In this document: piece after piece, positions 1 through 64,000 of the stretch
Position numbering within the stretch: position 1 is the stretch's first letter
Layout: every line of letters begins with the position of its first letter
Assembly: GCA_022774645.1 (NCBI GenBank)
Contig: JALFKQ010000007.1
Coordinates: forward strand, 1 to 64,000
Direction: 5' to 3'
Length of the DNA stretch: 64,000 nt
Source of the DNA: Mycoplasmatota bacterium
GTDB taxonomy: Bacteria > Bacillota_I > Bacilli_A > RF39 > UBA660
Notes under the pieces: model-generated
Database searches by the model: none
The model's input: only the letters and a program-made list of their open reading frames with translations
What the model was told of the DNA's origin: nothing
Position numbers and translations under genes: made by a program

Positions 1-286
1 CTATTTGACTCGCTTTTTTAAATTTAGAATGAAGATAACTTTCTAAATCTATATCATATTCTTTAAAAATATCTTCTATAATCATTGAAGCATAAAAATC
101 TAATATTATCGGACTAGAATTATAAGAATCATATATAAATAGAAAGCCCATACCTATATCATTTACCAGATCATCATCTTTTTCTTTTAACTTTGCCAAT
201 TCTACTGCTAATCTTTTACCTGAATATATTGTCTCACATAGAATTTGATATTTATTTATTTCACTATTTGAAGTTAAATTTCTCAT
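1..286 (-). CDS. Hypothetical protein, partial (runs off left edge)
   Basis: Open minus-strand frame from ATG at 286 to the window edge, 95 codons with no stop. The protein is ordinary in composition (starts MRNLTSNSEINKYQ) with a charged middle and no membrane segment. I do not recognise a family. It overlaps the end of the preceding 44-codon frame by 23 bp, as in compact phage or mobile-element operons. The ribosome site is weak (AGAGAG about 8 bases upstream). Function unknown. Confidence 0.45.
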   Translation of the reverse strand, partial: MRNLTSNSEINKYQILCETIYSGKRLAVELAKLKEKDDDLVNDIGMGFLFIYDSYNSSPIILDFYASMIIEDIFKEYDIDLESYLHSKFKKASQI

Positions 287-398
287 TATAGTTGCTCTCT
301 AGAGAACTTAATGAATCTAATATTATTGGTTTTAATATAGACAAGTTGTCAATCTTTTCAAATAATATTTTTGGCGCAATTTTCCCTTCTTGCAACAA
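264..398 (-). CDS. Small hypothetical ORF (44 aa, TTG start) or frameshifted tail of the 67-aa ORF
   Basis: Minus-strand frame from TTG at 398 to TAG at 264, beginning LLQEGKIAPK. The frame is protein-like, with amphipathic helical composition, but has no ATG. It begins 8 bases after the stop of the 67-codon ORF. Two readings fit: a separate TTG-started gene, or the C-terminal half of the upstream ORF separated by a single frameshift near position 405. The reading frame extends up to codons LLEVKST before hitting a stop, so a frameshift is plausible. No family recognised. Confidence 0.3.
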   Translation of the reverse strand: MLQEGKIAPKILFEKIDNLSILKPIILDSLSSLESNYNEKFNFK

Positions 399-405
399 TG
401 TACTT

Positions 406-609
406 TTAACTTCTAATAATTAATCGTATACATCTATATACTTTATTAAGTTTGTAATTGTTTAAACAACTATGAAAGATACAGTTATAACTTCTACTTC
501 CATCATTACCATATGTTCTAAACTCTAAATCTATAGTTTTTACAACATATGTAGCAATTAGTTGTTTAAAATACTCTTTTTTCAACTCGTTTAATGTTTC
601 TTCATTCAT
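406..609 (-). CDS. Hypothetical protein, 67 aa
   Basis: ATG at 609 is preceded by a good ribosome site (GGAG, 6-base spacing), which supports real translation. The protein has a charged N-terminus (MNEETLNELKKEYFKQ) and a Cys/Tyr-rich C-terminal half; no known domain. The C-terminus is basic and odd, and the next frame continues directly, so the gene may be frameshifted near 405. It sits in a run of tiny minus-strand ORFs (650-673, 406-609, 264-398, 1-286) resembling a mobile-element operon. Confidence 0.5.
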   Translation of the reverse strand: MNEETLNELKKEYFKQLIATYVVKTIDLEFRTYGNDGSRSYNCIFHSCLNNYKLNKVYRCIRLIIRS

Positions 610-649
610 AATTAACTCCGTTTCATAACATTAACTTGTTGTTAACATT

Positions 650-673
650 TTATGGTGGTCTAAAGTCACTCAT
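650..673 (-). CDS. Possible 7-codon leader peptide MSDFRPP
   Basis: ATG at 673 is preceded by a strong Shine-Dalgarno (GGTGGAGGATGAATT). The frame reads M-S-D-F-R-P-P and stops. A consecutive Pro-Pro immediately before a stop is a slow context for translation termination, known from other leader peptides; whether this one arrests ribosomes is inference. The next ORF starts 40 bases downstream. It could be a regulatory leader or simply a chance ribosome site. Confidence 0.3.
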   Translation of the reverse strand: MSDFRPP

Positions 674-1412
674 AATTCATCCTCCACCTATTATGTGAAC
701 ACAGAATATGTGAATGATATTACTGATTCAGAATCAAGACAAAATAAAACAGAGATATATTTCAACCTCTGTTCTAATTGTGTTACAGTTTTCTAACACA
801 AAATGTTTGATTTCTCTTTCTTCTTTAGTTTTAGTCTCTTTATTAGTGTTTCTGTTAGTTGTTGTGTTGTTTGTTTTGTTTGGTTTTAATGGATTCGGTT
901 AATAATGTAGCCAAATATTCTTTCAATATACGCACCTGTAGAGCAAACCTATGCACGTTGCTTCTTCTAAGTTGAAGGTTCATAGGTGGGTCTATAAAAG
1001 CTACCTTTTAGCATTATACTCTTATACCCCTTCTTTAACTAACCGGTATTTTAAACAAAAAGTATAAGAAATATATTGCTGGTTTAAGGATTATTTAATC
1101 CCTTAACCACCATGATAATACAAAATGATTTAAAGCTACCTTTTAGCATTATCCCCTTATACCCCTTCTTTAACTAACCGGTATTTTAAACAAAAAGTAT
1201 AAGAAATATATTGCTGGTTTTAGGATTATTTAATCCCTTAACCACCTTGATAGTACCAAATGATTTTAAAAAAGACAACCCCTCTTTTAATATTTTTTAA
1301 AAAAACTTTTTTCATATACTTTTGTCACTTGTTTAACTAAAAAGAATAGAAATATACTATTATACTTCTATTCACTTGTAGAAACCTTTGAAATCACACT
1401 TAGTACTAAAGG
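674..1412. other. Noncoding stretch with hairpins and tandem repeat
   Basis: No convincing gene over 740 bases. On the plus strand a 62-codon frame at 714-902 is Leu/Val-rich with no ribosome site. On the minus strand 737-902 encodes an open 55-codon frame (ending YLCFILS) without a start codon, perhaps a gene remnant. Two small hairpins lie near 751-776 (AACAGAG/CTCTGTT) and 779-798 (GTGTTA/TAACAC). Positions 905-1017 fold into a longer nested hairpin (AATGTAGC with GCTAC and CATTA; ACCTATG with CATAGGT). A 135-bp tandem repeat follows. The stretch separates the defence genes from the small ORFs at the left edge. Confidence 0.5.
997..1267. repeat. Two tandem direct repeats of about 135 bp
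   Basis: Copy 1 is 997-1131 and copy 2 is 1132-1267, nearly identical apart from a few substitutions. Each begins AAAGCTACCTTTTAGCATTA and contains two inverted-repeat segments: AACCGGTA...TTGCTGGTT, and a hairpin with arms GGTTTAAGGATTA and TAATCCCTTAACC. No open frame is shared by both copies in a protein-like way. The beginning of the unit is also the 3' arm of the larger hairpin at 905-1017, so duplication copied part of a structured element. Function unknown. Confidence 0.8.
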
Positions 1413-3203
1413 TTAATTATTAATAACATTATTATTTACAAAATTATAGTTAGTTAATGTTTCATAGCCTCGCTTGATAACGCTTGCCATCAATTTTCTA
1501 CGTTGGTTTAAGAATTCCTTATAATCTAATTCATACCACTTTTCAGGAAGTGCATGAATAGTCTTTAATTCTTCTAATCTTTCTTGAGGAACATATAACG
1601 AAACCATTCTAGGGTAATAATCCTTTGGTGGTTTATCACTAATATCTATGTTATCATGCCATTCAATATATGCATAATTTGCAATTTGATTAGTATCTTT
1701 ATCATCAACTATACCAATTCTATGTAAATACTCTTTTGGAAACAAATGATGTCGTTCTACTGATTTTTTAGTTCCATCTAAATTACCACTAAACAGTAAT
1801 GATACTTTTAAATCAGAAAACAGCGCTTTAACATCCATTACAGATAATGCTGCAATATATGCATTCCAAGCTGGAGAATTAGTTGAAGATGTTGATAATT
1901 CTTCAGGTAATATTTGTTCAAAATAATCATCAGTTGATGCTAATCTTAGTTTCTTATTTACATATTCTCTAAAGCTATTTTCATCTTTTTGCAATTCAGT
2001 TAATTCATTTAATTGTTCTTGTACTGTAGTCTCAAATGAATTAGTATACGTACCCCTAAGCACAGTGATATAGAACCATCTTGCTATTAAATTTCGTAGC
2101 AAATTACTATTGACATTAAAATCATATTTTCCAATCAAATAAATAATATATGTAGCAATAAGTGCATTAGTTGAAGTTATGTTAGTATCAGTTAAATATC
2201 CAGCAGATATTACTGATTTAATAAACTGATTCCAATTCTCTATATTTAATACATTTTTTAATCCAGCTCTCAAATCAGCAAATGCTGTTCTTTTTGCTTC
2301 TTCATCTTCTATTTTATTAGAGCCTCTTTTCAATTCTATTCCCCTTAGAACTTGATAAGCATATTTTAATCTTCCTCTTTTAAATATATATGCCATTGCT
2401 ACCCTAACAATATGTCTTGGCTCTAATTCCATTAATTTAATAGTTGCATGTTTATTTTGTTCACAGAACCTTTCTATATCATCTCTTAAATCTGGATCAT
2501 TAACAGATATTAATGTTAAAATAAAATCATTTTCAGTTAACTTAACTCCACCAGAATTAACACGAGTAAATATATCAGCAACTTTCTCTTCATCTACTTC
2601 TTGATTGATTGTTAAAGTACCTATGTGATAACTTCTTAAATTAATCAAATCACTAATTGTCTTTTCAATTTTTGCTTTATCTTCAAAAGTTAATTCACTT
2701 TCGTCTTTCTTCAATCTGCTTTCATTTACTTTATCAATATAGTTTCCTATAAAGCTATAAGTAGAAGGTGCTAAGTACAAATCACTTACATCAGCAATCC
2801 ATTCAGGATTTCTCTCAATACTAGCATTTTGAACGTCAAACTTTTCAGTTAAAGGATTAAATGCAATTTTAATTCTCTTATTCCCTTTAACTTTAATTTC
2901 CTTACCTGTCATTATAGCATAAAGAGATGTTAATCTTTGCTGTCCGTCTATGATTAAGTAATTATGCTTCGCACTTTTTTCATCAATTCCTATATTTCTA
3001 CTGTCATCTTCTCTACCCTGTGATTCCCATAACAATAAATATCCAATAGGATAGCCTTTGTACATTGAATCTAGAAGGTCTCTTATATCTGATGGTTTCC
3101 AAACATACTCACGTTGAAGATCTGGAACAGCTATGCTTCCAGTTTCTATTTGTGAAATCAATTGTCCTATTGTATAAGATGTATCACTATATATTTTTTC
3201 CAT
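1413..3203 (-). CDS. DUF262/DUF1524 (GmrSD-like) nuclease protein
   Basis: 596 aa. The N-terminal DUF262 domain shows VPDLQREYVWK (about 26-36) and the signature DGQQR at 86-90, the NTP-binding/hydrolysis motif of this ParB-like fold. The C-terminal DUF1524 domain carries an HNH-type motif, RHHLFPKEYL, near residue 480. GmrS and GmrD halves are joined in one chain, as in known type IV enzymes that cleave modified DNA, and length is full for a fused protein. Start at 3203 has ribosome site AGAGGTG. It is the last gene of the leftward defence block after hsdMSR and the OLD-like pair. Target modification cannot be told from sequence. Confidence 0.88.
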   Translation of the reverse strand: MEKIYSDTSYTIGQLISQIETGSIAVPDLQREYVWKPSDIRDLLDSMYKGYPIGYLLLWESQGREDDSRNIGIDEKSAKHNYLIIDGQQRLTSLYAIMTGKEIKVKGNKRIKIAFNPLTEKFDVQNASIERNPEWIADVSDLYLAPSTYSFIGNYIDKVNESRLKKDESELTFEDKAKIEKTISDLINLRSYHIGTLTINQEVDEEKVADIFTRVNSGGVKLTENDFILTLISVNDPDLRDDIERFCEQNKHATIKLMELEPRHIVRVAMAYIFKRGRLKYAYQVLRGIELKRGSNKIEDEEAKRTAFADLRAGLKNVLNIENWNQFIKSVISAGYLTDTNITSTNALIATYIIYLIGKYDFNVNSNLLRNLIARWFYITVLRGTYTNSFETTVQEQLNELTELQKDENSFREYVNKKLRLASTDDYFEQILPEELSTSSTNSPAWNAYIAALSVMDVKALFSDLKVSLLFSGNLDGTKKSVERHHLFPKEYLHRIGIVDDKDTNQIANYAYIEWHDNIDISDKPPKDYYPRMVSLYVPQERLEELKTIHALPEKWYELDYKEFLNQRRKLMASVIKRGYETLTNYNFVNNNVINN

Positions 3204-3236
3204 AACATTGCACCTCTATATTCCATACTAATTATA

Positions 3237-3590
3237 TCAAAAAGATATTCTTTTTCCAAACAGTTTACTCTCAATAATACATAATATTATAACAACAAAT
3301 AGCATAATTCCTGAAAGCCAGTATATATTATGTATAAAATAACTTATTCCAATTGTTATAAAAGTTAATAGCGCATAATTAATGAAGAATCCCAAACTTC
3401 CTATCCATCTATCCTCTTTTCTACTGGTGTACCAAGTTCCAGTAATTGTGTAAGCTAAACAAACATAAACACCACCAAAAATCAAATTAACTATTTCTGC
3501 AAAATTCTTGTCAACAAATAGATTAATAAAAGGATTAGGTAATAAAAACTGTCTTGCTAGATAACTTAATAATTTCATTATTCTGTACAT
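3237..3590 (-). CDS. Small integral membrane protein, 117 aa, unknown
   Basis: Predicted from composition to have three or four membrane helices (around residues 30-50, 65-82 and 88-108), with positively charged loops (TSRKEDRW) between. No domain recognised. It lies 12 bp downstream of the OLD-like ATPase gene and 33 bp upstream of the DUF262 gene on the same strand, so it is co-transcribed with defence genes. A membrane effector or an unrelated passenger are both possible. Confidence 0.6.
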   Translation of the reverse strand: MYRIMKLLSYLARQFLLPNPFINLFVDKNFAEIVNLIFGGVYVCLAYTITGTWYTSRKEDRWIGSLGFFINYALLTFITIGISYFIHNIYWLSGIMLFVVIILCIIESKLFGKRISF

Positions 3591-3602
3591 AAGACACTCC
3601 TA

Positions 3603-4838
3603 TTATTTATTAAGAAACTTTGTAAATTTGTTAATGTTTCTTTTAGAAGAAAAATACTCATCAGCAGCATAGACTTTAACTTCATTTGTACTTAATCCTT
3701 TATTATTAAAGTTTGATTTGTCAATGCTAAAGTGGTTTTCTAAATCAACATCAAATAATTTGACAACATCTGAATAATATTTTTCCAAATACATTGTTAT
3801 ACCATATGCAGTATTATACTTATCAGCATTCTTTTTATATTTTTTATCACTATCAGTGATTATTAAAATATCTTTTCCAATTTTCGAAAATAAATTAGCA
3901 AAAAATATCATGTAGCATTTACCATATGTAATATAGAAATAATTATCATGTAATTCCTCTATATTTAGTTTTCTTATAATTCTATTTTCAGATGGTCCCT
4001 CTACTAATACTATTCTTTTATAAAATAATGCTCTATAGAACTGTTCGGATTTCAATATATCATTCAAATATAAATTCAATAATTTTGGTTCTTCATAAAA
4101 ATGCATTTTATTTCTAATTCCACCATCTACATCTAGCTTTTTATCTTTTATAAAATTTTCAAAATCAATTGTTGATTCTTTATAAATTTTTTTAACATCA
4201 TTTAATGTTAACTTAATCATAGAATTTTTATAAGAAGATTTTTTAATATCAAATGTTTTATTAATAAAAATAATATTATTTATTGAGACATTTAATAAAT
4301 TACATAAACTATAGCTATGTGTTGAAACGATTAATTTTATTCCAGCTTTTTTTAAACTTCTAAACAAAACAGATATCTTTCGTAATCCTAAGTCATCTAA
4401 GTAATTCTCTGGTTCATCAAAGAAAATATATTTAATAGGGTTCATATATGACTTATATATAATATTAAAAATATTAAAAGCCTTTTCTTGTCCTTTAGAT
4501 TTATGTTTAATTGATCTATAAAAATCTATTTCTTTTTTGCAAAAAGATATCAAATCTAATAATTTAGGATCAATTTTATGAGTTTTTACCTCTTCTCTAT
4601 CCTTTGTTTCGCCATAATACTTACTTTTAGGATAAATGAGATACTCATTAGTTTCTAAATTGGGGATAGCATCACTTCTAAGCATTTTAACATCTAAATT
4701 TCCATCTTCAGAAATATATATACTTTTTCCCTCTGTAATATCTTGATACCTTTTCAAATTATAAGTTTTACCACTACCATTAGGACCTATCAAAAATAAT
4801 GGTTCAGTAGATTTTGAATTTAGATACCTTTTAATCAT
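3603..4838 (-). CDS. OLD-family-like ATPase with C-terminal TOPRIM domain
   Basis: 411 aa. ABC-type ATPase: Walker A GPNGSGKT at 18-25, a signature-like SKGQEKA at 114-120, Walker B YIFFDEPE at 137-143, and a switch-histidine motif STHSYS at 172-177. The second half has TOPRIM features: VLVEGPSENR with Glu280, and IITDSDKK with Asp329 and Asp331. This order (ATPase then TOPRIM nuclease) is that of OLD-family nucleases such as GajA, though the protein is shorter. The ATG at 4838 overlaps the end of the 446-aa gene by 8 bp with ribosome site GGAGGTGG, so the two are translationally coupled. Probably the ATP-gated nuclease of a two-gene defence system; the partner is not a UvrD helicase, so it is not Gabija. 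Confidence 0.82.
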   Translation of the reverse strand: MIKRYLNSKSTEPLFLIGPNGSGKTYNLKRYQDITEGKSIYISEDGNLDVKMLRSDAIPNLETNEYLIYPKSKYYGETKDREEVKTHKIDPKLLDLISFCKKEIDFYRSIKHKSKGQEKAFNIFNIIYKSYMNPIKYIFFDEPENYLDDLGLRKISVLFRSLKKAGIKLIVSTHSYSLCNLLNVSINNIIFINKTFDIKKSSYKNSMIKLTLNDVKKIYKESTIDFENFIKDKKLDVDGGIRNKMHFYEEPKLLNLYLNDILKSEQFYRALFYKRIVLVEGPSENRIIRKLNIEELHDNYFYITYGKCYMIFFANLFSKIGKDILIITDSDKKYKKNADKYNTAYGITMYLEKYYSDVVKLFDVDLENHFSIDKSNFNNKGLSTNEVKVYAADEYFSSKRNINKFTKFLNK

Positions 4839-6171
4839 GGGCTACCACCTCCAGCAATAAATAGCAAAAATAATCAAACAATTCTGCTGATATTTTGGGA
4901 CTTGGTTTATATTTGTTATTTAAAACTTTTTCTAACGTAAAAAATCCTTTTTCATATTTATACAATTGTTTATATTCTAAAGAAAGTAATTTCAACAATT
5001 CATTAACTTTTTCTATTAAATCATTGTATGTTTCTGGCAATTCAGTACTAATTCTTGATTCATATGCTATATCAAAATAGTTTTCTAAAATATATTTTCC
5101 TAATTTTTGATAATATGGTTCATATTTTCCATAATCCAAGTTACCATTTAATTGCCACTCAAACATTGCAGGTGAAATTATACCATTCATTTTTTTCTTT
5201 ATATTATATTTTTCTAATTCTTTTTTCACTTCATAAGGTAATTTATTAAATTCACCCTCCCAGAAAACTATTTTATCAGATACAAAATCAACTAAAATAG
5301 AATCTTTCGTATACATATCAATCATAGCAAATTCCAAGAATATATATCTTTCTTTTAAATATTTTAAACATTTTTTATCAAAAACGATTAAACCAGCATC
5401 CACATCGTCATTCCAATTACTTTCATTAATATTTCTTATATTTCCATTTAATTGATTTGTAATAATCTTCAAATCATTATCCTTTGGTGTAATATAATCT
5501 ATATCAAATGTACCTAATAACCATATAAAATCATTTGTTCTTTCTTTGGTAATGAGACACCCATCTTTCTTATATTCAACAAAATCATCTATTTTATGTT
5601 TTTTATCCCTATATTCAAATTCGACAGATAAAACATAATGAGGAAAAACATTCTTCTCTGTATTAATAAAAGAAGTAATAGATTTCTTCAGCAATAATAT
5701 TTCATCATCATTTTTAGAAATTAAAATCGGCCATTCGTTGGTTGAAAAAGTCGGATCATAATACACTAAATTTGCTACGCTTTTATTATCTTGTGTTTTT
5801 TCATATATCGCAGATTCATTATCATTATATAAATATGGATTTAAAGTATAAACAGTATGGCGAAAGTAATTTTTTTGAACAATTAAGTTATATATATAAT
5901 TACTTATATCATTTTTTTCTCTTTCATCAGATCCATCAATAAAGCCATAAGATAAATTCATTTTCATCCATGTTTGTTTAATATCTTTTTCATCTGGTCT
6001 AAGAATAAGTTTTGCATAGAATTCTCCATCATAGTTTTCTTTCGTAGATAAAAATGATCCCTCTTTATAAATACCAGGAATATAATTACTACTATCATAT
6101 GAATGATAGAATTCTCTAATACATTTTATTACTTCTTCTACATTGTTACATTTTCTTAACTTATCCAACAT
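4831..6171 (-). CDS. Unrecognised protein, 446 aa, coupled to OLD-like ATPase
   Basis: Soluble acidic protein without membrane segments. No motif of a known nuclease, helicase or toxin could be recognised. The centre has alternating beta-like stretches and the last 120 residues look helical. It begins with a good ribosome site (AGGATAAAAT before ATG) and ends inside the start of the OLD-like gene, so a 1:1 partner relationship is likely. The gene sits directly after hsdR but behind an intrinsic terminator. A sensor or specificity subunit for the ATPase/nuclease is inference only. Confidence 0.7.
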   Translation of the reverse strand: MLDKLRKCNNVEEVIKCIREFYHSYDSSNYIPGIYKEGSFLSTKENYDGEFYAKLILRPDEKDIKQTWMKMNLSYGFIDGSDEREKNDISNYIYNLIVQKNYFRHTVYTLNPYLYNDNESAIYEKTQDNKSVANLVYYDPTFSTNEWPILISKNDDEILLLKKSITSFINTEKNVFPHYVLSVEFEYRDKKHKIDDFVEYKKDGCLITKERTNDFIWLLGTFDIDYITPKDNDLKIITNQLNGNIRNINESNWNDDVDAGLIVFDKKCLKYLKERYIFLEFAMIDMYTKDSILVDFVSDKIVFWEGEFNKLPYEVKKELEKYNIKKKMNGIISPAMFEWQLNGNLDYGKYEPYYQKLGKYILENYFDIAYESRISTELPETYNDLIEKVNELLKLLSLEYKQLYKYEKGFFTLEKVLNNKYKPSPKISAELFDYFCYLLLEVVAHD

Positions 6172-6186
6172 ATTTTATCCTCCAAA

Positions 6187-6228
6187 CTAAAAAAGAGCAT
6201 ATTCCATCTTAAAAATGAAACACACTCT
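6187..6228 (-). terminator. Intrinsic terminator after hsdR
   Basis: On the minus strand a long stem with several G-T pairs (AGAGTGTGTTTC with GGAATATGCTCT) is followed by TTTTTT. It lies between hsdR and the 446-aa gene, with only about 15 bases from the T-run to the next ribosome site, leaving no space for a new promoter. Downstream defence genes therefore probably depend on read-through or a promoter inside hsdR. Confidence 0.65.
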
Positions 6229-6255
6229 ATTATTTATATATATTATACCACTAAA

Positions 6256-9200
6256 TTAGAATTTATTGTTAGATATACTGAAGAATTTATCAAAGAATTC
6301 TAATAATTTATCTATAACCTTATTTTTCTTTTCTTGTCTATCATTATTAGGAGTAAACATACTCATTGGAGGAAGTATTGTTGATACCTCTGTTCCATTA
6401 GTTTCTACTCTTCCCTGTTCGAATGATCTTTGGATAAAGTTATATGTTTCTTCTTTATTAAGATTCTCTTCAGCAATTATCTTATCTAACTCTTCTTTCT
6501 TTTTACTATTCATAAATGATTCAAAGTCAGCATATACATTCGAGTCTTGATCTAATGATTCAATGAATGCCATGATTAAATCTTTCTTATTTCTTAAATC
6601 TGGACTAGCCATAATTGTCTTTTGAATAGTTACAAGGATTTCTTTATCTTCCATGTTACTATCATGATATTTCTTAACTAATCCTAAGATGTAATCAATA
6701 TTAACTTCTATTGATTTAATCAATTCCATTTCAAATACTACATCTTCAGTAACATCAGTTTTTTCTTGTTTAGCTTTATTTCTAAATTCATTATAGAGTT
6801 CAATATAAATACTATGGTAATCTTGTTTATCTCTTTCATTGATTAATTCATCGTCTTTGAACTCATCAAATGAAGATAAGATATTTGTTACTTTTAATAT
6901 TGCACCATATAGTTTAATAAACTCTTTTTGTTCTGCTTCGCTTTGCATAAGTTCTCCAGGCGCAAATTTAGTAGTTAATTTTTCAACTAATGATTTATAT
7001 CCCTCAAATGTTTTACCATTATCATCTTCATATCCATAGTAGTAATCATTATATGGTTTTAATAAAACTATTCCATGAGCTTCTTCATCACCGAATTTAG
7101 CTAATGCTTCATTAAGTCTATCTTCTAAGTTTCTAAATGAAACAATATTACCATATGTTTTAACACTATTTAAGATTCTGTTAGTTCTTGAGAATGCTTG
7201 AATTAATCCATGCCATTTTAAGTTCTTATCTACCCATAATGTATTTAATGTTTTAGCATCAAATCCTGTTAAGAACATGTTAGCAACAATTAAAATGTCT
7301 ATTTCTCTATTCTTCATTCTTAGAGACACATCTTTATAATAGTTTTGGAATCTTTCTGATGAAGTATCATAACTTGTTCCAAACATATTGTTATAGTCTT
7401 TAATAGCATTTTCTAAGAATGTTCTGTCATCAGTACTTAATGCTTCAGTGGATTCAGAGTTTTCATCAATAACTCCATCTTCTCCATTTACTCCATATGA
7501 GTATATTAAAGCTACTTTTAAATTACTATTTTTTAATGCTAATGATTTCTTAAATTCAGCATAGTATTCCTTAGCCATTTTAATGCTCGATACGGCGAAT
7601 ATTGAGTTGAAGCCGTTAATACTCTTCTTAGACTTTATTTCTTCAGCATCGTGCTTTTTAGCCACCGCTACGACGTTATCTAGAATTGAATATACATAGC
7701 TTTCTGATGTTTTAGTTTTAGTACTAAAATGATCTATTATATATTCAGTAATCATAGCAATTCTCATTTGATTATCAAATAGTTTTTCTTCATCTATGTT
7801 ATATACTTTTTCATCTTTAACATCATCACGAAGATCTACTCTTCCAACATATTCATATCTAAATGGTAATACATTCTTATCTGCTATAGCATTTACTATT
7901 GTATAAGTATGTAATCTTTCTCCAAAAATTTGTTCTGTTGTTTCAGAAATACCTTTTATTGTTCTAGCATTCTCTGGGAATATTGGAGTACCTGTGAATC
8001 CAAACAAATAGTATTTATTAAATTTCTTGATTATAGCTTTATGCATATCTCCAAATTGAGATCTATGACATTCATCAAATATAAATACTACATGTTTATT
8101 AAACACATCACTTCGTTCATTCTTTTTAATGAATTGCGATAGCTTTTGAATAGTAGTAATTATTATCTTAGCATTTGGATCGTTTAATTGTTCTTCTAAT
8201 ACTTTTGTTGATGTATTAGAGTTCGCAGCTCCCTCTTTAAATCTATCGTATTCTTTCATTGTTTGATAGTCTAAGTCTTTTCTATCTACAACAAATAACA
8301 CTTTATCTATAAAATCTAATTTACTAGCCAATTGAGAAGTTTTAAATGAAGTTAATGTCTTTCCTGATCCTGTTGTATGCCAAATGTATCCACCTGATTT
8401 TAATGTTCCATAGAACTTATTATTATATGCAATAGTAATTCTATTTAATATCTTTTCAGTAGCTACTATTTGGTATGGACGCATTACTAATAAATCTTCT
8501 TCGCTTGTAAATACACAATATTTAGTTAATACATTTAGTAATGTATGTTTAGTAAAGAATGTTTTAGCAAAATCAATTAGATCTGTAATACCATTATTCT
8601 TTTGATCTGCCCAATATGAAGTAAATTCAAATGAGTTAGATTTCTTTTTCTTTTGATTGTTAATATGGAACTCTCTTGTAGTATTTGAATAATATTTAGT
8701 TAATGTTCCATTTGAAATCACAAATATTTGAACAAAGTTATATAATCCTGATCCTGCCCAGAAAGAATCTCTTTGATATCTTTCTATTTGATTAAAAGCT
8801 TCTCTTAAATCAATTCCTCTTTTCTTCAATTCAACATGAACTAAAGGTAGACCATTTACTAAAATTGTTACATCATATCTATTATCAAAATTACCATCAT
8901 TATTAACATATTGATTTAACACTTGAAGACTATTATTGTGAATATTATTTTTATCTATTAAATAGATATTTTTCTTTTCTCCAGAATCAAGAGTTATTTC
9001 TTGCTTGTAGTCTTCTTGAATTAATCTTGTTTTTTCAATTATGTAATCATTTTTATTAGCTATTACTTTAGTAAAGAAACTATCCCATTCTCCATCAGTA
9101 AAATGATAATTATTAAGTTTTTCTAATTGTCTTCTCAAGTTAAGAATTAATTCATCTTCAGAGTTAATATTTAATCTTTCATAACCCTGTTCAACTAAAG

Positions 9201-9330
9201 TTTTAATTAATTCTTTTTCTAACGCATCTTCACTTTGAAAAGATGTTGCTACTCTTTTTAAACCTGTATATTCGGCTAATACTGTAGAGTTATCATTTTC
9301 ACTTATTAAACCTATACTACTCACTAACAC
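6256..9330 (-). CDS. hsdR: Type I restriction enzyme R subunit
   Basis: 1024 aa, full length. N-terminal nuclease of the PD-(D/E)xK fold: Asp153, the E-L-K motif at 167-169 (HVELKK), and a QxxxY motif at 181-185. Superfamily 2 translocase follows: Walker A TTGSGKT, DECH box (FIFDECHRSQ), GFTGTPIF, and later helicase motifs ending around DSKTLNT-like and QAFSRTNR. The C-terminal helical region binds the methylase core. Start is GTG at 9330, overlapping the hsdS stop, with GGAG just upstream; a second GTG at 9324 is also possible. It translocates and cuts unmodified DNA with HsdM and HsdS. Confidence 0.95.
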   Translation of the reverse strand: MLVSSIGLISENDNSTVLAEYTGLKRVATSFQSEDALEKELIKTLVEQGYERLNINSEDELILNLRRQLEKLNNYHFTDGEWDSFFTKVIANKNDYIIEKTRLIQEDYKQEITLDSGEKKNIYLIDKNNIHNNSLQVLNQYVNNDGNFDNRYDVTILVNGLPLVHVELKKRGIDLREAFNQIERYQRDSFWAGSGLYNFVQIFVISNGTLTKYYSNTTREFHINNQKKKKSNSFEFTSYWADQKNNGITDLIDFAKTFFTKHTLLNVLTKYCVFTSEEDLLVMRPYQIVATEKILNRITIAYNNKFYGTLKSGGYIWHTTGSGKTLTSFKTSQLASKLDFIDKVLFVVDRKDLDYQTMKEYDRFKEGAANSNTSTKVLEEQLNDPNAKIIITTIQKLSQFIKKNERSDVFNKHVVFIFDECHRSQFGDMHKAIIKKFNKYYLFGFTGTPIFPENARTIKGISETTEQIFGERLHTYTIVNAIADKNVLPFRYEYVGRVDLRDDVKDEKVYNIDEEKLFDNQMRIAMITEYIIDHFSTKTKTSESYVYSILDNVVAVAKKHDAEEIKSKKSINGFNSIFAVSSIKMAKEYYAEFKKSLALKNSNLKVALIYSYGVNGEDGVIDENSESTEALSTDDRTFLENAIKDYNNMFGTSYDTSSERFQNYYKDVSLRMKNREIDILIVANMFLTGFDAKTLNTLWVDKNLKWHGLIQAFSRTNRILNSVKTYGNIVSFRNLEDRLNEALAKFGDEEAHGIVLLKPYNDYYYGYEDDNGKTFEGYKSLVEKLTTKFAPGELMQSEAEQKEFIKLYGAILKVTNILSSFDEFKDDELINERDKQDYHSIYIELYNEFRNKAKQEKTDVTEDVVFEMELIKSIEVNIDYILGLVKKYHDSNMEDKEILVTIQKTIMASPDLRNKKDLIMAFIESLDQDSNVYADFESFMNSKKKEELDKIIAEENLNKEETYNFIQRSFEQGRVETNGTEVSTILPPMSMFTPNNDRQEKKNKVIDKLLEFFDKFFSISNNKF

Positions 9331-10585
9331 TCAACTCCTCAAAACTTAATAATTTATTTTTATAATATTCATATTGTTTTCTTCTTAATTGTATTTCAGC
9401 AGGTAAACCTACTGTAATGTCATTAACTAATTTATCAAATTTATCTAAGATATTTGATATTCTTTCCTGAGTTTCTAAATCAGGAAGTTCAAATTCCACA
9501 TTTTTTAAATCTCTCATTGGTACACTCGATACAGGACTTCCTACAATATAATCAGAATATAGTTTCTTCATGTAATCAGATCTCATTAAATGCATAAGAT
9601 AGACAGGATTAATTATTTCTTTTTTAGGTTTTAAAATATAAACTCCCTCTTTTACATTCCAATTATCTGGGGTTTCTTCTATCAAGGAAACTCTACCAAT
9701 GGTACCTGTGCCACTAAAAAGAACATCACCAATTTCTAGATTTGCACGTTCATTTATTCTTAACAATCCTTCTTTATTAACTCGGTCTTTACTTTCCCAA
9801 TATCTAACATTTCTATCACCAATTTCCCTGACTGTTACATAATGACCATCAGCATCTTCGGTATTTAATCTAAAAAATTTTCTAGGATTCAATCCTGTTT
9901 TTAAAGATTGTAATACTTCTTCTAATTTATAAGTTTTTGTTTCTCCTTTTATATCAAATACTTTTCCACGCCAAAACTCGTATTGATTCTTTCTCGCTTC
10001 TAGCTCCGCTTCTAGCTCCGCTTCTAGCTCTCCAAATTTATCAAGAATTCGTACTATTTCTTCTTGTACTTCTAATGGAGGAATAGGAATATTTAATTTC
10101 ATATAATCTTTATTTGAAATATAGAATCTTGTTACACCTCTAACTGCTTTAAATAGGTTACATCTAAATGGTTTTGAATTAAGATAGTAACTAATAAATG
10201 TTGTGTTAATTATATTCTTATATTCATCTTTTAATCTTAATCCAAATAGATGATCATCCATAAATATTCCATCTTGAATTTCATCTTCTATAACAGAAGC
10301 AATTGCACATTCATCAGGAACCTCAGATGCACTTGTTAATAATAAATCTCCTTGAAGTAGTGTTGTTTGTTTTGTATTTTTGACTGTTGCATATGGCAAT
10401 TTTGTAATATCAATTTTATTATTCTTATATACATTCATGTAATCAATAAAACGGCAATTACCTTCATCTGCCCATTTATTTGTAACACCAGTCATGCCAG
10501 AAAATAACTCAAATACATCTTTTAATGATTTGTACTCAACACCATTAGGACATAATTTCTTAATTAAATCATTAATCTTACTCAT
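9317..10585 (-). CDS. hsdS: Type I restriction specificity subunit
   Basis: 422 aa with two target-recognition domains, each followed by a conserved helical spacer. The central spacer ends near residue 205 and contains the repeated tetrapeptide (E-A-E-L) three times, from a perfect-period 12-bp DNA repeat. I chose ATG 10585 (MSKINDLIKK) because AGAGGA lies 8 bases upstream; the upstream ATG at 10594 lies too close to that site. The gene overlaps hsdM by 8 bp and the hsdR start by 14 bp, so all three are coupled. The two recognition halves define a bipartite target that cannot be read from sequence. Confidence 0.93.
   Translation of the reverse strand: MSKINDLIKKLCPNGVEYKSLKDVFELFSGMTGVTNKWADEGNCRFIDYMNVYKNNKIDITKLPYATVKNTKQTTLLQGDLLLTSASEVPDECAIASVIEDEIQDGIFMDDHLFGLRLKDEYKNIINTTFISYYLNSKPFRCNLFKAVRGVTRFYISNKDYMKLNIPIPPLEVQEEIVRILDKFGELEAELEAELEARKNQYEFWRGKVFDIKGETKTYKLEEVLQSLKTGLNPRKFFRLNTEDADGHYVTVREIGDRNVRYWESKDRVNKEGLLRINERANLEIGDVLFSGTGTIGRVSLIEETPDNWNVKEGVYILKPKKEIINPVYLMHLMRSDYMKKLYSDYIVGSPVSSVPMRDLKNVEFELPDLETQERISNILDKFDKLVNDITVGLPAEIQLRRKQYEYYKNKLLSFEELSVSE
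9996..10031. repeat. Three tandem 12-bp repeats in hsdS linker
   Basis: Plus-strand unit GCTTCTAGCTCC occurs at 9996-10007 and 10008-10019, with a third copy at 10020-10031 differing in its last base. Unit length is a multiple of three, so gain or loss of a copy changes linker length by four residues without breaking frame. It encodes the LEAE-type repeat between the two recognition domains. In EcoR124I and its variant, a change from two to three TAEL repeats in the same place alters the spacer of the recognised site (established knowledge). Confidence 0.92.
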
Positions 10586-12146
10586 AACGATCATCCTCTA
10601 ATTCTTTGATAATCGCTTCAAGTTCTTCTCTAATCTTTTGTTGTCTTGGTACCACTTCAGCTAATTTCTTATTAACTTCTTCTATATCAATAGTAGAATC
10701 TTCACCAACTGTTTTTAAATAAGAATTAACTGATATATTATAATCATTATCTTTAACTTCTTCATATGTAGCTAAGTATGATTTATTTTCTACACTTTTT
10801 CTATCTTTTAATAAAGAAACAATGTTTTCAATATTTTCATCAGATAACTTGTTCTTATTTGTAGTTCTAACACATTCATCAGTAGCATCAACAAATAAAA
10901 TATTATTATCAGATTTATTCTTTTTAAGTACCAAAATACAAGTTGCAATGGATGTACCAAAGAATAAATCAGGAGGTAATTGAATAACAGTATCTACAAA
11001 GTTATTATCAATCATGTATTGTCTAATCTTTTGTTCTGCTCCACCTCTATAAAGAACTCCTGGGAACTCAACTATAGCCGCAGTACCTTTTGGAGATAGC
11101 CATGATAACATGTGCATTGTAAATGCTAAATCAGCTTTTGATTCTGGTGCTAATATTCCAGCTGGAGCAAATCTTTCATCGTTTATTAAAATTGGATTAG
11201 ATTTACCTGCCCATTTAATTGAATATGGAGGATTAGATACTATTGCATCAAATGGTTCATCATTCCAATGAGCTGGATGAATTAGTGTATCTCCTCTTTC
11301 AATACTAAAGTTATTGTAATTAATGTTATGTAAGAACATATTTATTCTAGCTAAGTTGTAAGTTGTAAGATTTATCTCTTGACCGAAGAATCCCTCTCTT
11401 ACATTTTCTTTTCCAAGTATCTTAGCAAATTTTAAAAGTAATCCACCTGAACCACATGCTGGATCGTATACTTTATTAACGGAAGTTTTATCCATAATAA
11501 CTATTCTTGCAAGTAATTCCCCAACTTCTTGAGGAGTAAAGAATTCTCCACCTGATTTACCAGCTGATGAAGCATACATTGTCATCAAAAACTCATATGC
11601 ATCTCCAAACAAATCTATGTTATTATCTTCATAATCTCCAAAATTTAAATCTCCAATAGCATTTAATAACTTAACAAGTTTTTCATTTCTTTCATCAACA
11701 GTGTTACCTAATTTATTATCAATAGTAAAATCATCGAATAAACCTTTAACATCATCTTCTGATGCTGATCCTCTAGCCGATGATTCTATGTTATTAAATA
11801 CATTTGAAATAACGACATTTAAGTTTTCATTTTTATCTGCGCCTTTTCTTATATTGCAGAATAATTCACTTGGAAGTATAAAGAATCCTTTTTCATCAAG
11901 TATTTGTGATTTTCCAAGTAACGCTTCTTCATCAGAAATATTTCTATATTGAAAATCTGTAATACCTGCTTTTCTTTGATTTTCATTAACGTAGTTTTCA
12001 ATATTCTCTGATATAAATCTATAAAATAACAATCCTAAAACGTATTGTTTAAAATCCCATCCATCTACGGAACCTCTTAACTCATTTGCAATTTTCCAAA
12101 TAGTTTTATGTAGTTCTTCTCTTTCTCTTTCTTTTTTATTATTCAT
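10578..12146 (-). CDS. hsdM: Type I N6-adenine DNA methyltransferase
   Basis: 522 aa. N-terminal HsdM helical domain, then a SAM-binding motif (DPACGSGGLL) and catalytic NPPY (SNPPYSIKW) typical of gamma-class adenine methylases. ATG 12146 (MNNKKERERE) is chosen because AGGAG lies 7 bases upstream; the ATG at 12167 lies upstream of that site and lacks one. First gene of the hsdMSR operon. Two HsdM with one HsdS methylate host DNA and form the core of the restriction complex. Confidence 0.95.
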   Translation of the reverse strand: MNNKKEREREELHKTIWKIANELRGSVDGWDFKQYVLGLLFYRFISENIENYVNENQRKAGITDFQYRNISDEEALLGKSQILDEKGFFILPSELFCNIRKGADKNENLNVVISNVFNNIESSARGSASEDDVKGLFDDFTIDNKLGNTVDERNEKLVKLLNAIGDLNFGDYEDNNIDLFGDAYEFLMTMYASSAGKSGGEFFTPQEVGELLARIVIMDKTSVNKVYDPACGSGGLLLKFAKILGKENVREGFFGQEINLTTYNLARINMFLHNINYNNFSIERGDTLIHPAHWNDEPFDAIVSNPPYSIKWAGKSNPILINDERFAPAGILAPESKADLAFTMHMLSWLSPKGTAAIVEFPGVLYRGGAEQKIRQYMIDNNFVDTVIQLPPDLFFGTSIATCILVLKKNKSDNNILFVDATDECVRTTNKNKLSDENIENIVSLLKDRKSVENKSYLATYEEVKDNDYNISVNSYLKTVGEDSTIDIEEVNKKLAEVVPRQQKIREELEAIIKELEDDRYE

Positions 12147-12176
12147 AACTTCACTCCTAAAAATCATTCTAAAATA

Positions 12177-12211
12177 ATTATATCATACCATTTGCCTATT
12201 TTTATACTCAA
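12177..12211 (-). promoter_or_regulatory. Probable hsdMSR promoter
   Basis: On the minus strand TTGAGT (12211-12206) and TATGAT (12187-12182) are separated by 18 bases; an overlapping TATAAT is at 12182-12177. Located about 40 bases before the hsdM start. Sequence match is moderate. Confidence 0.5.
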
Positions 12212-12340
12212 TTTGTTTCATATTCTTATCACAATAATTTTAATAAAATAATATAAATATACTACTCCAAACAAAATCATTTTGTATTCATTTTGAAATC
12301 AACCTTAGACTTTAAAATGTCACCTAAATGTCACCTAGAG

Positions 12341-12372
12341 CAAAATAAAAAGGCCACAAAGCCTTTATTTTA
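12341..12372. terminator. Bidirectional intrinsic terminator
   Basis: Stem AAAGGC/GCCTTT (12349-12354 with 12361-12366), T-rich on both strands. It would end leftward transcripts from the nucleotidase side. A second perfect stem, GAGAAGC/GCTTCTC, lies at 12381-12398 without a clear T-run. Confidence 0.6.
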
Positions 12373-12505
12373 AATAAAATGAGAAGCTTTCGCTTCTCTT
12401 CAGGGGGTTTTGGTTGAACACTTTCACTCTTATATTCGTAAAAGTATTCTGACATATTTCTATGTCAATTTAATTATATAATGATTAGTTGATTTTTGTC
12501 AATTA

Positions 12506-13081
12506 TTAATTTTTTATTTTACAAGATTTTATATAATTATAAACCTCATCCCAATTATTTACTCTTTTACACTTAGTGTTTCTTGTTATATTTATTTTTG
12601 AATTAAATACAACAGCATTTATATTATTTTCTAATAAAGATTCACATGTATCAATCGCATCATCAAACATAATATCTATATTTTCTTTTTTACAAATATC
12701 CGCTTTATATGAATAAGCTGTTAAAATTTTATCATATTTAATTTTGTTTTTATCTAGAAAGTCTTTTACATATTTATTTACATCTTTATAATACTTATCA
12801 CTTCTTGCTGTTATAAAATATATTTGATTACCCTCTTCTTTTAATTTATCAATTGTTTCTTTAGCACCTTTTTTAATTGGTTGCTTTTGTCCCATTTCAC
12901 AAGCATAATCACTAAAGAATTCTATTATTTCTTTTTCTGTAAAGTTCCCTCTTATTATTTTATCTATATTATTAATTAGTACTTTATTATCACTATATTT
13001 GTAATCGTATTTATAAGCATATTCTCTTACTATATCACATGAGTCTATTAGTGTATCATCTATATCAATGCCTATTTTCAA
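12506..13081 (-). CDS. HAD-family 5'(3')-deoxyribonucleotidase-like protein (YqfW type)
   Basis: 191 aa. HAD motif I DIDDTLID at residues 5-12 with the nucleophile and acid/base aspartates, motif II threonine in FITARS near 95, and motif III/IV MFDDA near 137. Size and motif spacing fit the NT5C-type phosphatases that dephosphorylate nucleoside monophosphates; substrate is inferred from the family. Cytoplasmic, single gene with no obvious partners. Confidence 0.75.
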   Translation of the reverse strand: MKIGIDIDDTLIDSCDIVREYAYKYDYKYSDNKVLINNIDKIIRGNFTEKEIIEFFSDYACEMGQKQPIKKGAKETIDKLKEEGNQIYFITARSDKYYKDVNKYVKDFLDKNKIKYDKILTAYSYKADICKKENIDIMFDDAIDTCESLLENNINAVVFNSKINITRNTKCKRVNNWDEVYNYIKSCKIKN

Positions 13082-13141
13082 TATATCACTCCCTTTTTGC
13101 CTTAATGGTGATTATATCAAAATATATGTTATTTATCAATA

Positions 13142-13858
13142 TTAATGCTTTCTAAGTAATTTCATACTGTTTTTATAGTCACCGTAAGTTTCTATTTTTA
13201 TTCCTAGTGTACTTTCTGCATAATCAAGTAATTCACTCATTAAAAGTGAAGGAAGCATCATACCATAACATCCACATTGATATATGTATCTATTCATTTT
13301 TTCTGATTCTAGTTCATCATAACCAACAACTGAACAGATAATAGTTTCTGCTAATTCTTTAATATTCTCTTTAAACATATCTCCAAACATATCATTATAT
13401 GTCCCTTCATACAAATCTGTATCTACTACTCTTGGAGTATGTATTGTTTGAAATAATATATTTCTACTGTTTAAATCATTAAACATTAATCCTTGAAGTG
13501 TTAATCTTTTCATTTCTATTTCAATTTGTCTAATTGCAGACATTAAATCTCTAATTAATATATTACTTTCTAAATCTTGTAATTTAACACCATCTATATA
13601 TTTCATTAGATATCCAACAAAATTAACTGGTTCTTCTTTTCCTAAAAATACAAATGTATGTGGAAAAACAAATATATCACTTTTATAATACTCTTTTGAA
13701 GCAAATATATTGTAGAAAGAATCTATATCTTTTGTACTATTAAACTTTTTAAATGCATGGCCTTCACTTGTAAGAAAACACTCTGCACTCGCACCTTTTC
13801 CTAAACTTTTTACCATATATTCTTCTGGAATTTTATCTAATATTATTTTTTCTGCCAT
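13142..13858 (-). CDS. Protein-kinase-like protein with altered catalytic motifs
   Basis: 238 aa. A glycine loop GKGASAECF lies at about 21-29 and a VAIK-like lysine in HAFKKF. The catalytic loop reads FNDLNSRNILF, where typical kinases have HxDxxxxN: His is replaced by Asn but Asp and Asn are kept. The metal-binding DFG is replaced by DTD in VVDTDLYEG. The C-lobe is short. Family reading: protein kinase-like fold, possibly active on an unusual substrate. No transmembrane or sensor domain; alone between the nucleotidase and an exported protein. Confidence 0.65.
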   Translation of the reverse strand: MAEKIILDKIPEEYMVKSLGKGASAECFLTSEGHAFKKFNSTKDIDSFYNIFASKEYYKSDIFVFPHTFVFLGKEEPVNFVGYLMKYIDGVKLQDLESNILIRDLMSAIRQIEIEMKRLTLQGLMFNDLNSRNILFQTIHTPRVVDTDLYEGTYNDMFGDMFKENIKELAETIICSVVGYDELESEKMNRYIYQCGCYGMMLPSLLMSELLDYAESTLGIKIETYGDYKNSMKLLRKH

Positions 13859-13948
13859 AGTTACCTCTTTTGTAGTTTGTTATTTTAACATATTATTAAC
13901 AATTTGTAAAACATTGTTGTAAAAGAAAATGTTAACTATTCGTTAACA

Positions 13949-14554
13949 CTATTCTATATTTACTTTAAATGAGTACCATACAGTTCCTTCAACATATTTA
14001 GCATGTATTACTACGATATACTCACCTTCATCTAAATTTAATCTTATTGACTTTTCTCTTTTGATGTATCCTAATTCTTTATAGATTTGTTTATCTTTAT
14101 ATACTTCTATCTTAGTAACATCCATATTATTTTCATGATATATTTTTTCATTCTTTTTTATGGTTAAACTATCTTTATATTTTATATCTGTTGGATCTAC
14201 TGCTAGTGCTGTTTCACATGTTCGAGTAGTATTATTATCTACATCTACTTTACACCAACTATATGATCCTATTTGTGCTCTTATTTTTTCTGTTTTATCA
14301 CTATTTAATATATAAAGGTCATATGGCATTATTTTTCTATAATAATCTAATGTATGAAAGTTTGTTGGAAATATATGAAAATCTGTTGACTCATAGAAAC
14401 CGCTTTCATAATTTTCATCTATTGTATGCCATTTAATAACTTTATAAAGTATTGCTGAATATTCTTTTGTACCACCATCTTTATAAGTTCTCTTTATTGG
14501 AAATAATAATATAACTAATACAGCTATTATTATTAATATCTTTTTTAATTTCAT
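13949..14554 (-). CDS. Exported or membrane-anchored conserved protein, 201 aa
   Basis: An N-terminal hydrophobic segment (residues 5-20, KILIIIAVLVILLFP) serves as signal anchor. It is followed by the phrase TYKDGGTKEYSAILYK, a motif I associate with a widespread Firmicutes lipoprotein-like family of unknown function. The remainder is beta-rich and extracellular. Two cysteines (WCK and TCE) could pair. Located 2 bp downstream of the ABC permease, so likely co-transcribed with the exporter. Confidence 0.55.
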   Translation of the reverse strand: MKLKKILIIIAVLVILLFPIKRTYKDGGTKEYSAILYKVIKWHTIDENYESGFYESTDFHIFPTNFHTLDYYRKIMPYDLYILNSDKTEKIRAQIGSYSWCKVDVDNNTTRTCETALAVDPTDIKYKDSLTIKKNEKIYHENNMDVTKIEVYKDKQIYKELGYIKREKSIRLNLDEGEYIVVIHAKYVEGTVWYSFKVNIE

Positions 14555-14556
14555 AA

Positions 14557-15894
14557 TTATTTTTCCTTTAATGATTTAAATATTTTTTTCCATAATTTAC
14601 TAGATGAATAATTTAATATTCCTGCTTTATATATTCTAAGTCCATATTTATATAATAATGCACATGTACCACCAAGTAAGCCAATTGATATTATTAAATC
14701 AAGTATCGTCATTTCGCCAAGTGTATATAGTACTGGTGCTAAAATACCTGAAATGAATGGTATAAATGCAGCTATTTTTATAAATGTTGCTCCTTGATAT
14801 ACTGATGCATAAATTGCTAAGTAATAACCTACCATTAAGAATACCATAACTGGTGTTTGAATTTGATTATAATCTTCCATATTAGTTGTCATACTAGCAA
14901 GTACTCCAATAAATAATGAATAAGCAAAGAAACTAAGTAGCATTAGTATTATAAAGAATGGAAGACCATTTAATATAGTTGTAGCAAGTTCACTACTTGT
15001 AAACATATTTATATATTCTGTTATTTTTCCTACTTCACTTGTTCCAACTACACCTGCCATATTATTTGAAGTTAAAAGTCTTATTACTATACCGATAATA
15101 GAATAAACTATTAATAATAATCCTTGAAATATTGCAAATACATTAGCTGATATTAATTTTGACATAAAATGTACTTGTGGAGATACACTTGATATTATAA
15201 CTTCCATACTTTTAGTACTTTTTTCTTCATTTATTTCAGCACCTATCATTTGTACTATTAATAATATCAATATAAAGAATGGTACAATAAATACTATTAT
15301 TATTACATTACCAATCATTTCAATTAATTCTTGATTTTCATTTATATCCTCATTTAAATATATTCTGTTTATTTCAACTGGATTATATATACTAGTAAGT
15401 AATTCTGAACTTATATTTGCTTCTTTTAATGCCATATTTGATTTTGTAGTATTAATAGCATTTATAATATCTTGGTATAATAATTTATCCATTTTTTCAT
15501 ATGATATTACTTCTGCATCAAACATTTTATCTAATGATTTATTCTCTACTTTAGTTAAATTAATTATTACATCATTTGTTTTATCTTTAATGACATCTTC
15601 TTTTAGTTCTTCTATTGTTTTATCTGCTTTTTTGATTTCAGTATTATAACTTTCTAAAATATCTTTATAACCACTATTTAATGTAGTTTCTAATTCATTA
15701 TAAATTCCTACATTATCAATAACATATACATTTATTTTATCTTCAAAGTCACCACCAAATAATTTAACTATTGAATCTAAATTTATAAGACCAACTATTA
15801 TTATAAGTAATATTAAATTTATTATTTTAAATGATTTAGTACATACTTTCTTTTTTATACTATCTTTTGTAAGAAATTTAAATTTATTTTTCAT
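14557..15894 (-). CDS. ABC-2 type transporter permease (NatB-like)
   Basis: About 445 aa: an N-terminal membrane helix, a large extracytoplasmic domain (about residues 50-175), then about five membrane helices with the ABC-2 signature region (EINEEKSTKSMEVI) after the second. ATG at 15894 is chosen for AGGTGA five bases upstream; the alternative GTG at 15903 overlaps it. The start lies inside the ATPase gene, so the two are coupled. Function: export of an ion, peptide or drug; sodium export as in NatAB is only an analogy. Confidence 0.85.
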   Translation of the reverse strand: MKNKFKFLTKDSIKKKVCTKSFKIINLILLIIIVGLINLDSIVKLFGGDFEDKINVYVIDNVGIYNELETTLNSGYKDILESYNTEIKKADKTIEELKEDVIKDKTNDVIINLTKVENKSLDKMFDAEVISYEKMDKLLYQDIINAINTTKSNMALKEANISSELLTSIYNPVEINRIYLNEDINENQELIEMIGNVIIIVFIVPFFILILLIVQMIGAEINEEKSTKSMEVIISSVSPQVHFMSKLISANVFAIFQGLLLIVYSIIGIVIRLLTSNNMAGVVGTSEVGKITEYINMFTSSELATTILNGLPFFIILMLLSFFAYSLFIGVLASMTTNMEDYNQIQTPVMVFLMVGYYLAIYASVYQGATFIKIAAFIPFISGILAPVLYTLGEMTILDLIISIGLLGGTCALLYKYGLRIYKAGILNYSSSKLWKKIFKSLKEK

Positions 15895-16783
15895 ATGCTT
15901 CACCTACTTTACTTATAAATATTTCATTTAAAGTTGGTTCTTCAACTACAAATTTTGTTACATTATTACATTTAGATATTTTTTTAAATACTGAATCTAC
16001 ATATTTAATATCAGATATTTTAATAGTATATTCATTTTTATTTTTTTCTATACTTTCTACTCCATCTATTTTTTTGATTTCTTCTGTATCTAAATCTGCG
16101 ACTACTTTTATATTTTTCTTTCTAAAATCTTCTTTTATTTTAGTTAGTTTTCCTTCTAAAACTGTGTTACCATGAACTAATATAATTAATGAATCACAAA
16201 AATATTCTATATGTTCCATCATATGTGATGAGAATATTATCATTGTTTTTTGTTTTTTTAGTCTTAATATTACTTTTTTAAACATTTCTACATTTATCGG
16301 ATCTAATCCACTAAAAGGTTCATCTAGTATTAATAGTTTTGGTTCATGTAAAATACTTATTATAAATTGTATTTTTTGTTGATTTCCTTTTGATAATTCT
16401 TTTATTTTTTTATTTTTGTAATCTGTTATATTAAATTCTTCTAGGTATTTATCTAATCTTTCTTCAACTTGCTTTTCTGTAAGTCCTTTTAGTACTCCAT
16501 AATAAATTGCTTGTTCTAAAACTGTTTTTGATGGTAATAAACTTCTTTCTTCTGTTAAAAAACCTATTTGATCAGTAATACTATAATCTATTTTTTTACC
16601 ATTTAATGTAATATTGCCTTCTGTTTTATCAAGAAGACCCATTATCATTCTAAATGTTGTTGTTTTACCAGCACCATTTACACCTAAAAGTCCAAATATT
16701 TCTCCTTCATGTATTTCAAATGATAAATCATTTACTGCTCTAAAGTCATCATAATATTTAGTGACATGTTCTAGTTTTAACAT
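15884..16783 (-). CDS. ABC transporter ATP-binding protein (NatA-like)
   Basis: 299 aa. Walker A GVNGAGKTT, signature LSKGNQQKIQ, Walker B LLILDEPFSGLDP and H-loop SSHMMEH, in the usual order in the first 200 residues. The C-terminal 90 residues are the accessory domain common in NatA/EcsA-type exporters. It energises the permease encoded immediately downstream. It overlaps the pduL stop by 7 bp, making pduL the first gene of the transcript. Confidence 0.88.
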   Translation of the reverse strand: MLKLEHVTKYYDDFRAVNDLSFEIHEGEIFGLLGVNGAGKTTTFRMIMGLLDKTEGNITLNGKKIDYSITDQIGFLTEERSLLPSKTVLEQAIYYGVLKGLTEKQVEERLDKYLEEFNITDYKNKKIKELSKGNQQKIQFIISILHEPKLLILDEPFSGLDPINVEMFKKVILRLKKQKTMIIFSSHMMEHIEYFCDSLIILVHGNTVLEGKLTKIKEDFRKKNIKVVADLDTEEIKKIDGVESIEKNKNEYTIKISDIKYVDSVFKKISKCNNVTKFVVEEPTLNEIFISKVGEAYEK

Positions 16784-17334
16784 ATTTTCACCTCATTTCC
16801 AGTTTCAACCCCAAGACTTTCAGCAATATCTTTATTGATATGCATCTCTAATACACAAGTTTCATCTGATTTAATATGAACTGGCTCTATAATAATATTA
16901 TTGTCTGTTATAACTTTTACTACTTCGTCATTCATTTTATTAAAAGTAACTAAATCTTCAGCACTCATATGAATATGTGTATCTGAAACTATAACCATAC
17001 TTTTAGCTTCATACTCACCTTTTGGACCCACTATTGTTAATGTTTCACTATTTTCGAGTACACCACTTTTTCTAGTTGGAGCATTTATTCCAAAGAATTC
17101 ATTGTCTCTATCCAATAGTTCTACTTGTGTATATTTTCTACAAGGTCCAATTATTCTTATGTGTTCTAATATTTTGTCATCTTTTTTTAGTATTACTGTT
17201 TCTTCACATGCATATTGACCTTTTTGAATTAAATCTCTTTTTTTAGTAAGAACATAATCTTTACCAAATAATATTTCTAATGCTTCTTTTGTCAAATGTA
17301 CATGATGATTAGAAACTCCTACTTTAATTTTCAT
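16777..17334 (-). CDS. pduL: Phosphate acyltransferase PduL family
   Basis: 185 aa, the length of a free-standing cytoplasmic PduL (no microcompartment targeting extension). Two beta-barrel halves carry the metal-binding histidines: GVSNHHVHLT near 6-15 and DTHIHMS near 117-123. PduL transfers acyl groups between CoA and phosphate. With the phosphoketolase at 54.3 kb making acetyl phosphate, the likely role is acetyl-CoA/acetyl-P interconversion. No other phosphotransacetylase is seen in the window. No microcompartment genes are nearby. Confidence 0.88.
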   Translation of the reverse strand: MKIKVGVSNHHVHLTKEALEILFGKDYVLTKKRDLIQKGQYACEETVILKKDDKILEHIRIIGPCRKYTQVELLDRDNEFFGINAPTRKSGVLENSETLTIVGPKGEYEAKSMVIVSDTHIHMSAEDLVTFNKMNDEVVKVITDNNIIIEPVHIKSDETCVLEMHINKDIAESLGVETGNEVKIC

Positions 17335-17469
17335 ATTATTCCTCCATTTTCATTATAAAATAATTATATATTTTTTTAAAGGTTTTTATTAAATTGTTTT
17401 ATAAATGTACAAAACAATCACAATTACAATTTTTTGTCATTAAATAATACTAGTAAAGGAGATGACTAT

Positions 17470-17805
17470 ATGAATGGTAGTTATTATCAAACACCAGTAT
17501 TTATAAATGATATCGAAAGGGATACAAATAATCCGATTGTTGATAATTTTAATGGTAGTTCTGAACCAATGGAACAAAGCTATATAGAGAATATTCTTAG
17601 GAATAATATTGGAAAGAAAGTAAGAGTTCATGCTTCTTTTTCAGATTCAGTTGAGTGGAGAGACAGAATATTTGTTGGCTTAATTGAACATGCCGGTAGA
17701 GATAATTTAATTATTAATGATGTTGAAAATGGTAAAAGTTATTTAATTTTAATGATATATGTAGATTTTGTTGAATTTGATGAAAGAATCACTTATGCTA
17801 AATAG
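17470..17805 (+). CDS. gerQ: Spore coat protein GerQ
   Basis: 111 aa. ATG 17470 is chosen for the strong site AAAGGAG seven bases upstream. The C-terminal 70 residues carry the GerQ (YwdL) features: SYIENILRNNIGKKV, VEWRDRIFVGLIEHAGRDN and a YLILMIYVDFVEFDE ending. In Bacillus GerQ is coat protein cross-linked by Tgl and needed for CwlJ localisation (established). The N-terminal 35 residues are short and low in lysine, so Tgl cross-linking may differ. Direct evidence that the host forms spores. Confidence 0.88.
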   Translation: MNGSYYQTPVFINDIERDTNNPIVDNFNGSSEPMEQSYIENILRNNIGKKVRVHASFSDSVEWRDRIFVGLIEHAGRDNLIINDVENGKSYLILMIYVDFVEFDERITYAK

Positions 17806-17857
17806 TCTTTAAAATAATACTATTTTCTGATATAATATTTAGTAGGATGTGATAATA

Positions 17858-18415
17858 ATGAAAACATTAAATATAATAGCTTTGATACTTGTAGTCTTAA
17901 TAGTTTTAGTTACATTAATGATTATATTGTTTAAATATTTTATTGAGAAACTTAATAATATAAATAATTTATTAGTAGATACTGAAAAGGAATGTATAGA
18001 TGAACTGAAAAGGAAAAATGAAATTATTGAAAAGATGATTAAAGTTGCTTCTAGTAAATTCAAATGTGAAAGTATTGCTTTTGATGAAGTAAAAGATTTA
18101 GAAATTGATAGTCTTGATTCTTTTAAAGAAGAAAAGAAATTAAATAAATGTTATGAGGAAATATTACATGTTGTTGAAGATAATCCTAAATCAAAAGATA
18201 TTAAAACATTAAAAGATTATATTAAAAAATATGATAATAATGAACTTAAGATTATTTCACTTAGAACTTTTTATAATAAATATACTTTACAATATAATAA
18301 TTTAATAAAAAAATTTCCTTACAATATTATTTCTAAATTTAAGAAACTTAAAATTAAAAATATTATTGAAGGAAAAGAATTAGATATTAATTTTAATAAT
18401 GATTTGGAAGTGTAA
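17858..18415 (+). CDS. LemA-family membrane protein
   Basis: 185 aa. One N-terminal membrane helix (about 5-28) is followed by a long charged coiled coil and a C-terminal LemA-type end (FYNKYTLQYNNLIKKFP). ATG 17858 fits the AGGA site about 10 bases upstream; the GTG at 17849 is too close to it. The middle is more divergent than standard LemA. The last 23 bp overlap the 3' end of ung on the opposite strand. Function of LemA proteins is not established. Confidence 0.72.
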   Translation: MKTLNIIALILVVLIVLVTLMIILFKYFIEKLNNINNLLVDTEKECIDELKRKNEIIEKMIKVASSKFKCESIAFDEVKDLEIDSLDSFKEEKKLNKCYEEILHVVEDNPKSKDIKTLKDYIKKYDNNELKIISLRTFYNKYTLQYNNLIKKFPYNIISKFKKLKIKNIIEGKELDINFNNDLEV

Positions 18416-19073
18416 AATTCACTTCTTTTATATTGTGTGCTTTTAAGAAATTATTTGCTTTACTAAATGGTTTACTTCCAAAAAAACCGTTTCTTGCTGA
18501 GAATGGACTCGGATGTGTACTTTCTATAACTAAATGATTTTTATTTGTTATATATGCTTTTTTAGCTCTTGCAAAGTTTCCCCATAATATAAATACTGTT
18601 GGTGTATCTCTTTGATTTAATAACTTAATTATATGATCTGTTAATAGATTCCATCCAAGATCTTTATGAGATGCTGGTGTGTCTTTTCTTACTGTTAATA
18701 CTGAGTTTAAAAGCAACACTCCTTCTTTTGCCCAAGGGGTTAAATCTCCACTACTTCCATTTTTAATACCTAAGTCATCGTAAAGTTCTTTAAATATATT
18801 TTGCAAACTTGGTGGTAACTTTACACCTTTTTGTACACTAAATGATAAACCGTGTGCTTCACCTTCTCCGTGATAAGGATCCTGACCTAATATAACTATT
18901 TTAACATTATTATATGGCGTTAGCCTTAATGCATTGAATATGTTGTTATATTCTGGATAACAAGTATGTGTTTTATACTCTTCTTTTACTGTTTCCATAA
19001 ATTTATGAAATCCTGGACTATCCCATACACTTTTTAATACAATATCCCAATCATTACCTATCACATTATTCAC
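18393..19073 (-). CDS. ung: Uracil-DNA glycosylase
   Basis: 226 aa, full length for family 1. Catalytic motif GQDPYHGEGEAHGLSF (Asp acts in water activation), the uracil-binding region and the DNA-intercalation loop HPSPFSARNGFFG are intact. Removes uracil from DNA to start base excision repair. Overlaps the transporter gene downstream end (start of ung lies 8 bp inside its 3' end) and meets the LemA gene tail to tail. Confidence 0.97.
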   Translation of the reverse strand: MNNVIGNDWDIVLKSVWDSPGFHKFMETVKEEYKTHTCYPEYNNIFNALRLTPYNNVKIVILGQDPYHGEGEAHGLSFSVQKGVKLPPSLQNIFKELYDDLGIKNGSSGDLTPWAKEGVLLLNSVLTVRKDTPASHKDLGWNLLTDHIIKLLNQRDTPTVFILWGNFARAKKAYITNKNHLVIESTHPSPFSARNGFFGSKPFSKANNFLKAHNIKEVNFTLPNHY

Positions 19074-20241
19074 TTCCTAATGATTTAATTATACTATAAG
19101 AATTAATAATTATCATAATAAATATTAAAGTATCCAAATAATTCCAGATAAAGAAGTTATTAACTATTATTCCAGATAATGTTATTGTTATAAATGTTAA
19201 TTTAAAAATATTAAGAATATATTTAGATTTAGTATAGTATTCAATATTAGTTTTTCCAATATAGAATCCACTTAATATTGTTGTAAATCCAAATAGAATA
19301 AGTATTATTATTAAAAATAATGAACCAATGCTTCCATACATATTTATAAAAATATTGTTTATTAAAACATTATAATCATTTGTTATAGGATTATTATAAA
19401 TATAAATTAAGATTAGTGAGCTTATAAGTAATGTCATCACTATAGTTATAAATAATACAGAAAATATTTGATATCTTATACTTATATTTATGTCATTTTT
19501 ATCAGTAGCTGAACTAAGCGATGTTGTTCCAATTAATAGTTCATTCATAAATATACTTCTTTTTATGCCTATTATCATTCCACATAATAATGGTTTTAAT
19601 TTAAATATATCTTTTAAATACACTTTGGAAGATAAAATCAAAGTATCATAATTTATAACTATTCCATAAAGACATACCATTATAAATATTAAACACATTA
19701 CTGGTACTATTTTATTCATTATTCTAAGTATATCTTTAACTTTTAAATTAATTGTAACTAAAAGTATAATCATAAATATTATTATGATCAATTTTTTACT
19801 TATATTTACATTTAATAATATCATATTACTTATAGTGTTCATCTGTATCATTTGAAATAGAAATGAATATATTATAAGTAAAAGTATAAATGATAAAAAA
19901 CTTATTAATTTATTTTTAGTAATAAAGTTTGGGCCACCTATATAATCATCTTTTAATTTTACTCTATTTTTTCTGCCTAAATATGATTCATAATATATTA
20001 TTGATGTTGTTATAAATGAGAAAACTAATATCCAAACCACTGATGAAAAACCACCTATTATGATTGAAGAGGTTGTTCCAATAATTGAACCCACTCCTAT
20101 TTTAGTACCTAATGTTAAATATAATGAAGTCTTATCATTCTTCATTAATTCTTTTATTTTAATGTTATAATTTTTAAATTTAATTTTAATTGATAAATAG
20201 ATTGATAATGCAAATAAAAATATTATTAATATTGTCCACAT
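19066..20241 (-). CDS. AGCS (alanine/glycine:cation symporter)-like transporter
   Basis: 391 aa with about ten membrane helices and a Lys/Asn-rich cytoplasmic start. The region TLGTKIGVGSIIGTTSSI at residues 43-60 resembles the AGCS signature (G-x-G-N-I-x-G-x-x-x-A) and DDYIGGPNF parallels the GGP motif after helix 2. Divergent and somewhat shorter than AlsT-type carriers (about 450-480 aa). Probable sodium-coupled small amino-acid uptake; substrate not determined. Confidence 0.65.
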   Translation of the reverse strand: MWTILIIFLFALSIYLSIKIKFKNYNIKIKELMKNDKTSLYLTLGTKIGVGSIIGTTSSIIIGGFSSVVWILVFSFITTSIIYYESYLGRKNRVKLKDDYIGGPNFITKNKLISFLSFILLLIIYSFLFQMIQMNTISNMILLNVNISKKLIIIIFMIILLVTINLKVKDILRIMNKIVPVMCLIFIMVCLYGIVINYDTLILSSKVYLKDIFKLKPLLCGMIIGIKRSIFMNELLIGTTSLSSATDKNDINISIRYQIFSVLFITIVMTLLISSLILIYIYNNPITNDYNVLINNIFINMYGSIGSLFLIIILILFGFTTILSGFYIGKTNIEYYTKSKYILNIFKLTFITITLSGIIVNNFFIWNYLDTLIFIMIIINSYSIIKSLGSE

Positions 20242-20264
20242 ACTAATAATATTTTATATGTTTT

Positions 20265-20702
20265 TTATTTATGATAAGTTTCATTATTCAATATTTTAAA
20301 ACTTCTATATATTTGTTCTAATAATATTCCTCTAAATAGTCCATGAGGAAATGTTAAATCTGAAAATGATAATAATAAATTACATTCTTTTTTCACTGAG
20401 TCATTTATTCCATCTGAACCACCTATAATAAATACAATATTTTTATAACTATTTATAAATGCATTATTTATTATTTTTGATAATTCTATTGATGAACTTT
20501 TAGTTCCTTCGATTGCCATACATATATTATAATCACTTTTACTTAAATGATTTAATATTTCATTACTTTCATCATTTATATTTGAATCTTTTAATTCTAT
20601 AACTGATATTTTATGATATTTATTTATTCTAGTCATATAATCATTTATTAAATCATTAAGATATTTTTCTTTTATTTTGCCTACACATATTATTTTTATC
20701 AT
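20265..20702 (-). CDS. rlmH: 23S rRNA pseudouridine-1915 N3-methyltransferase RlmH
   Basis: Starts MIKIICVGK at 20702. SPOUT-fold motifs are intact: IGGSDGI (SAM site) and the C-terminal FPHGLFRGILLEQIYRSFKI, ending NETYHK as is usual. 145 aa, close to the family norm. The start is one base after the peptidase stop; no clear ribosome site, so translation may rely on coupling. Modifies helix 69 of 23S rRNA. Confidence 0.95.
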   Translation of the reverse strand: MIKIICVGKIKEKYLNDLINDYMTRINKYHKISVIELKDSNINDESNEILNHLSKSDYNICMAIEGTKSSSIELSKIINNAFINSYKNIVFIIGGSDGINDSVKKECNLLLSFSDLTFPHGLFRGILLEQIYRSFKILNNETYHK

Positions 20703-20703
20703 A

Positions 20704-22191
20704 TTATTTACCATAACAAGGATATGCGGTTTTATAATATAGTGCAAAAGGATTTATATTTTTATCATTTCTGAAAACTCTAAAGTCTAAGTGCACTCCA
20801 GTTGCTGAACCTGTTCTACCCATTATACCAATTAATTGTCCTTTTTCTACATGATCCCCTACTTTAACAAGTGTTTTTGCTAAATGCATATATTGTGATG
20901 TATACGTTTCATCATGTTTAATTTTAATATTATTTCCAGCTCCTTGATGATATCCATTATCATTAAATGCTGATATTACTGTTCCACTTTGTATTGCATA
21001 GATATTTTTACTCTTAGTACCAGTTATATCAAGTGCGGCATGGAAATGATATTGTCCTCTTATTGGGTGATTTCTATATGAATAACATGAACTAATTCTA
21101 TATGGTTTACTTGTTGGCCATACCCAATATGTTGTATTACCAACATAGTATACACCTTTTGCTCCTGCAACTACTATTTTCTTAGTTGGTTCTGTTATAA
21201 CATCTTCACTAACAAATTGTGTATCAAGGATAACTCCATTTGATTCTTTTGTGGCATAAACTACTTTTGAAAGACCATTTGATCCTTGTTGTTTTACATA
21301 ACTTTCATCTGCTGATAAATTACTATCATATTCTATATCTGTATCATATTCTACTGTTTGCATTTTAGTATCGAATGACTCAACTATTATATTTGATACA
21401 GGTTTAATGGCTGCTACTGTGACCTCTTGACCAACCGCAAGCAATGCATTTTCACCTTTTATATCTGGGTTTGCTACTAAAAAGTCTTCTACACCAAGCT
21501 TATTATTATATGCAATTGATTCAATTGTGTCATCTGCTCTAACCTTATATGTTCCAGTAAGATCAGTAGTTCCAAATAAGAAATACATTTTTAAAATATC
21601 TTTATTTGTTATTATTTCTTCTTCTGTTGATATATAAGTCTTTTTAATACTCATATCACTTTCGAAATAAATATCAGTTATACTTCTTCCCTCTTCACCA
21701 GAATCTTTTTCAACATTATTTAAATAATTTTCATATTCTTCTTCTTTTACAAATGATAATACTGTATTTTTAACAGCTTCATCTAGATCTTCTTTATGTA
21801 AAATATAAAATTTTATTTTATTTTTTTCTTTTTTAACTGTAACCTCATATCCTTCAATTGTAAAAGGATCTATATCATTTATTTCATCATATATTTGTTC
21901 AGCAGTTTTTAAATTCGTTTTATATGTTAATATTTTTTGTACCTCTAACCCTTCTGGTGGGTATACTTTATCAACATTATATTTCTTTTTAATCCCTTCT
22001 TGTTCTTTATCAATCAAATCATAAAGTTCTTCTTTGGATTGTATAAGTCCTATCTTTTGTCCGCCTAAATATACTTGATAAAATTCATTTATCTGTTCTT
22101 TTTTAGGTTCAAAAGTAAGTGTCATATATACAACTAATATTGACACTAATAATCCAAATATAATTTCAGATATTGATACTTTATTATTCAT
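20704..22191 (-). CDS. Membrane-anchored LysM/G5/M23 metallopeptidase
   Basis: 495 aa. Signal anchor at residues 8-28, a variable helical region, a LysM-like domain (TYKVRADDTIESIAYNN, about 213-260), a G5-type domain (about 265-340), and an M23 peptidase at the end. Zinc ligands: HAALD (first His and Asp) is intact and the middle His is in YMHL, but the final motif reads GVHLDFRV where M23 enzymes have HxH. The last His is Asp, so activity is uncertain. The order dnaB-M23-rlmH resembles the YycJ/rlmH end of Bacillus chromosomes only loosely. Likely acts on peptidoglycan. Confidence 0.87.
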   Translation of the reverse strand: MNNKVSISEIIFGLLVSILVVYMTLTFEPKKEQINEFYQVYLGGQKIGLIQSKEELYDLIDKEQEGIKKKYNVDKVYPPEGLEVQKILTYKTNLKTAEQIYDEINDIDPFTIEGYEVTVKKEKNKIKFYILHKEDLDEAVKNTVLSFVKEEEYENYLNNVEKDSGEEGRSITDIYFESDMSIKKTYISTEEEIITNKDILKMYFLFGTTDLTGTYKVRADDTIESIAYNNKLGVEDFLVANPDIKGENALLAVGQEVTVAAIKPVSNIIVESFDTKMQTVEYDTDIEYDSNLSADESYVKQQGSNGLSKVVYATKESNGVILDTQFVSEDVITEPTKKIVVAGAKGVYYVGNTTYWVWPTSKPYRISSCYSYRNHPIRGQYHFHAALDITGTKSKNIYAIQSGTVISAFNDNGYHQGAGNNIKIKHDETYTSQYMHLAKTLVKVGDHVEKGQLIGIMGRTGSATGVHLDFRVFRNDKNINPFALYYKTAYPCYGK

Positions 22192-23542
22192 TCTCTACTT
22201 CCTTATTTCTAGTGGCACTTTCAAATGTACCTGTATTTAATTGAAATATTAGATTAACACTACCAGTTGAACCGGCTCTGTGTTTAGCAACTAGTAATTC
22301 AATTGGTCTTCTAAGTTTGCCATCATATTTACCATATTCTTCACTATGAAGGAATAGTACAATATCGGCATCTTGTTCTATTGAACCAGATTCTCTTAAA
22401 TCAGATAGTTTCGGTTTGCTATCATTACTTTTTCTTTGCTCAACACTTCTTGATAATTGTGCAAGAGCAATTATTGGTACATCTAATTCCATTGCCATTT
22501 TCTTTATATCACGGCTTATTTCACTAACTTCTTGAACTCTTTGTCCTGCATATTTTGATGAACTTGATAATAATTGTAAGTAATCTATTATTATTAGATC
22601 TAGTCCAGCATCAGAATTTTTAAGTTTTCTACATTTCCTTCTTATTTCACTTACTGTTAGACCACCTGAATCATCAATAAAGAATTTTATATCAGAAAGT
22701 TCACTCATTGCTTCATTAAACTTTTGTCTATCGCTTTGTTTAAATCTTCCTGTTTTTAAAACATCTCCATCAATTCTTCCAACACATCCAAACATTCTTT
22801 TTGCTATTTCGTCTGCTCCCATTTCTAGTGAGAATAATGCAACTGAATTTTTATTGTTAATTGCCGCATTAAGTCCAACATTAAGGGAGAAAGCACTTTT
22901 TCCACAACCGGGTCTTCCAGCTATAATAATAACTTGTTTCTTTTGAAGACCTCTTGTCATTTCATCAAAATCATAATAGCCAGTTCTAATTCCAGTATAG
23001 TCAGATTTAGTTGCTGCTAAAAGTTCAAGATTCTTTTGTACTTCTGGTAATATATCTTGTATTTTTTGCATATCTCTTCCAAGTTTATCATTATAAACTC
23101 CAAGAATATTTCTTTCAGCACTTTCAACTATATTCTCTATACTATCATCTTCATTATAACACTCTTCTTGTATTCTGTCAGCCTTAGCTATTAAATTACG
23201 AAGAACAGCTTTTTCAAATATAATTTTTATATAATAATTTAAATTAGCTGTTGATGGCACTGAATTTATTATCTCAGTGATATATTCTACCCCACCAACA
23301 TCTGATAATAATTTATCTTTTTCAAGTTCATTGCATATTGTATTAACATCAATTGGTATATTATTTTGATGCAATGTTCTCATTGTTTTATATATTGTTC
23401 TATTTTTTTGCTCATAAAACATTTCTTCACTAACTTCATCCATTATTTTATCAAGAGCAGCTCTATCTAAAAAACCGCATCCCAAAACAGATATTTCAGC
23501 TTCAATATTTTGTGGTGTCTTCCTTAGTTCGTTTTTAGCCAT
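22184..23542 (-). CDS. dnaB: Replicative DNA helicase
   Basis: 452 aa with the N-terminal DnaB domain (EAEISVLGCGFLD) and the RecA-like motor: Walker A GRPGCGKSA, Walker B LIIIDYLQLL, then the ELRESG-like sensor DLRESGSIEQDAD. The conserved rplI-dnaB order is kept, 10 bp after rplI. The hexamer unwinds the replication fork. Confidence 0.97.
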   Translation of the reverse strand: MAKNELRKTPQNIEAEISVLGCGFLDRAALDKIMDEVSEEMFYEQKNRTIYKTMRTLHQNNIPIDVNTICNELEKDKLLSDVGGVEYITEIINSVPSTANLNYYIKIIFEKAVLRNLIAKADRIQEECYNEDDSIENIVESAERNILGVYNDKLGRDMQKIQDILPEVQKNLELLAATKSDYTGIRTGYYDFDEMTRGLQKKQVIIIAGRPGCGKSAFSLNVGLNAAINNKNSVALFSLEMGADEIAKRMFGCVGRIDGDVLKTGRFKQSDRQKFNEAMSELSDIKFFIDDSGGLTVSEIRRKCRKLKNSDAGLDLIIIDYLQLLSSSSKYAGQRVQEVSEISRDIKKMAMELDVPIIALAQLSRSVEQRKSNDSKPKLSDLRESGSIEQDADIVLFLHSEEYGKYDGKLRRPIELLVAKHRAGSTGSVNLIFQLNTGTFESATRNKEVENE

Positions 23543-23552
23543 AAATACCTCC

Positions 23553-23993
23553 TTATAGGCTTGATAATTTAATATTAATTGTGAATGAAACTTCTTTATG
23601 TAATACTATCGTTACTTGGTGTACACCTAAAGTATTAATATCATTATCGATAATCACTTTCTTTTTATCAATTTGATATCCCATTTTTTCTAATTCTTCA
23701 CTTATATTTTTTGAAGTAATACTTCCAAATACTTTTCCATTATTTCCTGTTTTAACTTTAAACTCAATTTCTTTATTTTGAAGTTTATTTTTAATCTTAT
23801 TGCATTCATCAATTAGTGCTTGTTCATTATCTTGTCTTTCTTTTATTTCACTTTTAAGCACACTAGCACTTTTTTCTGTATATGGCACAGCCAAACCTTC
23901 TGTTATTAAAAACTTAGCATATCCATCTTTTACTTCTTTGATTTCATCTTTCTTTGCTTGTTTTTTAACATCTTTAATAAAAATAACTTTCAT
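23553..23993 (-). CDS. rplI: 50S ribosomal protein L9
   Basis: 146 aa. ATG 23993 (MKVIFIKDVKK) with ribosome site GGAGG eight bases upstream; the longer frame starting 15 bases earlier has none. The N-terminal rRNA-binding domain (GYAKFLITEGLAVP) and long helix are standard. Lies ahead of dnaB as in most Firmicutes; the usual upstream gdpP gene is absent. Confidence 0.97.
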   Translation of the reverse strand: MKVIFIKDVKKQAKKDEIKEVKDGYAKFLITEGLAVPYTEKSASVLKSEIKERQDNEQALIDECNKIKNKLQNKEIEFKVKTGNNGKVFGSITSKNISEELEKMGYQIDKKKVIIDNDINTLGVHQVTIVLHKEVSFTINIKLSSL

Positions 23994-24110
23994 AAATATC
24001 GCCTCCACTTCAATAATGTAAAAATATTATACCACAGAGAAAACTAAAAAAAAAGTTGTAAACTATTTAAAAATATTATATACTTAGTATGGATAATAAG
24101 GAGGAATTTT

Positions 24111-25502
24111 ATGGAGAATACTGAAGTACTAAATAAGGTTAAACAATTTGAATCAGCTTTAAAAACTCTTTTAATAGCTAAATTCGGAAAAGTATTACCA
24201 GAAAATAAAATTATTCTTTTAAATTCCCAATCTTTTGTAGATACAGATATGATTAAACAATGTTATGGAGACAATGAAAAGTTAAGAGGTGTTGTCCTTA
24301 GAACTCTTCTTGATAATGTTATAGATGTTAAATGTAAAAAAGATTTAGAAGTTAATGGAAATATTGAAACAGTAAATTATGGTGATTATTTACAAGACAG
24401 TTTAGTTGAGTATTATGCTAGAATTATTTCACAAGAAAAGGGATTTACTATTGATAGTACACAAGATATAGATAAGCAAATTATGTTAATCCAAACATTA
24501 AAAGAAAAACTTGGAGATGATTTTGATAAACTTGTTCTTAATAATGATGCTAATACTTTATTAGCAATAGCTGGTAGTCAAGAATTTATTGAAGAAGCTG
24601 ATAAAGATGCGATTAAAAGACATATCGAATTAATGAATCAAGCTGATAAAGTAGATAAGAAAGATAATGATACTATTCAAAAAGTACAAGATAGTTTTGA
24701 AAATAAAGAACAAATTAATATAGTATATTTAAAAGGAAAACAATATGTAAAATATGTTGATAAAAATGATGTTGTTCACTTAGTTGAAACAGAAGGTTCA
24801 AAAAATGTATCTAAATTATTTAAAGAAAAGATTCAACAAGTTGGTCCAGGTAAATTAATAAATCCTGAAGATTTCTTTAATGAACTTACTAAAGTTGCTC
24901 CAGAGGAAAATATGGTAACAACTGAAGATAAAAATCCTACTCTTCAAACTCATCAAGAAACTGATATGATTTCTTTTGTTAGAAGTAATAGTAATTATGT
25001 AGACCTTGCTAAAAAAGGTAAAGTTACACATTCCAACGACGGATCAATTCATGTACTTGAAAATACTAATGATGTTGTTGTTACAGAATCAAACAGTGGA
25101 ATTGTTTCTTCTGATATAATTTCACATAACAGTACAGGAATAGATAATAATTTTAAACAGGAAACTGCTCAAGTTGAGAAAGAAAATGATGATATAATTT
25201 TAAGTCCTGAAAAATATGAAGAATTGTGTAATAACTTTAAGAGTGGCAAAAATCTAACTCTTGAAGAATTAAGAGCATTAAAAAAATACGAAGAAATGTA
25301 TATGAGTGAATATGGTATGAGTCCTGCTGAAAACACATTTAATCAAACAAAAAAAGGAGAAGGCCCAGTTCTTAGTATGTATGGTAACAATAAATATAAG
25401 TATGCTGGTTTTACAAATAAATATTTAATTATATATATTATAATAATGACAATTTGTATAGGAATTATTGTTGGCGCTGTTATATTCAAATTAACAAATT
25501 AA
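24111..25502 (+). CDS. Tail-anchored protein of unknown function, 463 aa
   Basis: Preceded by AGGAGGAATTTT, so translation is well supported. The first 400 residues are soluble, acidic and Asn/Asp-rich with a helical N-terminal third. A low-complexity middle (about 280-370) follows. A single membrane helix lies at about 436-458 (YLIIYIIIMTICIGIIVG) with only four residues after it. No domain recognised. It points rightward, alone between the rplI cluster and the Cse60-like gene, and ends at a bidirectional terminator. Confidence 0.7.
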   Translation: MENTEVLNKVKQFESALKTLLIAKFGKVLPENKIILLNSQSFVDTDMIKQCYGDNEKLRGVVLRTLLDNVIDVKCKKDLEVNGNIETVNYGDYLQDSLVEYYARIISQEKGFTIDSTQDIDKQIMLIQTLKEKLGDDFDKLVLNNDANTLLAIAGSQEFIEEADKDAIKRHIELMNQADKVDKKDNDTIQKVQDSFENKEQINIVYLKGKQYVKYVDKNDVVHLVETEGSKNVSKLFKEKIQQVGPGKLINPEDFFNELTKVAPEENMVTTEDKNPTLQTHQETDMISFVRSNSNYVDLAKKGKVTHSNDGSIHVLENTNDVVVTESNSGIVSSDIISHNSTGIDNNFKQETAQVEKENDDIILSPEKYEELCNNFKSGKNLTLEELRALKKYEEMYMSEYGMSPAENTFNQTKKGEGPVLSMYGNNKYKYAGFTNKYLIIYIIIMTICIGIIVGAVIFKLTN

Positions 25503-25523
25503 AAAGAGCTTAGCTCTTTTTTT
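25501..25523. terminator. Bidirectional intrinsic terminator
   Basis: AAAAAGAGCT with AGCTCTTTTTTT, ending the tail-anchored gene and, on the other strand, overlapping the end of the Cse60-like gene. Confidence 0.8.
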
Positions 25524-25692
25524 CTTGGTATACTATCATTGCTGAAAAACAATATACTTGTTCTTCTCCAAATATTGATACAGCAGTTCTAAATTGTATT
25601 TCCATTACTTCACATTCTGTTTCACTTAGAAAATTATTAACACTTTTTTCTAAATCTTTTTCGTGTCCTTCATCTATTATCTTCACTCTCAT
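25510..25692 (-). CDS. Cse60-like sporulation protein, 60 aa
   Basis: Small protein starting MRVKIIDEGHEKDLEKSVNNF with a C-terminal beta strand CFSAMIVYQEK. Length and the pattern VKI...LE..VN.FL......V..I.F fit the small Cse60 family, expressed in the forespore in Bacillus under sigma-E control (family knowledge). Exact role not known. Confidence 0.6.
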   Translation of the reverse strand: MRVKIIDEGHEKDLEKSVNNFLSETECEVMEIQFRTAVSIFGEEQVYCFSAMIVYQEKKS

Positions 25693-25749
25693 TTTCTTTC
25701 ACCATAAATATTTTATAATATTAAAAAAGAAAATAATGTCGAATTAACA

Positions 25750-26619
25750 TTATTTTTTCTTTTTTTCTTCTTGAACTCTTTTTCTTATTTCATCAAGTAT
25801 AATTGTGTTTGTTTGTTCAATTCCTTTATCAGTTTTATTTTTATTTAAACATAGTCCTATAACAAATACATAAGCCAAAATATAAAACCATAATAATAAC
25901 ATTACTATATTTGCTAAGTTACCATATACAATATCATATCTTGCTATATTATTAATATAATATGAATAGATTCCTGTTATCGCTAACCATGATATTGATG
26001 TAAATAACGCTCCTTTTGTAGTATATTTACTAGGTATTCTTTCGTCAGGAGCAACTGTATACACAACTTTAATAAGAAAGTATACAACTAATAATGAAAC
26101 TGGAACTTGTATAATTATATATAATATTCCGACTAACTTATCATGTTTTACAAATATATCACTAATACTTCCTATTACTGTTAAAATTGATTTACCAAGT
26201 AATGGAACTATAACCATAAATGCAAATAGTAAAATTATACATATTGCAAGAATAATTGATTTAACTATTCTTCTTAATAATGATGCGTTTTCAACATTAT
26301 ATATTGTGTTACTTGCTAAGATAATTGCATTACATCCATTAATTATAACTATTAATCCTAAAACTATTGTCATTAATGAATCTGCTGTTAGTTCTGATGT
26401 AAATATAGGTTGTAATAATTCAACTACACTTCTTGGAAAAGTATCACTTAAGAAGTTATTAACAGAATCCATTGGTAAATTAAATGATGTAAGCACAAAT
26501 ACTATTATTGTTAATATAGGTATTATTGATAAAAAGAATGAATAAGCAAGATTTCCTGGTAATACTCCTAACTCTTTTCCAAAGACTAAATCATATAATT
26601 TATTTAATTTATCTTTCAT
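25750..26619 (-). CDS. YihY/BrkB-family membrane protein
   Basis: 289 aa with six membrane helices and the family N-terminus LPGNLAYSFFLSIIPIL. Some members are called virulence factor BrkB or wrongly RNase BN; function is not settled. Start overlaps by one base the stop of the GGDEF gene (TAATG), so they are co-translated. Confidence 0.88.
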   Translation of the reverse strand: MKDKLNKLYDLVFGKELGVLPGNLAYSFFLSIIPILTIIVFVLTSFNLPMDSVNNFLSDTFPRSVVELLQPIFTSELTADSLMTIVLGLIVIINGCNAIILASNTIYNVENASLLRRIVKSIILAICIILLFAFMVIVPLLGKSILTVIGSISDIFVKHDKLVGILYIIIQVPVSLLVVYFLIKVVYTVAPDERIPSKYTTKGALFTSISWLAITGIYSYYINNIARYDIVYGNLANIVMLLLWFYILAYVFVIGLCLNKNKTDKGIEQTNTIILDEIRKRVQEEKKKK

Positions 26620-28646
26620 TATTGATTTCCTTTTGATTTTTTAATCATTGTTAGTGAGTCGTTTATTGCATCATCAATTGTTGTTTGTTCATTAGTAATC
26701 ATACTATAACCAATTGATACACCATAATCTTTATTTGGTAATGATGATAATAATTCTCTATTTAATTTATGAATATATGAACCAATCTTCTTTTCATCAT
26801 AACCGACTAGATATATCATAAACTCATCACCATCTGTTCTCATTATTTCTGAGTTATCTCTTTGAGTTTTAATAAGAACATTAGCTACAGCCCTTATTTG
26901 ATTATCCCCAGCCTCATGACCTTTTCTATCATTTAATAATTTTAATTTATTTATATCAATGACTATAATTGCTTGTGGATACACTTTTGTATTTGTCCAA
27001 AAGTCTATATTATCATTAAGATAATTTCTATTTTTTAAATTAGTCATTGCATCAAAATAATATAATCTATCTTCTTTTTTAATTTTTTTAGTATATAATG
27101 ATTTCTTAACTAATATATAAATAATAAATCCTATAATAAGTGCAGCAACTACAATATATAATAAATTACTCATTATAAAATTAAATAATCTATTATTCTT
27201 TAATGTTTCAATTACACCTACAACACTTTCATTTTTTATTTCATTTGAACTTAATGTACTTAAATAGAAATCAAATAATTTATTAAATGCAGTATTAGAT
27301 TTATTAAGTAAGAATGAGTTATTAAGTTTTACACTTTCAATTGCTCTTATACTATAATTCTTTAATGATGAATCTTTATAATAATCATAAACTTCTTTTT
27401 CTATTATTATTATCGAATCTTTATCAATGTTTTTAACCATTGTTTTTACAGTGGCAAAATCTTTTATTTCAAATAGGTTTTTACTAGCCATATTGTATTT
27501 TAGATTCATATTTGAAAGCATACATACATTCATATTTACTAAACTATATAAAGAGTTTACCACAAGGTTATTATCGACATGTGCTAAAACAACATACTCT
27601 GTTGGTCCTAATGTTCTACTGCTTATATAGTTATCACTACTTAATGAATAATAATTCATTGCTAAATCTATTTTCTTATTAGCAAGAGCATCATTTAATT
27701 CCTTTGTATCCTTATATGAAACATATTTATATGTAACACCAGTCATATCAGCAAATTTACTTAAATATGTATTAGTAAGCCCTGTAAAATTCTTTCTTAT
27801 TTTTCCTTCATATGGTAGATTCTCAATATAACCAACTATAAAATCTTCATTTGTTATAGATTCTTTTTCTATTTCACTATATTTTTTAGCTGTATAATAT
27901 ATATCTAAGAAATATTCATTAATATCACTTTTAGCTTTTGATTCCCATCTATAATAGAATTTTTTCATTATACTTACTAAATTTTCATTTGTGTCACTAT
28001 TATTTAATTCTAAACAATAATAAGAATATAAACCATCTAAATGATATGTTATTTCATAATCATTAGTTACTATATTATTAATATATTTATACATTGGTAC
28101 AATCATATAATTTATAGACTTAAGTTCATAAGCAGTTGATAATTCATTATAACTACTATAACTTTTTATATCTATATTTTTATATGCTGTTAGATATAAT
28201 GAAATTGTTTCTAAATCTTTTTCTAAAACACCAACCGTTTTATTGCTTAAGTCTGTTAATTTATTAACTGTATCTTTTTCACCAATAACTACAAAGTGAT
28301 CCTTATACACAACTATATCATCTGTACCTGCATAGTTTTTATTAACAAGTTTCAAATCAGATGAATCAGATGTTACTATATTTAAATTAAGACCTGTGTC
28401 TTCTTTTAAAGCATTTAAATATTCATAATATACACCTTTTCCATTGTTTGAAAATATTGGAAGTGATGGCTCAACATATACATCAAATGTTGTATCTGTA
28501 TTTTCACTAATCCATTTCTTTTCTGTATAGGAATAATTATTTACTGTACTAGTTATATAATAAAGTGTTCCTAAAAATGCAGAAACTAGTAACACTATTA
28601 CAAGAAATATTATTATAATATTCTTCTTTTTTTTATTATTTTTCAT
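26619..28646 (-). CDS. Solute-binding-domain receptor with GGDEF domain
   Basis: 675 aa. Signal anchor at 8-30, two extracytoplasmic type 3 solute-binding-like modules (about 50-245 and 265-485), membrane helix at about 493-515 and a cytosolic GGDEF domain (about 528-675). GGDEF landmarks: DAMTNLKNRNYL, VIDINKLKLLND, GHEAGD and RTDGDEFMI. The signature reads DGDEF instead of GGDEF. Probably a ligand-controlled diguanylate cyclase or a degenerate c-di-GMP receptor. No EAL or PilZ gene is nearby. Precedes the yihY-like gene in one transcript. Confidence 0.82.
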   Translation of the reverse strand: MKNNKKKKNIIIIFLVIVLLVSAFLGTLYYITSTVNNYSYTEKKWISENTDTTFDVYVEPSLPIFSNNGKGVYYEYLNALKEDTGLNLNIVTSDSSDLKLVNKNYAGTDDIVVYKDHFVVIGEKDTVNKLTDLSNKTVGVLEKDLETISLYLTAYKNIDIKSYSSYNELSTAYELKSINYMIVPMYKYINNIVTNDYEITYHLDGLYSYYCLELNNSDTNENLVSIMKKFYYRWESKAKSDINEYFLDIYYTAKKYSEIEKESITNEDFIVGYIENLPYEGKIRKNFTGLTNTYLSKFADMTGVTYKYVSYKDTKELNDALANKKIDLAMNYYSLSSDNYISSRTLGPTEYVVLAHVDNNLVVNSLYSLVNMNVCMLSNMNLKYNMASKNLFEIKDFATVKTMVKNIDKDSIIIIEKEVYDYYKDSSLKNYSIRAIESVKLNNSFLLNKSNTAFNKLFDFYLSTLSSNEIKNESVVGVIETLKNNRLFNFIMSNLLYIVVAALIIGFIIYILVKKSLYTKKIKKEDRLYYFDAMTNLKNRNYLNDNIDFWTNTKVYPQAIIVIDINKLKLLNDRKGHEAGDNQIRAVANVLIKTQRDNSEIMRTDGDEFMIYLVGYDEKKIGSYIHKLNRELLSSLPNKDYGVSIGYSMITNEQTTIDDAINDSLTMIKKSKGNQ

Positions 28647-28650
28647 TACT

Positions 28651-29112
28651 TCACCAAACTACCTTTAAACTATTTGAGCTTTTTGCTCCAAAAACTGGAA
28701 AATTTTTATTTTCTTCTGTTCCTGAATATGTCAATATGAATTGAACATCATAATATGTTAAGTTATTCTCACCTATTTTATCCAATGACTTTTCAGCAAG
28801 TGATTCTGCTTCATTAAGCTTCATTGTTTCTTTAAAATCTATATTAATATAGATAACTCTACCCTCAGTAGTAACCTTTACTTCCCCGACTTTTGAATTA
28901 TCAGTATATAATGACTTAATTTCATCTTCTAATTTATCACTTAGTGGATATTTTTCTATTTCACTTAATCTATTTCCATATTTACTTCCACTAGCTCCTG
29001 CATAGAAATATTTATAGAATAATATTCCTATTGCTAGAAAACATACTACTAATATTCCTAATAATACTAAAAGTACTTTATTATTACTTTTATTTAGTTT
29101 ATTTTTTCCCAT
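28651..29112 (-). CDS. Single-pass membrane protein of unknown function
   Basis: 153 aa from ATG 29112 (MGKNKLNKSN), preceded by AAGGAAGGTG at a rather long distance. Membrane helix at about 14-35, outer domain of about 110 residues with alternating helix and strand. No recognised family. Lies between ligA (4 nt upstream on the transcript after its stop, by frame) and the GGDEF receptor, all on one strand. Confidence 0.55.
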   Translation of the reverse strand: MGKNKLNKSNNKVLLVLLGILVVCFLAIGILFYKYFYAGASGSKYGNRLSEIEKYPLSDKLEDEIKSLYTDNSKVGEVKVTTEGRVIYINIDFKETMKLNEAESLAEKSLDKIGENNLTYYDVQFILTYSGTEENKNFPVFGAKSSNSLKVVW

Positions 29113-29155
29113 ATTAATTAAACACCTTCCTTGGCTTTTTATATTATACAATATT

Positions 29156-31150
<1,995 letters not shown>

Positions 31151-31259
31151 CTACTAATATTATATAATAAATATTGTTTATTATAAAGAAAAACTAAATG
31201 ATATAATTTGTCATTTTTATTCATTAAAACATTAAATTTAACTTTTTTCTTCAAATATA

Positions 31260-31288
31260 TTGACAATCAGACCCTTTTCTAGTAAAAT
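31260..31288 (+). promoter_or_regulatory. Promoter of tRNA-Gly
   Basis: TTGACA at 31260-31265, 17-base spacer, TAAAAT at 31283-31288. Mature tRNA starts 20 bases after the -10 box. Confidence 0.85.
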
Positions 31289-31307
31289 TATTCTTGCATT
31301 TAGCAAT

Positions 31308-31381
31308 GCAGGTGTAGTTTAATGGTAGAACTCTAGCCTTCCAAGCTAATAACGTGGGTCCGATTCCCATCACCTGCTCCA
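31308..31381 (+). tRNA. tRNA-Gly (TCC), encoded CCA
   Basis: Cloverleaf with acceptor GCAGGTG/CACCTGC, D-loop with GG, anticodon loop CTTCCAA (anticodon TCC), T stem GTGGG/CCCAT-type, discriminator T and encoded CCA. Two oddities: the T-loop is TCCGATT rather than TTCGATT (C at position 55 instead of T), and the first anticodon-stem pair is C-A. It has its own strong promoter and terminator. It may be a normal Gly tRNA with unusual bases, a decaying copy, or a specialised Gly donor. Confidence 0.9.
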
Positions 31382-31394
31382 AATTGATATTTCG

Positions 31395-31418
31395 TCGAAC
31401 TTTTTAGTTCGATTTTTT
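31395..31418 (+). terminator. Intrinsic terminator of tRNA-Gly
   Basis: TCGAAC, loop TTTTTA, GTTCGA, then TTTTTT. Confidence 0.88.
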
Positions 31419-31470
31419 ATTATATGAGTTTATAATGCTCAAAGAGTGGCCAAATCAATTGCTAATAATT

Positions 31471-32450
31471 TCATCTTCCAAATCTTTCAGATATAGAATG
31501 TACAATTATTGGAAATTCTATAGTTTGATTTTCATTTGGAAAATAATAAAATCCATTAGCATCTATATAACCTACATTTTCATCTTTTATTTCTTCTTTT
31601 GTAATTGGATTTCTTCCTCTAACACTAACTAAGTGATTGCCATTTCATTGTCTAAAATTCCATTAGAGTTATTTTTTTCATAAATTATATTCTCCATTTC
31701 AATACAATGTTTTAATGTTAATAAAATATTTTCTACTTTTTATTTTTTATATCATAATATCTATAAAAATATGGTATATATAATAAAGATAAAATGTTTA
31801 ATAATAAATTTATAAGTGAAAAATCATATAAGAAGAATTCTACATATATAAAATTCACAATAATTATACCAGTAAATAATTTATTACTGATTTTTACTTT
31901 TAAATTTTTAAGCAATCCAGCAAAATACCAACAATAAGTTACATTAATAATAGAGCCTCTTAAACTACAGTCTGCTTTTGTTATTAATAAGATAAAAGGA
32001 TTGAAAATAGTCTTAAAATTACATAATTCGTTACAATTTTCATTACTAGGATTAGATCTAAAATTATCTGCTCTTATATTTATTAAAGCCTTTGCTAGCA
32101 TTAATGTTTCTTTTTCAACTTTTTTTCATTTTTTCATATTTATCTTCACTAGCATTTTTTAAAGCATTAGACCAACACTCTATATTCTCAGAAAATCTTA
32201 CATTAGTTGTTGATGATTGCCATCTTACTGTTTTTCCTTTTATAAGTCATGCTGAAGCGTGCTTCGTATCTATTTCTATTATTCTATTAGTCTAGTCTTC
32301 TACTTGAACAGTTCCTTCTACCATCATTTTCTTTGCTTCTTCTACAGAATACTTTGTTCCGCAACTTTGGCAAATAAAGACTCCATCATTCTTTAATAAG
32401 TCAGTGTTTCCACACATTTCACAAAATTTCCTGTTACCTTTTGTAATCTA
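31471..32450 (-). pseudogene. Decayed zinc-ribbon membrane protein
   Basis: Fragments in different minus frames read as one former gene. At 32292-32450 is a zinc ribbon (CEMCGNTDLL...CQSCGTKYSVEEAKKMM), a common N-terminal module of Firmicutes proteins, ended by TAG. At 31733-32101 is a 122-codon frame with hydrophobic C-terminal half. At 31471-31648 a frame (GNHLVSVRGRNPITKEE) ends in TGA. Stops and frameshifts separate them. Original function unknown. This accounts for the 1.1-kb space between tRNA-Gly and copZ. Confidence 0.7.
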
Positions 32451-32497
32451 GTAGGTATGTTAGAGTTATTGTCAATATAATACAATAAATAACTTTT

Positions 32498-32734
32498 TCA
32501 TTGCTCATCTTCTCCAATATTAATTATTTTATAATCTAATTTACTAATTGTATCTTTAATATTATCATTACTAATACTCTTTGTTGAATAAATAGTAGCA
32601 GTTTTATCTTTTAAATTAACTTTTACTTTAGAAACACCTTCTAGTTCTGATAATGATTTTTCTACTTTCATTTTGCAATGTTCACACATCATTCCTTCAA
32701 TAGTAATTACTTTTTTTATTTTTTTATTAAACAT
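32498..32734 (-). CDS. copZ: Copper chaperone / heavy-metal-associated domain protein
   Basis: 78 aa: one HMA domain with metal-binding MMCEHCK (residues about 15-21) and the usual beta-alpha fold (VKVNLKDKTATI). Three bases after copA on the same transcript. Delivers Cu(I) to CopA by analogy with CopZ. Confidence 0.88.
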   Translation of the reverse strand: MFNKKIKKVITIEGMMCEHCKMKVEKSLSELEGVSKVKVNLKDKTATIYSTKSISNDNIKDTISKLDYKIINIGEDEQ

Positions 32735-32737
32735 ATA

Positions 32738-34939
32738 TTATTTCTCCTTCCATCTTTTTAATCTTAATACATTTATTATAACAGTGAAACTTGATAAAGT
32801 CATTGATAGCCCCGCTATCATTGGATTCATTGTAATATTAGCAAATTCTAGTAATCCACTTGCTAGTGGAATCATGCAAATGTTATAAAAGAATGCCCAA
32901 AATAAATTTCCTTTTATATTACTTAATGTTTTTTTACTTATATCAAATAAATTATATATTGAGTTTAAATCATTTCTCATTAATATAACATCGGCAGAAT
33001 CAGCTGCAATGTCAATTGCTGAATTTAAACTTACTCCGATATCTGATATTGATAAACTTGGAGCATCATTTATTCCGTCTCCAACCATCATTACTTTTAA
33101 TCCTTTATTTTTTAATTCTTTAATTTTATTTGATTTATCTTTAGGAGATACATTTGCTATTATTTCTTTTATACCTATACTTTTAGCAATTATATTAGCA
33201 ATGGTTTCATTATCTCCTGTAAGCATAATAATTCTCTTATTTATTTGTTTTAACTTGTTTATAACATTTTGTGCATTGCTTCTAATGATATCTTTTACAC
33301 CAATAAGTGCAATAACTTTTTTGTTTTCTACAACATATACAATACTATTTCCATCTAATGATAATTCTTTTTCTTCTTTATCGATATTATTATCTATTTT
33401 ATATTTTTGAAGTATTTTGTTATTACCTATTAAATATTCATTTTCATTAATAATACCTTTTAAACCAATTCCTGCTATATTTTTAAATTCATCTACATTT
33501 AAACTTTTCAATTTATTTTCGGTAGCATAATTATTAAATGCACTAGCAATTGGATGTGTTGATTTATTTTCTAGTGACGAAACAATTTCCATTAAATCGT
33601 TATTTGTGTAATCAGAATTATTTATTATTTTTGATATTCTTAAATTTCCATATGTTAATGTACCTGTTTTATCAAATACTATTACATCTATTTTATTTGC
33701 ATTTTCAAGTATATCAGATTTTTTTACTAATATTCCATTTTTAGCACACAGTCCTTCACTTACAACTATTGCTAGCGGAGTCGCAAGTCCTAATGCACAA
33801 GGACATGCACAAACAAGCACTGTTACAAAATAAACGATTGATTCATTAAAACTAAATCCTAATATTAAGTGTACTAAAAGTGTTATTACTGCCAAAACTA
33901 TAACAATCGGAACAAATATTCCACTTACTTTATCTGCAATCCTTGCAATCGGAGCCTTTGTATTTGTTGCTTCAACAACTAATCTTACTATTTCTGATAT
34001 TGTTGAATCTCTACCTATATTTTCTGCTTTATATAGAACTTCACCATCTAAGTTTATAGAGCCAGCAACTACTTTATCGTCTATGCCTTTTTTTACTGGT
34101 AATGATTCTCCACTTATAAATGATTCGTCTACATGTGCATTTCCTTTAATAATAGATCCATCTACTGCAAATCTATTTCCTGGTTTTACTATTAAAATGT
34201 CTCCTTTTTTAACTTCATCAATTGTCACTTCTTTTTCTTTATTATTTTTAAATAATATTGCTGACTTTGGAGTAATAGTTACTAAACCTTTTATAGCATC
34301 CTTTGTTTTTTCTTTACTAATACCATCTATATATCTACCAAATTTGATTAAATAAAGAATAATACATACACTCTCAAAATATAGATTTTCTACATATTCA
34401 TTATTTCCATTTAATATCATAATCATATTAAATGTACTAAATATAAAACTAGAAACAACACCTAATGTAACAAGTGTATCCATATTTGGAGACTTATATT
34501 TAATGTTTTTAATACCACTTATTATTATATCCCATCCGAAGTATATAAAATATATACTAAATATAAATAGACATACTGAATAATTTATTGGATGATTTGT
34601 CATATGTAAGAAAGGTATTACTGGTAAATGTACCATATGTGACATTGAAATATATAAAACTAATAATGCCAGTAATCCATTAACTATAAAATAAATATTT
34701 TTGTTATCGTCTTTTTTTTCTTGTTCATCATAAATACCTAATGATTTAAATCCTGCTTCACTTACAAACCTATTTAAATCATCTATAGTAATATTATCTT
34801 CATAGCTTATACTTGCTGATGACATTACTAGGTTTACTAAAGCATCATTTATACCATCTTGTTTTAATAAATATTTTTCCAAACTTGATGAACATGCACT
34901 ACAAGTCATACCATCTATTTTTAAAATAATTTTTTTCAT
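32738..34939 (-). CDS. copA: Cu(I)-exporting P1B-ATPase
   Basis: 733 aa. One N-terminal HMA domain (GMTCSACSSSLEKYL), eight membrane helices, CACPCALGLATPLA metal site in the membrane, DKTGTLT phosphorylation site, HP motif (STHPIASAF) and GDGINDAPSL hinge. The CPC and HMA motifs point to Cu(I) export. Operon with copZ; a truncated csoR-like gene and a small membrane ORF precede it. Confidence 0.94.
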   Translation of the reverse strand: MKKIILKIDGMTCSACSSSLEKYLLKQDGINDALVNLVMSSASISYEDNITIDDLNRFVSEAGFKSLGIYDEQEKKDDNKNIYFIVNGLLALLVLYISMSHMVHLPVIPFLHMTNHPINYSVCLFIFSIYFIYFGWDIIISGIKNIKYKSPNMDTLVTLGVVSSFIFSTFNMIMILNGNNEYVENLYFESVCIILYLIKFGRYIDGISKEKTKDAIKGLVTITPKSAILFKNNKEKEVTIDEVKKGDILIVKPGNRFAVDGSIIKGNAHVDESFISGESLPVKKGIDDKVVAGSINLDGEVLYKAENIGRDSTISEIVRLVVEATNTKAPIARIADKVSGIFVPIVIVLAVITLLVHLILGFSFNESIVYFVTVLVCACPCALGLATPLAIVVSEGLCAKNGILVKKSDILENANKIDVIVFDKTGTLTYGNLRISKIINNSDYTNNDLMEIVSSLENKSTHPIASAFNNYATENKLKSLNVDEFKNIAGIGLKGIINENEYLIGNNKILQKYKIDNNIDKEEKELSLDGNSIVYVVENKKVIALIGVKDIIRSNAQNVINKLKQINKRIIMLTGDNETIANIIAKSIGIKEIIANVSPKDKSNKIKELKNKGLKVMMVGDGINDAPSLSISDIGVSLNSAIDIAADSADVILMRNDLNSIYNLFDISKKTLSNIKGNLFWAFFYNICMIPLASGLLEFANITMNPMIAGLSMTLSSFTVIINVLRLKRWKEK

Positions 34940-34960
34940 TTTTTCACCTCAAAATATTTT

Positions 34961-35143
34961 TCAGGAGTAATAATAATTAGTTTTATCTTTTTTATAATCT
35001 TTATAAATAATTGATGAAGTATAATCTTTATATTTTTTATTTATTTCTAGTGTACTTAGGCCTTTAAATAGCATTTTCAATGATAACAGTAAAATAATCA
35101 TTGAAGATATTTTACTTAATATTATTTTTTCATTTTGTAGCAT
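34961..35143 (-). CDS. Small membrane-associated ORF, 60 aa
   Basis: One hydrophobic helix (SMIILLLSLKMLF, about 14-28) and a Tyr/Lys-rich tail. It lies 21 bp before copA. A second open stretch at 35152-35240 (ITLISILSLIVIIERIF) has no start codon, so this may be a remnant of one larger membrane gene. Function unknown. Confidence 0.4.
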   Translation of the reverse strand: MLQNEKIILSKISSMIILLLSLKMLFKGLSTLEINKKYKDYTSSIIYKDYKKDKTNYYYS

Positions 35144-35236
35144 TAAATATAATGCTCAAATATTCTTTCTATTATTACAATTAATGACAAAATAGATATG
35201 AGTGTAATAATATTTTTACTTGTATAATCGTTTTCA

Positions 35237-35428
35237 CTAATTAAGTCTTCTGATTAATTCCATTACTTCATCAACTATTTGTGGATTATCGTTTTTGATA
35301 TCTCTTACGACACATGTTGCTAAGTGATTTTTAAATATTTCATCACTTATACTTTTAATAGATTTATTGATTGCTAAAAGTGGAATCAATATATCATTAC
35401 AATATTTATCTTCATCTCTACATAAAAT
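35237..35428 (-). pseudogene. Truncated CsoR-family copper repressor
   Basis: 63-residue frame matching the second two-thirds of CsoR: DEDKYCNDIL (first Cys ligand) and FKNHLATCVV (His and second Cys ligands) are all present. The first helix and the start codon are missing and a stop lies just upstream. An AGGAG lies seven bases before an ATT codon at 35428, so non-standard AUU initiation of a short form is possible. Likely the former regulator of copA-copZ. Confidence 0.65.
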
Positions 35429-35510
35429 TATAACACTCCTGTGATGTTAGTAAATATGTAATCTTTTTCTTATAACTTTATTTGATGTTGTTGTATTTAT
35501 CATATATCTT

Positions 35511-35880
35511 TTATTTCAATTTTTTTGATATTCCATCTTTAAATGTATAATATGGTTTGGTTCCTATTACTTCAACTTTATTTTCATTTACATATATTGC
35601 ATCTTCTTTTGGAACTGCAATTACTTCACTTTTTTCTTTTGTTAACTTTGATTTCTTATTAGTATAATGTGGAAAGATAGAAACTCCTGATAATACATTA
35701 AAACCTTTTGTATCATTTAATTTAACATCATTTGGATCCATACTTGAAATAATATTAATATCATAACCAAATATAATTGCTCCTGCACTTCCTCCTATTA
35801 CTAATTTAATTTTACTATATTTATGACTTTTAAGATATTATTTTGATAAAAATTTATTTATTTTAACATCAATACTAAAT
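35511..35880 (-). pseudogene. Remnant of peptidase E-like (S51) protein
   Basis: A 76-codon frame (35511-35741, MDPNDVKLND) continues upstream in the same frame through LVIGGSAGAIIFG, the catalytic-serine region of S51 peptidases, then meets a TAA at 35838-35840. The N-terminal half of the protein is missing. The 76-codon ATG frame alone lacks the catalytic residue, so I treat the locus as decayed. Confidence 0.65.
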
Positions 35881-35916
35881 TATGATATAATTTTAACAGT
35901 ATAAGAGGTATTTAAT

Positions 35917-36957
35917 ATGAAAAAGAGAAATATCAATATTGATTTAATAAAGTGCATTGCAATATTTTCTGTTATATCTGTGCACTTCTTTTTAAATACA
36001 GAATTTTATAAAGTTAAAATTATTGGAAGTAATTTATACTTAGGTGTTTTTCTTAGAACTGTTTTTATGGTATGTGTACCCTTATTCATAATTGCAACTG
36101 GTTATCTTATGAAAAATAAAAGTTTGAATAGAAAATATTATTATGGAATATTCAAAGTACTAATAATATATTTGCTATGTGTTTTACTATATTTATTTTA
36201 TAATTCAATTATTAATGGAACTGCTTTTAATATAAAATATATCATTAAAAAAATCCTTGCTTTTAATACTGGATATTCTTGGTATGTCGAAATGTATTTA
36301 GGTTTATTTCTTATAATACCATTTATTAATTTAATTTATAATGATTTAAAAAGTAAAAAACATAAACAATTACTATTATTAACTATGCTTATAATGACTT
36401 CATTTCAAGGAATTTATAATTCTAAATATTTACTTATACCAGATTGGTGGATTAATATTTATCCTTTAACATACTATTTCATAGGATGTTATTTGAGAGA
36501 ATATAAAATTCATTTAAATAAATATTTAAATATATTCTACTTTGTTTTAGTTATTGCATTATCTGGAATTATAAATATTTGCTTTTCACATGATAAACTC
36601 TTTGTTTGGGGTATACATAATGACTGGGGTAGTATATTTAATGTACTATCATCATCTTTATTATTTATTTTTATATTAAATTTAAATCTTGATAAAATAC
36701 CTATCATATTAAAAAAGATAATTACAAGAATCTCTGAATTATCTTTAGGAATATATTTGACTTCTTCAATAGTAGATAATTTACTATACTCTCATTGTTT
36801 TAAAGGTATAATTCACTTTTCAATTAATGGGTATTTAGGTATAGTACCATTTATTCTAATTATTTCTACTTGTTTATCAGTGATAATACATTTTATTTAT
36901 GAATTAATAGATAAATATATACTAAAAAGAATATTGTTAAAATTAAACTATTTATAA
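35917..36957 (+). CDS. Acyltransferase-3 family membrane protein
   Basis: 346 aa, about ten membrane helices. N-terminal NINIDLIKCIAIFSVISVHFF has the conserved R/N-x-x-x-D and His typical of the family that O-acylates surface polysaccharides. Ribosome site AGAGG upstream of ATG. Stands alone on the plus strand between pseudogenes. Acceptor unknown. Confidence 0.82.
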   Translation: MKKRNINIDLIKCIAIFSVISVHFFLNTEFYKVKIIGSNLYLGVFLRTVFMVCVPLFIIATGYLMKNKSLNRKYYYGIFKVLIIYLLCVLLYLFYNSIINGTAFNIKYIIKKILAFNTGYSWYVEMYLGLFLIIPFINLIYNDLKSKKHKQLLLLTMLIMTSFQGIYNSKYLLIPDWWINIYPLTYYFIGCYLREYKIHLNKYLNIFYFVLVIALSGIINICFSHDKLFVWGIHNDWGSIFNVLSSSLLFIFILNLNLDKIPIILKKIITRISELSLGIYLTSSIVDNLLYSHCFKGIIHFSINGYLGIVPFILIISTCLSVIIHFIYELIDKYILKRILLKLNYL

Positions 36958-37168
36958 TAAATTATTTCTGTTATTTATTAGTTTAAATTATTTTTATATG
37001 ATATAGTTATTAATACATCTGTTTTTTCTTGTGATATTATATTGTTATTTGAATTATCAATAATAATTATTTCTGGATTTGATTTAATTACTCTTTTATA
37101 TTCATATTACCTCCTATTTGTTATTAACATATTAATTTTAATACAATTTAAAAGAGAATAGAATTAAT
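36958..37168. other. Short gap with possible gene remnant
   Basis: On the minus strand GGAGGTAATATG opens a frame that stops after a few codons, while another frame continues (RVIKSNPEIIIDNSNNN...) to about 36985. It looks like the frameshifted rest of a small gene. Nothing else seen. Confidence 0.3.
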
Positions 37169-38707
37169 CTAATCTCTTTTCTTAATCTCTGATTTTATAA
37201 ATTTTATGAATTCTTCAATGCTAAGTGAAATTGTTTCTTCACTATTATATTTTCTAAAACTTATTAAATTATTATCTCTTTCATTATCTCCAATAATTAA
37301 AGTATATGGATTTTTCATAACATTACTTTGTCTAATCTTTTTACCCATTTGCTCCTTTGAATCATCATAACTAACTCTAATATCTTCGTCAATTAATATT
37401 TGTTTTAGTTTTTGACAATATTCATCATGATATTTAATGTTTACAGGTACTATATTTACTTGAACTGGTGATAACCATACTGGTAATACACCTTTAAATT
37501 GTTCAAGTAATAATACTAAAAATCTTTCATAAGAACCTAGAACTGCTCTATGTACCATTACAGGAGTTTGTTTTTCGCCATTTTCATCTATATAGAAAAG
37601 TCCAAATCTTTTAGGAGTTGCAAAATCTAGTTGAACAGTTGGAATTTGTATTTCTCTATCAAGTGCATCTCTAAACATAAAATCAAGTTTAGGTCCATAT
37701 AATGCTGCTTCTCCCTCACATCTTTTTGCATCTAATCTAAGTTCATCAGATATTTCTTGTAATAAACTTTCACATAAATCCCAATCAGACTTTTCACCAA
37801 TATATTTTTCAGGATGTTCATAATCTCTTACTGATAATGACACCCAATGATTTTCCCATAATCCCATTCTAGAATAAAAGTCTTTAATTAAATTGCATAT
37901 ATTAATTATTTCTTGTTTTACTTGTTTCCTAGTACAGAATACATGACCATCTTCAACAGTTATAGCATAAACTCTTGATAAACTATTTCCTACTGCTCCT
38001 TGTAATTCTGCTCTATATTGTTTATCTGATTCCATATATCTAATAGGTAAATCTTTATAGCTTCTTAATTTAGAAGCAAATATTTGAGTATGATGTGGAC
38101 ATTGAACTGGTTTTAAAACAAATTTATGTCCTTTTGGAGATTCAACTCTAAATAATTCTTCATTAAACTTTTGAGCATGACCAGAAGTTTCAAATAAAGA
38201 TATATCGGCAAGTGATGGACAACTAACTTTTTCAAATCCATACTTTTTACATACTCTTTCCATTTCTCTTTTTAATTCATCAATTATAATAGTTCCTCTT
38301 GGAGTAAATAATGGTAGTCCTGCTCCTACATAATCAGAAAAGCAAAACAAATCTAAATCTTGACCTATTTTTCTATGATCTCTTTCCTTTGCTTCTTCAA
38401 TAAACACATTATATTTATCTAAAGCTTCTTTACTTTCAAAGGATTTACCGACTATTCTTTGTATCATTTCATTATTAGCATTTCCTTCAAAATAAACACC
38501 GCTAACTCTTAATAATTTAACATATACTTCATTATCAATTTTTCTTATTTCATTTTCTAGTTTTTCAAAATCATTTTCACTAACTTGTTCATCAGCTTTA
38601 AATTCATAATAAAATTCATCATCATTACAAGACATATTATCTAATCTTATATTATTATAATTATTATTAATTACTTCTTTTAGTAATTCACAACATTTCT
38701 TATTCAT
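37169..38707 (-). CDS. thrS: Short threonyl-tRNA synthetase without TGS and editing core
   Basis: 512 aa against about 640 for standard ThrRS. The class II catalytic core is intact: motif 2 region RYMESDKQYRAEL and zinc ligands in QCPHHTQIF, EDGHVFCT and MVHRAVLGSYERF; the anticodon-binding domain is complete. The TGS domain is missing, and the N2 region keeps only its second part (GVYFEGNANNEMIQRI, EEAKERDHRKIG); the HxxxH and CxxxH editing residues are absent, so Ser-tRNA(Thr) clearance is probably lost. ATG 38707 has a weak ribosome site. Controlled by a Thr T-box and an upstream peptide-terminator unit. Possibly a second, starvation-induced enzyme. Confidence 0.93.
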   Translation of the reverse strand: MNKKCCELLKEVINNNYNNIRLDNMSCNDDEFYYEFKADEQVSENDFEKLENEIRKIDNEVYVKLLRVSGVYFEGNANNEMIQRIVGKSFESKEALDKYNVFIEEAKERDHRKIGQDLDLFCFSDYVGAGLPLFTPRGTIIIDELKREMERVCKKYGFEKVSCPSLADISLFETSGHAQKFNEELFRVESPKGHKFVLKPVQCPHHTQIFASKLRSYKDLPIRYMESDKQYRAELQGAVGNSLSRVYAITVEDGHVFCTRKQVKQEIINICNLIKDFYSRMGLWENHWVSLSVRDYEHPEKYIGEKSDWDLCESLLQEISDELRLDAKRCEGEAALYGPKLDFMFRDALDREIQIPTVQLDFATPKRFGLFYIDENGEKQTPVMVHRAVLGSYERFLVLLLEQFKGVLPVWLSPVQVNIVPVNIKYHDEYCQKLKQILIDEDIRVSYDDSKEQMGKKIRQSNVMKNPYTLIIGDNERDNNLISFRKYNSEETISLSIEEFIKFIKSEIKKRD

Positions 38708-38724
38708 ATTTTTACATCTTTTCT

Positions 38725-38772
38725 TTATTTGCTTTTGAGGGAGAAAATCGTATTAACTTCCGTTTCCGTCAT
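38725..38772 (-). CDS. Upstream ORF of thrS, 15 codons
   Basis: ATG 38772 follows AAAGGAG with 9-base spacing, by far the best ribosome site after the T-box. It encodes MTETEVNTIFSLKSK and stops 17 bases before the thrS ATG. It may couple translation into thrS, or be the trace of the lost N-terminus of a full-length ThrRS. Confidence 0.5.
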   Translation of the reverse strand: MTETEVNTIFSLKSK

Positions 38773-38792
38773 TTTTACCATCTCCTTTATAA

Positions 38793-38848
38793 AATAAAAA
38801 GAGAATGATACCATAATAGGAGTCTATTAAGACGGTACCATCCTCTTG
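38793..38848 (-). terminator. T-box terminator/antiterminator region
   Basis: AGAGGATGGTACC pairs with GGTATCATTCTCT followed by TTTTTATTTT on the minus strand. The 5' arm contains the T-box sequence (GATGGTACCG), which pairs with uncharged tRNA acceptor end in the antiterminator state. Confidence 0.88.
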
Positions 38849-38998
38849 TTTTACTTAATTCATATAACCGATTTAATCGGGCATTCAGTTTCCTGTGCAA
38901 CCTAATAGGTAGTAATTATTATAAATATTTATTATCTTTCACCATATGATAACTCTCTATAAAATACTAACATAATAATCTTGTCCTATATCTTTGTT
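38793..38998 (-). promoter_or_regulatory. T-box riboswitch, threonine specifier
   Basis: Minus-strand leader RNA. Stem I: basal pair ATAGG/CCTAT, then ATTATTAT/ATAATAAT, and an upper part with AGAGAGTTATC...GGTGAAAGATAA, the conserved T-box apical signature. The 3' side of the specifier loop reads T-ACT-A, giving specifier ACU (Thr). A stem III-like GCCCGATT/AATCGG follows, then the T-box and the terminator. Agrees with control of thrS by uncharged tRNA-Thr. Confidence 0.9.
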
Positions 38999-39000
38999 TT

Positions 39001-39035
39001 TAAAATAAAAAGTCTATTACGATTGTAATAGACTT
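39001..39035 (-). terminator. Intrinsic terminator after the Thr-rich leader peptide
   Basis: Perfect 11-bp stem AAGTCTATTAC/GTAATAGACTT with 4-base loop, followed by TTTATTTTA. It lies 13 bases after the leader-peptide stop and before the T-box, so transcripts can end before the riboswitch is made. Confidence 0.85.
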
Positions 39036-39048
39036 GCAGTTTCTTTTA

Positions 39049-39129
39049 CTAAGCAATGCTAAAACAATCAATACTATAAATTGACTTAATTGTTGTATTA
39101 GTTGTCGTAGTTAATTGATTATTTAACAT
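39049..39129 (-). CDS. Threonine-rich leader peptide, 26 aa
   Basis: ATG 39129 with a near-perfect ribosome site GGGGAGG six bases upstream. The peptide starts MLNNQLTTTTNTTIK: six Thr in seven codons (ACT ACG ACA ACT AAT ACA ACA), and ends with TAG at 39049. A terminator follows immediately. This is the layout of ribosome-mediated attenuation, as in thrL of enteric bacteria, but here placed in front of a T-box for the same amino acid. A pairing between codons 15-17 (AAGTCAATT) and the 3' arm of the terminator is possible; how stalling would act on it is not clear from sequence. Confidence 0.75.
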   Translation of the reverse strand: MLNNQLTTTTNTTIKSIYSIDCFSIA

Positions 39130-39157
39130 TATAATCCTCCCCTTTAAAAGCAACTTT

Positions 39158-39186
39158 ATTTTAACAAATTATTAACAATTTGTCAA
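39158..39186 (-). promoter_or_regulatory. Promoter of the thrS leader
   Basis: Minus strand TTGACA at 39186-39181, 17-base spacer, TAAAAT at 39163-39158; start expected near 39150, just before the leader peptide. Confidence 0.82.
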
Positions 39187-39938
39187 TTTTGTGGCTTTTT
39201 TATTATTCTATCCACAATTTTTTCATCTAGTAAATTTACCGTTATAAACTTTCCATCATAAAAAACTGCATAATTATTAAATGGAGATGGAACATTTTTT
39301 GCCTTTTCTAAAGTATCTATAAAATTTAAATTTAATTTTATATTATTGTTTTTACAGTATTCTTTTATTTTATTAATACTTTGATATATAAATGGACATT
39401 GGTAATCATAGTATATTGTTAAGTCTTTTGAATCAATTTCTTCTTTTTTTGATTTTTCACTAAATTTTGGAAATGTATTGTCAAATGATAATGCTAGTAA
39501 TTGGTATCCTGTTTTAGTTTCATCTACTACTTTAAATCCATACTTCTTAGCAAATTCTTGATTTGATAACCAATTTTTTTGTTTAATAGAACCAAGCATA
39601 CAGATTCCACTTTTATTATTTTCTTTTGCGGAATTAATTACATATTCCATTAATTTTTTTCCATATCCTCTTCCTTTGTGTTCACTATCTACCCACATAC
39701 AATGTATATAGTAATAATTCTTACCTTCAATTGGTGTCCAAGCTATTTCTAGTGGAGCATACTCTATAAAAACAGTTGATTTAGTATTTAACTTTCTATA
39801 AATATATCCTTCATTTATTCTATCTTTAAGCCAACTTCTTTTTAACTCTACCGCATCATTCTTTTTAGGATTTCTTAATATACAACATAATACTTCATTT
39901 TCTATATTATCAGTTGTCAAGTTTATAAATTCTTCCAT
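39183..39938 (-). CDS. GNAT acetyltransferase with YoaP C-terminal domain
   Basis: 251 aa. GNAT core: HCMWVDSEHKGRGYGKKLMEYV (acetyl-CoA loop GRGYGK near residue 93). After about residue 165 there is a thioredoxin-like YoaP domain with YDYQCPFIYQ (single Cys). Matches the YoaP architecture; substrate unknown. Its stop lies next to the thrS promoter. Confidence 0.85.
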   Translation of the reverse strand: MEEFINLTTDNIENEVLCCILRNPKKNDAVELKRSWLKDRINEGYIYRKLNTKSTVFIEYAPLEIAWTPIEGKNYYYIHCMWVDSEHKGRGYGKKLMEYVINSAKENNKSGICMLGSIKQKNWLSNQEFAKKYGFKVVDETKTGYQLLALSFDNTFPKFSEKSKKEEIDSKDLTIYYDYQCPFIYQSINKIKEYCKNNNIKLNLNFIDTLEKAKNVPSPFNNYAVFYDGKFITVNLLDEKIVDRIIKKPQN

Positions 39939-40049
39939 AATATCATCAATATGATTATAACATTTATTTTTAATTTATTTGTAAAGTATTTAATAATATA
40001 ATGATATATTTAATTATTTATTGTAAAATAATATTAATATGGAGGTTTT

Positions 40050-40517
40050 ATGAAAATTGAAAGATGTGTTAAGGAATCTTTTGCTGTTATTGGAAAAGAA
40101 GGTTCTACTCTTGATGGAAATCATTTCATTCAAAAACTTTGGGATAATGTAGATACTCACTTTAATGAAGTTAGCGACTTAGCTATAAAAGACATTAATG
40201 GCAATATTGCTGGTAGATGGGGTCTAACATCTGACTTTAATCGTAATCTTAAACCTTGGGAAGAAAATTATACAAGAGGATTATATTTAGCAGGAGTTGA
40301 ATGTAATTTAGATGTAGATGCTCCTAATGGATGGACAAAATGGATAGTTCCAAAATATGAGTATATTTTTGTGGAACTTGAAGATAAAGATACCTTTATG
40401 AAAACTATATTTTATTTAGAAAAAAACAATTTAACACTTGTAGGTGGAACTAGTAAATATTATTCACCTGTTACTAACAAAGAATATTTATTTTTTCCAA
40501 TTAAAAAGATTGACTGA
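40050..40517 (+). CDS. GyrI-like/effector-binding domain protein
   Basis: 155 aa single-domain protein of the AraC effector-binding (SOUL/GyrI-like) fold: FAVIGKEGSTLDG start, internal YLAGVECNLD and a strand-rich end. No DNA-binding domain. Ribosome site GGAGG. Stand-alone members bind small hydrophobic ligands or inhibit gyrase; no specific role can be assigned. Confidence 0.75.
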   Translation: MKIERCVKESFAVIGKEGSTLDGNHFIQKLWDNVDTHFNEVSDLAIKDINGNIAGRWGLTSDFNRNLKPWEENYTRGLYLAGVECNLDVDAPNGWTKWIVPKYEYIFVELEDKDTFMKTIFYLEKNNLTLVGGTSKYYSPVTNKEYLFFPIKKID

Positions 40518-40530
40518 TCAATCTTTTTTA
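40503..40530. terminator. Bidirectional terminator between GyrI-like gene and rsgA
   Basis: AAAAGATTGA/TCAATCTTTT with short loop and flanking T/A runs; overlaps both gene ends. Confidence 0.82.
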
Positions 40531-41472
40531 ATGTTTTCTGTTTTTTAAAAAGTTACTGTTTTTTCTTAGTTCTTTATCTTTTAATTTTTTATATCTTTTA
40601 AATTCTTCTTCTGATATTTCACCATTATCAATTGCTTCTAATACTTTACAACCATTTCTATTTTCATGTGTACAAGTTGTATATTTGCATTCTTTTTCTA
40701 ATTCACTTATTTTTGAAAATACTGAATTTAAGTCACTATTCATCTCAAATGATGCTACTGATCTTATTCCAGGTTCATCTATTACTATTCTTTTATCATT
40801 TAATACAAATAAATTTCTACTAGTAGTTGTATGTTTACCTTTATCATCTTTTTCTCTTATTCCATTTGTTTTAATAATGTCTTGTTCTAATAAATTATTT
40901 ATTAATGTACTTTTACCAACACCACTGCTTCCAATAAAAACTGCTGTTTCATTTTCTTTCCAAATAGTTTTTAGTTCCTCGATTCCTTCATTTCTATATG
41001 AACTTATTAGAAAAACAGGATAATCTTCAAATCTTTCTTGAATTATATTTTTATACTTTTCTTTTTCCTTCTCTGTACATAAATCACTTTTAGTTAATAT
41101 GAAAGCTATTTTTGCTTTTGAATTTAAGGCTAATAAAACTAATCTTTCTAACCTAGCAATATTAAAATCATTATTTAAACTTGTAACTATAAAAACTATA
41201 TCAACATTAGCTGCTAGTGTTTGCTCTTTACCGTCTTTATATTTTTCTTTTGTTCTATCAATAGATAGCTTTTTTATTTCGTTTTTTCTAGGTAGTATTG
41301 ATGTTATCGTACAGTTATTATATTCATCTATTTCTAATGATACATAATCTCCAACTACAGGTAAATCATCATTATTTTTCCTTTGTCTTATCGTTCCAAT
41401 AATATTTTTATCTTGATATAAAATATTCCAATTATTTCTGTTAACAGTTACTATTCTACCAATATTATTCAT
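40528..41472 (-). CDS. rsgA: Ribosome small-subunit GTPase RsgA
   Basis: 314 aa from ATG 41472 (GGAG six bases upstream). OB domain, circularly permuted GTPase (TKSD, then GSSGVGKST, then DEPGIRS order) and C-terminal zinc site (CKYTTCTHENRNGC). GKHTTTSR is the G2 region. Helps late 30S maturation. Starts inside the end of the ASCH gene. Confidence 0.95.
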   Translation of the reverse strand: MNNIGRIVTVNRNNWNILYQDKNIIGTIRQRKNNDDLPVVGDYVSLEIDEYNNCTITSILPRKNEIKKLSIDRTKEKYKDGKEQTLAANVDIVFIVTSLNNDFNIARLERLVLLALNSKAKIAFILTKSDLCTEKEKEKYKNIIQERFEDYPVFLISSYRNEGIEELKTIWKENETAVFIGSSGVGKSTLINNLLEQDIIKTNGIREKDDKGKHTTTSRNLFVLNDKRIVIDEPGIRSVASFEMNSDLNSVFSKISELEKECKYTTCTHENRNGCKVLEAIDNGEISEEEFKRYKKLKDKELRKNSNFLKNRKH

Positions 41473-42355
41473 ACTTAACTCCACTTAGACAACGATTACT
41501 ATATTCTTCTAAACTAATATTATATCTAGGCTTCTTATATTCATACAATTCTATATTACTAGAATTCTTTAGTTCTATTTCTATAAATTTGTTTTTTATA
41601 TCTTTTAATAATGATTCCATATTTTTAAATTTATGTATTCCCTTGTATTTATTCCAAGCATGTTCAAACCAACAATACTTGTTATCTTTTTGATATGTCA
41701 AAAATGTATGTGTATGACAATTATTATTTTTATCATAGCCCTTTATAAAAAATGTTTTTATTTCCCATTTATTTTTTTGAAATAAATATCTTTCTAGTTC
41801 TACTTGATCATAACAAATTCCAAGTTTACTTTTTAAAAGATCTTTTGGAGATTGTAACATATAGTTTTTACTTATAATAATATTATTATCTGTATGTCTT
41901 ATTTTATTATTATCTATGTATCCATATTCTATTTCATTCATTATTTTTAATGCATCATCTTCATTATAATAATTCCATATTCCTAAATTACCTGTTGCTG
42001 GTATTTTTATATTTAGTGGTTCAACATCTTCTAAAATCCAAGCATATCTTCCAACTTCATAATGTCCACATATATATTCTTGTTTATCTTTTTTTATTTT
42101 TTCTATAAATTCATTTGTCATGTAAACAGAGTCAACCAATTTACATTTACAAATAATTTTACCATAGCTTAGTTCATCATTTCCTAGTATATTCATTAGT
42201 TCTGTATTATTTAATTTTATTTTAGATATTTCTGATATACTAGCATGAATATATAGTGTTCCTCTATAATTTGTATTATAACTCCTAGTTTCAATTCTTT
42301 TCTTATGATTACATATTAGTGTTGCAAAAGGTTCTTTTATACTTAATACTTTCAT
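41465..42355 (-). CDS. ASCH domain fused to transglutaminase-like domain
   Basis: 296 aa from ATG 42355 (AGGTG site). Residues 1-130 form an ASCH domain (KVLSIKEPFATLI, RGTLYIHAS, AWILEDVEPL), an RNA-binding-related fold. Residues 155-290 look like a cysteine-protease/transglutaminase-like module: GICYDQVELERYLF (Cys), THTFL (His) and WFEHAW. This combination is not one I recognise from a named family. Overlaps rsgA, so co-translated with it. Confidence 0.65.
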   Translation of the reverse strand: MKVLSIKEPFATLICNHKKRIETRSYNTNYRGTLYIHASISEISKIKLNNTELMNILGNDELSYGKIICKCKLVDSVYMTNEFIEKIKKDKQEYICGHYEVGRYAWILEDVEPLNIKIPATGNLGIWNYYNEDDALKIMNEIEYGYIDNNKIRHTDNNIIISKNYMLQSPKDLLKSKLGICYDQVELERYLFQKNKWEIKTFFIKGYDKNNNCHTHTFLTYQKDNKYCWFEHAWNKYKGIHKFKNMESLLKDIKNKFIEIELKNSSNIELYEYKKPRYNISLEEYSNRCLSGVKYE

Positions 42356-42423
42356 TTTATTCACCTATTTTATTATAACATCTTATATCTTATGATTCTA
42401 CAAATTATTTACACTTTGTTATA

Positions 42424-42459
42424 TTGTAAAGTGTTAATTGTTTTTACAATAAATATAAT
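42424..42459 (+). promoter_or_regulatory. Possible promoter with inverted repeat
   Basis: ATTGTAAA and TTTACAAT form a spaced inverted repeat (42424-42451), with TATAAT at 42454-42459. The ATG at 42465 is only six bases after the -10 box, so the transcript would be nearly leaderless. Confidence 0.35.
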
Positions 42460-42464
42460 TTAAT

Positions 42465-42817
42465 ATGGATGAGGAAATAAATAGACTTAATTTTGAAAAT
42501 TATATTTGGATATTATTTGCTTTCTTATGTCTATTAAATATAAGAGGAGATAATGATGATATCAACTATATTAAAACTAATAAAAAAAATATAAAGATGA
42601 ATCTAATAGAATATTTGAGTTTACTTTAATATCAACTCTTTTTATATATTTATATTTTTTTAGAAGAAATTTAAAAGCATATTATAAAGTTACTCAAAAT
42701 AAAAAAGAACTATATAGTATAAAAGTATATGGTTCTCTTTTCTTAATTATTGGTGTGTTATTATTAATTTATTTTCAAGAAAATCAATCTTCATTTGAAG
42801 GAAGTCCTGCTTTATAA
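42465..42817 (+). pseudogene. Frameshifted small membrane protein
   Basis: The frame from ATG 42465 (MDEEINRLNFENYIWILFAF) stops at 42629, while a -1 frame continues KDESNRIFEFTLIS through two hydrophobic segments to TAA at 42815. The switch lies at or just after a run of eight A (near 42577-42590), which contains the heptamer A AAA AAT. Either one base was lost or gained, or -1 frameshifting makes a 117-residue protein with about three membrane helices. No ribosome site. This accounts for the gap between the ASCH and transglutaminase genes. Confidence 0.5.
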
Positions 42818-44284
42818 ACTTCTATTTTCTAAAGCTGTTTTTAACTTTCTAGTTAATATAACTCCTTCTATGTTTCTTTCTAAATCATTTTCTTCTTTCC
42901 ACTCATCAAATTCTTCTTCTGTTAACTTTTCTGGTAATCCATATAGAATATGTAATAGTTTTGATTCTACTAATGTTGCACCAATTACAGCTTTTTTAAT
43001 AGATTCAATATCGAATGGGTATTTTTCTGGATTTTCATAATATTCTATTTTTCTAACATTGTATATAATTTCTAGAAGTTTTAATGGATCTAATGTTTGA
43101 CCATAAAATATTTTTTGATATCTTTTAAGTGAAGACATCATTTTATTAATGTCTGTAGTGTTAATAAAGTGTTCTTTAAAATTTTGTGGAACTGCTTTAC
43201 TAAAAGCCAAATTATTTACTAATTGATGACCATCAATAAAAAACGCTATTTTATTTATCATTCTTGCATCTTCTTCACTTACTCCTTCTATTCCTTCTTC
43301 ATTTATTTCTTTTTTAATCTTTGAATAGAAATTTTTATTATATGATGCAAATGTTTTTGGGATGTATGCTTGATCAAAATAACTTAATTCATCTTTAGTT
43401 TTACAAAAGAATTTATATGATGTCAAATAATTCTTATCATTACTATTCTTTTTACTATCCCATGTAGGATCGAATAGAAACACTCCATTAACATTATATT
43501 TATCATCTTTTACTTGTACCATACTTCTTACATGGCCTGTTTTTGAATTGTCTTTTTTATATAAAATGTAATCTATAGCATTAATTCCCAAGCCTTTTAA
43601 AACTGCATTAAATATTGCTACATATCCAGCACAAACTATCTTATCTCCAAATAGCACTGATGATAAATCTCTTGATACTGACTTTGATTCTTTGTCTGAC
43701 TCTCTTGTATATACTCTATCTCTAACTAAATCGTATGCATACATTATTTTTTCTAACTCACTTAAATCATATTTTTCTATTTCAGATACAATATTATTTA
43801 TTCCATTTATTGTTTGTAAATATTCTTCTATAGTTCTCGGAGTATTATTACCATCAATATATAAAGATACATTATCATAATCTCCAAATAATTTTTTTAA
43901 TTTATTTCCAATTTCTACATCTATTGGAAAACTTCCAGTAAAATGTATGTTTTGTTTTTTTAATACTGGATTTTGCTCGAAATATTGTTTTGTACTTTCA
44001 TTTGCTGATGCTGTTATGTATAAGCACGAATCCAAAACTTCATTTTCACTTTTTACAATTCTTTTTATTACATCTAATCTGTCTAAAAAAGGATCTTGAA
44101 CTCCTTTTAGCATTTCATATTCGTCTCTTAACAGTTTTACAATACATTTTTTATTTAATACATTTTCTATTTTTGTTTGTGGTGGTACTGTTAAAGAAAT
44201 CTCACAAATATTATCAAAACAATCAATAATACTTACTGTTGGTTTTGATATCTCATCAATCCTAATATCAACAATATATTTCAT
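42812..44284 (-). CDS. Cytoplasmic transglutaminase-like protein, 490 aa
   Basis: Central transglutaminase-like core with the triad in order: Cys in KIVCAGYVAIFNAVLK (about 218), His in TGHVRSMVQV (about 251) and Asp in FLFDPTWDS (about 271). The N-terminal 150 residues are of unknown fold and the C-terminal 200 helical. No signal peptide, so it acts in the cytosol. Such proteins can be cysteine proteases or inactive scaffolds. Expression may be limited by the hairpin just upstream. Confidence 0.75.
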   Translation of the reverse strand: MKYIVDIRIDEISKPTVSIIDCFDNICEISLTVPPQTKIENVLNKKCIVKLLRDEYEMLKGVQDPFLDRLDVIKRIVKSENEVLDSCLYITASANESTKQYFEQNPVLKKQNIHFTGSFPIDVEIGNKLKKLFGDYDNVSLYIDGNNTPRTIEEYLQTINGINNIVSEIEKYDLSELEKIMYAYDLVRDRVYTRESDKESKSVSRDLSSVLFGDKIVCAGYVAIFNAVLKGLGINAIDYILYKKDNSKTGHVRSMVQVKDDKYNVNGVFLFDPTWDSKKNSNDKNYLTSYKFFCKTKDELSYFDQAYIPKTFASYNKNFYSKIKKEINEEGIEGVSEEDARMINKIAFFIDGHQLVNNLAFSKAVPQNFKEHFINTTDINKMMSSLKRYQKIFYGQTLDPLKLLEIIYNVRKIEYYENPEKYPFDIESIKKAVIGATLVESKLLHILYGLPEKLTEEEFDEWKEENDLERNIEGVILTRKLKTALENRSL

Positions 44285-44296
44285 AATAATTTCTTA

Positions 44297-44331
44297 TATA
44301 AATAAAAGCCTATTGTAAACACAACAGGCTT
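44297..44331 (-). terminator. Intrinsic terminator after the HD gene
   Basis: Minus-strand stem AAGCCTGTTGT/ACAATAGGCTT with one G-T pair and loop GTTT, followed by TTATTTATA. It lies 90 bases after the HD gene and 13 bases before the transglutaminase-like start; it could also act as an attenuator. Confidence 0.75.
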
Positions 44332-44420
44332 AATATATTTATATAAATTTTCCCCCTTATTCTTTTTTCTAAAACCCCATTGCTTTTATGCTATATTTAT
44401 ACCATATTTTGGCCAAAAAG

Positions 44421-45548
44421 TCAAATTTGGCTTTGTTTATTAGTCTTATAAACTAATTGATATTCTTTTTCAAAAGCTATTTTATTTGATTTTATATATT
44501 CTAGTATGCTACTAAATGATCTACTGTTCTTATATATATCTTTATCCCATAAATACCATATATCAAAGGCAGTTGATGCTTGAGCTAACATTTTTTGAAT
44601 TTTTTTATTTTTAAATACAACATTGTTTTCTTGATCATCTAAGTTTCTATGTTCATTTCTGTCTTCATATACTTTTGATTGTAAATCTGCTTCTAATTTA
44701 TCACACAAATGTGAGAATTTTGATACTGATGTTTTTTCATCATCAAAATCTAATAACATTTTAAATAATTCATCATTTCCATTAAGATTTCCTAGTACAT
44801 CTTTCATTGCTGCATGTTCGATCTTTTGTTTTTCTTCTCTAGTAACATTATCAAATGGAGTTAAATCTCCTATTTTAATTTCCCCAATTTCATGAATTAA
44901 TAATGTTTGCAATACTTTATCTATATCTACTTTTTCTTCAAATTTATCTTCCATAGATAATGCTAATACCATTGTTCCATATACATGATCTGCAACTGAT
45001 TCTCTTTTTCCGTTTACTGCCCAATGGTTATCATCCCAACCACTTCTTACTTTATTTTCTAATTTACTATTTTCATAATAAAATCTAAATATTTCTTGAT
45101 ATTTCTTATTTTCTTCTAATGTCCTTGGTGTGATAATACCATTTTTTATTGCAAGTTTATATATTTCATATTGACACTTATCTTTATTATTTATAATTAA
45201 ATCATGTAATTTTAAATCTAATATTCTACATTTCATTGCAAAAATAGAATCAAATGTTGTCATTTTATTTTTTTCTTCTATTTCTTTATCATATTTTAAT
45301 CCGTTTTTTAGATAATCACTACAATGAAAGTCATCATCAGTTAATGCTATGCCATCAAACATTATCATTCTTATAACTTTTGATATATCTTCAGATGCAT
45401 CAAACTCTTTATTGATTGCTAATGCTAGAATCATACTACTATATAAATGTTGTGCTATTGTTCTACCGTCATCACTTATAATATCTCTTTTTAATTCGTT
45501 TCCTTTTAAGTAGAAATCTACTACTTTTTTATTTTCTTTACTACTCAT
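44421..45548 (-). CDS. Tandem HD-domain protein (YfbR/HD_3-like), first domain degenerate
   Basis: 375 aa. The second half carries a full HD set: VADHVYGTMVLAL (His), LLIHEIGEIKIGDLTP (His-Glu, then Asp) and a later Asp in LCDKLEADLQ, fitting a nucleotidase-type HD_3 protein. The first half repeats the pattern with IAQHLYSSMILALAIN and MIMFDGIALTD but lacks the HD pair. Likely an internal duplication with one active site. Substrate probably a nucleotide, by family. Confidence 0.78.
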   Translation of the reverse strand: MSSKENKKVVDFYLKGNELKRDIISDDGRTIAQHLYSSMILALAINKEFDASEDISKVIRMIMFDGIALTDDDFHCSDYLKNGLKYDKEIEEKNKMTTFDSIFAMKCRILDLKLHDLIINNKDKCQYEIYKLAIKNGIITPRTLEENKKYQEIFRFYYENSKLENKVRSGWDDNHWAVNGKRESVADHVYGTMVLALSMEDKFEEKVDIDKVLQTLLIHEIGEIKIGDLTPFDNVTREEKQKIEHAAMKDVLGNLNGNDELFKMLLDFDDEKTSVSKFSHLCDKLEADLQSKVYEDRNEHRNLDDQENNVVFKNKKIQKMLAQASTAFDIWYLWDKDIYKNSRSFSSILEYIKSNKIAFEKEYQLVYKTNKQSQI

Positions 45549-45598
45549 AATACTACCTCAGTGTTATTATACCTTATTTAGTTCAAAAGTAAATAAAT

Positions 45599-47047
45599 TC
45601 ACATTATTTTATCTATATCTATTTTAGAATAATTATTCATATTGTTTATAATTAATGAACTTGTAGTAAGAAGCATACAAGCAATCGAAAATGAATTATT
45701 TATTTCTTCGACTACAACTTTATATGAATCAATAATGTTTTCAGTATTTATTCCATTATTTCCTGAATTATCTATTATTTTATTATAAGGACTTTCTAGT
45801 GCTGATTTTACTAATAGTGATATTTCATCACTTTCATTTATTTTATTTGATACCTTTAATAAAGATACACCAGAGCCATCAACAACACCATACTTATATG
45901 AATTTATTGCAGTATTTAATGCATCTTCTATTCTTAATTTTCTGTCTATTCTCTCAAGTTCAGTTAAACCATAACTATAAATTATTCCCATCTTACCATT
46001 TAATGATGATATTCTTTTTTGTAAAAATTCTTTTTCAAACTCGAATTCCTCATCATTCATTCTTACTTTTAAATAACTTATTCGCTCATTTAGTTTTTCC
46101 TTGTTTATATTTTTATTTAGTATAATTGTGTTATCTTTTTCTATTATTATTTTATTAACTTCATTATATTTATTAAATGAATTAGTATAATATTCTATAT
46201 CTGTTAATACTGACTTAGCTCTATCACTTTTGAGTAATGTTTTAATTAAATATATTTTACAACTTGATATATTATTATAATCGTTTATTTCTTTAATTAT
46301 TTCATTATCATAGTCTTCACAAAAAATAACTATATCTTTTTTATTATGCATATGATTTTGCAATTCTTCTATGCTATTTATATAGTTTTTTTCAATGCAA
46401 ACTAATGGATTATTCAGTTCTAGTTTTGTTATATTTTCACCAATTGCCGACTCAATATGATATCCGAAGTCTAATTTCATACCATTTATTATTTCAAAAT
46501 CTATTTTTTCTGATACTTTATCTTCTATTACTATATAATTGTTAAATCCAACTTTTTCATATAATTCTGAGATTACCAATCCTATATTTTTATCTTTACT
46601 TGCAATAGAAGAAACTTGTTTTATTTTACTTTTTGACTTACAATTTTTCTTTTGTTTTTTTAAACTGTCTATAATATATTTTTTATATTTTAATAAGCTT
46701 TCATTTAATATTGTAGGATTTATTCCATTTTCTATGAGTTCTAGGCCTCTTTTGTATAATTCATATGTTAATATTATTGTTGTGGTTGTTCCATCTCCAA
46801 CTGTTTCATTAGTTTTTTTTGCTGCTTCTTTTATTAGATTTACTGCTATATTTTCTATTTCATCATCTAGTTCTATTGATGATGCTATCGTGACACCATC
46901 ATTTGTTATATACGGTTTGCCATTGTCCTTTGAAATAATTACATTTCTTCCATTTGGACCTAGTGTGCAAGAAACAGCTTTATATAATTTAGTTATTCCA
47001 CTTAATAATTTTTCATTCATTTCTTTATCAAATATTACATTATTCAT
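45599..47047 (-). CDS. Divergent GroEL paralogue
   Basis: 482 aa, shorter than GroEL (about 540). Nucleotide-site motifs remain: LGPNGRNVII, ITNDGVTIASSIEL, VGDGTTTTIIL and the equatorial RIEDALNTAINSYKYGVVDGSGVSLL (GGG replaced by GSG). The apical domain is very divergent and the Gly-Met tail is absent, ending SKIDIDKIM. The ATG overlaps the stop of the DUF4130 gene (4 bp). No groES nearby. Probably a specialised chaperonin working with the DNA-repair-type pair upstream; may form its own ring. Confidence 0.85.
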   Translation of the reverse strand: MNNVIFDKEMNEKLLSGITKLYKAVSCTLGPNGRNVIISKDNGKPYITNDGVTIASSIELDDEIENIAVNLIKEAAKKTNETVGDGTTTTIILTYELYKRGLELIENGINPTILNESLLKYKKYIIDSLKKQKKNCKSKSKIKQVSSIASKDKNIGLVISELYEKVGFNNYIVIEDKVSEKIDFEIINGMKLDFGYHIESAIGENITKLELNNPLVCIEKNYINSIEELQNHMHNKKDIVIFCEDYDNEIIKEINDYNNISSCKIYLIKTLLKSDRAKSVLTDIEYYTNSFNKYNEVNKIIIEKDNTIILNKNINKEKLNERISYLKVRMNDEEFEFEKEFLQKRISSLNGKMGIIYSYGLTELERIDRKLRIEDALNTAINSYKYGVVDGSGVSLLKVSNKINESDEISLLVKSALESPYNKIIDNSGNNGINTENIIDSYKVVVEEINNSFSIACMLLTTSSLIINNMNNYSKIDIDKIM

Positions 47048-47802
47048 ACATTAACCTCCAACAAATTTTTCCAATATTTTTTAGGCATAAAATTTCTTTG
47101 ACACCTTAAATTTTTTCTTTCCTTAATAGTTACTGCTTTTATAAAAGTTTTCCACATTTTTTCGTATTCATCTTCACTATTTTTAAAATCTAATTTTATA
47201 TCTTCTAATATTCTTATATCTTTTGTATCATAAAAAACTGCTTTATCTTTATTTTCATCATATATAATCCATTTCTCATTAGAAAGTCTATTTTTAAAAT
47301 GTGCTATTAAAAGATACAATATGTCATTATCAGGATTTATCTTTGAAAAGTAAATTTCATTTTGTAACTTAGTAAATCTTACAAATCCTTTAAATTTATG
47401 TGCTTCACTTTTTATATTTTGAGTCATTTTATTAAATTTAGTCACACATTCTATTTCATTATGATATATAATTTTATAGCTATATTTGTAAGCTTGAAAT
47501 AAATATTCATAAATGACATTAGCTTTATCTTTTTCTTTAGATAAAAAGGATGTCAGTATGTTCTGATAAACAAAATTACTTATCTTTTTTATTATTGATT
47601 CTTTTACTATGTCACTTTTTTCATAATCTGTTTTTATTAAAATTGGTGTATCAATGATATTATCTATATATTCTGTTTCACTATATATTTTTAATGGATA
47701 AGTATGGCTTTTATATGTTATATAAACTAATGTGAAAAATCCCTCTATTGTTCCATCATATAAATATATATCTTCTGTATCTTTAAAATTATTCATTTTC
47801 AA
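47044..47802 (-). CDS. DUF4130 protein, partner of radical SAM DNA-repair protein
   Basis: 252 aa. Landmarks of the radical-SAM-linked DUF4130 family: an N-terminal IYLYDGTIEGFFTLVYITYKS and C-terminal MWKTFIKAVTIKERKNLRCQRNFMPKKYW. In many bacteria a uracil-DNA glycosylase domain is fused after it; here that domain is absent, and a separate family 1 ung lies at 18.4 kb. Overlaps the radical SAM gene by 14 bp and the GroEL-like gene by 4 bp. Confidence 0.85.
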   Translation of the reverse strand: MKMNNFKDTEDIYLYDGTIEGFFTLVYITYKSHTYPLKIYSETEYIDNIIDTPILIKTDYEKSDIVKESIIKKISNFVYQNILTSFLSKEKDKANVIYEYLFQAYKYSYKIIYHNEIECVTKFNKMTQNIKSEAHKFKGFVRFTKLQNEIYFSKINPDNDILYLLIAHFKNRLSNEKWIIYDENKDKAVFYDTKDIRILEDIKLDFKNSEDEYEKMWKTFIKAVTIKERKNLRCQRNFMPKKYWKNLLEVNV

Positions 47803-48994
47803 ATAGACTTAATTGTTTAATATTCCCTTCTAATAATAATTGTCTATAAATAATATCTTTTTGAAACGCTCCTGTTTTACTATAATATTTTCCATCACAT
47901 GTTATAAAATATTTAGCTCTTTTTAATACTACACCGATTCTTTTTAATGTATCAAAGTCTAAATGTGTTACTTTTCTTGTCATAATTATTCTTTTAGCAG
48001 ACTTAACACCAATCCCTGGGACCCTTAATATATCTTTATAATCCGCCTTATTTATTTCTATTGGGTAATTGTCTATATTATTTAATGCATAATTTGCTTT
48101 CGGATCTAAAAGCAAATTAAAATTAGGATTTTTATGACTTAATAGTTCATTAGCTTTAAATCCATAAAATCTAAGTAACCAATCTGCTTGATAAAGCCTA
48201 TTTTCTCTTTTTAAAGGTGGAGTCTTTATAGATGGTAGGTTTCTATCATTATTAACTGGTACATATGCAGAATAATATACTCTTTTTAAATCAAATTTAT
48301 TATATAAACCTTCTGTTAAATTTATTATTTGATAATCACTATCATCACTTGCTCCGATTATCATTTGAGTTGATTGACCTGCTGGTACAAATTTTCTATT
48401 ATTTTGAATTTCGTTTCTAATCTCGCTCATTGCTCCAAAGATATTATTACTCTTTTTATCAGGAGCAAGTAATTTTAAATTATCATTAGATGGAAGTTCT
48501 ATATTAGCACTCATTCTATCACTTAGTTTACCTAATTCATCTATTAAATATTTACTACTTCCTGGTATACATTTTGTATGAATATAGCCATTAAATTTAT
48601 ACTTATTCCTGAGTAAATATATAGTTTCTATAATTAATTTCATTGTGTAATCTGCATCTTTTATTATGGCTGAACTCAAAAATAATCCTTCTATGTAATT
48701 CCTTTTGTAAAAATTAATTGTTAAATTTGCTATTTCTTCTGGTGTTAGAATTGCTCTTTTAATATTATTACTTCTTCTATTTATGCAATATTTGCAATCA
48801 TAAATACAAGAATTTGTCATTAATATTTTTAATAATGAAACACATCTTCCATCACTTGTAAAACTATGGCATATTCCACTTATATGTCCATTTCCTGTTC
48901 CTCCATTATTTTTTCTATCGGATCCACTAGAACTACAAGAAGCATCATACTTTGCAGACTCTGCTAAAATTGACAATTTTTCTTCAAGTTTCAT
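47789..48994 (-). CDS. Putative DNA modification/repair radical SAM protein
   Basis: 401 aa. CxxxCxxC iron-sulfur motif (NSCIYDCKYCINRRS, about 62-76), preceded by the conserved CHSFTSDGRCVSLLK. The C-terminal part holds a helix-hairpin-helix (LRVPGIGVKSAKRIIM) for DNA binding. Matches the radical SAM family coupled to DUF4130/UDG proteins and annotated as DNA modification/repair; reaction not established. First gene of a three-gene overlapping operon. Confidence 0.9.
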   Translation of the reverse strand: MKLEEKLSILAESAKYDASCSSSGSDRKNNGGTGNGHISGICHSFTSDGRCVSLLKILMTNSCIYDCKYCINRRSNNIKRAILTPEEIANLTINFYKRNYIEGLFLSSAIIKDADYTMKLIIETIYLLRNKYKFNGYIHTKCIPGSSKYLIDELGKLSDRMSANIELPSNDNLKLLAPDKKSNNIFGAMSEIRNEIQNNRKFVPAGQSTQMIIGASDDSDYQIINLTEGLYNKFDLKRVYYSAYVPVNNDRNLPSIKTPPLKRENRLYQADWLLRFYGFKANELLSHKNPNFNLLLDPKANYALNNIDNYPIEINKADYKDILRVPGIGVKSAKRIIMTRKVTHLDFDTLKRIGVVLKRAKYFITCDGKYYSKTGAFQKDIIYRQLLLEGNIKQLSLFENE

Positions 48995-49083
48995 ACTTTT
49001 GCACCTCTATTTAATTTTATCACATTAAAGTTATTTATGCAAACAAATATTCGTTTTTCAAAAAATAAAATGTAGTATTTAAA

Positions 49084-49584
49084 CTACATTAATTTCATAA
49101 AGACAATAATAAATAATGTACAAATAAATATACTAATTATTATTGATAATATGTTGATAACTGTATTTTTTAATTTAGTATATTTTTTTAATGTTAAATT
49201 TATTAAATTAGTAATTAAAATATAATTAGAATCAAAAGTAATAATTGCAAGTAATATATCATATTCAGCTCCGTATAATGTATTAAACTCTAAAATACTA
49301 TCTGACATCATATAATTGATTGATATATAACTAAATATATATTTAAATATTATTGATGATATAATCATTGTTACAAAAAGAGTTACATCATTTATAACTA
49401 TTTTTTTATCATATTGAATTTTATTTCTTTTAATATGATAAATAATTATTAAGATTAAAAGTAAAATTACATCTATATATAAAGAATACTTATTAAATCC
49501 TTTTATTATATATCCACTAAATAATACTAAATAAAGTATTAAGCTTATTAATATCGTAATAAAAATCTTTTTTGACATTTTCAT
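49084..49584 (-). CDS. Integral membrane protein of unknown function, 166 aa
   Basis: About five membrane helices with Lys-rich loops; very AT-rich. Its start overlaps the end of the DUF4236 gene by 4 bp. No family recognised. Confidence 0.5.
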   Translation of the reverse strand: MKMSKKIFITILISLILYLVLFSGYIIKGFNKYSLYIDVILLLILIIIYHIKRNKIQYDKKIVINDVTLFVTMIISSIIFKYIFSYISINYMMSDSILEFNTLYGAEYDILLAIITFDSNYILITNLINLTLKKYTKLKNTVINILSIIISIFICTLFIIVFMKLM

Positions 49585-49871
49585 TTTTCATCATCCGTAA
49601 ATGTTGTAGCTATATCATCAATTATTTCATCAAATGACTTATCTTTTATTTTCTTTTTATTTTTTGTATTATTAACTTTATTTTCACTTTTACTTTCTGT
49701 TACATATGATAAACCACTTCCAGGTAATGTTACAGTTTTTCTAACAGTACCTTTTGCTGTTTTGCTCACTCTAACTCCCTTTGTTCCAACACTATATCCT
49801 ATCCCACTTTTACTTAAATTTATTTTAATTCCTTTTCCTAAATTAAAACTTTTTCTAAATCTAAATCCCAT
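49581..49871 (-). CDS. DUF4236 domain protein
   Basis: 96 aa. The first 55 residues are the DUF4236 module (GFRFRKSFNLGKGIKINLSK, SGIGYSVGTKGVRVSKTAKG), followed by a Lys/Asp-rich tail. Small module, often at the N-terminus of larger Firmicutes proteins; role unknown. Overlaps the downstream membrane gene. Confidence 0.85.
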   Translation of the reverse strand: MGFRFRKSFNLGKGIKINLSKSGIGYSVGTKGVRVSKTAKGTVRKTVTLPGSGLSYVTESKSENKVNNTKNKKKIKDKSFDEIIDDIATTFTDDEK

Positions 49872-49880
49872 AATTCACCA

Positions 49881-50306
49881 CTATTTCTCTTTTAGTAAAT
49901 CTCTTATTTCTTCTAAAAGAACAACTTCATCACTCTTTTTTGATGCTTCTTTCTTTTCTTCTTTTTTATGCTTATCTAAGAATTTATTCATAATCTTTAC
50001 AACTATAAAAATACAAAAAGCTATTATTAAGAAATTAATTATATTTTGTAAAAATGAGCCATATTTAATAGTTGAATCTCCAACTTTTATGCTTAGTGAT
50101 GTAAAGTCATATCCACCTATTATGACTCCGATTAATGGCATAATTATATCATTTACTAATGATGTTACAATTGTACTAAATGCTCCACCAATAACAACGC
50201 CTACAGCTAAGTCTATAACATTTCCTCTTTTAATAAATGTTTTAAATTCTTCGAACAACCCTTTTGATTTATTCGCTAATTCTTTAATTTCTTTTTTATT
50301 TTTCAT
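49881..50306 (-). CDS. mscL: Large-conductance mechanosensitive channel
   Basis: 141 aa. N-terminal amphipathic helix ([26 protein letters not shown]), pore helix, short outer loop, second helix and a charged C-terminal bundle ([12 protein letters not shown]). Complete. Releases solutes at osmotic downshock. Confidence 0.96.
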
Positions 50307-50341
50307 TACTACCTCTCCATACTAAACACTTATTTTCTACT

Positions 50342-51199
50342 TTAAAACATTAATAGTGCTGTTGCACTTGATATAATTATTATACCTAATATTTGTTTCT
50401 TATTCAATTTTTCTTTCAAAAATATTACTGATAATAATATTGTTACCACTATACTTAATTTTTCTATTGTAAATACTACACTTGCTTCACCATTTTGTAG
50501 TGCTTTGAAATAAAATAGCCATGATAATGTATTTGTAATTCCTGAATAGATAACAATTCTTAAACCTTTCGAATCTAACTCTTTAATATCTTTGTATTTT
50601 TTTGTTATAAAGATTATAATAATTAGTATTATAAATACTACTATTGTTCTTATAAATGTTGCTAAGTAACTATTTATATTATTTAAACCTACTTTACTTA
50701 TAATTGTAGTTGTACTTGTAAATATTGCTGTCAATATTGCATATATTATCCATTTATTATTAGTACTTTTTTCTTTTGGTTTGTTTATTGTAAGCATAGT
50801 ACCAAATGATATTAATATAATTGATATAACTTTTATAGTAGTTATTTTTTCTTTTAAAAATATCGATGAAAGTATTAATGTTATTACAATGCTTGTTTTA
50901 TCAATTGGTGTAACTTTACTAACATCACCAGCATCAAGTGCTTTAAAATAAAATATCCATAGTAGGGTTGTTGATATTCCAGATAGAATTAAGAATATTA
51001 TGGTTTTCATATTTAACTCTTTTATATCACTTATACAACCGCAAAATATAGTAACTACAAATGACAATAATAATATGACTAATGTTCTTATAGTGGTAAG
51101 TAATATTGAATCTGATTTATTTAATTTAGAAGAATATGATGCCAAAACAGAAGTTAGTCCAGAAAATATTGAAGAAGATACTGCATATATTATCCACAT
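50342..51199 (-). CDS. EamA/DMT-family transporter
   Basis: 285 aa, ten membrane helices in two repeats; each repeat ends with the same pattern (SSIFLKEKITTIKVISI and SVIFLKEKLNKKQILGI). Drug/metabolite exporter superfamily; substrate unknown. Confidence 0.88.
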   Translation of the reverse strand: MWIIYAVSSSIFSGLTSVLASYSSKLNKSDSILLTTIRTLVILLLSFVVTIFCGCISDIKELNMKTIIFLILSGISTTLLWIFYFKALDAGDVSKVTPIDKTSIVITLILSSIFLKEKITTIKVISIILISFGTMLTINKPKEKSTNNKWIIYAILTAIFTSTTTIISKVGLNNINSYLATFIRTIVVFIILIIIIFITKKYKDIKELDSKGLRIVIYSGITNTLSWLFYFKALQNGEASVVFTIEKLSIVVTILLSVIFLKEKLNKKQILGIIIISSATALLMF

Positions 51200-51232
51200 T
51201 TTTATTCACCTAATTATATTTTGGGCTATTTC

Positions 51233-51261
51233 TTGAAAAAAATGCTTAAATATGGTATAAT
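51233..51261 (+). promoter_or_regulatory. Promoter of the mraZ-like gene
   Basis: TTGAAA at 51233-51238, 17 bases, TATAAT at 51256-51261; 30 bases before the ATG. Confidence 0.8.
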
Positions 51262-51290
51262 ATGCACTTGTAATGAGGGGGATTATTATA

Positions 51291-51728
51291 ATGTTTGGAG
51301 AAGATTTAATACTTGGATATAAAAAATGTAGAATTGATGATAAACATAGACTATTTCTACCTAAGTTTTCCTTTTCTGAGAAAGGTGACTCTATCGCTAT
51401 ATCAGAAGATGAAAATGGAATCATACTATTAAGTAATATTATTTCATTAAAACAAAAAATTGCTAGTTTAGAAAAAAGTGTTGGTAGTAGTGAAAATATG
51501 AAATCACTAGAACTTCTTTATTTAAAACTTGAAAGATTATATGTTTCTTGTCTTGCCACTTCAAAAGTTGATTCACAAAGAAGAATGTTAATACCAGAAG
51601 GAGTATATGATAAACATAAAATCAATGACACAGTTATATTACAAGGATGTGGTGATCATTTAAAAGTATTTGACAATGAAGAATCGCACAATGAATATGT
51701 TAGAAAATTAAACAGCTCAAGAATTTAA
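51291..51728 (+). CDS. mraZ: MraZ-like transcription factor
   Basis: 145 aa. Two AbrB-like swapped-hairpin repeats: CRIDDKHRLFLPKFSFSEKG and VDSQRRMLIPEGVYDKHKI, the second close to MraZ (VDSQ-R-x-LIP). ATG 51291 follows GAGGGGG; an earlier ATG at 51273 contains this site. Divergent N-terminus. MraZ usually opens the division/cell-wall cluster, but here mraW, ftsL and pbp genes do not follow; a terminator and a murE-like gene do. Confidence 0.72.
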   Translation: MFGEDLILGYKKCRIDDKHRLFLPKFSFSEKGDSIAISEDENGIILLSNIISLKQKIASLEKSVGSSENMKSLELLYLKLERLYVSCLATSKVDSQRRMLIPEGVYDKHKINDTVILQGCGDHLKVFDNEESHNEYVRKLNSSRI

Positions 51729-51745
51729 TCTTGGGTTGTTTTTTA
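51711..51745 (+). terminator. Intrinsic terminator after mraZ
   Basis: AACAGCTCAAGA and TCTTGGGTTGTT form a stem with G-T pairs, followed by TTTT. Confidence 0.7.
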
Positions 51746-51819
51746 GTGGAATGTTGTGGAATACAATCTATTAATAATTGATTAAATAATGTTATAATAT
51801 TAATTAAGGAAGTGAAAGA

Positions 51820-53178
51820 ATGTTTAAATATGAAAGTGATTCAAGAAAAGTAACTAAAGGTCAAACATTTGTTGCTTTAAAAGGTATGACAGTAGATGGT
51901 CATGATTATATAAATAATGCAATTGAAAATGGAGCCTCTGCTATAATATGTGAAAAAGATATAGATGTAAATGTTCCATATACCAAAGTAGATAATACTG
52001 ATACTTATTTAAGAAAAATATTAAATGATGAATATGGTAAAGATATAGATAAAATGACATTAATAGGTGTTACTGGTACTAATGGTAAAACTACTAGTTG
52101 CTATTTAATATATCAAATGCTTAATAATCTTGGAATTGATACTGCTTATATAGGTACATTAGGTTATTATCATAAAGATGATTTTGTTGAACTTAATAAT
52201 ACTACACCTGATGTTTTAACAATTTATAAGCTACTTTATAAAGCATATGAAAGTGGTGCTAAATCAGTAGTAATGGAAGTTAGTAGTCAAGCTCTATCTT
52301 ATGATAGATTAACTAATATTAACTATTCTATTATAGGGTTTACTAATTTAACTGAAGATCATTTAGATTATCATAAAACAATGGAAAATTATTTAAAAGC
52401 TAAATTATTAATTTTAGATCATTTAAAAGGTGATGCTAAAATAATAGTTAATAGTGATGATAAAGTTCATAATAAATTTAAAAAAGAAGGACACAAATTT
52501 ATTACTTTTGGCTTTAAAGGTGATTATAAAATAAATAGCTTTGATACTGATGCAACCGAAACCAAATTGAATTTCAGCTATGATAATAAAGAATATGATG
52601 TTATTGTACCATTAACTAGTAAATTTAATGTTTACAATTATTTAACTATGCTATCAATTGTTAATCAATATGGGTTTGATATTGATGATATTATAAAAGA
52701 AACAGCAAATTTGAAGGCTCCTAAAGGCAGATGTGAAACATATAAAGTAAATGGTGGTTTTGCTATTGTTGATTATGCTCATACTCCTGATGCTGTTGAA
52801 AAAGTTATTACTGCTTATAATGAACTTAAAAAAGGAAAAATTATAACTATAATTGGATGTGGTGGTGACAGAGATCCTAAAAAAAGACCTATAATGGGTA
52901 AAATAGCAACAGATTTATCAGATTATGTAATTTTTTCTAATGATAATCCTAGAACTGAAGATCCAGAGAATATTATGAAAGATATATTAAATGGAGTTAC
53001 TAAAAATAATTATGAAGTAATATTAGATAGAAAAGAAGCAATTAAACATGGTACTGATATAATGAAACCAAATGATATCCTTTTAATACTTGGAAAAGGA
53101 CATGAAAATTATCAAATAATTGGTAAAACTAAAATACATCTCGATGATGCAGAAGAAGTTCTTAAATATAAGAAATAA
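51820..53178 (+). CDS. murE: UDP-N-acetylmuramyl tripeptide synthetase
   Basis: 452 aa. ATP site GVTGTNGKTTS, MurE-type VMEVSSQAL and VDYAHTPDAVEKV, and NDNPRTEDP. The DNPR motif is typical of enzymes adding meso-diaminopimelate. Slightly shorter than MurE (about 490), mainly in the N-terminal UDP-binding domain. GGAAGTG ribosome site. Adds the third residue of the cell-wall peptide. Confidence 0.93.
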   Translation: MFKYESDSRKVTKGQTFVALKGMTVDGHDYINNAIENGASAIICEKDIDVNVPYTKVDNTDTYLRKILNDEYGKDIDKMTLIGVTGTNGKTTSCYLIYQMLNNLGIDTAYIGTLGYYHKDDFVELNNTTPDVLTIYKLLYKAYESGAKSVVMEVSSQALSYDRLTNINYSIIGFTNLTEDHLDYHKTMENYLKAKLLILDHLKGDAKIIVNSDDKVHNKFKKEGHKFITFGFKGDYKINSFDTDATETKLNFSYDNKEYDVIVPLTSKFNVYNYLTMLSIVNQYGFDIDDIIKETANLKAPKGRCETYKVNGGFAIVDYAHTPDAVEKVITAYNELKKGKIITIIGCGGDRDPKKRPIMGKIATDLSDYVIFSNDNPRTEDPENIMKDILNGVTKNNYEVILDRKEAIKHGTDIMKPNDILLILGKGHENYQIIGKTKIHLDDAEEVLKYKK

Positions 53179-53186
53179 TACAGTAT

Positions 53187-53217
53187 AAAAACGATTAAAA
53201 AATTTAATCGTTTTTTT
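53187..53217 (+). terminator. Intrinsic terminator after murE
   Basis: AAAACGATTAAA/TTTAATCGTTTT with T-run. Confidence 0.88.
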
Positions 53218-53394
53218 ATTTAGAAATGTGTATGTTATAAATTTTTACTTTTTAGTTTTACATTCTTTATTTATATCTATATTCATTCCTCCTTCACTGC
53301 CTTTAATGTTACTATCTTGTTGTTAAAAATTTGTGAAAAATAAATATAATTTATGTAAAATGTATAATATACTTACAATGTAAGGTAGTATGAT

Positions 53395-54256
53395 ATGAGT
53401 AAGTTAAATTTTAAAAAGTATTTATTATTGTTTTTATTATAGTTGCTGATACAAGTTTCAATGTCGATTATAATATTGATTCTGGTAGTGGAGGTTTAAT
53501 AATTTATTTGATCTTTTATATATTCTTTTGCTTTATAAGAGTATTTTCATTTAATGCAACTATATTACAGTTTTTCGTTGTAATTAGTACTGTTTCATTA
53601 ATAGTATTCTTATTCTTAGATTTATTTAATTTTAAAGGAACTAAAGCAGTTAATGAAACTAGAGTAAAAGAAAAATCATACCCATTATATATGAAGATGA
53701 TATTTTAAAAGTATATCCAAAGTTTAACAAAAAAGAATTTTTAAAAATGGCTAATACATATTACAATGAATTACAAACAGCATGGATGAATTTTGATTAT
53801 GATAAAATTAAGTCACTAACTACTGATGAAATATATAAAATATATAAACAGATTTAGATTCTTTAAAAAAAATCTAAAAAATATAGTGTCTGACATCAAG
53901 ATTTACTGGATATTCTTTTCTAAAGTTGAGATGAAAGATAAAAAAGTAAGTATTACCGTTGCATATAATTTAGCTCAAAGAGATTATATTGTTAATAATG
54001 ATTATGATTGGGTTATATCTAAAAAAGAAATAGTTAAACAAAAAATTATCAAGGAGTAATTATGATAAATGAAATAAAGAAATATGATAAAACATTTTTA
54101 GAAGCAATTTTTTATCAAATGTTGATCATATAGTAATGCTTCTAATTAATGGAATAAGTAACAGAGATTTAAACAATGTTAAGCCTTATTTATCTAATGA
54201 TATTTATAACAAATTTAATAAATTAATTAATGATTATATAAATAAAAAGGTGTAAG
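53395..54256 (+). pseudogene. Decayed TIM44-like membrane protein locus
   Basis: Pieces in shifting frames: ATG 53395 (MSKLNFKKYLLLFLL then TAG), a Ser/Gly-rich region with hydrophobic helices to 53706, then frames reading NTYYNELQTAWMNFDYDKIKS and SKVEMKDKKVSITVAYNLAQ (to 54059). The phrase around AWMNFDYDKIKSL belongs to TIM44-like domain proteins with such N-terminal membrane parts. A second, similarly broken gene starts at ATG 54062 (MINEIKKYDKTFLEA) and continues in another frame to 54255. Several stops and frameshifts, so I read both as pseudogenes. Confidence 0.65.
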
Positions 54257-54276
54257 ATAAAACTTACACCTTTTAC
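54244..54276. terminator. Bidirectional terminator before xfp 3' end
   Basis: AAAAGGTGTAAG/CTTACACCTTTT, loop ATAAAA; overlaps the phosphoketolase stop. Confidence 0.85.
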
Positions 54277-56615
54277 CATTTCCAATTTTTAATTTCTGGC
54301 ATATCCTCACCATATTCTTTTATATATTCCTTATGTTCAATAAGTTTATTTTTACACCACTCATTTAGTGATGAAGATTTATCACCTAACTTATCTAAAT
54401 ATTTTAGTGCATCAATTACTAAATTATATCTATCTAATTTATTTTGAACTTTCATATCAAATGTTGTTGTGATTGTTCCTTCTTCTAGATATCCATGAAC
54501 ATGCATATTCTGGTTATGTCTTTTATATGTTAACTCATGAATAAGGTTTGGATAACCATGAAAAGCAAATATTATTGGTTTATCTTTTGTAAATAAATTA
54601 TCATATTCACTATCTTCTAGTCCATGTGGGTGATTTTCATTACTTTGCAACTTCATTAAATCAACTACATTAATAAATCTTATTTTTAAATCACTAAAAT
54701 TTTCTCTTAATATTTTAGTAGCAGCTAGTGCTTCAATTGTTGGTGTTTCACCGGCACAAGCCATTATTAAATCTGGTTCACTGCCTTCATCATTACTTGC
54801 AAAATCCCATATACCAAGTCCCTTCGTACAATGTTTGATAGCTTCGGGCATATTTAACCATTGTGGTCTTGGATGTTTTGATGCAACTATTACATTAATA
54901 TAATTTTTACTTCTGATACAATGATCAAAACAAGATATCAATGTATTAGTATCTGGAGGTAGGTATATTCTTACTATGTCTGCTTTTTTAGTAACAATAT
55001 GATTTAAAAATCCGGGATCCTGATGAGTAAATCCATTATGATCTTGTTGCCATACATATGAACTTAAAATATAGTTTAGAGATGAAATGTCCCTTCTCCA
55101 AGGTAAATCCTTTGTTACTTTTAACCATTTAGCGTGTTGACTTGCCATTGAATCTACAATTCTTATAAATGCTTCATAACTATGTATAAAACCATGCCTT
55201 CCTGTTAAAAGATACCCTTCTAACATACCTTCACATAAATGTTCAGATAATATAGAATCAATAACTCTTCCATATGGACTAATGAATTCATCATTATCAT
55301 ATTTTATTCCATTCCATTGTCTATTTGTTACTTCAAATATATGATTTAATCTATTTGAAAGAGCCTCATCTGGACCAAATATTCTAAAATTTTTTTTATT
55401 TTCATTTAATTTTATAATATCTCTTATAAAGTAACCAAGTTCCATCATATCTTGACTAATTGTTTCACCTGGTTTTTTGACTTCTACACCATAACCTCTA
55501 AAATCAGGTATATTTAACTCTTCCAATAAAAGGCCACCATTGGCATGAGGATTCATTCCCATTCTATGATTTCCTTTTGGAGCTAACTCTTTTAATTCTT
55601 TCTTTAAAGTTCCATTTTCATCAAATAATTCATCTGGTTTATAGCTCCTTAACCATGCTTCTAATATTTCTAAATTTTCCGGATGTTCTTTATTTACAAC
55701 CACTGGAACTTGATGACTTCTAAATGTTCCTTCCACTGGTAAGTCATTTATAAATTTAGGGCCACCCCATCCTTTTGGTGTTTTTAATATTATCATTGGG
55801 AAAGTAGCTCTTTTATTTAATCTAGTTTTACTTTTAATAATTTTTATTTCTTCTATACATTTATCTAGTGTTCTAGCCATTAACTCATGTATTTTAGCTG
55901 TTGAAGATGCTTCTACTATATATGGATTCCATCCGCAGCCTTCAAAATATTTAATAAGCTCTTCTTCTGGTATTCTTGAATATACAGTTGGATTTGCTAT
56001 TTTATATCCATTTAAATGTAAGATAGGAAGGACTACTCCATCAGTTAGTGGATTTATTATTTTATTTAAATGCCATGATGCTGCAAGAGGTCCTGTTTCT
56101 GCTTCTCCATCACCTACTACACAAGCAACTATTAAATCTGGATTATCTAATACTGCTCCAAATGCATGAGATAAAGAGTATCCAAGTTCTCCTCCTTCAT
56201 TAATACTTCCTGGTGTTTCAGGTGCTACATGTGAACTTATTCCTCCTGGAAAACTAAATTGTTTAAATAATTTTTTCATTCCGGCAGCATCTTCTGTAAT
56301 ACTTGGATATATTTCACTATAACTTCCCTCTAAATAAGTATTTGCTACCATTGCTTGACCACCATGTCCTGGTCCTGAAATATATATCATATCTAAATTA
56401 TATTTTTTAATTATTCTGTTTAAATGAACATACACAAAATTTTGTCCTGGAGCTGTACCCCAATGACCTACTACATTTGGTTTAACTTGATCTAATGTAA
56501 GTGGCTCCCTTAAAAGAGGATTATCTTTTAAATAAAGTTGACCAACTGAAAGATAATTAGCAGCTCTTAAATATGCATCTATATTTTTTAATTCTTTATC
56601 ACTTAGTGTTTTCAT
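54273..56615 (-). CDS. xfp: Xylulose-5-phosphate/fructose-6-phosphate phosphoketolase
   Basis: 780 aa from ATG 56615 (GGAGG four bases upstream); the longer frame to 56720 reads into the tsaE end. Thiamine-diphosphate enzyme: [29 protein letters not shown], and the ThDP site [17 protein letters not shown]-terminal KHPRPQWL and HGYPNLIH segments are family signatures. Cleaves sugar phosphates to acetyl phosphate, giving a heterofermentative route. Acetyl phosphate could go to acetyl-CoA by PduL (16.8 kb). Confidence 0.96.
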
Positions 56616-56679
56616 TTTGCCTCCTATTATATATATTTTACAATATTTATTTTCAAAAAAAAAGGTATTGCTATTTGTT

Positions 56680-57132
56680 TTACAATACTCTTTCGCATAA
56701 ATCTTCATACTTGCTTCCATGAGGTGTTATTATGAATTGTCTTGTATCCTCATCAATCATTTTAATTTTTATATCAAGTCTATTTTTAGGTAAGATGTCT
56801 TCAATTAAATCAGCCCATTCTATAATACATACTCCTCTTTTAGTAAAGTATTCTTCTATTCCTATATCTTGTTTTGTATCACTTAAACGATATACATCCA
56901 TATGAAATAGTTTCATTTCACCTTTATCATATTCTTTAATAATATTAAATGTAGGAGATGTAATGTTTTCATTAATTCCTAGTGCCAATGCAAAAGCTTT
57001 AGTGAAAACAGTTTTTCCACATCCTAAATCTCCAATAAGACAAATAACCATATTTGGAAATTTCTCTGATTCAATATTTTGTGCTAATTCCATAGTTTCA
57101 TCTTCAGAATAAGTTGTTATCTTATATTGCAT
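56680..57132 (-). CDS. tsaE: tRNA threonylcarbamoyladenosine protein TsaE
   Basis: 150 aa. Walker [11 protein letters not shown], switch region [19 protein letters not shown] and IIEWADLI. Complete ATPase required for t6A37 in ANN-decoding tRNAs. TsaD and TsaB are not in the window. Precedes xfp on the same strand by about 65 bp. Confidence 0.95.
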
Positions 57133-57258
57133 TTATATCACCATATTAATTGTAACATTAAAAAATAAATATATACAATATTTTTTATTCATTTTACATT
57201 ATTATTATATTTGTCTATACAATGGTTAAATTTATTACATACAATAGTCTAGGAGGAA

Positions 57259-57768
57259 ATGATAAAAATGTTATTTGATGAAACAAATAATCACTACGAT
57301 ATAGTATCTAATGAAAGTTCATATGAATATGAGTATGATATAGATAAATTAGTTAATAAGAATAGTTATAATGATGTAGATATTAATATTGATAGTATCA
57401 ATTTTAATAGAGATAGTAATTTATATTCACCAGTAGAAGGTTTTAATAAGGGTAATATGTTCAATAATTTATACTCAAAATATAAAAATTATGTATATAA
57501 ATTAAAGGTAAATAGTAAAAAAGATGAATTGTTATATAATATTCAAATATATAGTTTTGCTATGAAAGATATGAATCTTTATTTAGATGTTTATCCTAAT
57601 GATAAAAAAATATTGAATAGTTTTCATGACTATAGAAAAAAATATGAGTCATTAAAAAAACAATACGAAAATGAATATGGTCCATTATGTATGAGTAATG
57701 TTGTTAATACTGATAAATGGACTTGGATTAGCAATCCTTGGCCTTGGGATAAGGGAGGTAATAATTAA
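57259..57768 (+). CDS. cotJB: Spore coat protein CotJB with CotJA-like N-terminal part
   Basis: 169 aa (166 if ATG 57268 is used). The C-terminal 85 residues are CotJB: LLYNIQIYSFAMKDMNLYLDVYP and a TWISNPWPWDKGG end. The N-terminal half holds LYSPVEGFNKGNMFNNLY at about 55-72, resembling the P-x-E-A-L-x-x-G-T-x-F-x-x-L-Y motif of CotJA. I read this as a CotJA-CotJB fusion or fused remnant. AGGAGG ribosome site. A CATACAAT at 57238 resembles the sigma-E -10 box. TAATG overlap with cotJC. Confidence 0.8.
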   Translation: MIKMLFDETNNHYDIVSNESSYEYEYDIDKLVNKNSYNDVDINIDSINFNRDSNLYSPVEGFNKGNMFNNLYSKYKNYVYKLKVNSKKDELLYNIQIYSFAMKDMNLYLDVYPNDKKILNSFHDYRKKYESLKKQYENEYGPLCMSNVVNTDKWTWISNPWPWDKGGNN

Positions 57769-58325
57769 TGTTTAAATATGAGAAAACTTTGGAATATCCA
57801 ATTAATATACGAAAAAAAGATTTAAAAATGGCCAAGCTTTTAGTGGCACAATTTGGTGGTCCTGATGGTGAACTTGGTGCTTCTCTTAGGTATTTAACTC
57901 AAAGATTTAGTATGCCAGATGATAGAGGTAAAGCTTTACTTTCAGATATTGGTACTGAAGAACTTGGACATGTTGAAATGATTTGTACTATGATACATCA
58001 GCTTATTGAAGGAGCTTCAATTGATGAAATTAAAGCTGCTGGTTTAGATGCTTGGTATACAGAACATAATAAAGGTGTTTATCCAATGGATGCTAGCGGT
58101 GTTCCATTTACAGCTGCTTATATAGCTTCTACTGGAAATCCTATTGTTGATTTACAAGAAGATTTAGCTGCTGAAGAAAAAGCAAGAGCTACATATGAAA
58201 ACTTAATGGATTTGACCAATGATGAAAGTTTACTTGCTCCACTTAGTTTCCTAAGACAAAGAGAAGTAGTTCATTATACTAGATTTAAAGAATTGCTTGA
58301 ATATTATAAACAAAAAGGATATTAA
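57768..58325 (+). CDS. cotJC: Spore coat manganese catalase-like protein CotJC
   Basis: 185 aa. Four-helix ferritin-like protein with metal ligands in EELGHVEM and EEKARATYE plus REVVHYTRF; GGPDGELGASLRYLTQRF start is typical. Manganese-catalase-like coat component. Overlaps the cotJB stop by one base (TAATG) and is followed by a terminator. Confidence 0.94.
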   Translation: MFKYEKTLEYPINIRKKDLKMAKLLVAQFGGPDGELGASLRYLTQRFSMPDDRGKALLSDIGTEELGHVEMICTMIHQLIEGASIDEIKAAGLDAWYTEHNKGVYPMDASGVPFTAAYIASTGNPIVDLQEDLAAEEKARATYENLMDLTNDESLLAPLSFLRQREVVHYTRFKELLEYYKQKGY

Positions 58326-58336
58326 TTTTTATTATT

Positions 58337-58361
58337 AAACTTCACTATTGTGAGGTTTTTT
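58337..58361 (+). terminator. Intrinsic terminator after cotJC
   Basis: AAACTTCAC, loop TATT, GTGAGGTTT, T-run. Confidence 0.85.
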
Positions 58362-59055
58362 ATATGTTTTTATTTTTGAATATTTTAGCTCCTAAATATG
58401 TGAAAATAATACTATAAATAATTATAATTATTATTCCTTTATTTAACGATAATGCTATATTATATTCTTCATTCAATAAATCTATCATACCTGTTTTAAA
58501 TATTGTAAGATCTAAGTATGGTATGAATGTATATTCAATTATTTTTATGTTCTTTCTTAATAATAATTCTGTTATTGTAAGACCAAATGTTAAAAATAGA
58601 ATTGGTATGCTTGATGTTATACTTTGATTTTTTATTATTGTACTTAGAAATATAGTTATTGTTGATATTAGTATCAAAGATACACTAGTTATCAAGAAGT
58701 TATCAACATTGTTAATATTTTTATTTATTAAAAAGTAAAATAATATGGTATACATTAACATTTTTACAACGAATATGATAATTGTTAATAACTTTGATAA
58801 ATATATCTTATATCTATTCACAGGTTTTGTTAAATAGAACCTAAATGTTCCATTTTCTATCTCATTTGACATTATTCCACTGAATAAAATTGTTAATATT
58901 ACTCCAATAAATGGTATTATTGTTAATAAGTTATCCACTGTTAGATTTTTATTGTTAATAAAATAATTCAATGTTAATATGATTGTTAGTATTATGAATG
59001 ATATTATTTGTTTTTTGATACCTATTTTAGTAAATTCATTTCTAATTAGTTTCAT
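58360..59055 (-). CDS. ABC-2 type permease
   Basis: 231 aa, six membrane helices, with the NEIENGTFRFYLTKPVNR segment common to ABC-2 permeases of bacitracin/lantibiotic-type exporters. The ATG overlaps the ATPase end by 14 bp. Substrate unknown. Confidence 0.85.
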   Translation of the reverse strand: MKLIRNEFTKIGIKKQIISFIILTIILTLNYFINNKNLTVDNLLTIIPFIGVILTILFSGIMSNEIENGTFRFYLTKPVNRYKIYLSKLLTIIIFVVKMLMYTILFYFLINKNINNVDNFLITSVSLILISTITIFLSTIIKNQSITSSIPILFLTFGLTITELLLRKNIKIIEYTFIPYLDLTIFKTGMIDLLNEEYNIALSLNKGIIIIIIYSIIFTYLGAKIFKNKNI

Positions 59056-59923
59056 TATTATTACCTATCATATTAAAAAATTCTTCTTCAAGTGTCTTAG
59101 TATTTTCACTTATTCTATAAACTTTAATATCATTTAGTACTAATTCTTTATTTATTTTACTTATCGTTTCATCATTTTCATATACTTCTAAGCTTTCATT
59201 TATACAATAATCATTTAATAATATTTTAGCTTTTGTATAATCATCTACTTCAAATAATACATTTCTTTTATCACTATTTTCTTTTATTTTTATTTTTTGA
59301 ATTTTACCATTATCAATAAATATTATTTTATTACAAATATCTTCTATTTCTTTTAACATATGACTAGATATTATTATGGTTGTATCTTTCAGTCCTTTTA
59401 AGATATCCATTATCTTTTTTACTCCCTCTCTATCTAATCCATTTGTTGGTTCATCTAATATTAATATTTTAGGTTTATTTATTAAAGATGACGCAATAGC
59501 TAATCTTTCTTTCATACCTAAGGAATATGTTTTAAATTTCTTTCCCAAGTATTTCTCCATTTCAACAATCTTAACTATTTCTTCTATAGTTCCTTCATCA
59601 ACACCTTTAAACATCGTTTTAAATAATTTTAAATTCTTTTTGCCTGTTAATGTTTTGTACATATCTGGTGTTTCGATTATTGTTCCTACTAAGGACATAG
59701 CTTTTTCATAATCGTATTTAAGATCATAATCATAATATATTATTTCTCCTTCATCTATTGTATAAAGGCCAGTCATTAATTTTAGTAATGTTGACTTACC
59801 TGCTCCATTTTTACCAACTAGTCCTATTATTTCACCTTCATATGCATCAAAATTAATATCTTCTAATATTCTTTTTCCTCCAAGTGTTTTACCGATATTC
59901 CTCACTGTAATTGATTTTTTCAT
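59042..59923 (-). CDS. ABC transporter ATP-binding protein (BcrA-like)
   Basis: 293 aa. Walker A GKNGAGKST, signature YSLGMKERLAIA, Walker B ILILDEPTNGLD, H-loop SSHML. The C-terminal domain is as in BcrA/LanF ATPases. AAAGGAGG ribosome site. Works with the next gene; antibiotic or bacteriocin export is a family-level guess. Confidence 0.9.
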   Translation of the reverse strand: MKKSITVRNIGKTLGGKRILEDINFDAYEGEIIGLVGKNGAGKSTLLKLMTGLYTIDEGEIIYYDYDLKYDYEKAMSLVGTIIETPDMYKTLTGKKNLKLFKTMFKGVDEGTIEEIVKIVEMEKYLGKKFKTYSLGMKERLAIASSLINKPKILILDEPTNGLDREGVKKIMDILKGLKDTTIIISSHMLKEIEDICNKIIFIDNGKIQKIKIKENSDKRNVLFEVDDYTKAKILLNDYCINESLEVYENDETISKINKELVLNDIKVYRISENTKTLEEEFFNMIGNNNETN

Positions 59924-60083
59924 ATATTCCTCCTTTGTTTATAAAAGAGTATATACATTTTTGAAATTCAATGCAAATTGATAAAATTAAATTTTTCAGA
60001 TACTTTTTGTATATAAAAAATAATTTTCTCTTAGAGATTTTTAAATTTTAATTGGTATTTTTTTAGTGAATTTTCAATAATTA

Positions 60084-60116
60084 TATAAAATAAAAAACTT
60101 ACAATTGTAAGTTTTA
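60084..60116 (-). terminator. Intrinsic terminator after the AAA+ gene
   Basis: AAAACTTACAATTGTAAGTTTT palindrome-type stem, then TTATTTTA on the minus strand, beginning at the stop codon. Confidence 0.8.
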
Positions 60117-61103
60117 AATATCATCTAAATCAACATTTTCTTCTGCTATTAAGTCTTTAAATTGTTCTTTAAATTGAGCAATAGCTTTTACCTTTGCATC
60201 TTCATAAATAACTTTTGTTCTACATATTGCTTTGTAGAAGTGTTTAATTTTAACTGTATCACTATTTTCATATAAAGCCATTGAGAATGCACTCATAACT
60301 ATTGTTAATGCTATATCTGGATATCTATTACCTATTTCGTATATTCTTTTATATTCATCAGTCATATCAACTATAAATTTAAATACTTTTTCACGAATAA
60401 AATCTGTGTATCCAATTTTAATTCCAGTTCTTTTTTCATACTTTGGATATGTACCCATTAAAATTTCAACACACTGTTCTTGTGTTGGCTCAGCAACATC
60501 AACCTTTAAAAATCTTCTTAGAAATGCTCTATCTCTTAAAATATATGCTTCATATTCTTCATAAGTAGTAGCACCAATCATTTTTATATCTCCACGGTCT
60601 AGACCTGGCTTTAACATATTAGCAAAGTCTATACTCATATTAGAAGTATTTCTGTTAACAAGTAAGTGTACTTCATCTATAAATAATAGTATATTCTTCT
60701 TTGTTTTAAGTTCATCTACTAACAATTGTAATCTGTTTTCAGTTTGGCCATCTTCCATTTTAGTTTCACCAAGTAAACTTGTTATATTAACTTTAATTAA
60801 TTGGTATGGTTTTAAGGCATTTGGAATATTACCTGTAACCATTCTATAACCAATACCTTCAACAATTGCTGTTTTACCTACACCAGCTTTACCTACTAAT
60901 AAGGCACTTTTTTCAGGTGTTAACAATATTTCTATAGTCTGCTCTATTTCTTTATCTCTACCAATAGCTGGATTTGTTACATATTCTTTTTTGCTTAAAT
61001 TTTCTCCATAAGTATCTAGGATACTTAGCTTTCTTACCCTTTCTTCAGCAGCTGAAAGAGGTTTATTTTCACCTAAATCTACAAATTCCATTTTATCATT
61101 CAT
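60114..61103 (-). CDS. Single-module ClpA/ClpB-D1-like AAA+ ATPase
   Basis: 329 aa from ATG 61103 (GAGG eight bases upstream). AAA+ elements: [17 protein letters not shown], Walker [15 protein letters not shown], Walker [11 protein letters not shown], sensor 1 IGATTYEEY, Arg finger RDRAFLRRF. It resembles the D1 ring of Clp/Hsp100 but has no Clp-N domain, no middle coiled coil and no D2; the C-terminus is a short helical lid. Role unknown: unfoldase or adaptor ATPase. Lone gene with its own terminator. Confidence 0.82.
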
Positions 61104-61165
61104 ACTATTTACCTCTTTTTTCATACTAATTTTATCAATTTTTATAATAAATGTCTATATTTTTG

Positions 61166-61194
61166 TTGACAAATATATTTTATTAATCTATAAT
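61166..61194 (+). promoter_or_regulatory. Promoter of tRNA-Asn
   Basis: TTGACA at 61166-61171, 17 bases, TATAAT at 61189-61194. Confidence 0.88.
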
Positions 61195-61207
61195 TATTTA
61201 TGCAAGT

Positions 61208-61283
61208 GCCTGATTAGCTCAGTCGGTAGAGCAAACGGCTGTTAACCGTTGGGTCGCAGGTTCGAGTCCTGCATCAGGCGCCA
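61208..61283 (+). tRNA. tRNA-Asn (GTT), encoded CCA
   Basis: Acceptor GCCTGAT/ATCAGGC, discriminator G, CCA encoded. Anticodon loop CTGTTAA (GTT). D and T arms standard (TTCGAGT loop). Confidence 0.96.
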
Positions 61284-61293
61284 GTTGAAATTA

Positions 61294-61322
61294 AAACTTA
61301 GGTCTTTACCTAAGTTTTTTTC
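61294..61322 (+). terminator. Intrinsic terminator after tRNA-Asn
   Basis: AAACTTAGGT, loop CTTT, ACCTAAGTTT, T-run. Confidence 0.88.
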
Positions 61323-63293
61323 TTATAAAAATATATTTAATATTAATAGAAACATAATTCCTGTAAGAAGTGGTACTAATAAACTATAAATCATCCATTT
61401 AGTTCCAACTTCTTTTTTTATTGTTAAAAGTGTTGTTCCACAAGGAAAGTGCATTATTGAAAATAATATTACATTCATAGCTGTTATAACTGTCCATCCA
61501 TTGTTTAAAAATAAATTTCTAATATTTATACTTTCTGATAAAAGTGATATATTACTAGTATTTAAATATCCCATTATCATAATTGGTAATACTATTTCAT
61601 TAGCTGGAAAACCTAATAAAAATGATAATAATATAATACCATCCACACCAAGTATTTTTCCAAATGGTTCTAATATGTTTGATAATATATAAAATGGGGT
61701 AGTATTATTTATTTTAATATTTGTCATTAGCCAGATTATTAGTCCAGCTGGTATTGATACTAAAATTGCCTTTTTTAATATTGATAACGATTTATATATA
61801 AAACTATTTTTAAATATTTTTGTTAACTTAACTTTTTTATAATCAGGTAATTCTAAAACAAAGAATCCACTATAACCTTTCAATAATGTTTTAGATAATA
61901 TAAATGATGTTAAGAATGAGATAGTTATTGCAAATAATACAAATAGCATCAAATAAAATGAAATTAATAATTTATTGGAACTATTAACAAAGAACATAGA
62001 TATTAGTGCTATTATCATTGGAAATCTACCATTACAAGGTATAAATGAGTTTGTTATTATTGCTAGTAATCTATCTCTTTTACTATCTATTATTCTGCTT
62101 CCAACTATTGCACAAGCATTACATCCAAATCCAGAGCACATTGTTAATGATTGTTTTCCATGACAATTTGAACACTTGCATATTCCATCTAAATTAAATG
62201 CTATTCTTGGTAAAATACCTGTTTCCTCTGCATAAGTAAATAAGAAAAAGAATATTACAAGAGGTGGAAACATAACAGATATAATATATGTTACTATTCT
62301 ATATATTCCAAATAATAATGGTTCATATATTAACTTAGGCATATGAATATTCAGCATAAAATTATATAAAGTATTTTCTAATGAAGAAAATAATTTACTC
62401 AATAAATCACTAGGATAATTTGCAAGAACTATTGTTATTAAGAATATACCAAACATTATTAAACATAATGATAATATACAATATACTTTATTTGAAAATA
62501 TCTTATCTAACTTAGTGATTTCCTTTTCTTTTATTGTTAGCACTGAATTAGATATTTCTTTTGAAAGATTATTCAATTTAATAGATATTTCATCTGATAT
62601 TAATTCACTATTTACTCCTCTTAAATAGTGGGATAATTCTTTACTAATAATATTTATTCCATATCTTTCATATATATAATCAACAAGTGAAGTATCATTT
62701 TCTAAAACTTTAATTGCAATAAACCTACTATTAAAATATTTAGGTAATAATGACTCAACTTCTTTAATTTTATTTTCCAATTCGTCACTATAATAAAAAC
62801 TGTAGTCAGAATAAGTATCTTTATCCATTATATCTAATATTTCATTTATACCAATTTTATTTTTAGTAGAACATTTTACTATTTTAATATTTAATATATT
62901 TTCTAGTTTATCATAATCAATTTTAATTTCTTTTTCTTCTACTTCATCTATCATATTTATACATAATATTATATTTCTATTTATTTGTAATATTTGTAAT
63001 AATAAGTTTAAATTTTTTTCAAGTGATGATGCATCACATACATATATTATTTTTTCATAATCATCAAATAATAATGTATTCTTTGTAATTTTCTCTTCAT
63101 CACTAAGACTACTCAATGAATATATACCTGGTAAATCAATCATAGTATATTTGCTTTTTTTAATTTTTTTCTTTGCTAGCTCTACTGTTTTACCTGTCCA
63201 ATTTCCTGTATGTTCATGTGAGTGTGTTAATGCATTAAATAATGATGATTTTCCTACATTAGGATTACCACATAATAATATATTATTATTCAT
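61323..63293 (-). CDS. feoB: Ferrous iron transporter B (FeoB)
   Basis: 656 aa. G domain: GNPNVGKSS, DLPGIYSL, NMID; then a helical GDI domain and the membrane part with Gate motifs (CGFGCNACAIVGSR) and PCNGRFPM. The G2 region reads NWTGKTVELAKK where most FeoB have NWPGVTVE. This form is seen in other Firmicutes; whether it changes metal choice is not known. The ATG overlaps the feoA stop by 8 bp. Confidence 0.92.
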   Translation of the reverse strand: MNNNILLCGNPNVGKSSLFNALTHSHEHTGNWTGKTVELAKKKIKKSKYTMIDLPGIYSLSSLSDEEKITKNTLLFDDYEKIIYVCDASSLEKNLNLLLQILQINRNIILCINMIDEVEEKEIKIDYDKLENILNIKIVKCSTKNKIGINEILDIMDKDTYSDYSFYYSDELENKIKEVESLLPKYFNSRFIAIKVLENDTSLVDYIYERYGINIISKELSHYLRGVNSELISDEISIKLNNLSKEISNSVLTIKEKEITKLDKIFSNKVYCILSLCLIMFGIFLITIVLANYPSDLLSKLFSSLENTLYNFMLNIHMPKLIYEPLLFGIYRIVTYIISVMFPPLVIFFFLFTYAEETGILPRIAFNLDGICKCSNCHGKQSLTMCSGFGCNACAIVGSRIIDSKRDRLLAIITNSFIPCNGRFPMIIALISMFFVNSSNKLLISFYLMLFVLFAITISFLTSFILSKTLLKGYSGFFVLELPDYKKVKLTKIFKNSFIYKSLSILKKAILVSIPAGLIIWLMTNIKINNTTPFYILSNILEPFGKILGVDGIILLSFLLGFPANEIVLPIMIMGYLNTSNISLLSESINIRNLFLNNGWTVITAMNVILFSIMHFPCGTTLLTIKKEVGTKWMIYSLLVPLLTGIMFLLILNIFL

Positions 63294-63510
63294 AACTTAC
63301 CTCTATTTTTCTAGCATCTTCATTTCTTAAAGCTATGAATGTATTTTTTATTTTATAACAAGACGGATCTTTAAATAATGATGTAAACATCTTTTCAACT
63401 TTTTCTCCATTTATAAATCCTAAATCATATAGTCTTCTCTTTTTTATTCCAGATAGGTTTATATTTTTAATATATACTGGTTCATTTGTATTTAAATCTT
63501 TTAGATTCAT
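63286..63510 (-). CDS. feoA: FeoA domain protein
   Basis: 74 aa SH3-like FeoA: MNLKDLNTNEPVYIKNI, KKRRLYDLGFINGEKVEK and the final IALRNEDARKIEV. ATG 63510 follows AAGGGGTG; the frame continues upstream but lacks other good starts. Precedes and overlaps feoB. Confidence 0.9.
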   Translation of the reverse strand: MNLKDLNTNEPVYIKNINLSGIKKRRLYDLGFINGEKVEKMFTSLFKDPSCYKIKNTFIALRNEDARKIEVSYE

Positions 63511-63577
63511 AAAACACCCCTTACTAATGTAATATATGAAATATATCTTTTTTTGACAAATAATCATATTATTTACT

Positions 63578-63958
63578 ATGAATAAGAGTTTCCATGATTT
63601 ATTTAATACTAATCCAAGATATTCAACCTCTATTTCCTTTATTTTAGGTCTTCTTTTAGTTGATAATCTAACTGCTCCTGAACAAAATATGATTGGAAAC
63701 TGGATTATATTAATTGGCCAAACTATTCTTACAAATGCTGCTTCACAAAATATTATAGAATCTAGAATAAATGGTAATATTATTAATATAAATTCAAAAG
63801 AAGCCAAATGTATATACAATCCACCTGTTTATGATATAAATAAAATTAGAGAAATAATTAGAAAACTTTATCCAGATAGCAGTAGTGATATAGATAAGTT
63901 AAATGATATGTTAAATGATCTTCAAAAGAAAGTTGAAGAATTAAAAAAGAATAATTAG
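63578..63958 (+). CDS. Hypothetical protein, 126 aa
   Basis: N-terminal half with a hydrophobic helix (SISFILGLLLVDNL) and ILIGQTILTNAASQNIIE; C-terminal part ends in a coiled coil (DKLNDMLNDLQKKVEELKK). No ribosome site before the ATG at 63578, so translation is weakly supported. No known family; its 5' part overlaps the feoA leader region on the other strand. Confidence 0.55.
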   Translation: MNKSFHDLFNTNPRYSTSISFILGLLLVDNLTAPEQNMIGNWIILIGQTILTNAASQNIIESRINGNIININSKEAKCIYNPPVYDINKIREIIRKLYPDSSSDIDKLNDMLNDLQKKVEELKKNN

Positions 63959-64000
63959 TTTTCTATAATTATTCTTTCTTTATCTCTTTCATTCATTGTT
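63955..64000 (-). CDS. Possible C-terminal end of a minus-strand gene (partial)
   Basis: A minus-strand frame enters from the right edge and ends NERDKERIIIEN with TAA at 63955, overlapping the end of the plus-strand gene. Too short to identify. Confidence 0.3.
   Translation of the reverse strand, partial: TMNERDKERIIIEN

Follow-up and report, generated by a model that had tools for sequence, protein, structure and literature searches.

A tandem 135-bp repeat as the possible duplicated 5' domain of a predicted structured RNA carried by an integrated mobile element

The window, i.e., the whole 64,000-nt stretch of DNA analyzed here, is the start of one contig (C35) of a Mycoplasmatota bacterium genome of 1.4 Mb in 36 contigs. 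A stretch of approximately 800 nt without a convincing gene (610-1412) near its left end contains a tandem repeat. Tandem Repeats Finder reported a single strong array in the 64 kb, at 997-1266, with a period of 135, 2.0 copies, and a score of 498; the second-best array scored 72. In an ungapped comparison, the copies (997-1131 and 1132-1266) were 96% identical, with 6 differences in 135 positions. A previous interpretation made from the DNA letters alone (the sequence-only reading) had described two nearly identical 135-bp copies at 997-1267. The array score and the copy identity bear out this repeat and its start; the true end is 1266, one base less. The absence of a coding pattern, claimed at the same time, was also borne out: among open frames of at least 20 aa overlapping the unit, the longest has 38 aa, and the frames are not alike between the copies. 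The repeat had further been placed in the only long noncoding stretch of an island. The noncoding stretch stands and the island does not, because the RNA proposed below belongs to a mobile element on one side of the repeat; the type I restriction genes on the other side are a mere neighbor.

Positions 1-141 of the window are identical to the last 141 bases of another contig of the same genome (C2), which probably continues leftward from the window. This identity suggests an assembly overlap setting of 141 bases, exceeding the 135-bp period. Together with the 6 differences between the copies, it suggests that the repeat is not an assembly duplicate. The junctions point to slippage at a short CTTT/TTTA homology as the likely origin of the duplication. 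A genome-wide dispersed repeat (MITE or BOX-like) was dismissed because the 135-bp unit occurs at one locus only in its own genome. A degenerate third copy at 1314-1356 was considered as well. Its local match to the unit (score 30, with 4/500 shuffles equally good) is no better than the best matches elsewhere in the window (41, 30, and 30), and it was dropped.

To the right of the repeat, a defense cluster occupies 1413-12167. It comprises a GmrSD-type gene (PF03235), a type I restriction-modification system (hsdM, hsdS, and hsdR), an OLD-like protein with AAA and TOPRIM domains, and a 446-aa protein without a Pfam match. In the window and also in G017, a genome of the same genus, the module of type I restriction and GmrSD genes lies between degenerate direct repeats (71-74%; approximately 1291-1403 and 12197-12319 in the window), an arrangement suggestive of insertion or exchange of the module at these repeats. 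hsdS holds three perfect copies of a 12-bp repeat (CGCTTCTAGCTC) at 9995-10030, and three are present in G017 as well; repeats of this kind change target spacing in some type I enzymes. Upstream of hsdM lies a candidate small RNA gene on the minus strand (12376-12502), with a TTGACA-N18-TATAAT promoter (12502-12473) and a terminator hairpin (12401-12376). Relatives of approximately 12395-12520 are found in several genomes of the genus, at two places in one of them (G015); no Rfam family matched the candidate near its gathering score. A tie between the repeat and the GmrSD-type neighbor was rejected. One close relative of that gene (84% identical) was found without the repeat, and the corresponding place in G017 is taken by a different GmrSD-type gene (PF03235).

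The features of the noncoding stretch are listed in Table 1. Read on the minus strand, the repeat looks like a doubling of the 5' domain within a longer predicted RNA gene, each copy holding hairpin 1 and a long, G.U-rich hairpin 2.

Table 1. Features of the predicted RNA gene and its surroundings, in window coordinates.
Feature	Position	Strand	Details
Terminator-like hairpin	1339-1373	-	GAATAGAA...TTCTATTCTTTTT; seen in folds; kept in G017
Predicted RNA promoter	1250-1278	-	-35 TTGTCT (1278-1273), 17-nt spacer, extended -10 TGG-TACTAT (1258-1250)
Copy A of 135-bp unit (first in RNA)	1132-1266	-	holds -10 box, hairpin 1, and hairpin 2
Copy B of 135-bp unit	997-1131	-	3' end continues as in G017
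Hairpin 1	1216-1243 (copy A); 1081-1108 (copy B)	-	from folds
Hairpin 2	1153-1206 (copy A); 1018-1071 (copy B)	-	3' strand GAAGGGGTATAAG same in G017
Variable middle module	897-996	-	terminal CTACATTATTAACC (910-897), counterpart of ..TTACTAACC in other loci
G-poor tract, then hairpin	778-896	-	mostly unstructured, ACTAA-type motifs; hairpin TTGTGTTA...TAACACAA (801-778)
Intrinsic terminator of predicted RNA	741-774	-	GAACAGAGGTTGAAATATATCTCTGTTTTATTTT; kept in G017; counterparts in G266 and G276
Separate promoter candidate of gene 1 operon	714-742	-	TTGTCT-N17-TATCAT; palindrome TGATTCTGAATCA between boxes
Truncated gene 1	433-609	-	59 residues match 99-aa G017 protein, 88% identical; ORF continues to 406 with unrelated residues

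The hairpin at 1339-1373 would end transcription of the GmrSD-type gene ahead of the RNA gene; it is absent from the output of our terminator scan, which demands at least 3 G-C pairs. The terminator at 774-741 was the sole terminator-like site that the scan reported in 400-1700, against 0.3 expected. The promoter scan returned 9 promoter-like sites in the region and 7.8 in shuffled sequences, i.e., no excess, and it missed the predicted RNA promoter, which has fewer than 9 of 12 consensus matches. The -35 box and the terminator both lie outside the interval given by the sequence-only reading. Relative to G017 and its single two-hairpin domain, the arrangement is kept on the side of the promoter by copy A and on the downstream side by copy B, which continues as in G017 with AAAAKGTAGYTT(T)TATAGACC. 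The middle module ends in TTATTAACC in the window and in TTACTAACC in the other loci. The apical loop of hairpin 2 contains ACCGGT in both copies (1177-1182 and 1042-1047). A kissing loop through this palindrome (ACCGGU in the RNA) was considered and dropped, as it is not present in the other three loci.

Ahead of gene 1, the stretch 714-742, with its own promoter candidate and palindrome, is kept in G017, so that the predicted RNA looks like its own transcription unit. Between this stretch and gene 1, a seven-codon mini-ORF (MSDFRPP-stop; 650-673, minus strand) follows a ribosome-site-like stretch, GGTGGAGGATG. G017 encodes the same peptide with two synonymous changes. The Arg-Pro-Pro-stop ending resembles some ribosome-arrest leaders.

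Four loci were compared, namely the window, G017, and two genomes of other genera of the same family (G266 and G276). G017, one of 18 genus genomes searched with the window sequence, was reached through the sequence flanking the repeat; G266 and G276 were reached by a protein search from the gene 1 of G017. Window positions 433-855 and 1264-1403 are 87% and 88% identical, respectively, to one G017 contig (C41). Between these conserved flanks, the G017 sequence is related but has changed strongly, and it holds the two-hairpin domain once. The same order, i.e., promoter, hairpin 1, hairpin 2, middle module, G-poor tract, terminator, and gene 1, was seen in all four loci found. In each of them, TTGTCT-N17-TAnnAT is preceded by TG-N, and most of the spacer has diverged. 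Where gene 1 is intact (G017, G266, and G276), an SSB-family gene (PF00436 in Pfam) follows it directly.

Divergence is unevenly distributed along the locus. Between the window and G017, 133/164 aligned positions are identical in the upstream flank (81%), 176/350 in the RNA body (50%, a value lowered by the inclusion of the duplicated copy), 62/102 in the G-poor tract, and 123/137 in the terminator and leader (90%). Either selection or loose constraint may account for the divergence of the body. Duplications also differ from element to element. The 5' domain is duplicated in the window only. In G017, the middle unit is duplicated (75% identity over 85 nt, E 2e-10 within the locus). G276 perhaps has a duplicated 3' module, as the module end and the tract are repeated (79% over 42 nt, E 1e-6) in partly low-complexity sequence. 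Among the 1024 5-mers, ACTAA had the highest summed z over the four RNAs, being strong in G266 and G276 and weak in the window. The two ACTAAY motifs of the window are not a clear enrichment (49/300 shuffles as high). Enrichment of ACTAA would fit a tract bound as a single strand; the length of the G-poor tract is within the shuffled range in three of the four loci and above it in G276 only.

Folding favored the minus strand in the window. The minus-strand copies fold at -34.5 and -36.1 kcal/mol (z -4.4 and -4.9), with none of 200 shuffles as good, which also bears out the internal inverted repeats noted earlier. The plus-strand folds are -20.4 and -17.6 kcal/mol (z -2.1 and -0.75; 8/200 and 40/200 shuffles as good). 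Both copies still fold strongly in spite of their 6 differences. In all four loci, the 5' domain folds more stably as the sense strand than as the antisense strand, and the strand difference is clear against shuffles only in the window. Fold z values outside the window are modest (G017, -2.5; G266, -2.3; G276, -1.8) and similar on the antisense strand of G266 (-2.2) and G276 (-1.85). The middle module of the window (z -0.9) and the second middle unit of G017 (z -0.7) fold no better than shuffles.

Changes within the stems bear on the choice between RNA and DNA. In hairpin 2, the 3' strand is identical between the window and G017 at 15/15 bases, and all 4 changes at paired positions of the 5' strand are U/C swaps opposite G; the partners were taken from each sequence's own fold, with some bias towards pairing. 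Because pairing is kept through G.U/G-C swaps, an RNA is favored over a DNA structure. In the middle module, the inner stem differs between G266 and G276 and is paired in both, with conserved ends. Of the 36 pairs that RNAalifold gave for these two loci, 2 had changes in both partners; they lie outside the stems discussed here, join promoter and body, and are unlikely to be biological. With four loci the covariation is thin, and it supports the RNA reading short of proof.

The relatives point to a mobile element as the carrier of the locus. In G266, the RNA locus is situated approximately 485 bp inside an insertion of approximately 15.4 kb. A truncated uvrB-like fragment borders the insertion on the left, and on the right it is bordered by a uvrB-like frame that has a start of its own. 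The left fragment has helicase domains (Pfam), and the two flanks, which we take to be uvrB from their motifs, have an imperfect repeat of 77 bp in common at 80% identity, approximately 15.4 kb apart. This arrangement would be expected if the insertion had supplied the gene with a new 5' end. The insertion encodes SSB, PcfJ (PF14284), two DnaB-like proteins, and three Phage_integrase-domain proteins. One Phage_integrase-domain protein is encoded approximately 9 kb from the RNA locus in G017, and the window remnant showed none. Neither a capsid protein nor a relaxase was recognized among the scanned element proteins, which represent part of the element. These contents make the element look like an integrative mobilizable element (IME) or a phage satellite.

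In the window, the sequence past the break in gene 1 is part of another gene that extends into contig C2. A 284/285-aa protein without a family match is common to G017 and G266 (58% identical); a search for it in the window's genome, run without a positive control there, gave no match. Because gene 1 is truncated and this protein is unmatched, the window most likely holds an element remnant. The opposite end of the element is missing from the window. Gene 1 had no family match above the cut-off in the libraries used (NCBIfam for the window ORF, Pfam for G266, and PHROGs for G266 and G017).

Database searches returned few relatives. Among 4227 Rfam families, only two tRNAs reached the gathering score in the window; near-gathering matches were absent from 640-1420, where a loose threshold gave only weak ones, and from the G017 locus. 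A covariance search, which the sequence-only reading had recommended, was run with a model built from the two copies. It returned 3 of 291 family genomes at E<=0.5, comprising the own locus and two weak hits (0.18 and 0.19). With blastn, the repeat matched at least 142 of 147 relatives at E<=1, nearly all as short noise; the G017 match had an E of 0.004 (73% over 78 nt). At E<=1e-4, matches were found in 5 of 395 class genomes, the own genome included. The other four were discarded, three lying inside unrelated frames of 245-514 aa (L029, L030, and L031) and one being a 25-nt match (L003). A plasmid match (H1) was set aside as nearly the L029 sequence, although no frame above 60 aa spans it. 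No exact 26-mer of the repeat was found in the genome contigs searched. With at most one mismatch, the promoter pattern was found in 1 of 147 relatives, G017; it is a narrow pattern that misses the window's own promoter. The G276 RNA as a DNA query returned 3 of 291 genomes (G276, G266, and one match within a 521-aa frame) and did not recover the window. By protein search, gene 1 matched 18 of 291 family genomes at E<=0.01 and three at E<=1e-13 (own, G266, and G276); its profile matched 2 of 395 genomes, the own genome and one long frame. The viral collection yielded no repeat, no GmrSD relative, no gene 1 relative, and no sub-pattern; a viral locus (L074) with 22 residues matching gene 1 was discarded because its contig looks unrelated. 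Phages and plasmids gave no match for the G276 RNA, the G266 gene 1, or a 42-aa frame, and plasmids gave none for the 67-aa ORF of the window. From these narrow searches, the RNA locus seems rare. No description of it was found in the literature, judged by titles and the openings of abstracts, and the element RNA is apparently undescribed.

We propose, with a probability of roughly 0.55, that an integrated mobile element encodes, at its left end, a structured untranslated RNA whose 5' domain has been duplicated in tandem to give the repeat, and that this RNA acts in trans as a scaffold or decoy. That it is a structured RNA carried by an element has fairly good support. Transcription would start just past the TACTAT box, at approximately 1245 on the minus strand, and stop at the terminator near 745, giving a predicted transcript of approximately 510 nt that carries hairpins 1 and 2 twice, the variable middle module, and the G-poor single-stranded tract. 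A trans-acting binding RNA is its most likely job; as such, it would bind a protein or another RNA as its partner, in the manner of a scaffold or decoy. Each structured module may be one binding unit, so that duplication of a module would alter dosage or specificity. The strongly changed body between a conserved promoter and terminator may reflect a fast-changing partner, such as a host, a helper phage, or a rival element. Most of the element has presumably been lost in the window genome, and the locus may be decaying. The sequence-only reading had suggested a small RNA gene, an origin-like element, or a recombination site. A small RNA gene is supported by the G.U strand bias, the promoter kept in all four loci, and the kept terminator; the repeat itself would be a duplicated 5' domain of that gene and not the gene. 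A recombination site finds no support, since the repeat occurs at a single locus in the genome and the uvrB repeats bounding the G266 insertion lie elsewhere. As to an origin-like element, the G.U pairs point to RNA instead. More tentatively, the four loci may represent a family of element RNAs in which the promoter, terminator, and domain order are fixed while modules are replaced or duplicated separately in each element, a pattern that would suggest an arms race in which a host or helper phage supplies the partner. If true, the locus would provide a compact, cloneable system for identifying the partner behind the change, by deletion or swapping of RNA modules.

The strongest competing explanation, for which we see a real chance short of even odds, is neutral debris, with a dead element in the window and the duplication a functionless accident of its decay. 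The truncation of gene 1, the 284-aa G017/G266 protein that had no match in the window genome (again without a positive control), and the restriction of the 135-bp duplication to one of four loci would all suit it. It sits less well with the intact promoter, terminator, mini-ORF, and hairpins of both copies, and with 6 differences that leave both copy folds strong. An antisense or immunity-type RNA that silences the element's own genes by pairing with their leaders, like P4 CI, P1 c4, or the PLE IIR transcript, seems unlikely. The RNA adjoins the gene 1-ssb operon with its own promoter and terminator, and satellites are described as carrying such RNAs (PMC7567579), but complementarity downstream of the RNA was no better than in shuffled sequences in all four loci (31, 57, 67, and 62 of 100 shuffles as good). 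Among 20 leaders of G017 and G266, only that of the G266 integrase stood out initially (0/60 shuffles); when the whole G266 element was scanned, it again ranked first among targets outside the RNA's own locus, and the next-best leader was that of a small G017 gene preceding the integrase gene (3/60). Once the leader was extended and shuffling was done in two ways, the G266 signal fell to chance level (117/500 and 60/500), and antisense action on this leader was dropped. The G017 tract likewise did no better against the small gene and the integrase (214/300 and 119/300 shuffles as good).

Hairpins upstream of ssb, as described for Frpo2 of F (PMC9849209), could also act in single-stranded DNA, as a replication origin, a recombination element, or a single-stranded promoter. 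Hairpin 2 is an imperfect palindrome, and the ACTAA-rich tract could be iteron-like. Against such a DNA-level role, which we consider improbable, hairpin 2 keeps its pairing through G.U/G-C swaps, the boxes of an ordinary double-stranded promoter lie outside the stems, a terminator separates the RNA from gene 1, and no relaxase was recognized in the scanned part of the element proteins. Type III toxin-antitoxin systems combine tandem RNA pseudoknot repeats with a ToxN/CptN/TenpN-type toxin, and the order of repeats, terminator, and small gene fits them in outline, with gene 1 as the toxin. We regard this assignment as highly improbable: the tandem 5' repeat is present in one of four loci, the 135-nt unit is far above the 35-45 nt or so of known type III antitoxin repeats, gene 1 has no toxin family match in the libraries tried, and ssb comes next.

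Most noncoding RNAs of satellites and integrative elements have no known role, and several such RNAs can be set beside the trans-acting element RNA proposed here. P4 CI and P1/P7 c4 are small RNAs of a satellite or phage near an early operon. The predicted RNA differs from them in that its complementarity to leaders is not beyond chance (20 leaders of two elements, and the downstream regions of four loci). These antisense RNAs are mentioned in the report on the PLE phage satellites of Vibrio cholerae, whose IIR transcript is described there as noncoding, located between gene clusters, and the most abundant transcript in that setting (PMC7567579). Like IIR, the RNA would be a noncoding transcript of an integrated element, here predicted from sequence and with no known helper. 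IIR is flanked by inverted repeats and is homologous, in antisense, to PLE leaders, whereas the window RNA has no antisense match beyond chance. GOLLD and ROOL are often near tRNA islands; by contrast, no tRNA was found in the scanned stretches around the four loci (L051, L052, L075, and L078), and the nearest in the window is at 31308. These two Rfam families of phages and prophages are described as large structured RNAs whose role on mobile elements is unknown and for which kissing loops are important, and phage RNAs as forming large complexes (PMC12286853). The predicted RNA is shorter, its ACCGGT loop palindrome is not common to the other loci, and neither family matched at E up to 10 (window 640-1420) or up to 5 (G017 locus). 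In Frpo, the -35 and -10 boxes are rebuilt inside a hairpin of single-stranded DNA; here, by sequence, both boxes lie outside the stems. As in Frpo of F-type plasmids, noncoding hairpins are found upstream of ssb (PMC9849209). Unlike in Frpo, an ordinary promoter lies upstream of the hairpins, a terminator precedes gene 1, and the G.U pairing is of the RNA type.

Follow-up and report, generated by a model that had tools for sequence, protein, structure and literature searches.

A leader peptide and a T-box standing in a row before one gene raise the question of whether both read the charging of the same tRNA in series. In the Firmicutes, leader peptides and T-boxes are described as alternatives, with one taking the place of the other from lineage to lineage (PMC2965389, PMC9413887). 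The locus considered here lies in the window, a 64,000-nucleotide stretch of DNA from a Mycoplasmatota bacterium, and precedes a gene for a second threonyl-tRNA synthetase (ThrRS). A first-pass annotation made from the sequence had placed a promoter, a leader ORF, a terminator, a T-box and thrS on the minus strand, and all of them were found at the positions claimed (Table 1). It had also counted two threonine sensors in series. The serial arrangement stands, but the sensors number three, because a second leader peptide had been missed. Read along the minus strand, promoter P1 comes first, followed by leader 1, terminator 1, the T-box with terminator 2, leader 2 and thrS. Taken together, comparison of related loci and modelling of RNA folding indicate, with a probability of about four in five, that these elements form a threefold threonine-starvation lock on a spare ThrRS that lacks proofreading. 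At the level of sequence, the elements themselves, their conservation, three alternative RNA pairings and the exchange of Thr for Lys codons in a version before lysS are established.

Table 1. Positions of the elements of the thrS locus in the window, in order of transcription
Feature	Position	Strand	Basis or remark
Promoter P1, TTGACA-17-TAAAAT, TG before the -10 box	39158..39186	-	11/12 consensus match
Shine-Dalgarno sequence of leader 1, AAAGGGGAGG	39136..39145	-	anti-SD duplex energy -11.5 kcal/mol
Leader peptide 1 (predicted), MLNNQLTTTTNTTIKSIYSIDCFSIA, then stop	39049..39129	-	ORF; 45 homologous leaders
Region 1a, AATAATCAATT, codons 3-6, complementary to region 2	39113..39123	-	92% of cells paired in 45 sequences; slid controls 24-57%
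Thr control codons of leader 1	39111-39091	-	6 Thr in 7 codons
Region 1b, AAGTCAATT, codons 15-17, local hairpin with region 2	39079..39087	-	98% of cells paired; slid controls 15-71%
Region 2, ATTGATTGTTTTAG, codons 20-24, antiterminator 5' strand	39059..39072	-	nearly invariant at 45 loci
Region 3, CTATTACAATC, terminator 1 5' arm and loop, pairs with region 2	39021..39031	-	2:3 core
Terminator 1, 3:4 hairpin of 11 bp, then T-rich tail	39010..39035	-	covariation
T-box leader	38815..39003	-	Rfam RF00230 full-length match, E 5.1e-9, 46.3 bits vs gathering score 93
T-box specifier ACU (Thr)	38911..38913	-	read from the sequence beside the conserved helix
T-box motif AGGATGGTACCGTC, UGGU complementary to the tRNA-Thr A73-CCA end	38831..38844	-	sequence
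Terminator 2 of the T-box	38796..38846	-	fold of 38860-38785, z -7.6
Shine-Dalgarno sequence of leader 2, strong	38788-38778	-	
Leader peptide 2 (predicted), MTETEVNTIFSLKSK, then stop; Thr codons all ACG	38725..38772	-	equivalent ORF at 44/45 leader-1 loci
thrS, second ThrRS, 512 aa, catalytic and anticodon domains	37169..38707	-	TIGR00418, 514 bits

Leader 1 and its predicted RNA switch

A single promoter ahead of the leader had been proposed, and P1 was indeed located upstream of 39129 and is conserved. In nearly all relatives, a promoter of the type TTGACA-17-TG.TATAAT is situated 26-33 nt ahead of the leader-1 start, with a mean score of 11.7 compared to 8.5 for shuffled sequences. The product of the gene upstream of P1 (window 39183-39938) is a GNAT acetyltransferase that includes a YoaP-like domain, and the stop codon of this gene falls inside the P1 -35 box.

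The threonine run of leader 1 is conspicuous in the window and among its relatives. Six Thr in seven codons occur only once in the 64 kb and in none of 30 mononucleotide shuffles. Within the 45 leader-1 homologues, Thr codons make up 22.7% of the reading frame, compared to 4.5 and 1.4% in the other two frames, and they vary synonymously. Of the 47 related loci with readable upstream DNA, 45 retain leader 1, its Shine-Dalgarno sequence and terminator 1, these 45 being related sequences and hence not independent counts. The exceptions are L068, which has no leader 1, and L091, which has neither the leader start nor the terminator. In terminator 1, 97.6% of cells are paired and 7 of the 11 pairs show two-sided changes, with no equally good result in 500 shuffles; shuffling predicts 0.2 such sites in the region. 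Only its inner 5' arm, which is shared as a partner of region 2, hardly varies. The probability that a Thr-rich stretch merely came to lie by chance at the terminator of the upstream gene, with an ordinary T-box behind it, is negligible; this explanation is refuted by the conservation at 45 loci, the covariation, the conserved promoter and Shine-Dalgarno sequence and the lysine version described below. No covariance-model match to the Rfam Thr_leader family (RF00506) was obtained at the locus at E values up to 10. A decayed copy of the arrangement was seen at L212 (G351:C13:904-1072), where leader 1, terminator 1 and a truncated T-box persist but thrS is gone; the next gene resembles a TsaC/Sua5 protein.

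The threonine attenuator thrL of the Escherichia coli thr operon combines a leader rich in Thr codons with alternative 1:2, 2:3 and 3:4 pairings and an intrinsic terminator. Leader 1 shares the Thr-codon leader, the alternative pairings and the terminator with thrL (Rfam RF00506). Region 2 possesses three complementary partners, namely regions 1a, 1b and 3, and the core 2:3 helix is paired in 98.8% of cells over the 45 sequences, as opposed to 15-71% in the slid controls for the three partners taken together. Moreover, region 2 hardly varies, including at loci whose stop codon falls ahead of it or within it, indicating that its conservation is that of an RNA element rather than of a peptide. 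The same triple partnership explains why little covariation of the 2:3 helix is found within the threonine set. The first-pass annotation had noted a partial pairing between codons 15-17 and the 3' arm of terminator 1. This pairing is present, yet it is the 2:3 helix that is conserved as the antiterminator. The pairing with the 3' arm was rejected, since region 2 is the better and more consistent partner of codons 15-17.

Folding of the nascent RNA, with an assumed ribosome footprint of 14 nt upstream and 15 nt downstream of the first base of the P-site codon, suggests how the three pairings would be ordered. The annotation had called for folding with and without a ribosome at the Thr run. Over the 45 loci, the mean antiterminator probability is 0.80 with the ribosome at the Thr codons and 0.30 in ribosome-free RNA, where the mean for 1:2 is 0.73. 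A null with scrambled downstream sequence gives 0.20 for the ribosome at the Thr codons, and the mean falls to 0.17 with the ribosome on region 2 and to 0.10 with the ribosome at the stop codon. In the window, the values are 0.91-1.00 at the Thr codons and 0 at codons 21-25; the 1:2 and 2:3 pairings are equal without a ribosome, and 2:3 still reaches 0.62 with the ribosome at the stop codon. The earlier doubt that simple stalling logic predicts antitermination is therefore not borne out, since pairing of region 2 with region 3, rather than the pairing noted earlier, does predict it when the ribosome is at the Thr codons. The finished transcript of the window favors terminator 1 in every ribosome state (0.92-0.97), so the decision must fall during transcription and be kinetic, as in classical attenuation. 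The equilibrium itself flips between states in some relatives (L048, L056 and L076), and some members of a Clostridia-labelled clade have a weak or even reversed switch (L079, L082-L084, L089 and L102). Leader 1 thus has a run of Thr codons, a terminator before the gene and, according to folding and conservation, an exclusive antiterminator that is freed by stalling. As judged by comparison and modelling, it is a classical ribosome-mediated attenuator of the thrL type. It differs from thrL in controlling a synthetase paralogue and not threonine biosynthesis, in having a T-box and another leader downstream, and in belonging to a different lineage.

A lysine version before lysS

Further versions of the scaffold were sought with a covariance model of leader 1 in 385 genomes of the order and with the exact region 2 pattern in 386 genomes of the family. 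In six genomes, the same scaffold, with Lys codons in place of the Thr run, is located ahead of a class I lysS. The leader reads MLNSQIKKSIKKNKKSIITIGCFSISSK followed by a stop, or is a close relative of this sequence, and the gene downstream encodes a class I lysyl-tRNA synthetase (TIGR00467). Region 3 of the lysine version differs in its letters, yet it pairs with region 2 at 13 of 13 positions in all seven cases when G-U pairs are counted, which provides independent support for the 2:3 helix. The Lys-codon attenuators ahead of class I lysS have no T-box (L213, L214 and L215, and also L231, L234, L235 and L239). A seventh Lys leader with its terminator (L233, G275:C4:8651) is found ahead of an unrelated 166-aa protein beginning MERKIKWTWRMRR and is perhaps a relic left after loss of lysS or an attenuator with a new target. 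Outside the family and the Clostridia-labelled order, no further versions were found. Weak model hits (L216-L218), which are inside genes or have no leader, were taken as chance matches, as were pattern hits in genes or without a leader (L224, L225, L227, L229, L232, L237, L238, L241, L243, L244, L246 and several more).

The presence of Lys codons before lysS and Thr codons before thrS ties the control codons to the synthetase that is regulated. This bears on a different view of leader 1, in which it would sense antibiotics or stalling in general, in the manner of erm and cat leaders, and threonine would serve only to make the peptide prone to stalling. Residues near the active site of the accessory synthetase downstream are changed, as would be expected of a resistance gene, but the Thr codons vary synonymously and are replaced by Lys before lysS. 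In addition, the peptide following the Thr run is unconserved, its stop position moving while the RNA is conserved. A stall sensor of this kind is consequently very improbable, and leader 1 is best read as a sensor of charged tRNA-Thr.

The T-box and the second leader

The T-box falls short of the Rfam gathering threshold, a shortfall seen in 8 of the genome's 11 detected T-boxes. Its ACU specifier is kept in relatives, and the T-boxes of canonical thrS genes carry the same ACUA. The tRNA-Thr genes of the genome end in ACCA, which matches the UGGU bulge. In a pattern-limited survey of the incomplete assembly, tRNA-Thr(GGU), the best reader of ACU, was not found in the genome of the window. The only tRNA-Thr anticodons found there are UGU and CGU, for which ACU would require a U-U or U-C pair at the third place. 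The genome possesses two divergent tRNA-Thr(CGU) genes and one UGU gene (L141 1501-1576 and L144 1501-1576). ACU is also the commonest Thr codon in the ThrRS genes, as well as the T-box specifier, despite the undetected GGU tRNA.

The order of peptide, terminator and T-box before thrS, for which the annotation had suggested searching related genomes, was found at 30 loci. The pattern that it had named as counting against it was a T-box kept by relatives that had lost the Thr codons or the ribosome site. The reverse was observed: leader 1 persists at 45 of 47 loci, while 15 of these 45 have no T-box. Loci without a T-box are dispersed over a maximum-likelihood tree of the enzyme (L057, L061, L069, L071 and L094), and the T-box is also absent from the Clostridia-labelled clade and from L092, whereas the deep branches L099 and L101 have one. 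Based on this distribution, the simplest reading is that the T-box was lost several times among the relatives.

It is conceivable that the T-box has a promoter of its own after terminator 1, in which case leader 1 and the T-box would feed thrS in parallel. In about half of the relatives, terminator 1 and the T-box are 35-60 nt apart, and the intervening DNA contains a TATAAT that often has a TG extension. However, scores for such a second promoter are barely above those of shuffled sequences (8.1 compared to 7.0). In the window, no promoter was found between terminator 1 and the T-box, where the gap of 20 nt leaves no room for one, and several other loci have gaps of 13-20 nt. A parallel arrangement is thus unlikely, although the possible second promoter means that a strict series is firm only where the gap is at most 20 nt. 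Reading of threonine charging in series by the peptide attenuator and the T-box, as originally proposed, is supported by comparison and computation and remains the probable arrangement.

The second leader lies between the T-box and thrS. Thr accounts for 20% of the codons in leader 2 ORFs, compared to 3.6 and 0.7% in the other frames. These codons are ACG (71), ACC (40), ACA (15) and ACT (12), whereas the ThrRS genes use ACT (357), ACA (145), ACC (9) and ACG (6), so the codons chosen in leader 2 are the rarest ones. Leader 2 codons of the Clostridia-labelled clade shift jointly from ACG to ACC, and the run grows to MTETETDTDTDTNTK; tRNA-Thr(GGU), the reader of ACC, was detected in this clade (G306 and G307). 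The layout is that of the Bacillus subtilis leader peptide rtpLP, an ORF of amino-acid codons right ahead of the gene and 3' of a T-box, where a ribosome on the leader stop codon reportedly covers the ribosome site of the downstream gene. In the present loci, a ribosome on the leader 2 stop codon covers a mean of 40% of the thrS ribosome site; at roughly half of the loci, the site is covered in part or entirely, and at the others it stays free. Folding of the leader 2 region revealed no clear switch of the thrS ribosome site between ribosome states, and a thermodynamic switch was rejected because the states do not differ in folding.

Leader 2 may therefore have a simpler role than that of a sensor, either as a translational coupling ORF or as an operator bound by ThrRS, as in E. 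coli thrS. The very strong Shine-Dalgarno sequence near the thrS start and the lack of a switch in folding are in keeping with this, and ribosomes are known to reinitiate at leader ORFs (PMC4833913). Such a role is possible but doubtful given the 20% Thr, the choice of rare codons, the expansion to MTETETDTDTDTNTK and the concerted change from ACG to ACC in the clade with tRNA-Thr(GGU). We infer instead that leader 2 links translation of thrS to Thr-tRNA.

A second synthetase without an editing domain

An editing domain with the motifs HxxxH and DxCRGPH is usual, though not universal, in bacterial ThrRS. The short ThrRS encoded at this locus has a class II core, an anticodon domain and the Cys-His-His ligands of the catalytic zinc, but the tRNA_SAD domain and both editing motifs are absent from it. 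In contrast, the canonical ThrRS of the genome (G000:C5) possesses tRNA_SAD and both motifs. Upstream regions of the canonical thrS, examined in the genome of the window and in relatives from the genus, contain only a T-box with an ACU specifier. A readable full-length ThrRS also occurs in 15 of the 18 distinct sampled genomes with the short enzyme; of the three exceptions, two are assemblies that are 82 and 91% complete, and in the third the frame is broken.

The distribution of the short enzyme is patchy. Its full short form, at an identity of at least 68%, is found in 12 of 291 genomes of the family besides that of the window, and a scan of 84,980 species genomes yielded about 48 short-thrS loci. 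These are from gut or rumen metagenome-assembled genomes labelled Bacilli, Erysipelotrichaceae or Clostridia. No relative of the short ThrRS was found to be encoded on viral contigs. A single genome contains two short thrS copies, each with its own leader 1, terminator and leader 2 (L083 and L085, both JAFWDV01). The divergent ThrRS class of the short enzyme seems to be common to full-length enzymes of some Bacilli and Patescibacteria (L050-L053 and L113-L134), with SGHxxKF instead of the canonical SGHWxHY (seen in L050 and L053). Compared to its own canonical ThrRS at the listed inhibitor contacts, the short enzyme has changes corresponding to human H391 to K and Y392 to F. Borrelidin resistance was rejected as an explanation for the short ThrRS, because full-length relatives of the same class share both changes, which are thus no proof of resistance.

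The nearest functional parallel is the T2 enzyme of Anabaena, which likewise accompanies a canonical ThrRS and is impaired in proofreading (PMC4787780). T2 is inducible, responding to low zinc by way of Zur, and keeps a damaged editing domain (PMC4787780). The short ThrRS differs in that its editing domain is deleted and its control involves threonine sensors and not Zur.

The threefold lock favored here could operate as follows. Polymerase would start at P1 and a ribosome would translate leader 1. With ample Thr-tRNA, this ribosome would pass the Thr codons onto region 2, and the 3:4 pairing would form terminator 1. If tRNA-Thr is instead uncharged, this ribosome would presumably stall in the Thr run and cover region 1a, allowing region 2 to capture region 3 and polymerase to continue past terminator 1. 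As a second lock, uncharged tRNA-Thr bound at the ACU specifier and the UGGU bulge would prevent terminator 2. The third, inferred as a whole, would couple translation of thrS to Thr-tRNA through the rarest Thr codons of leader 2; most likely, a ribosome completing leader 2 beside the thrS start would block thrS, and one stalled earlier would not. The short ThrRS may then serve as an emergency backup, and the temporal order given here is likewise a proposal. A more far-reaching interpretation is about evenly balanced between right and wrong. It holds that the three sensors are independent, read different tRNA-Thr isoacceptors in series and form an AND gate, such that the error-prone, editing-less ThrRS would be made only when charging of every tRNA-Thr collapses, and that the first sensor represents an undescribed attenuator family with exchangeable Thr and Lys codons in uncultured Bacilli and Clostridia. 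The physical basis of this gate would be stalling on mixed Thr codons in leader 1, tRNA binding via ACU in the T-box and stalling on rare ACG or ACC codons in leader 2.

Each part has known counterparts. Tandem T-boxes occur on thrS and thrZ of Bacillota, and ThrRS is the one Bacillota synthetase known for such stacking (PMC12452182, PMC2494555). The tandem sensors of thrS and thrZ are all T-boxes, whereas two of the sensors at the present locus are predicted to be translated leader peptides. Histidine leader-peptide attenuators of hisS, hisZ and his operons in Firmicutes are likewise ribosome-mediated and stand partly before synthetase genes (PMC2965389, PMC9413887). In those cases, the peptide replaces the T-box, while both are in series at this thrS. 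The at (rtpA) operon of B. subtilis is similar in having a T-box followed by rtpLP, a leader of amino-acid codons, for one tRNA, and the two act on transcription and then on translation (Chen and Yanofsky 2003, 2004, cited in PMC11255114 and PMC4027176). That operon differs in that it responds to Trp, its gene encodes anti-TRAP and it is not known to have a terminator-type peptide attenuator ahead of the T-box. In the open-licence literature, no reports were found in which a T-box is combined in series with a peptide attenuator of the terminator type, or in which all three elements occur together. The locus thus appears to unite known parts in a new combination and to represent a new modular attenuator family.

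In conclusion, at least 30 genomes place a peptide attenuator and a T-box, usually described as alternatives, one after the other ahead of a single gene and have another leader peptide behind the two. Relatives without single layers amount to natural deletion experiments. Moreover, the exchange of Thr for Lys control codons between thrS and lysS shows that a leader-peptide attenuator, like a T-box, is a module open to re-targeting. The arrangement also raises the question of why the tightest lock would be placed on a synthetase without editing, while the main ThrRS carries a single T-box.
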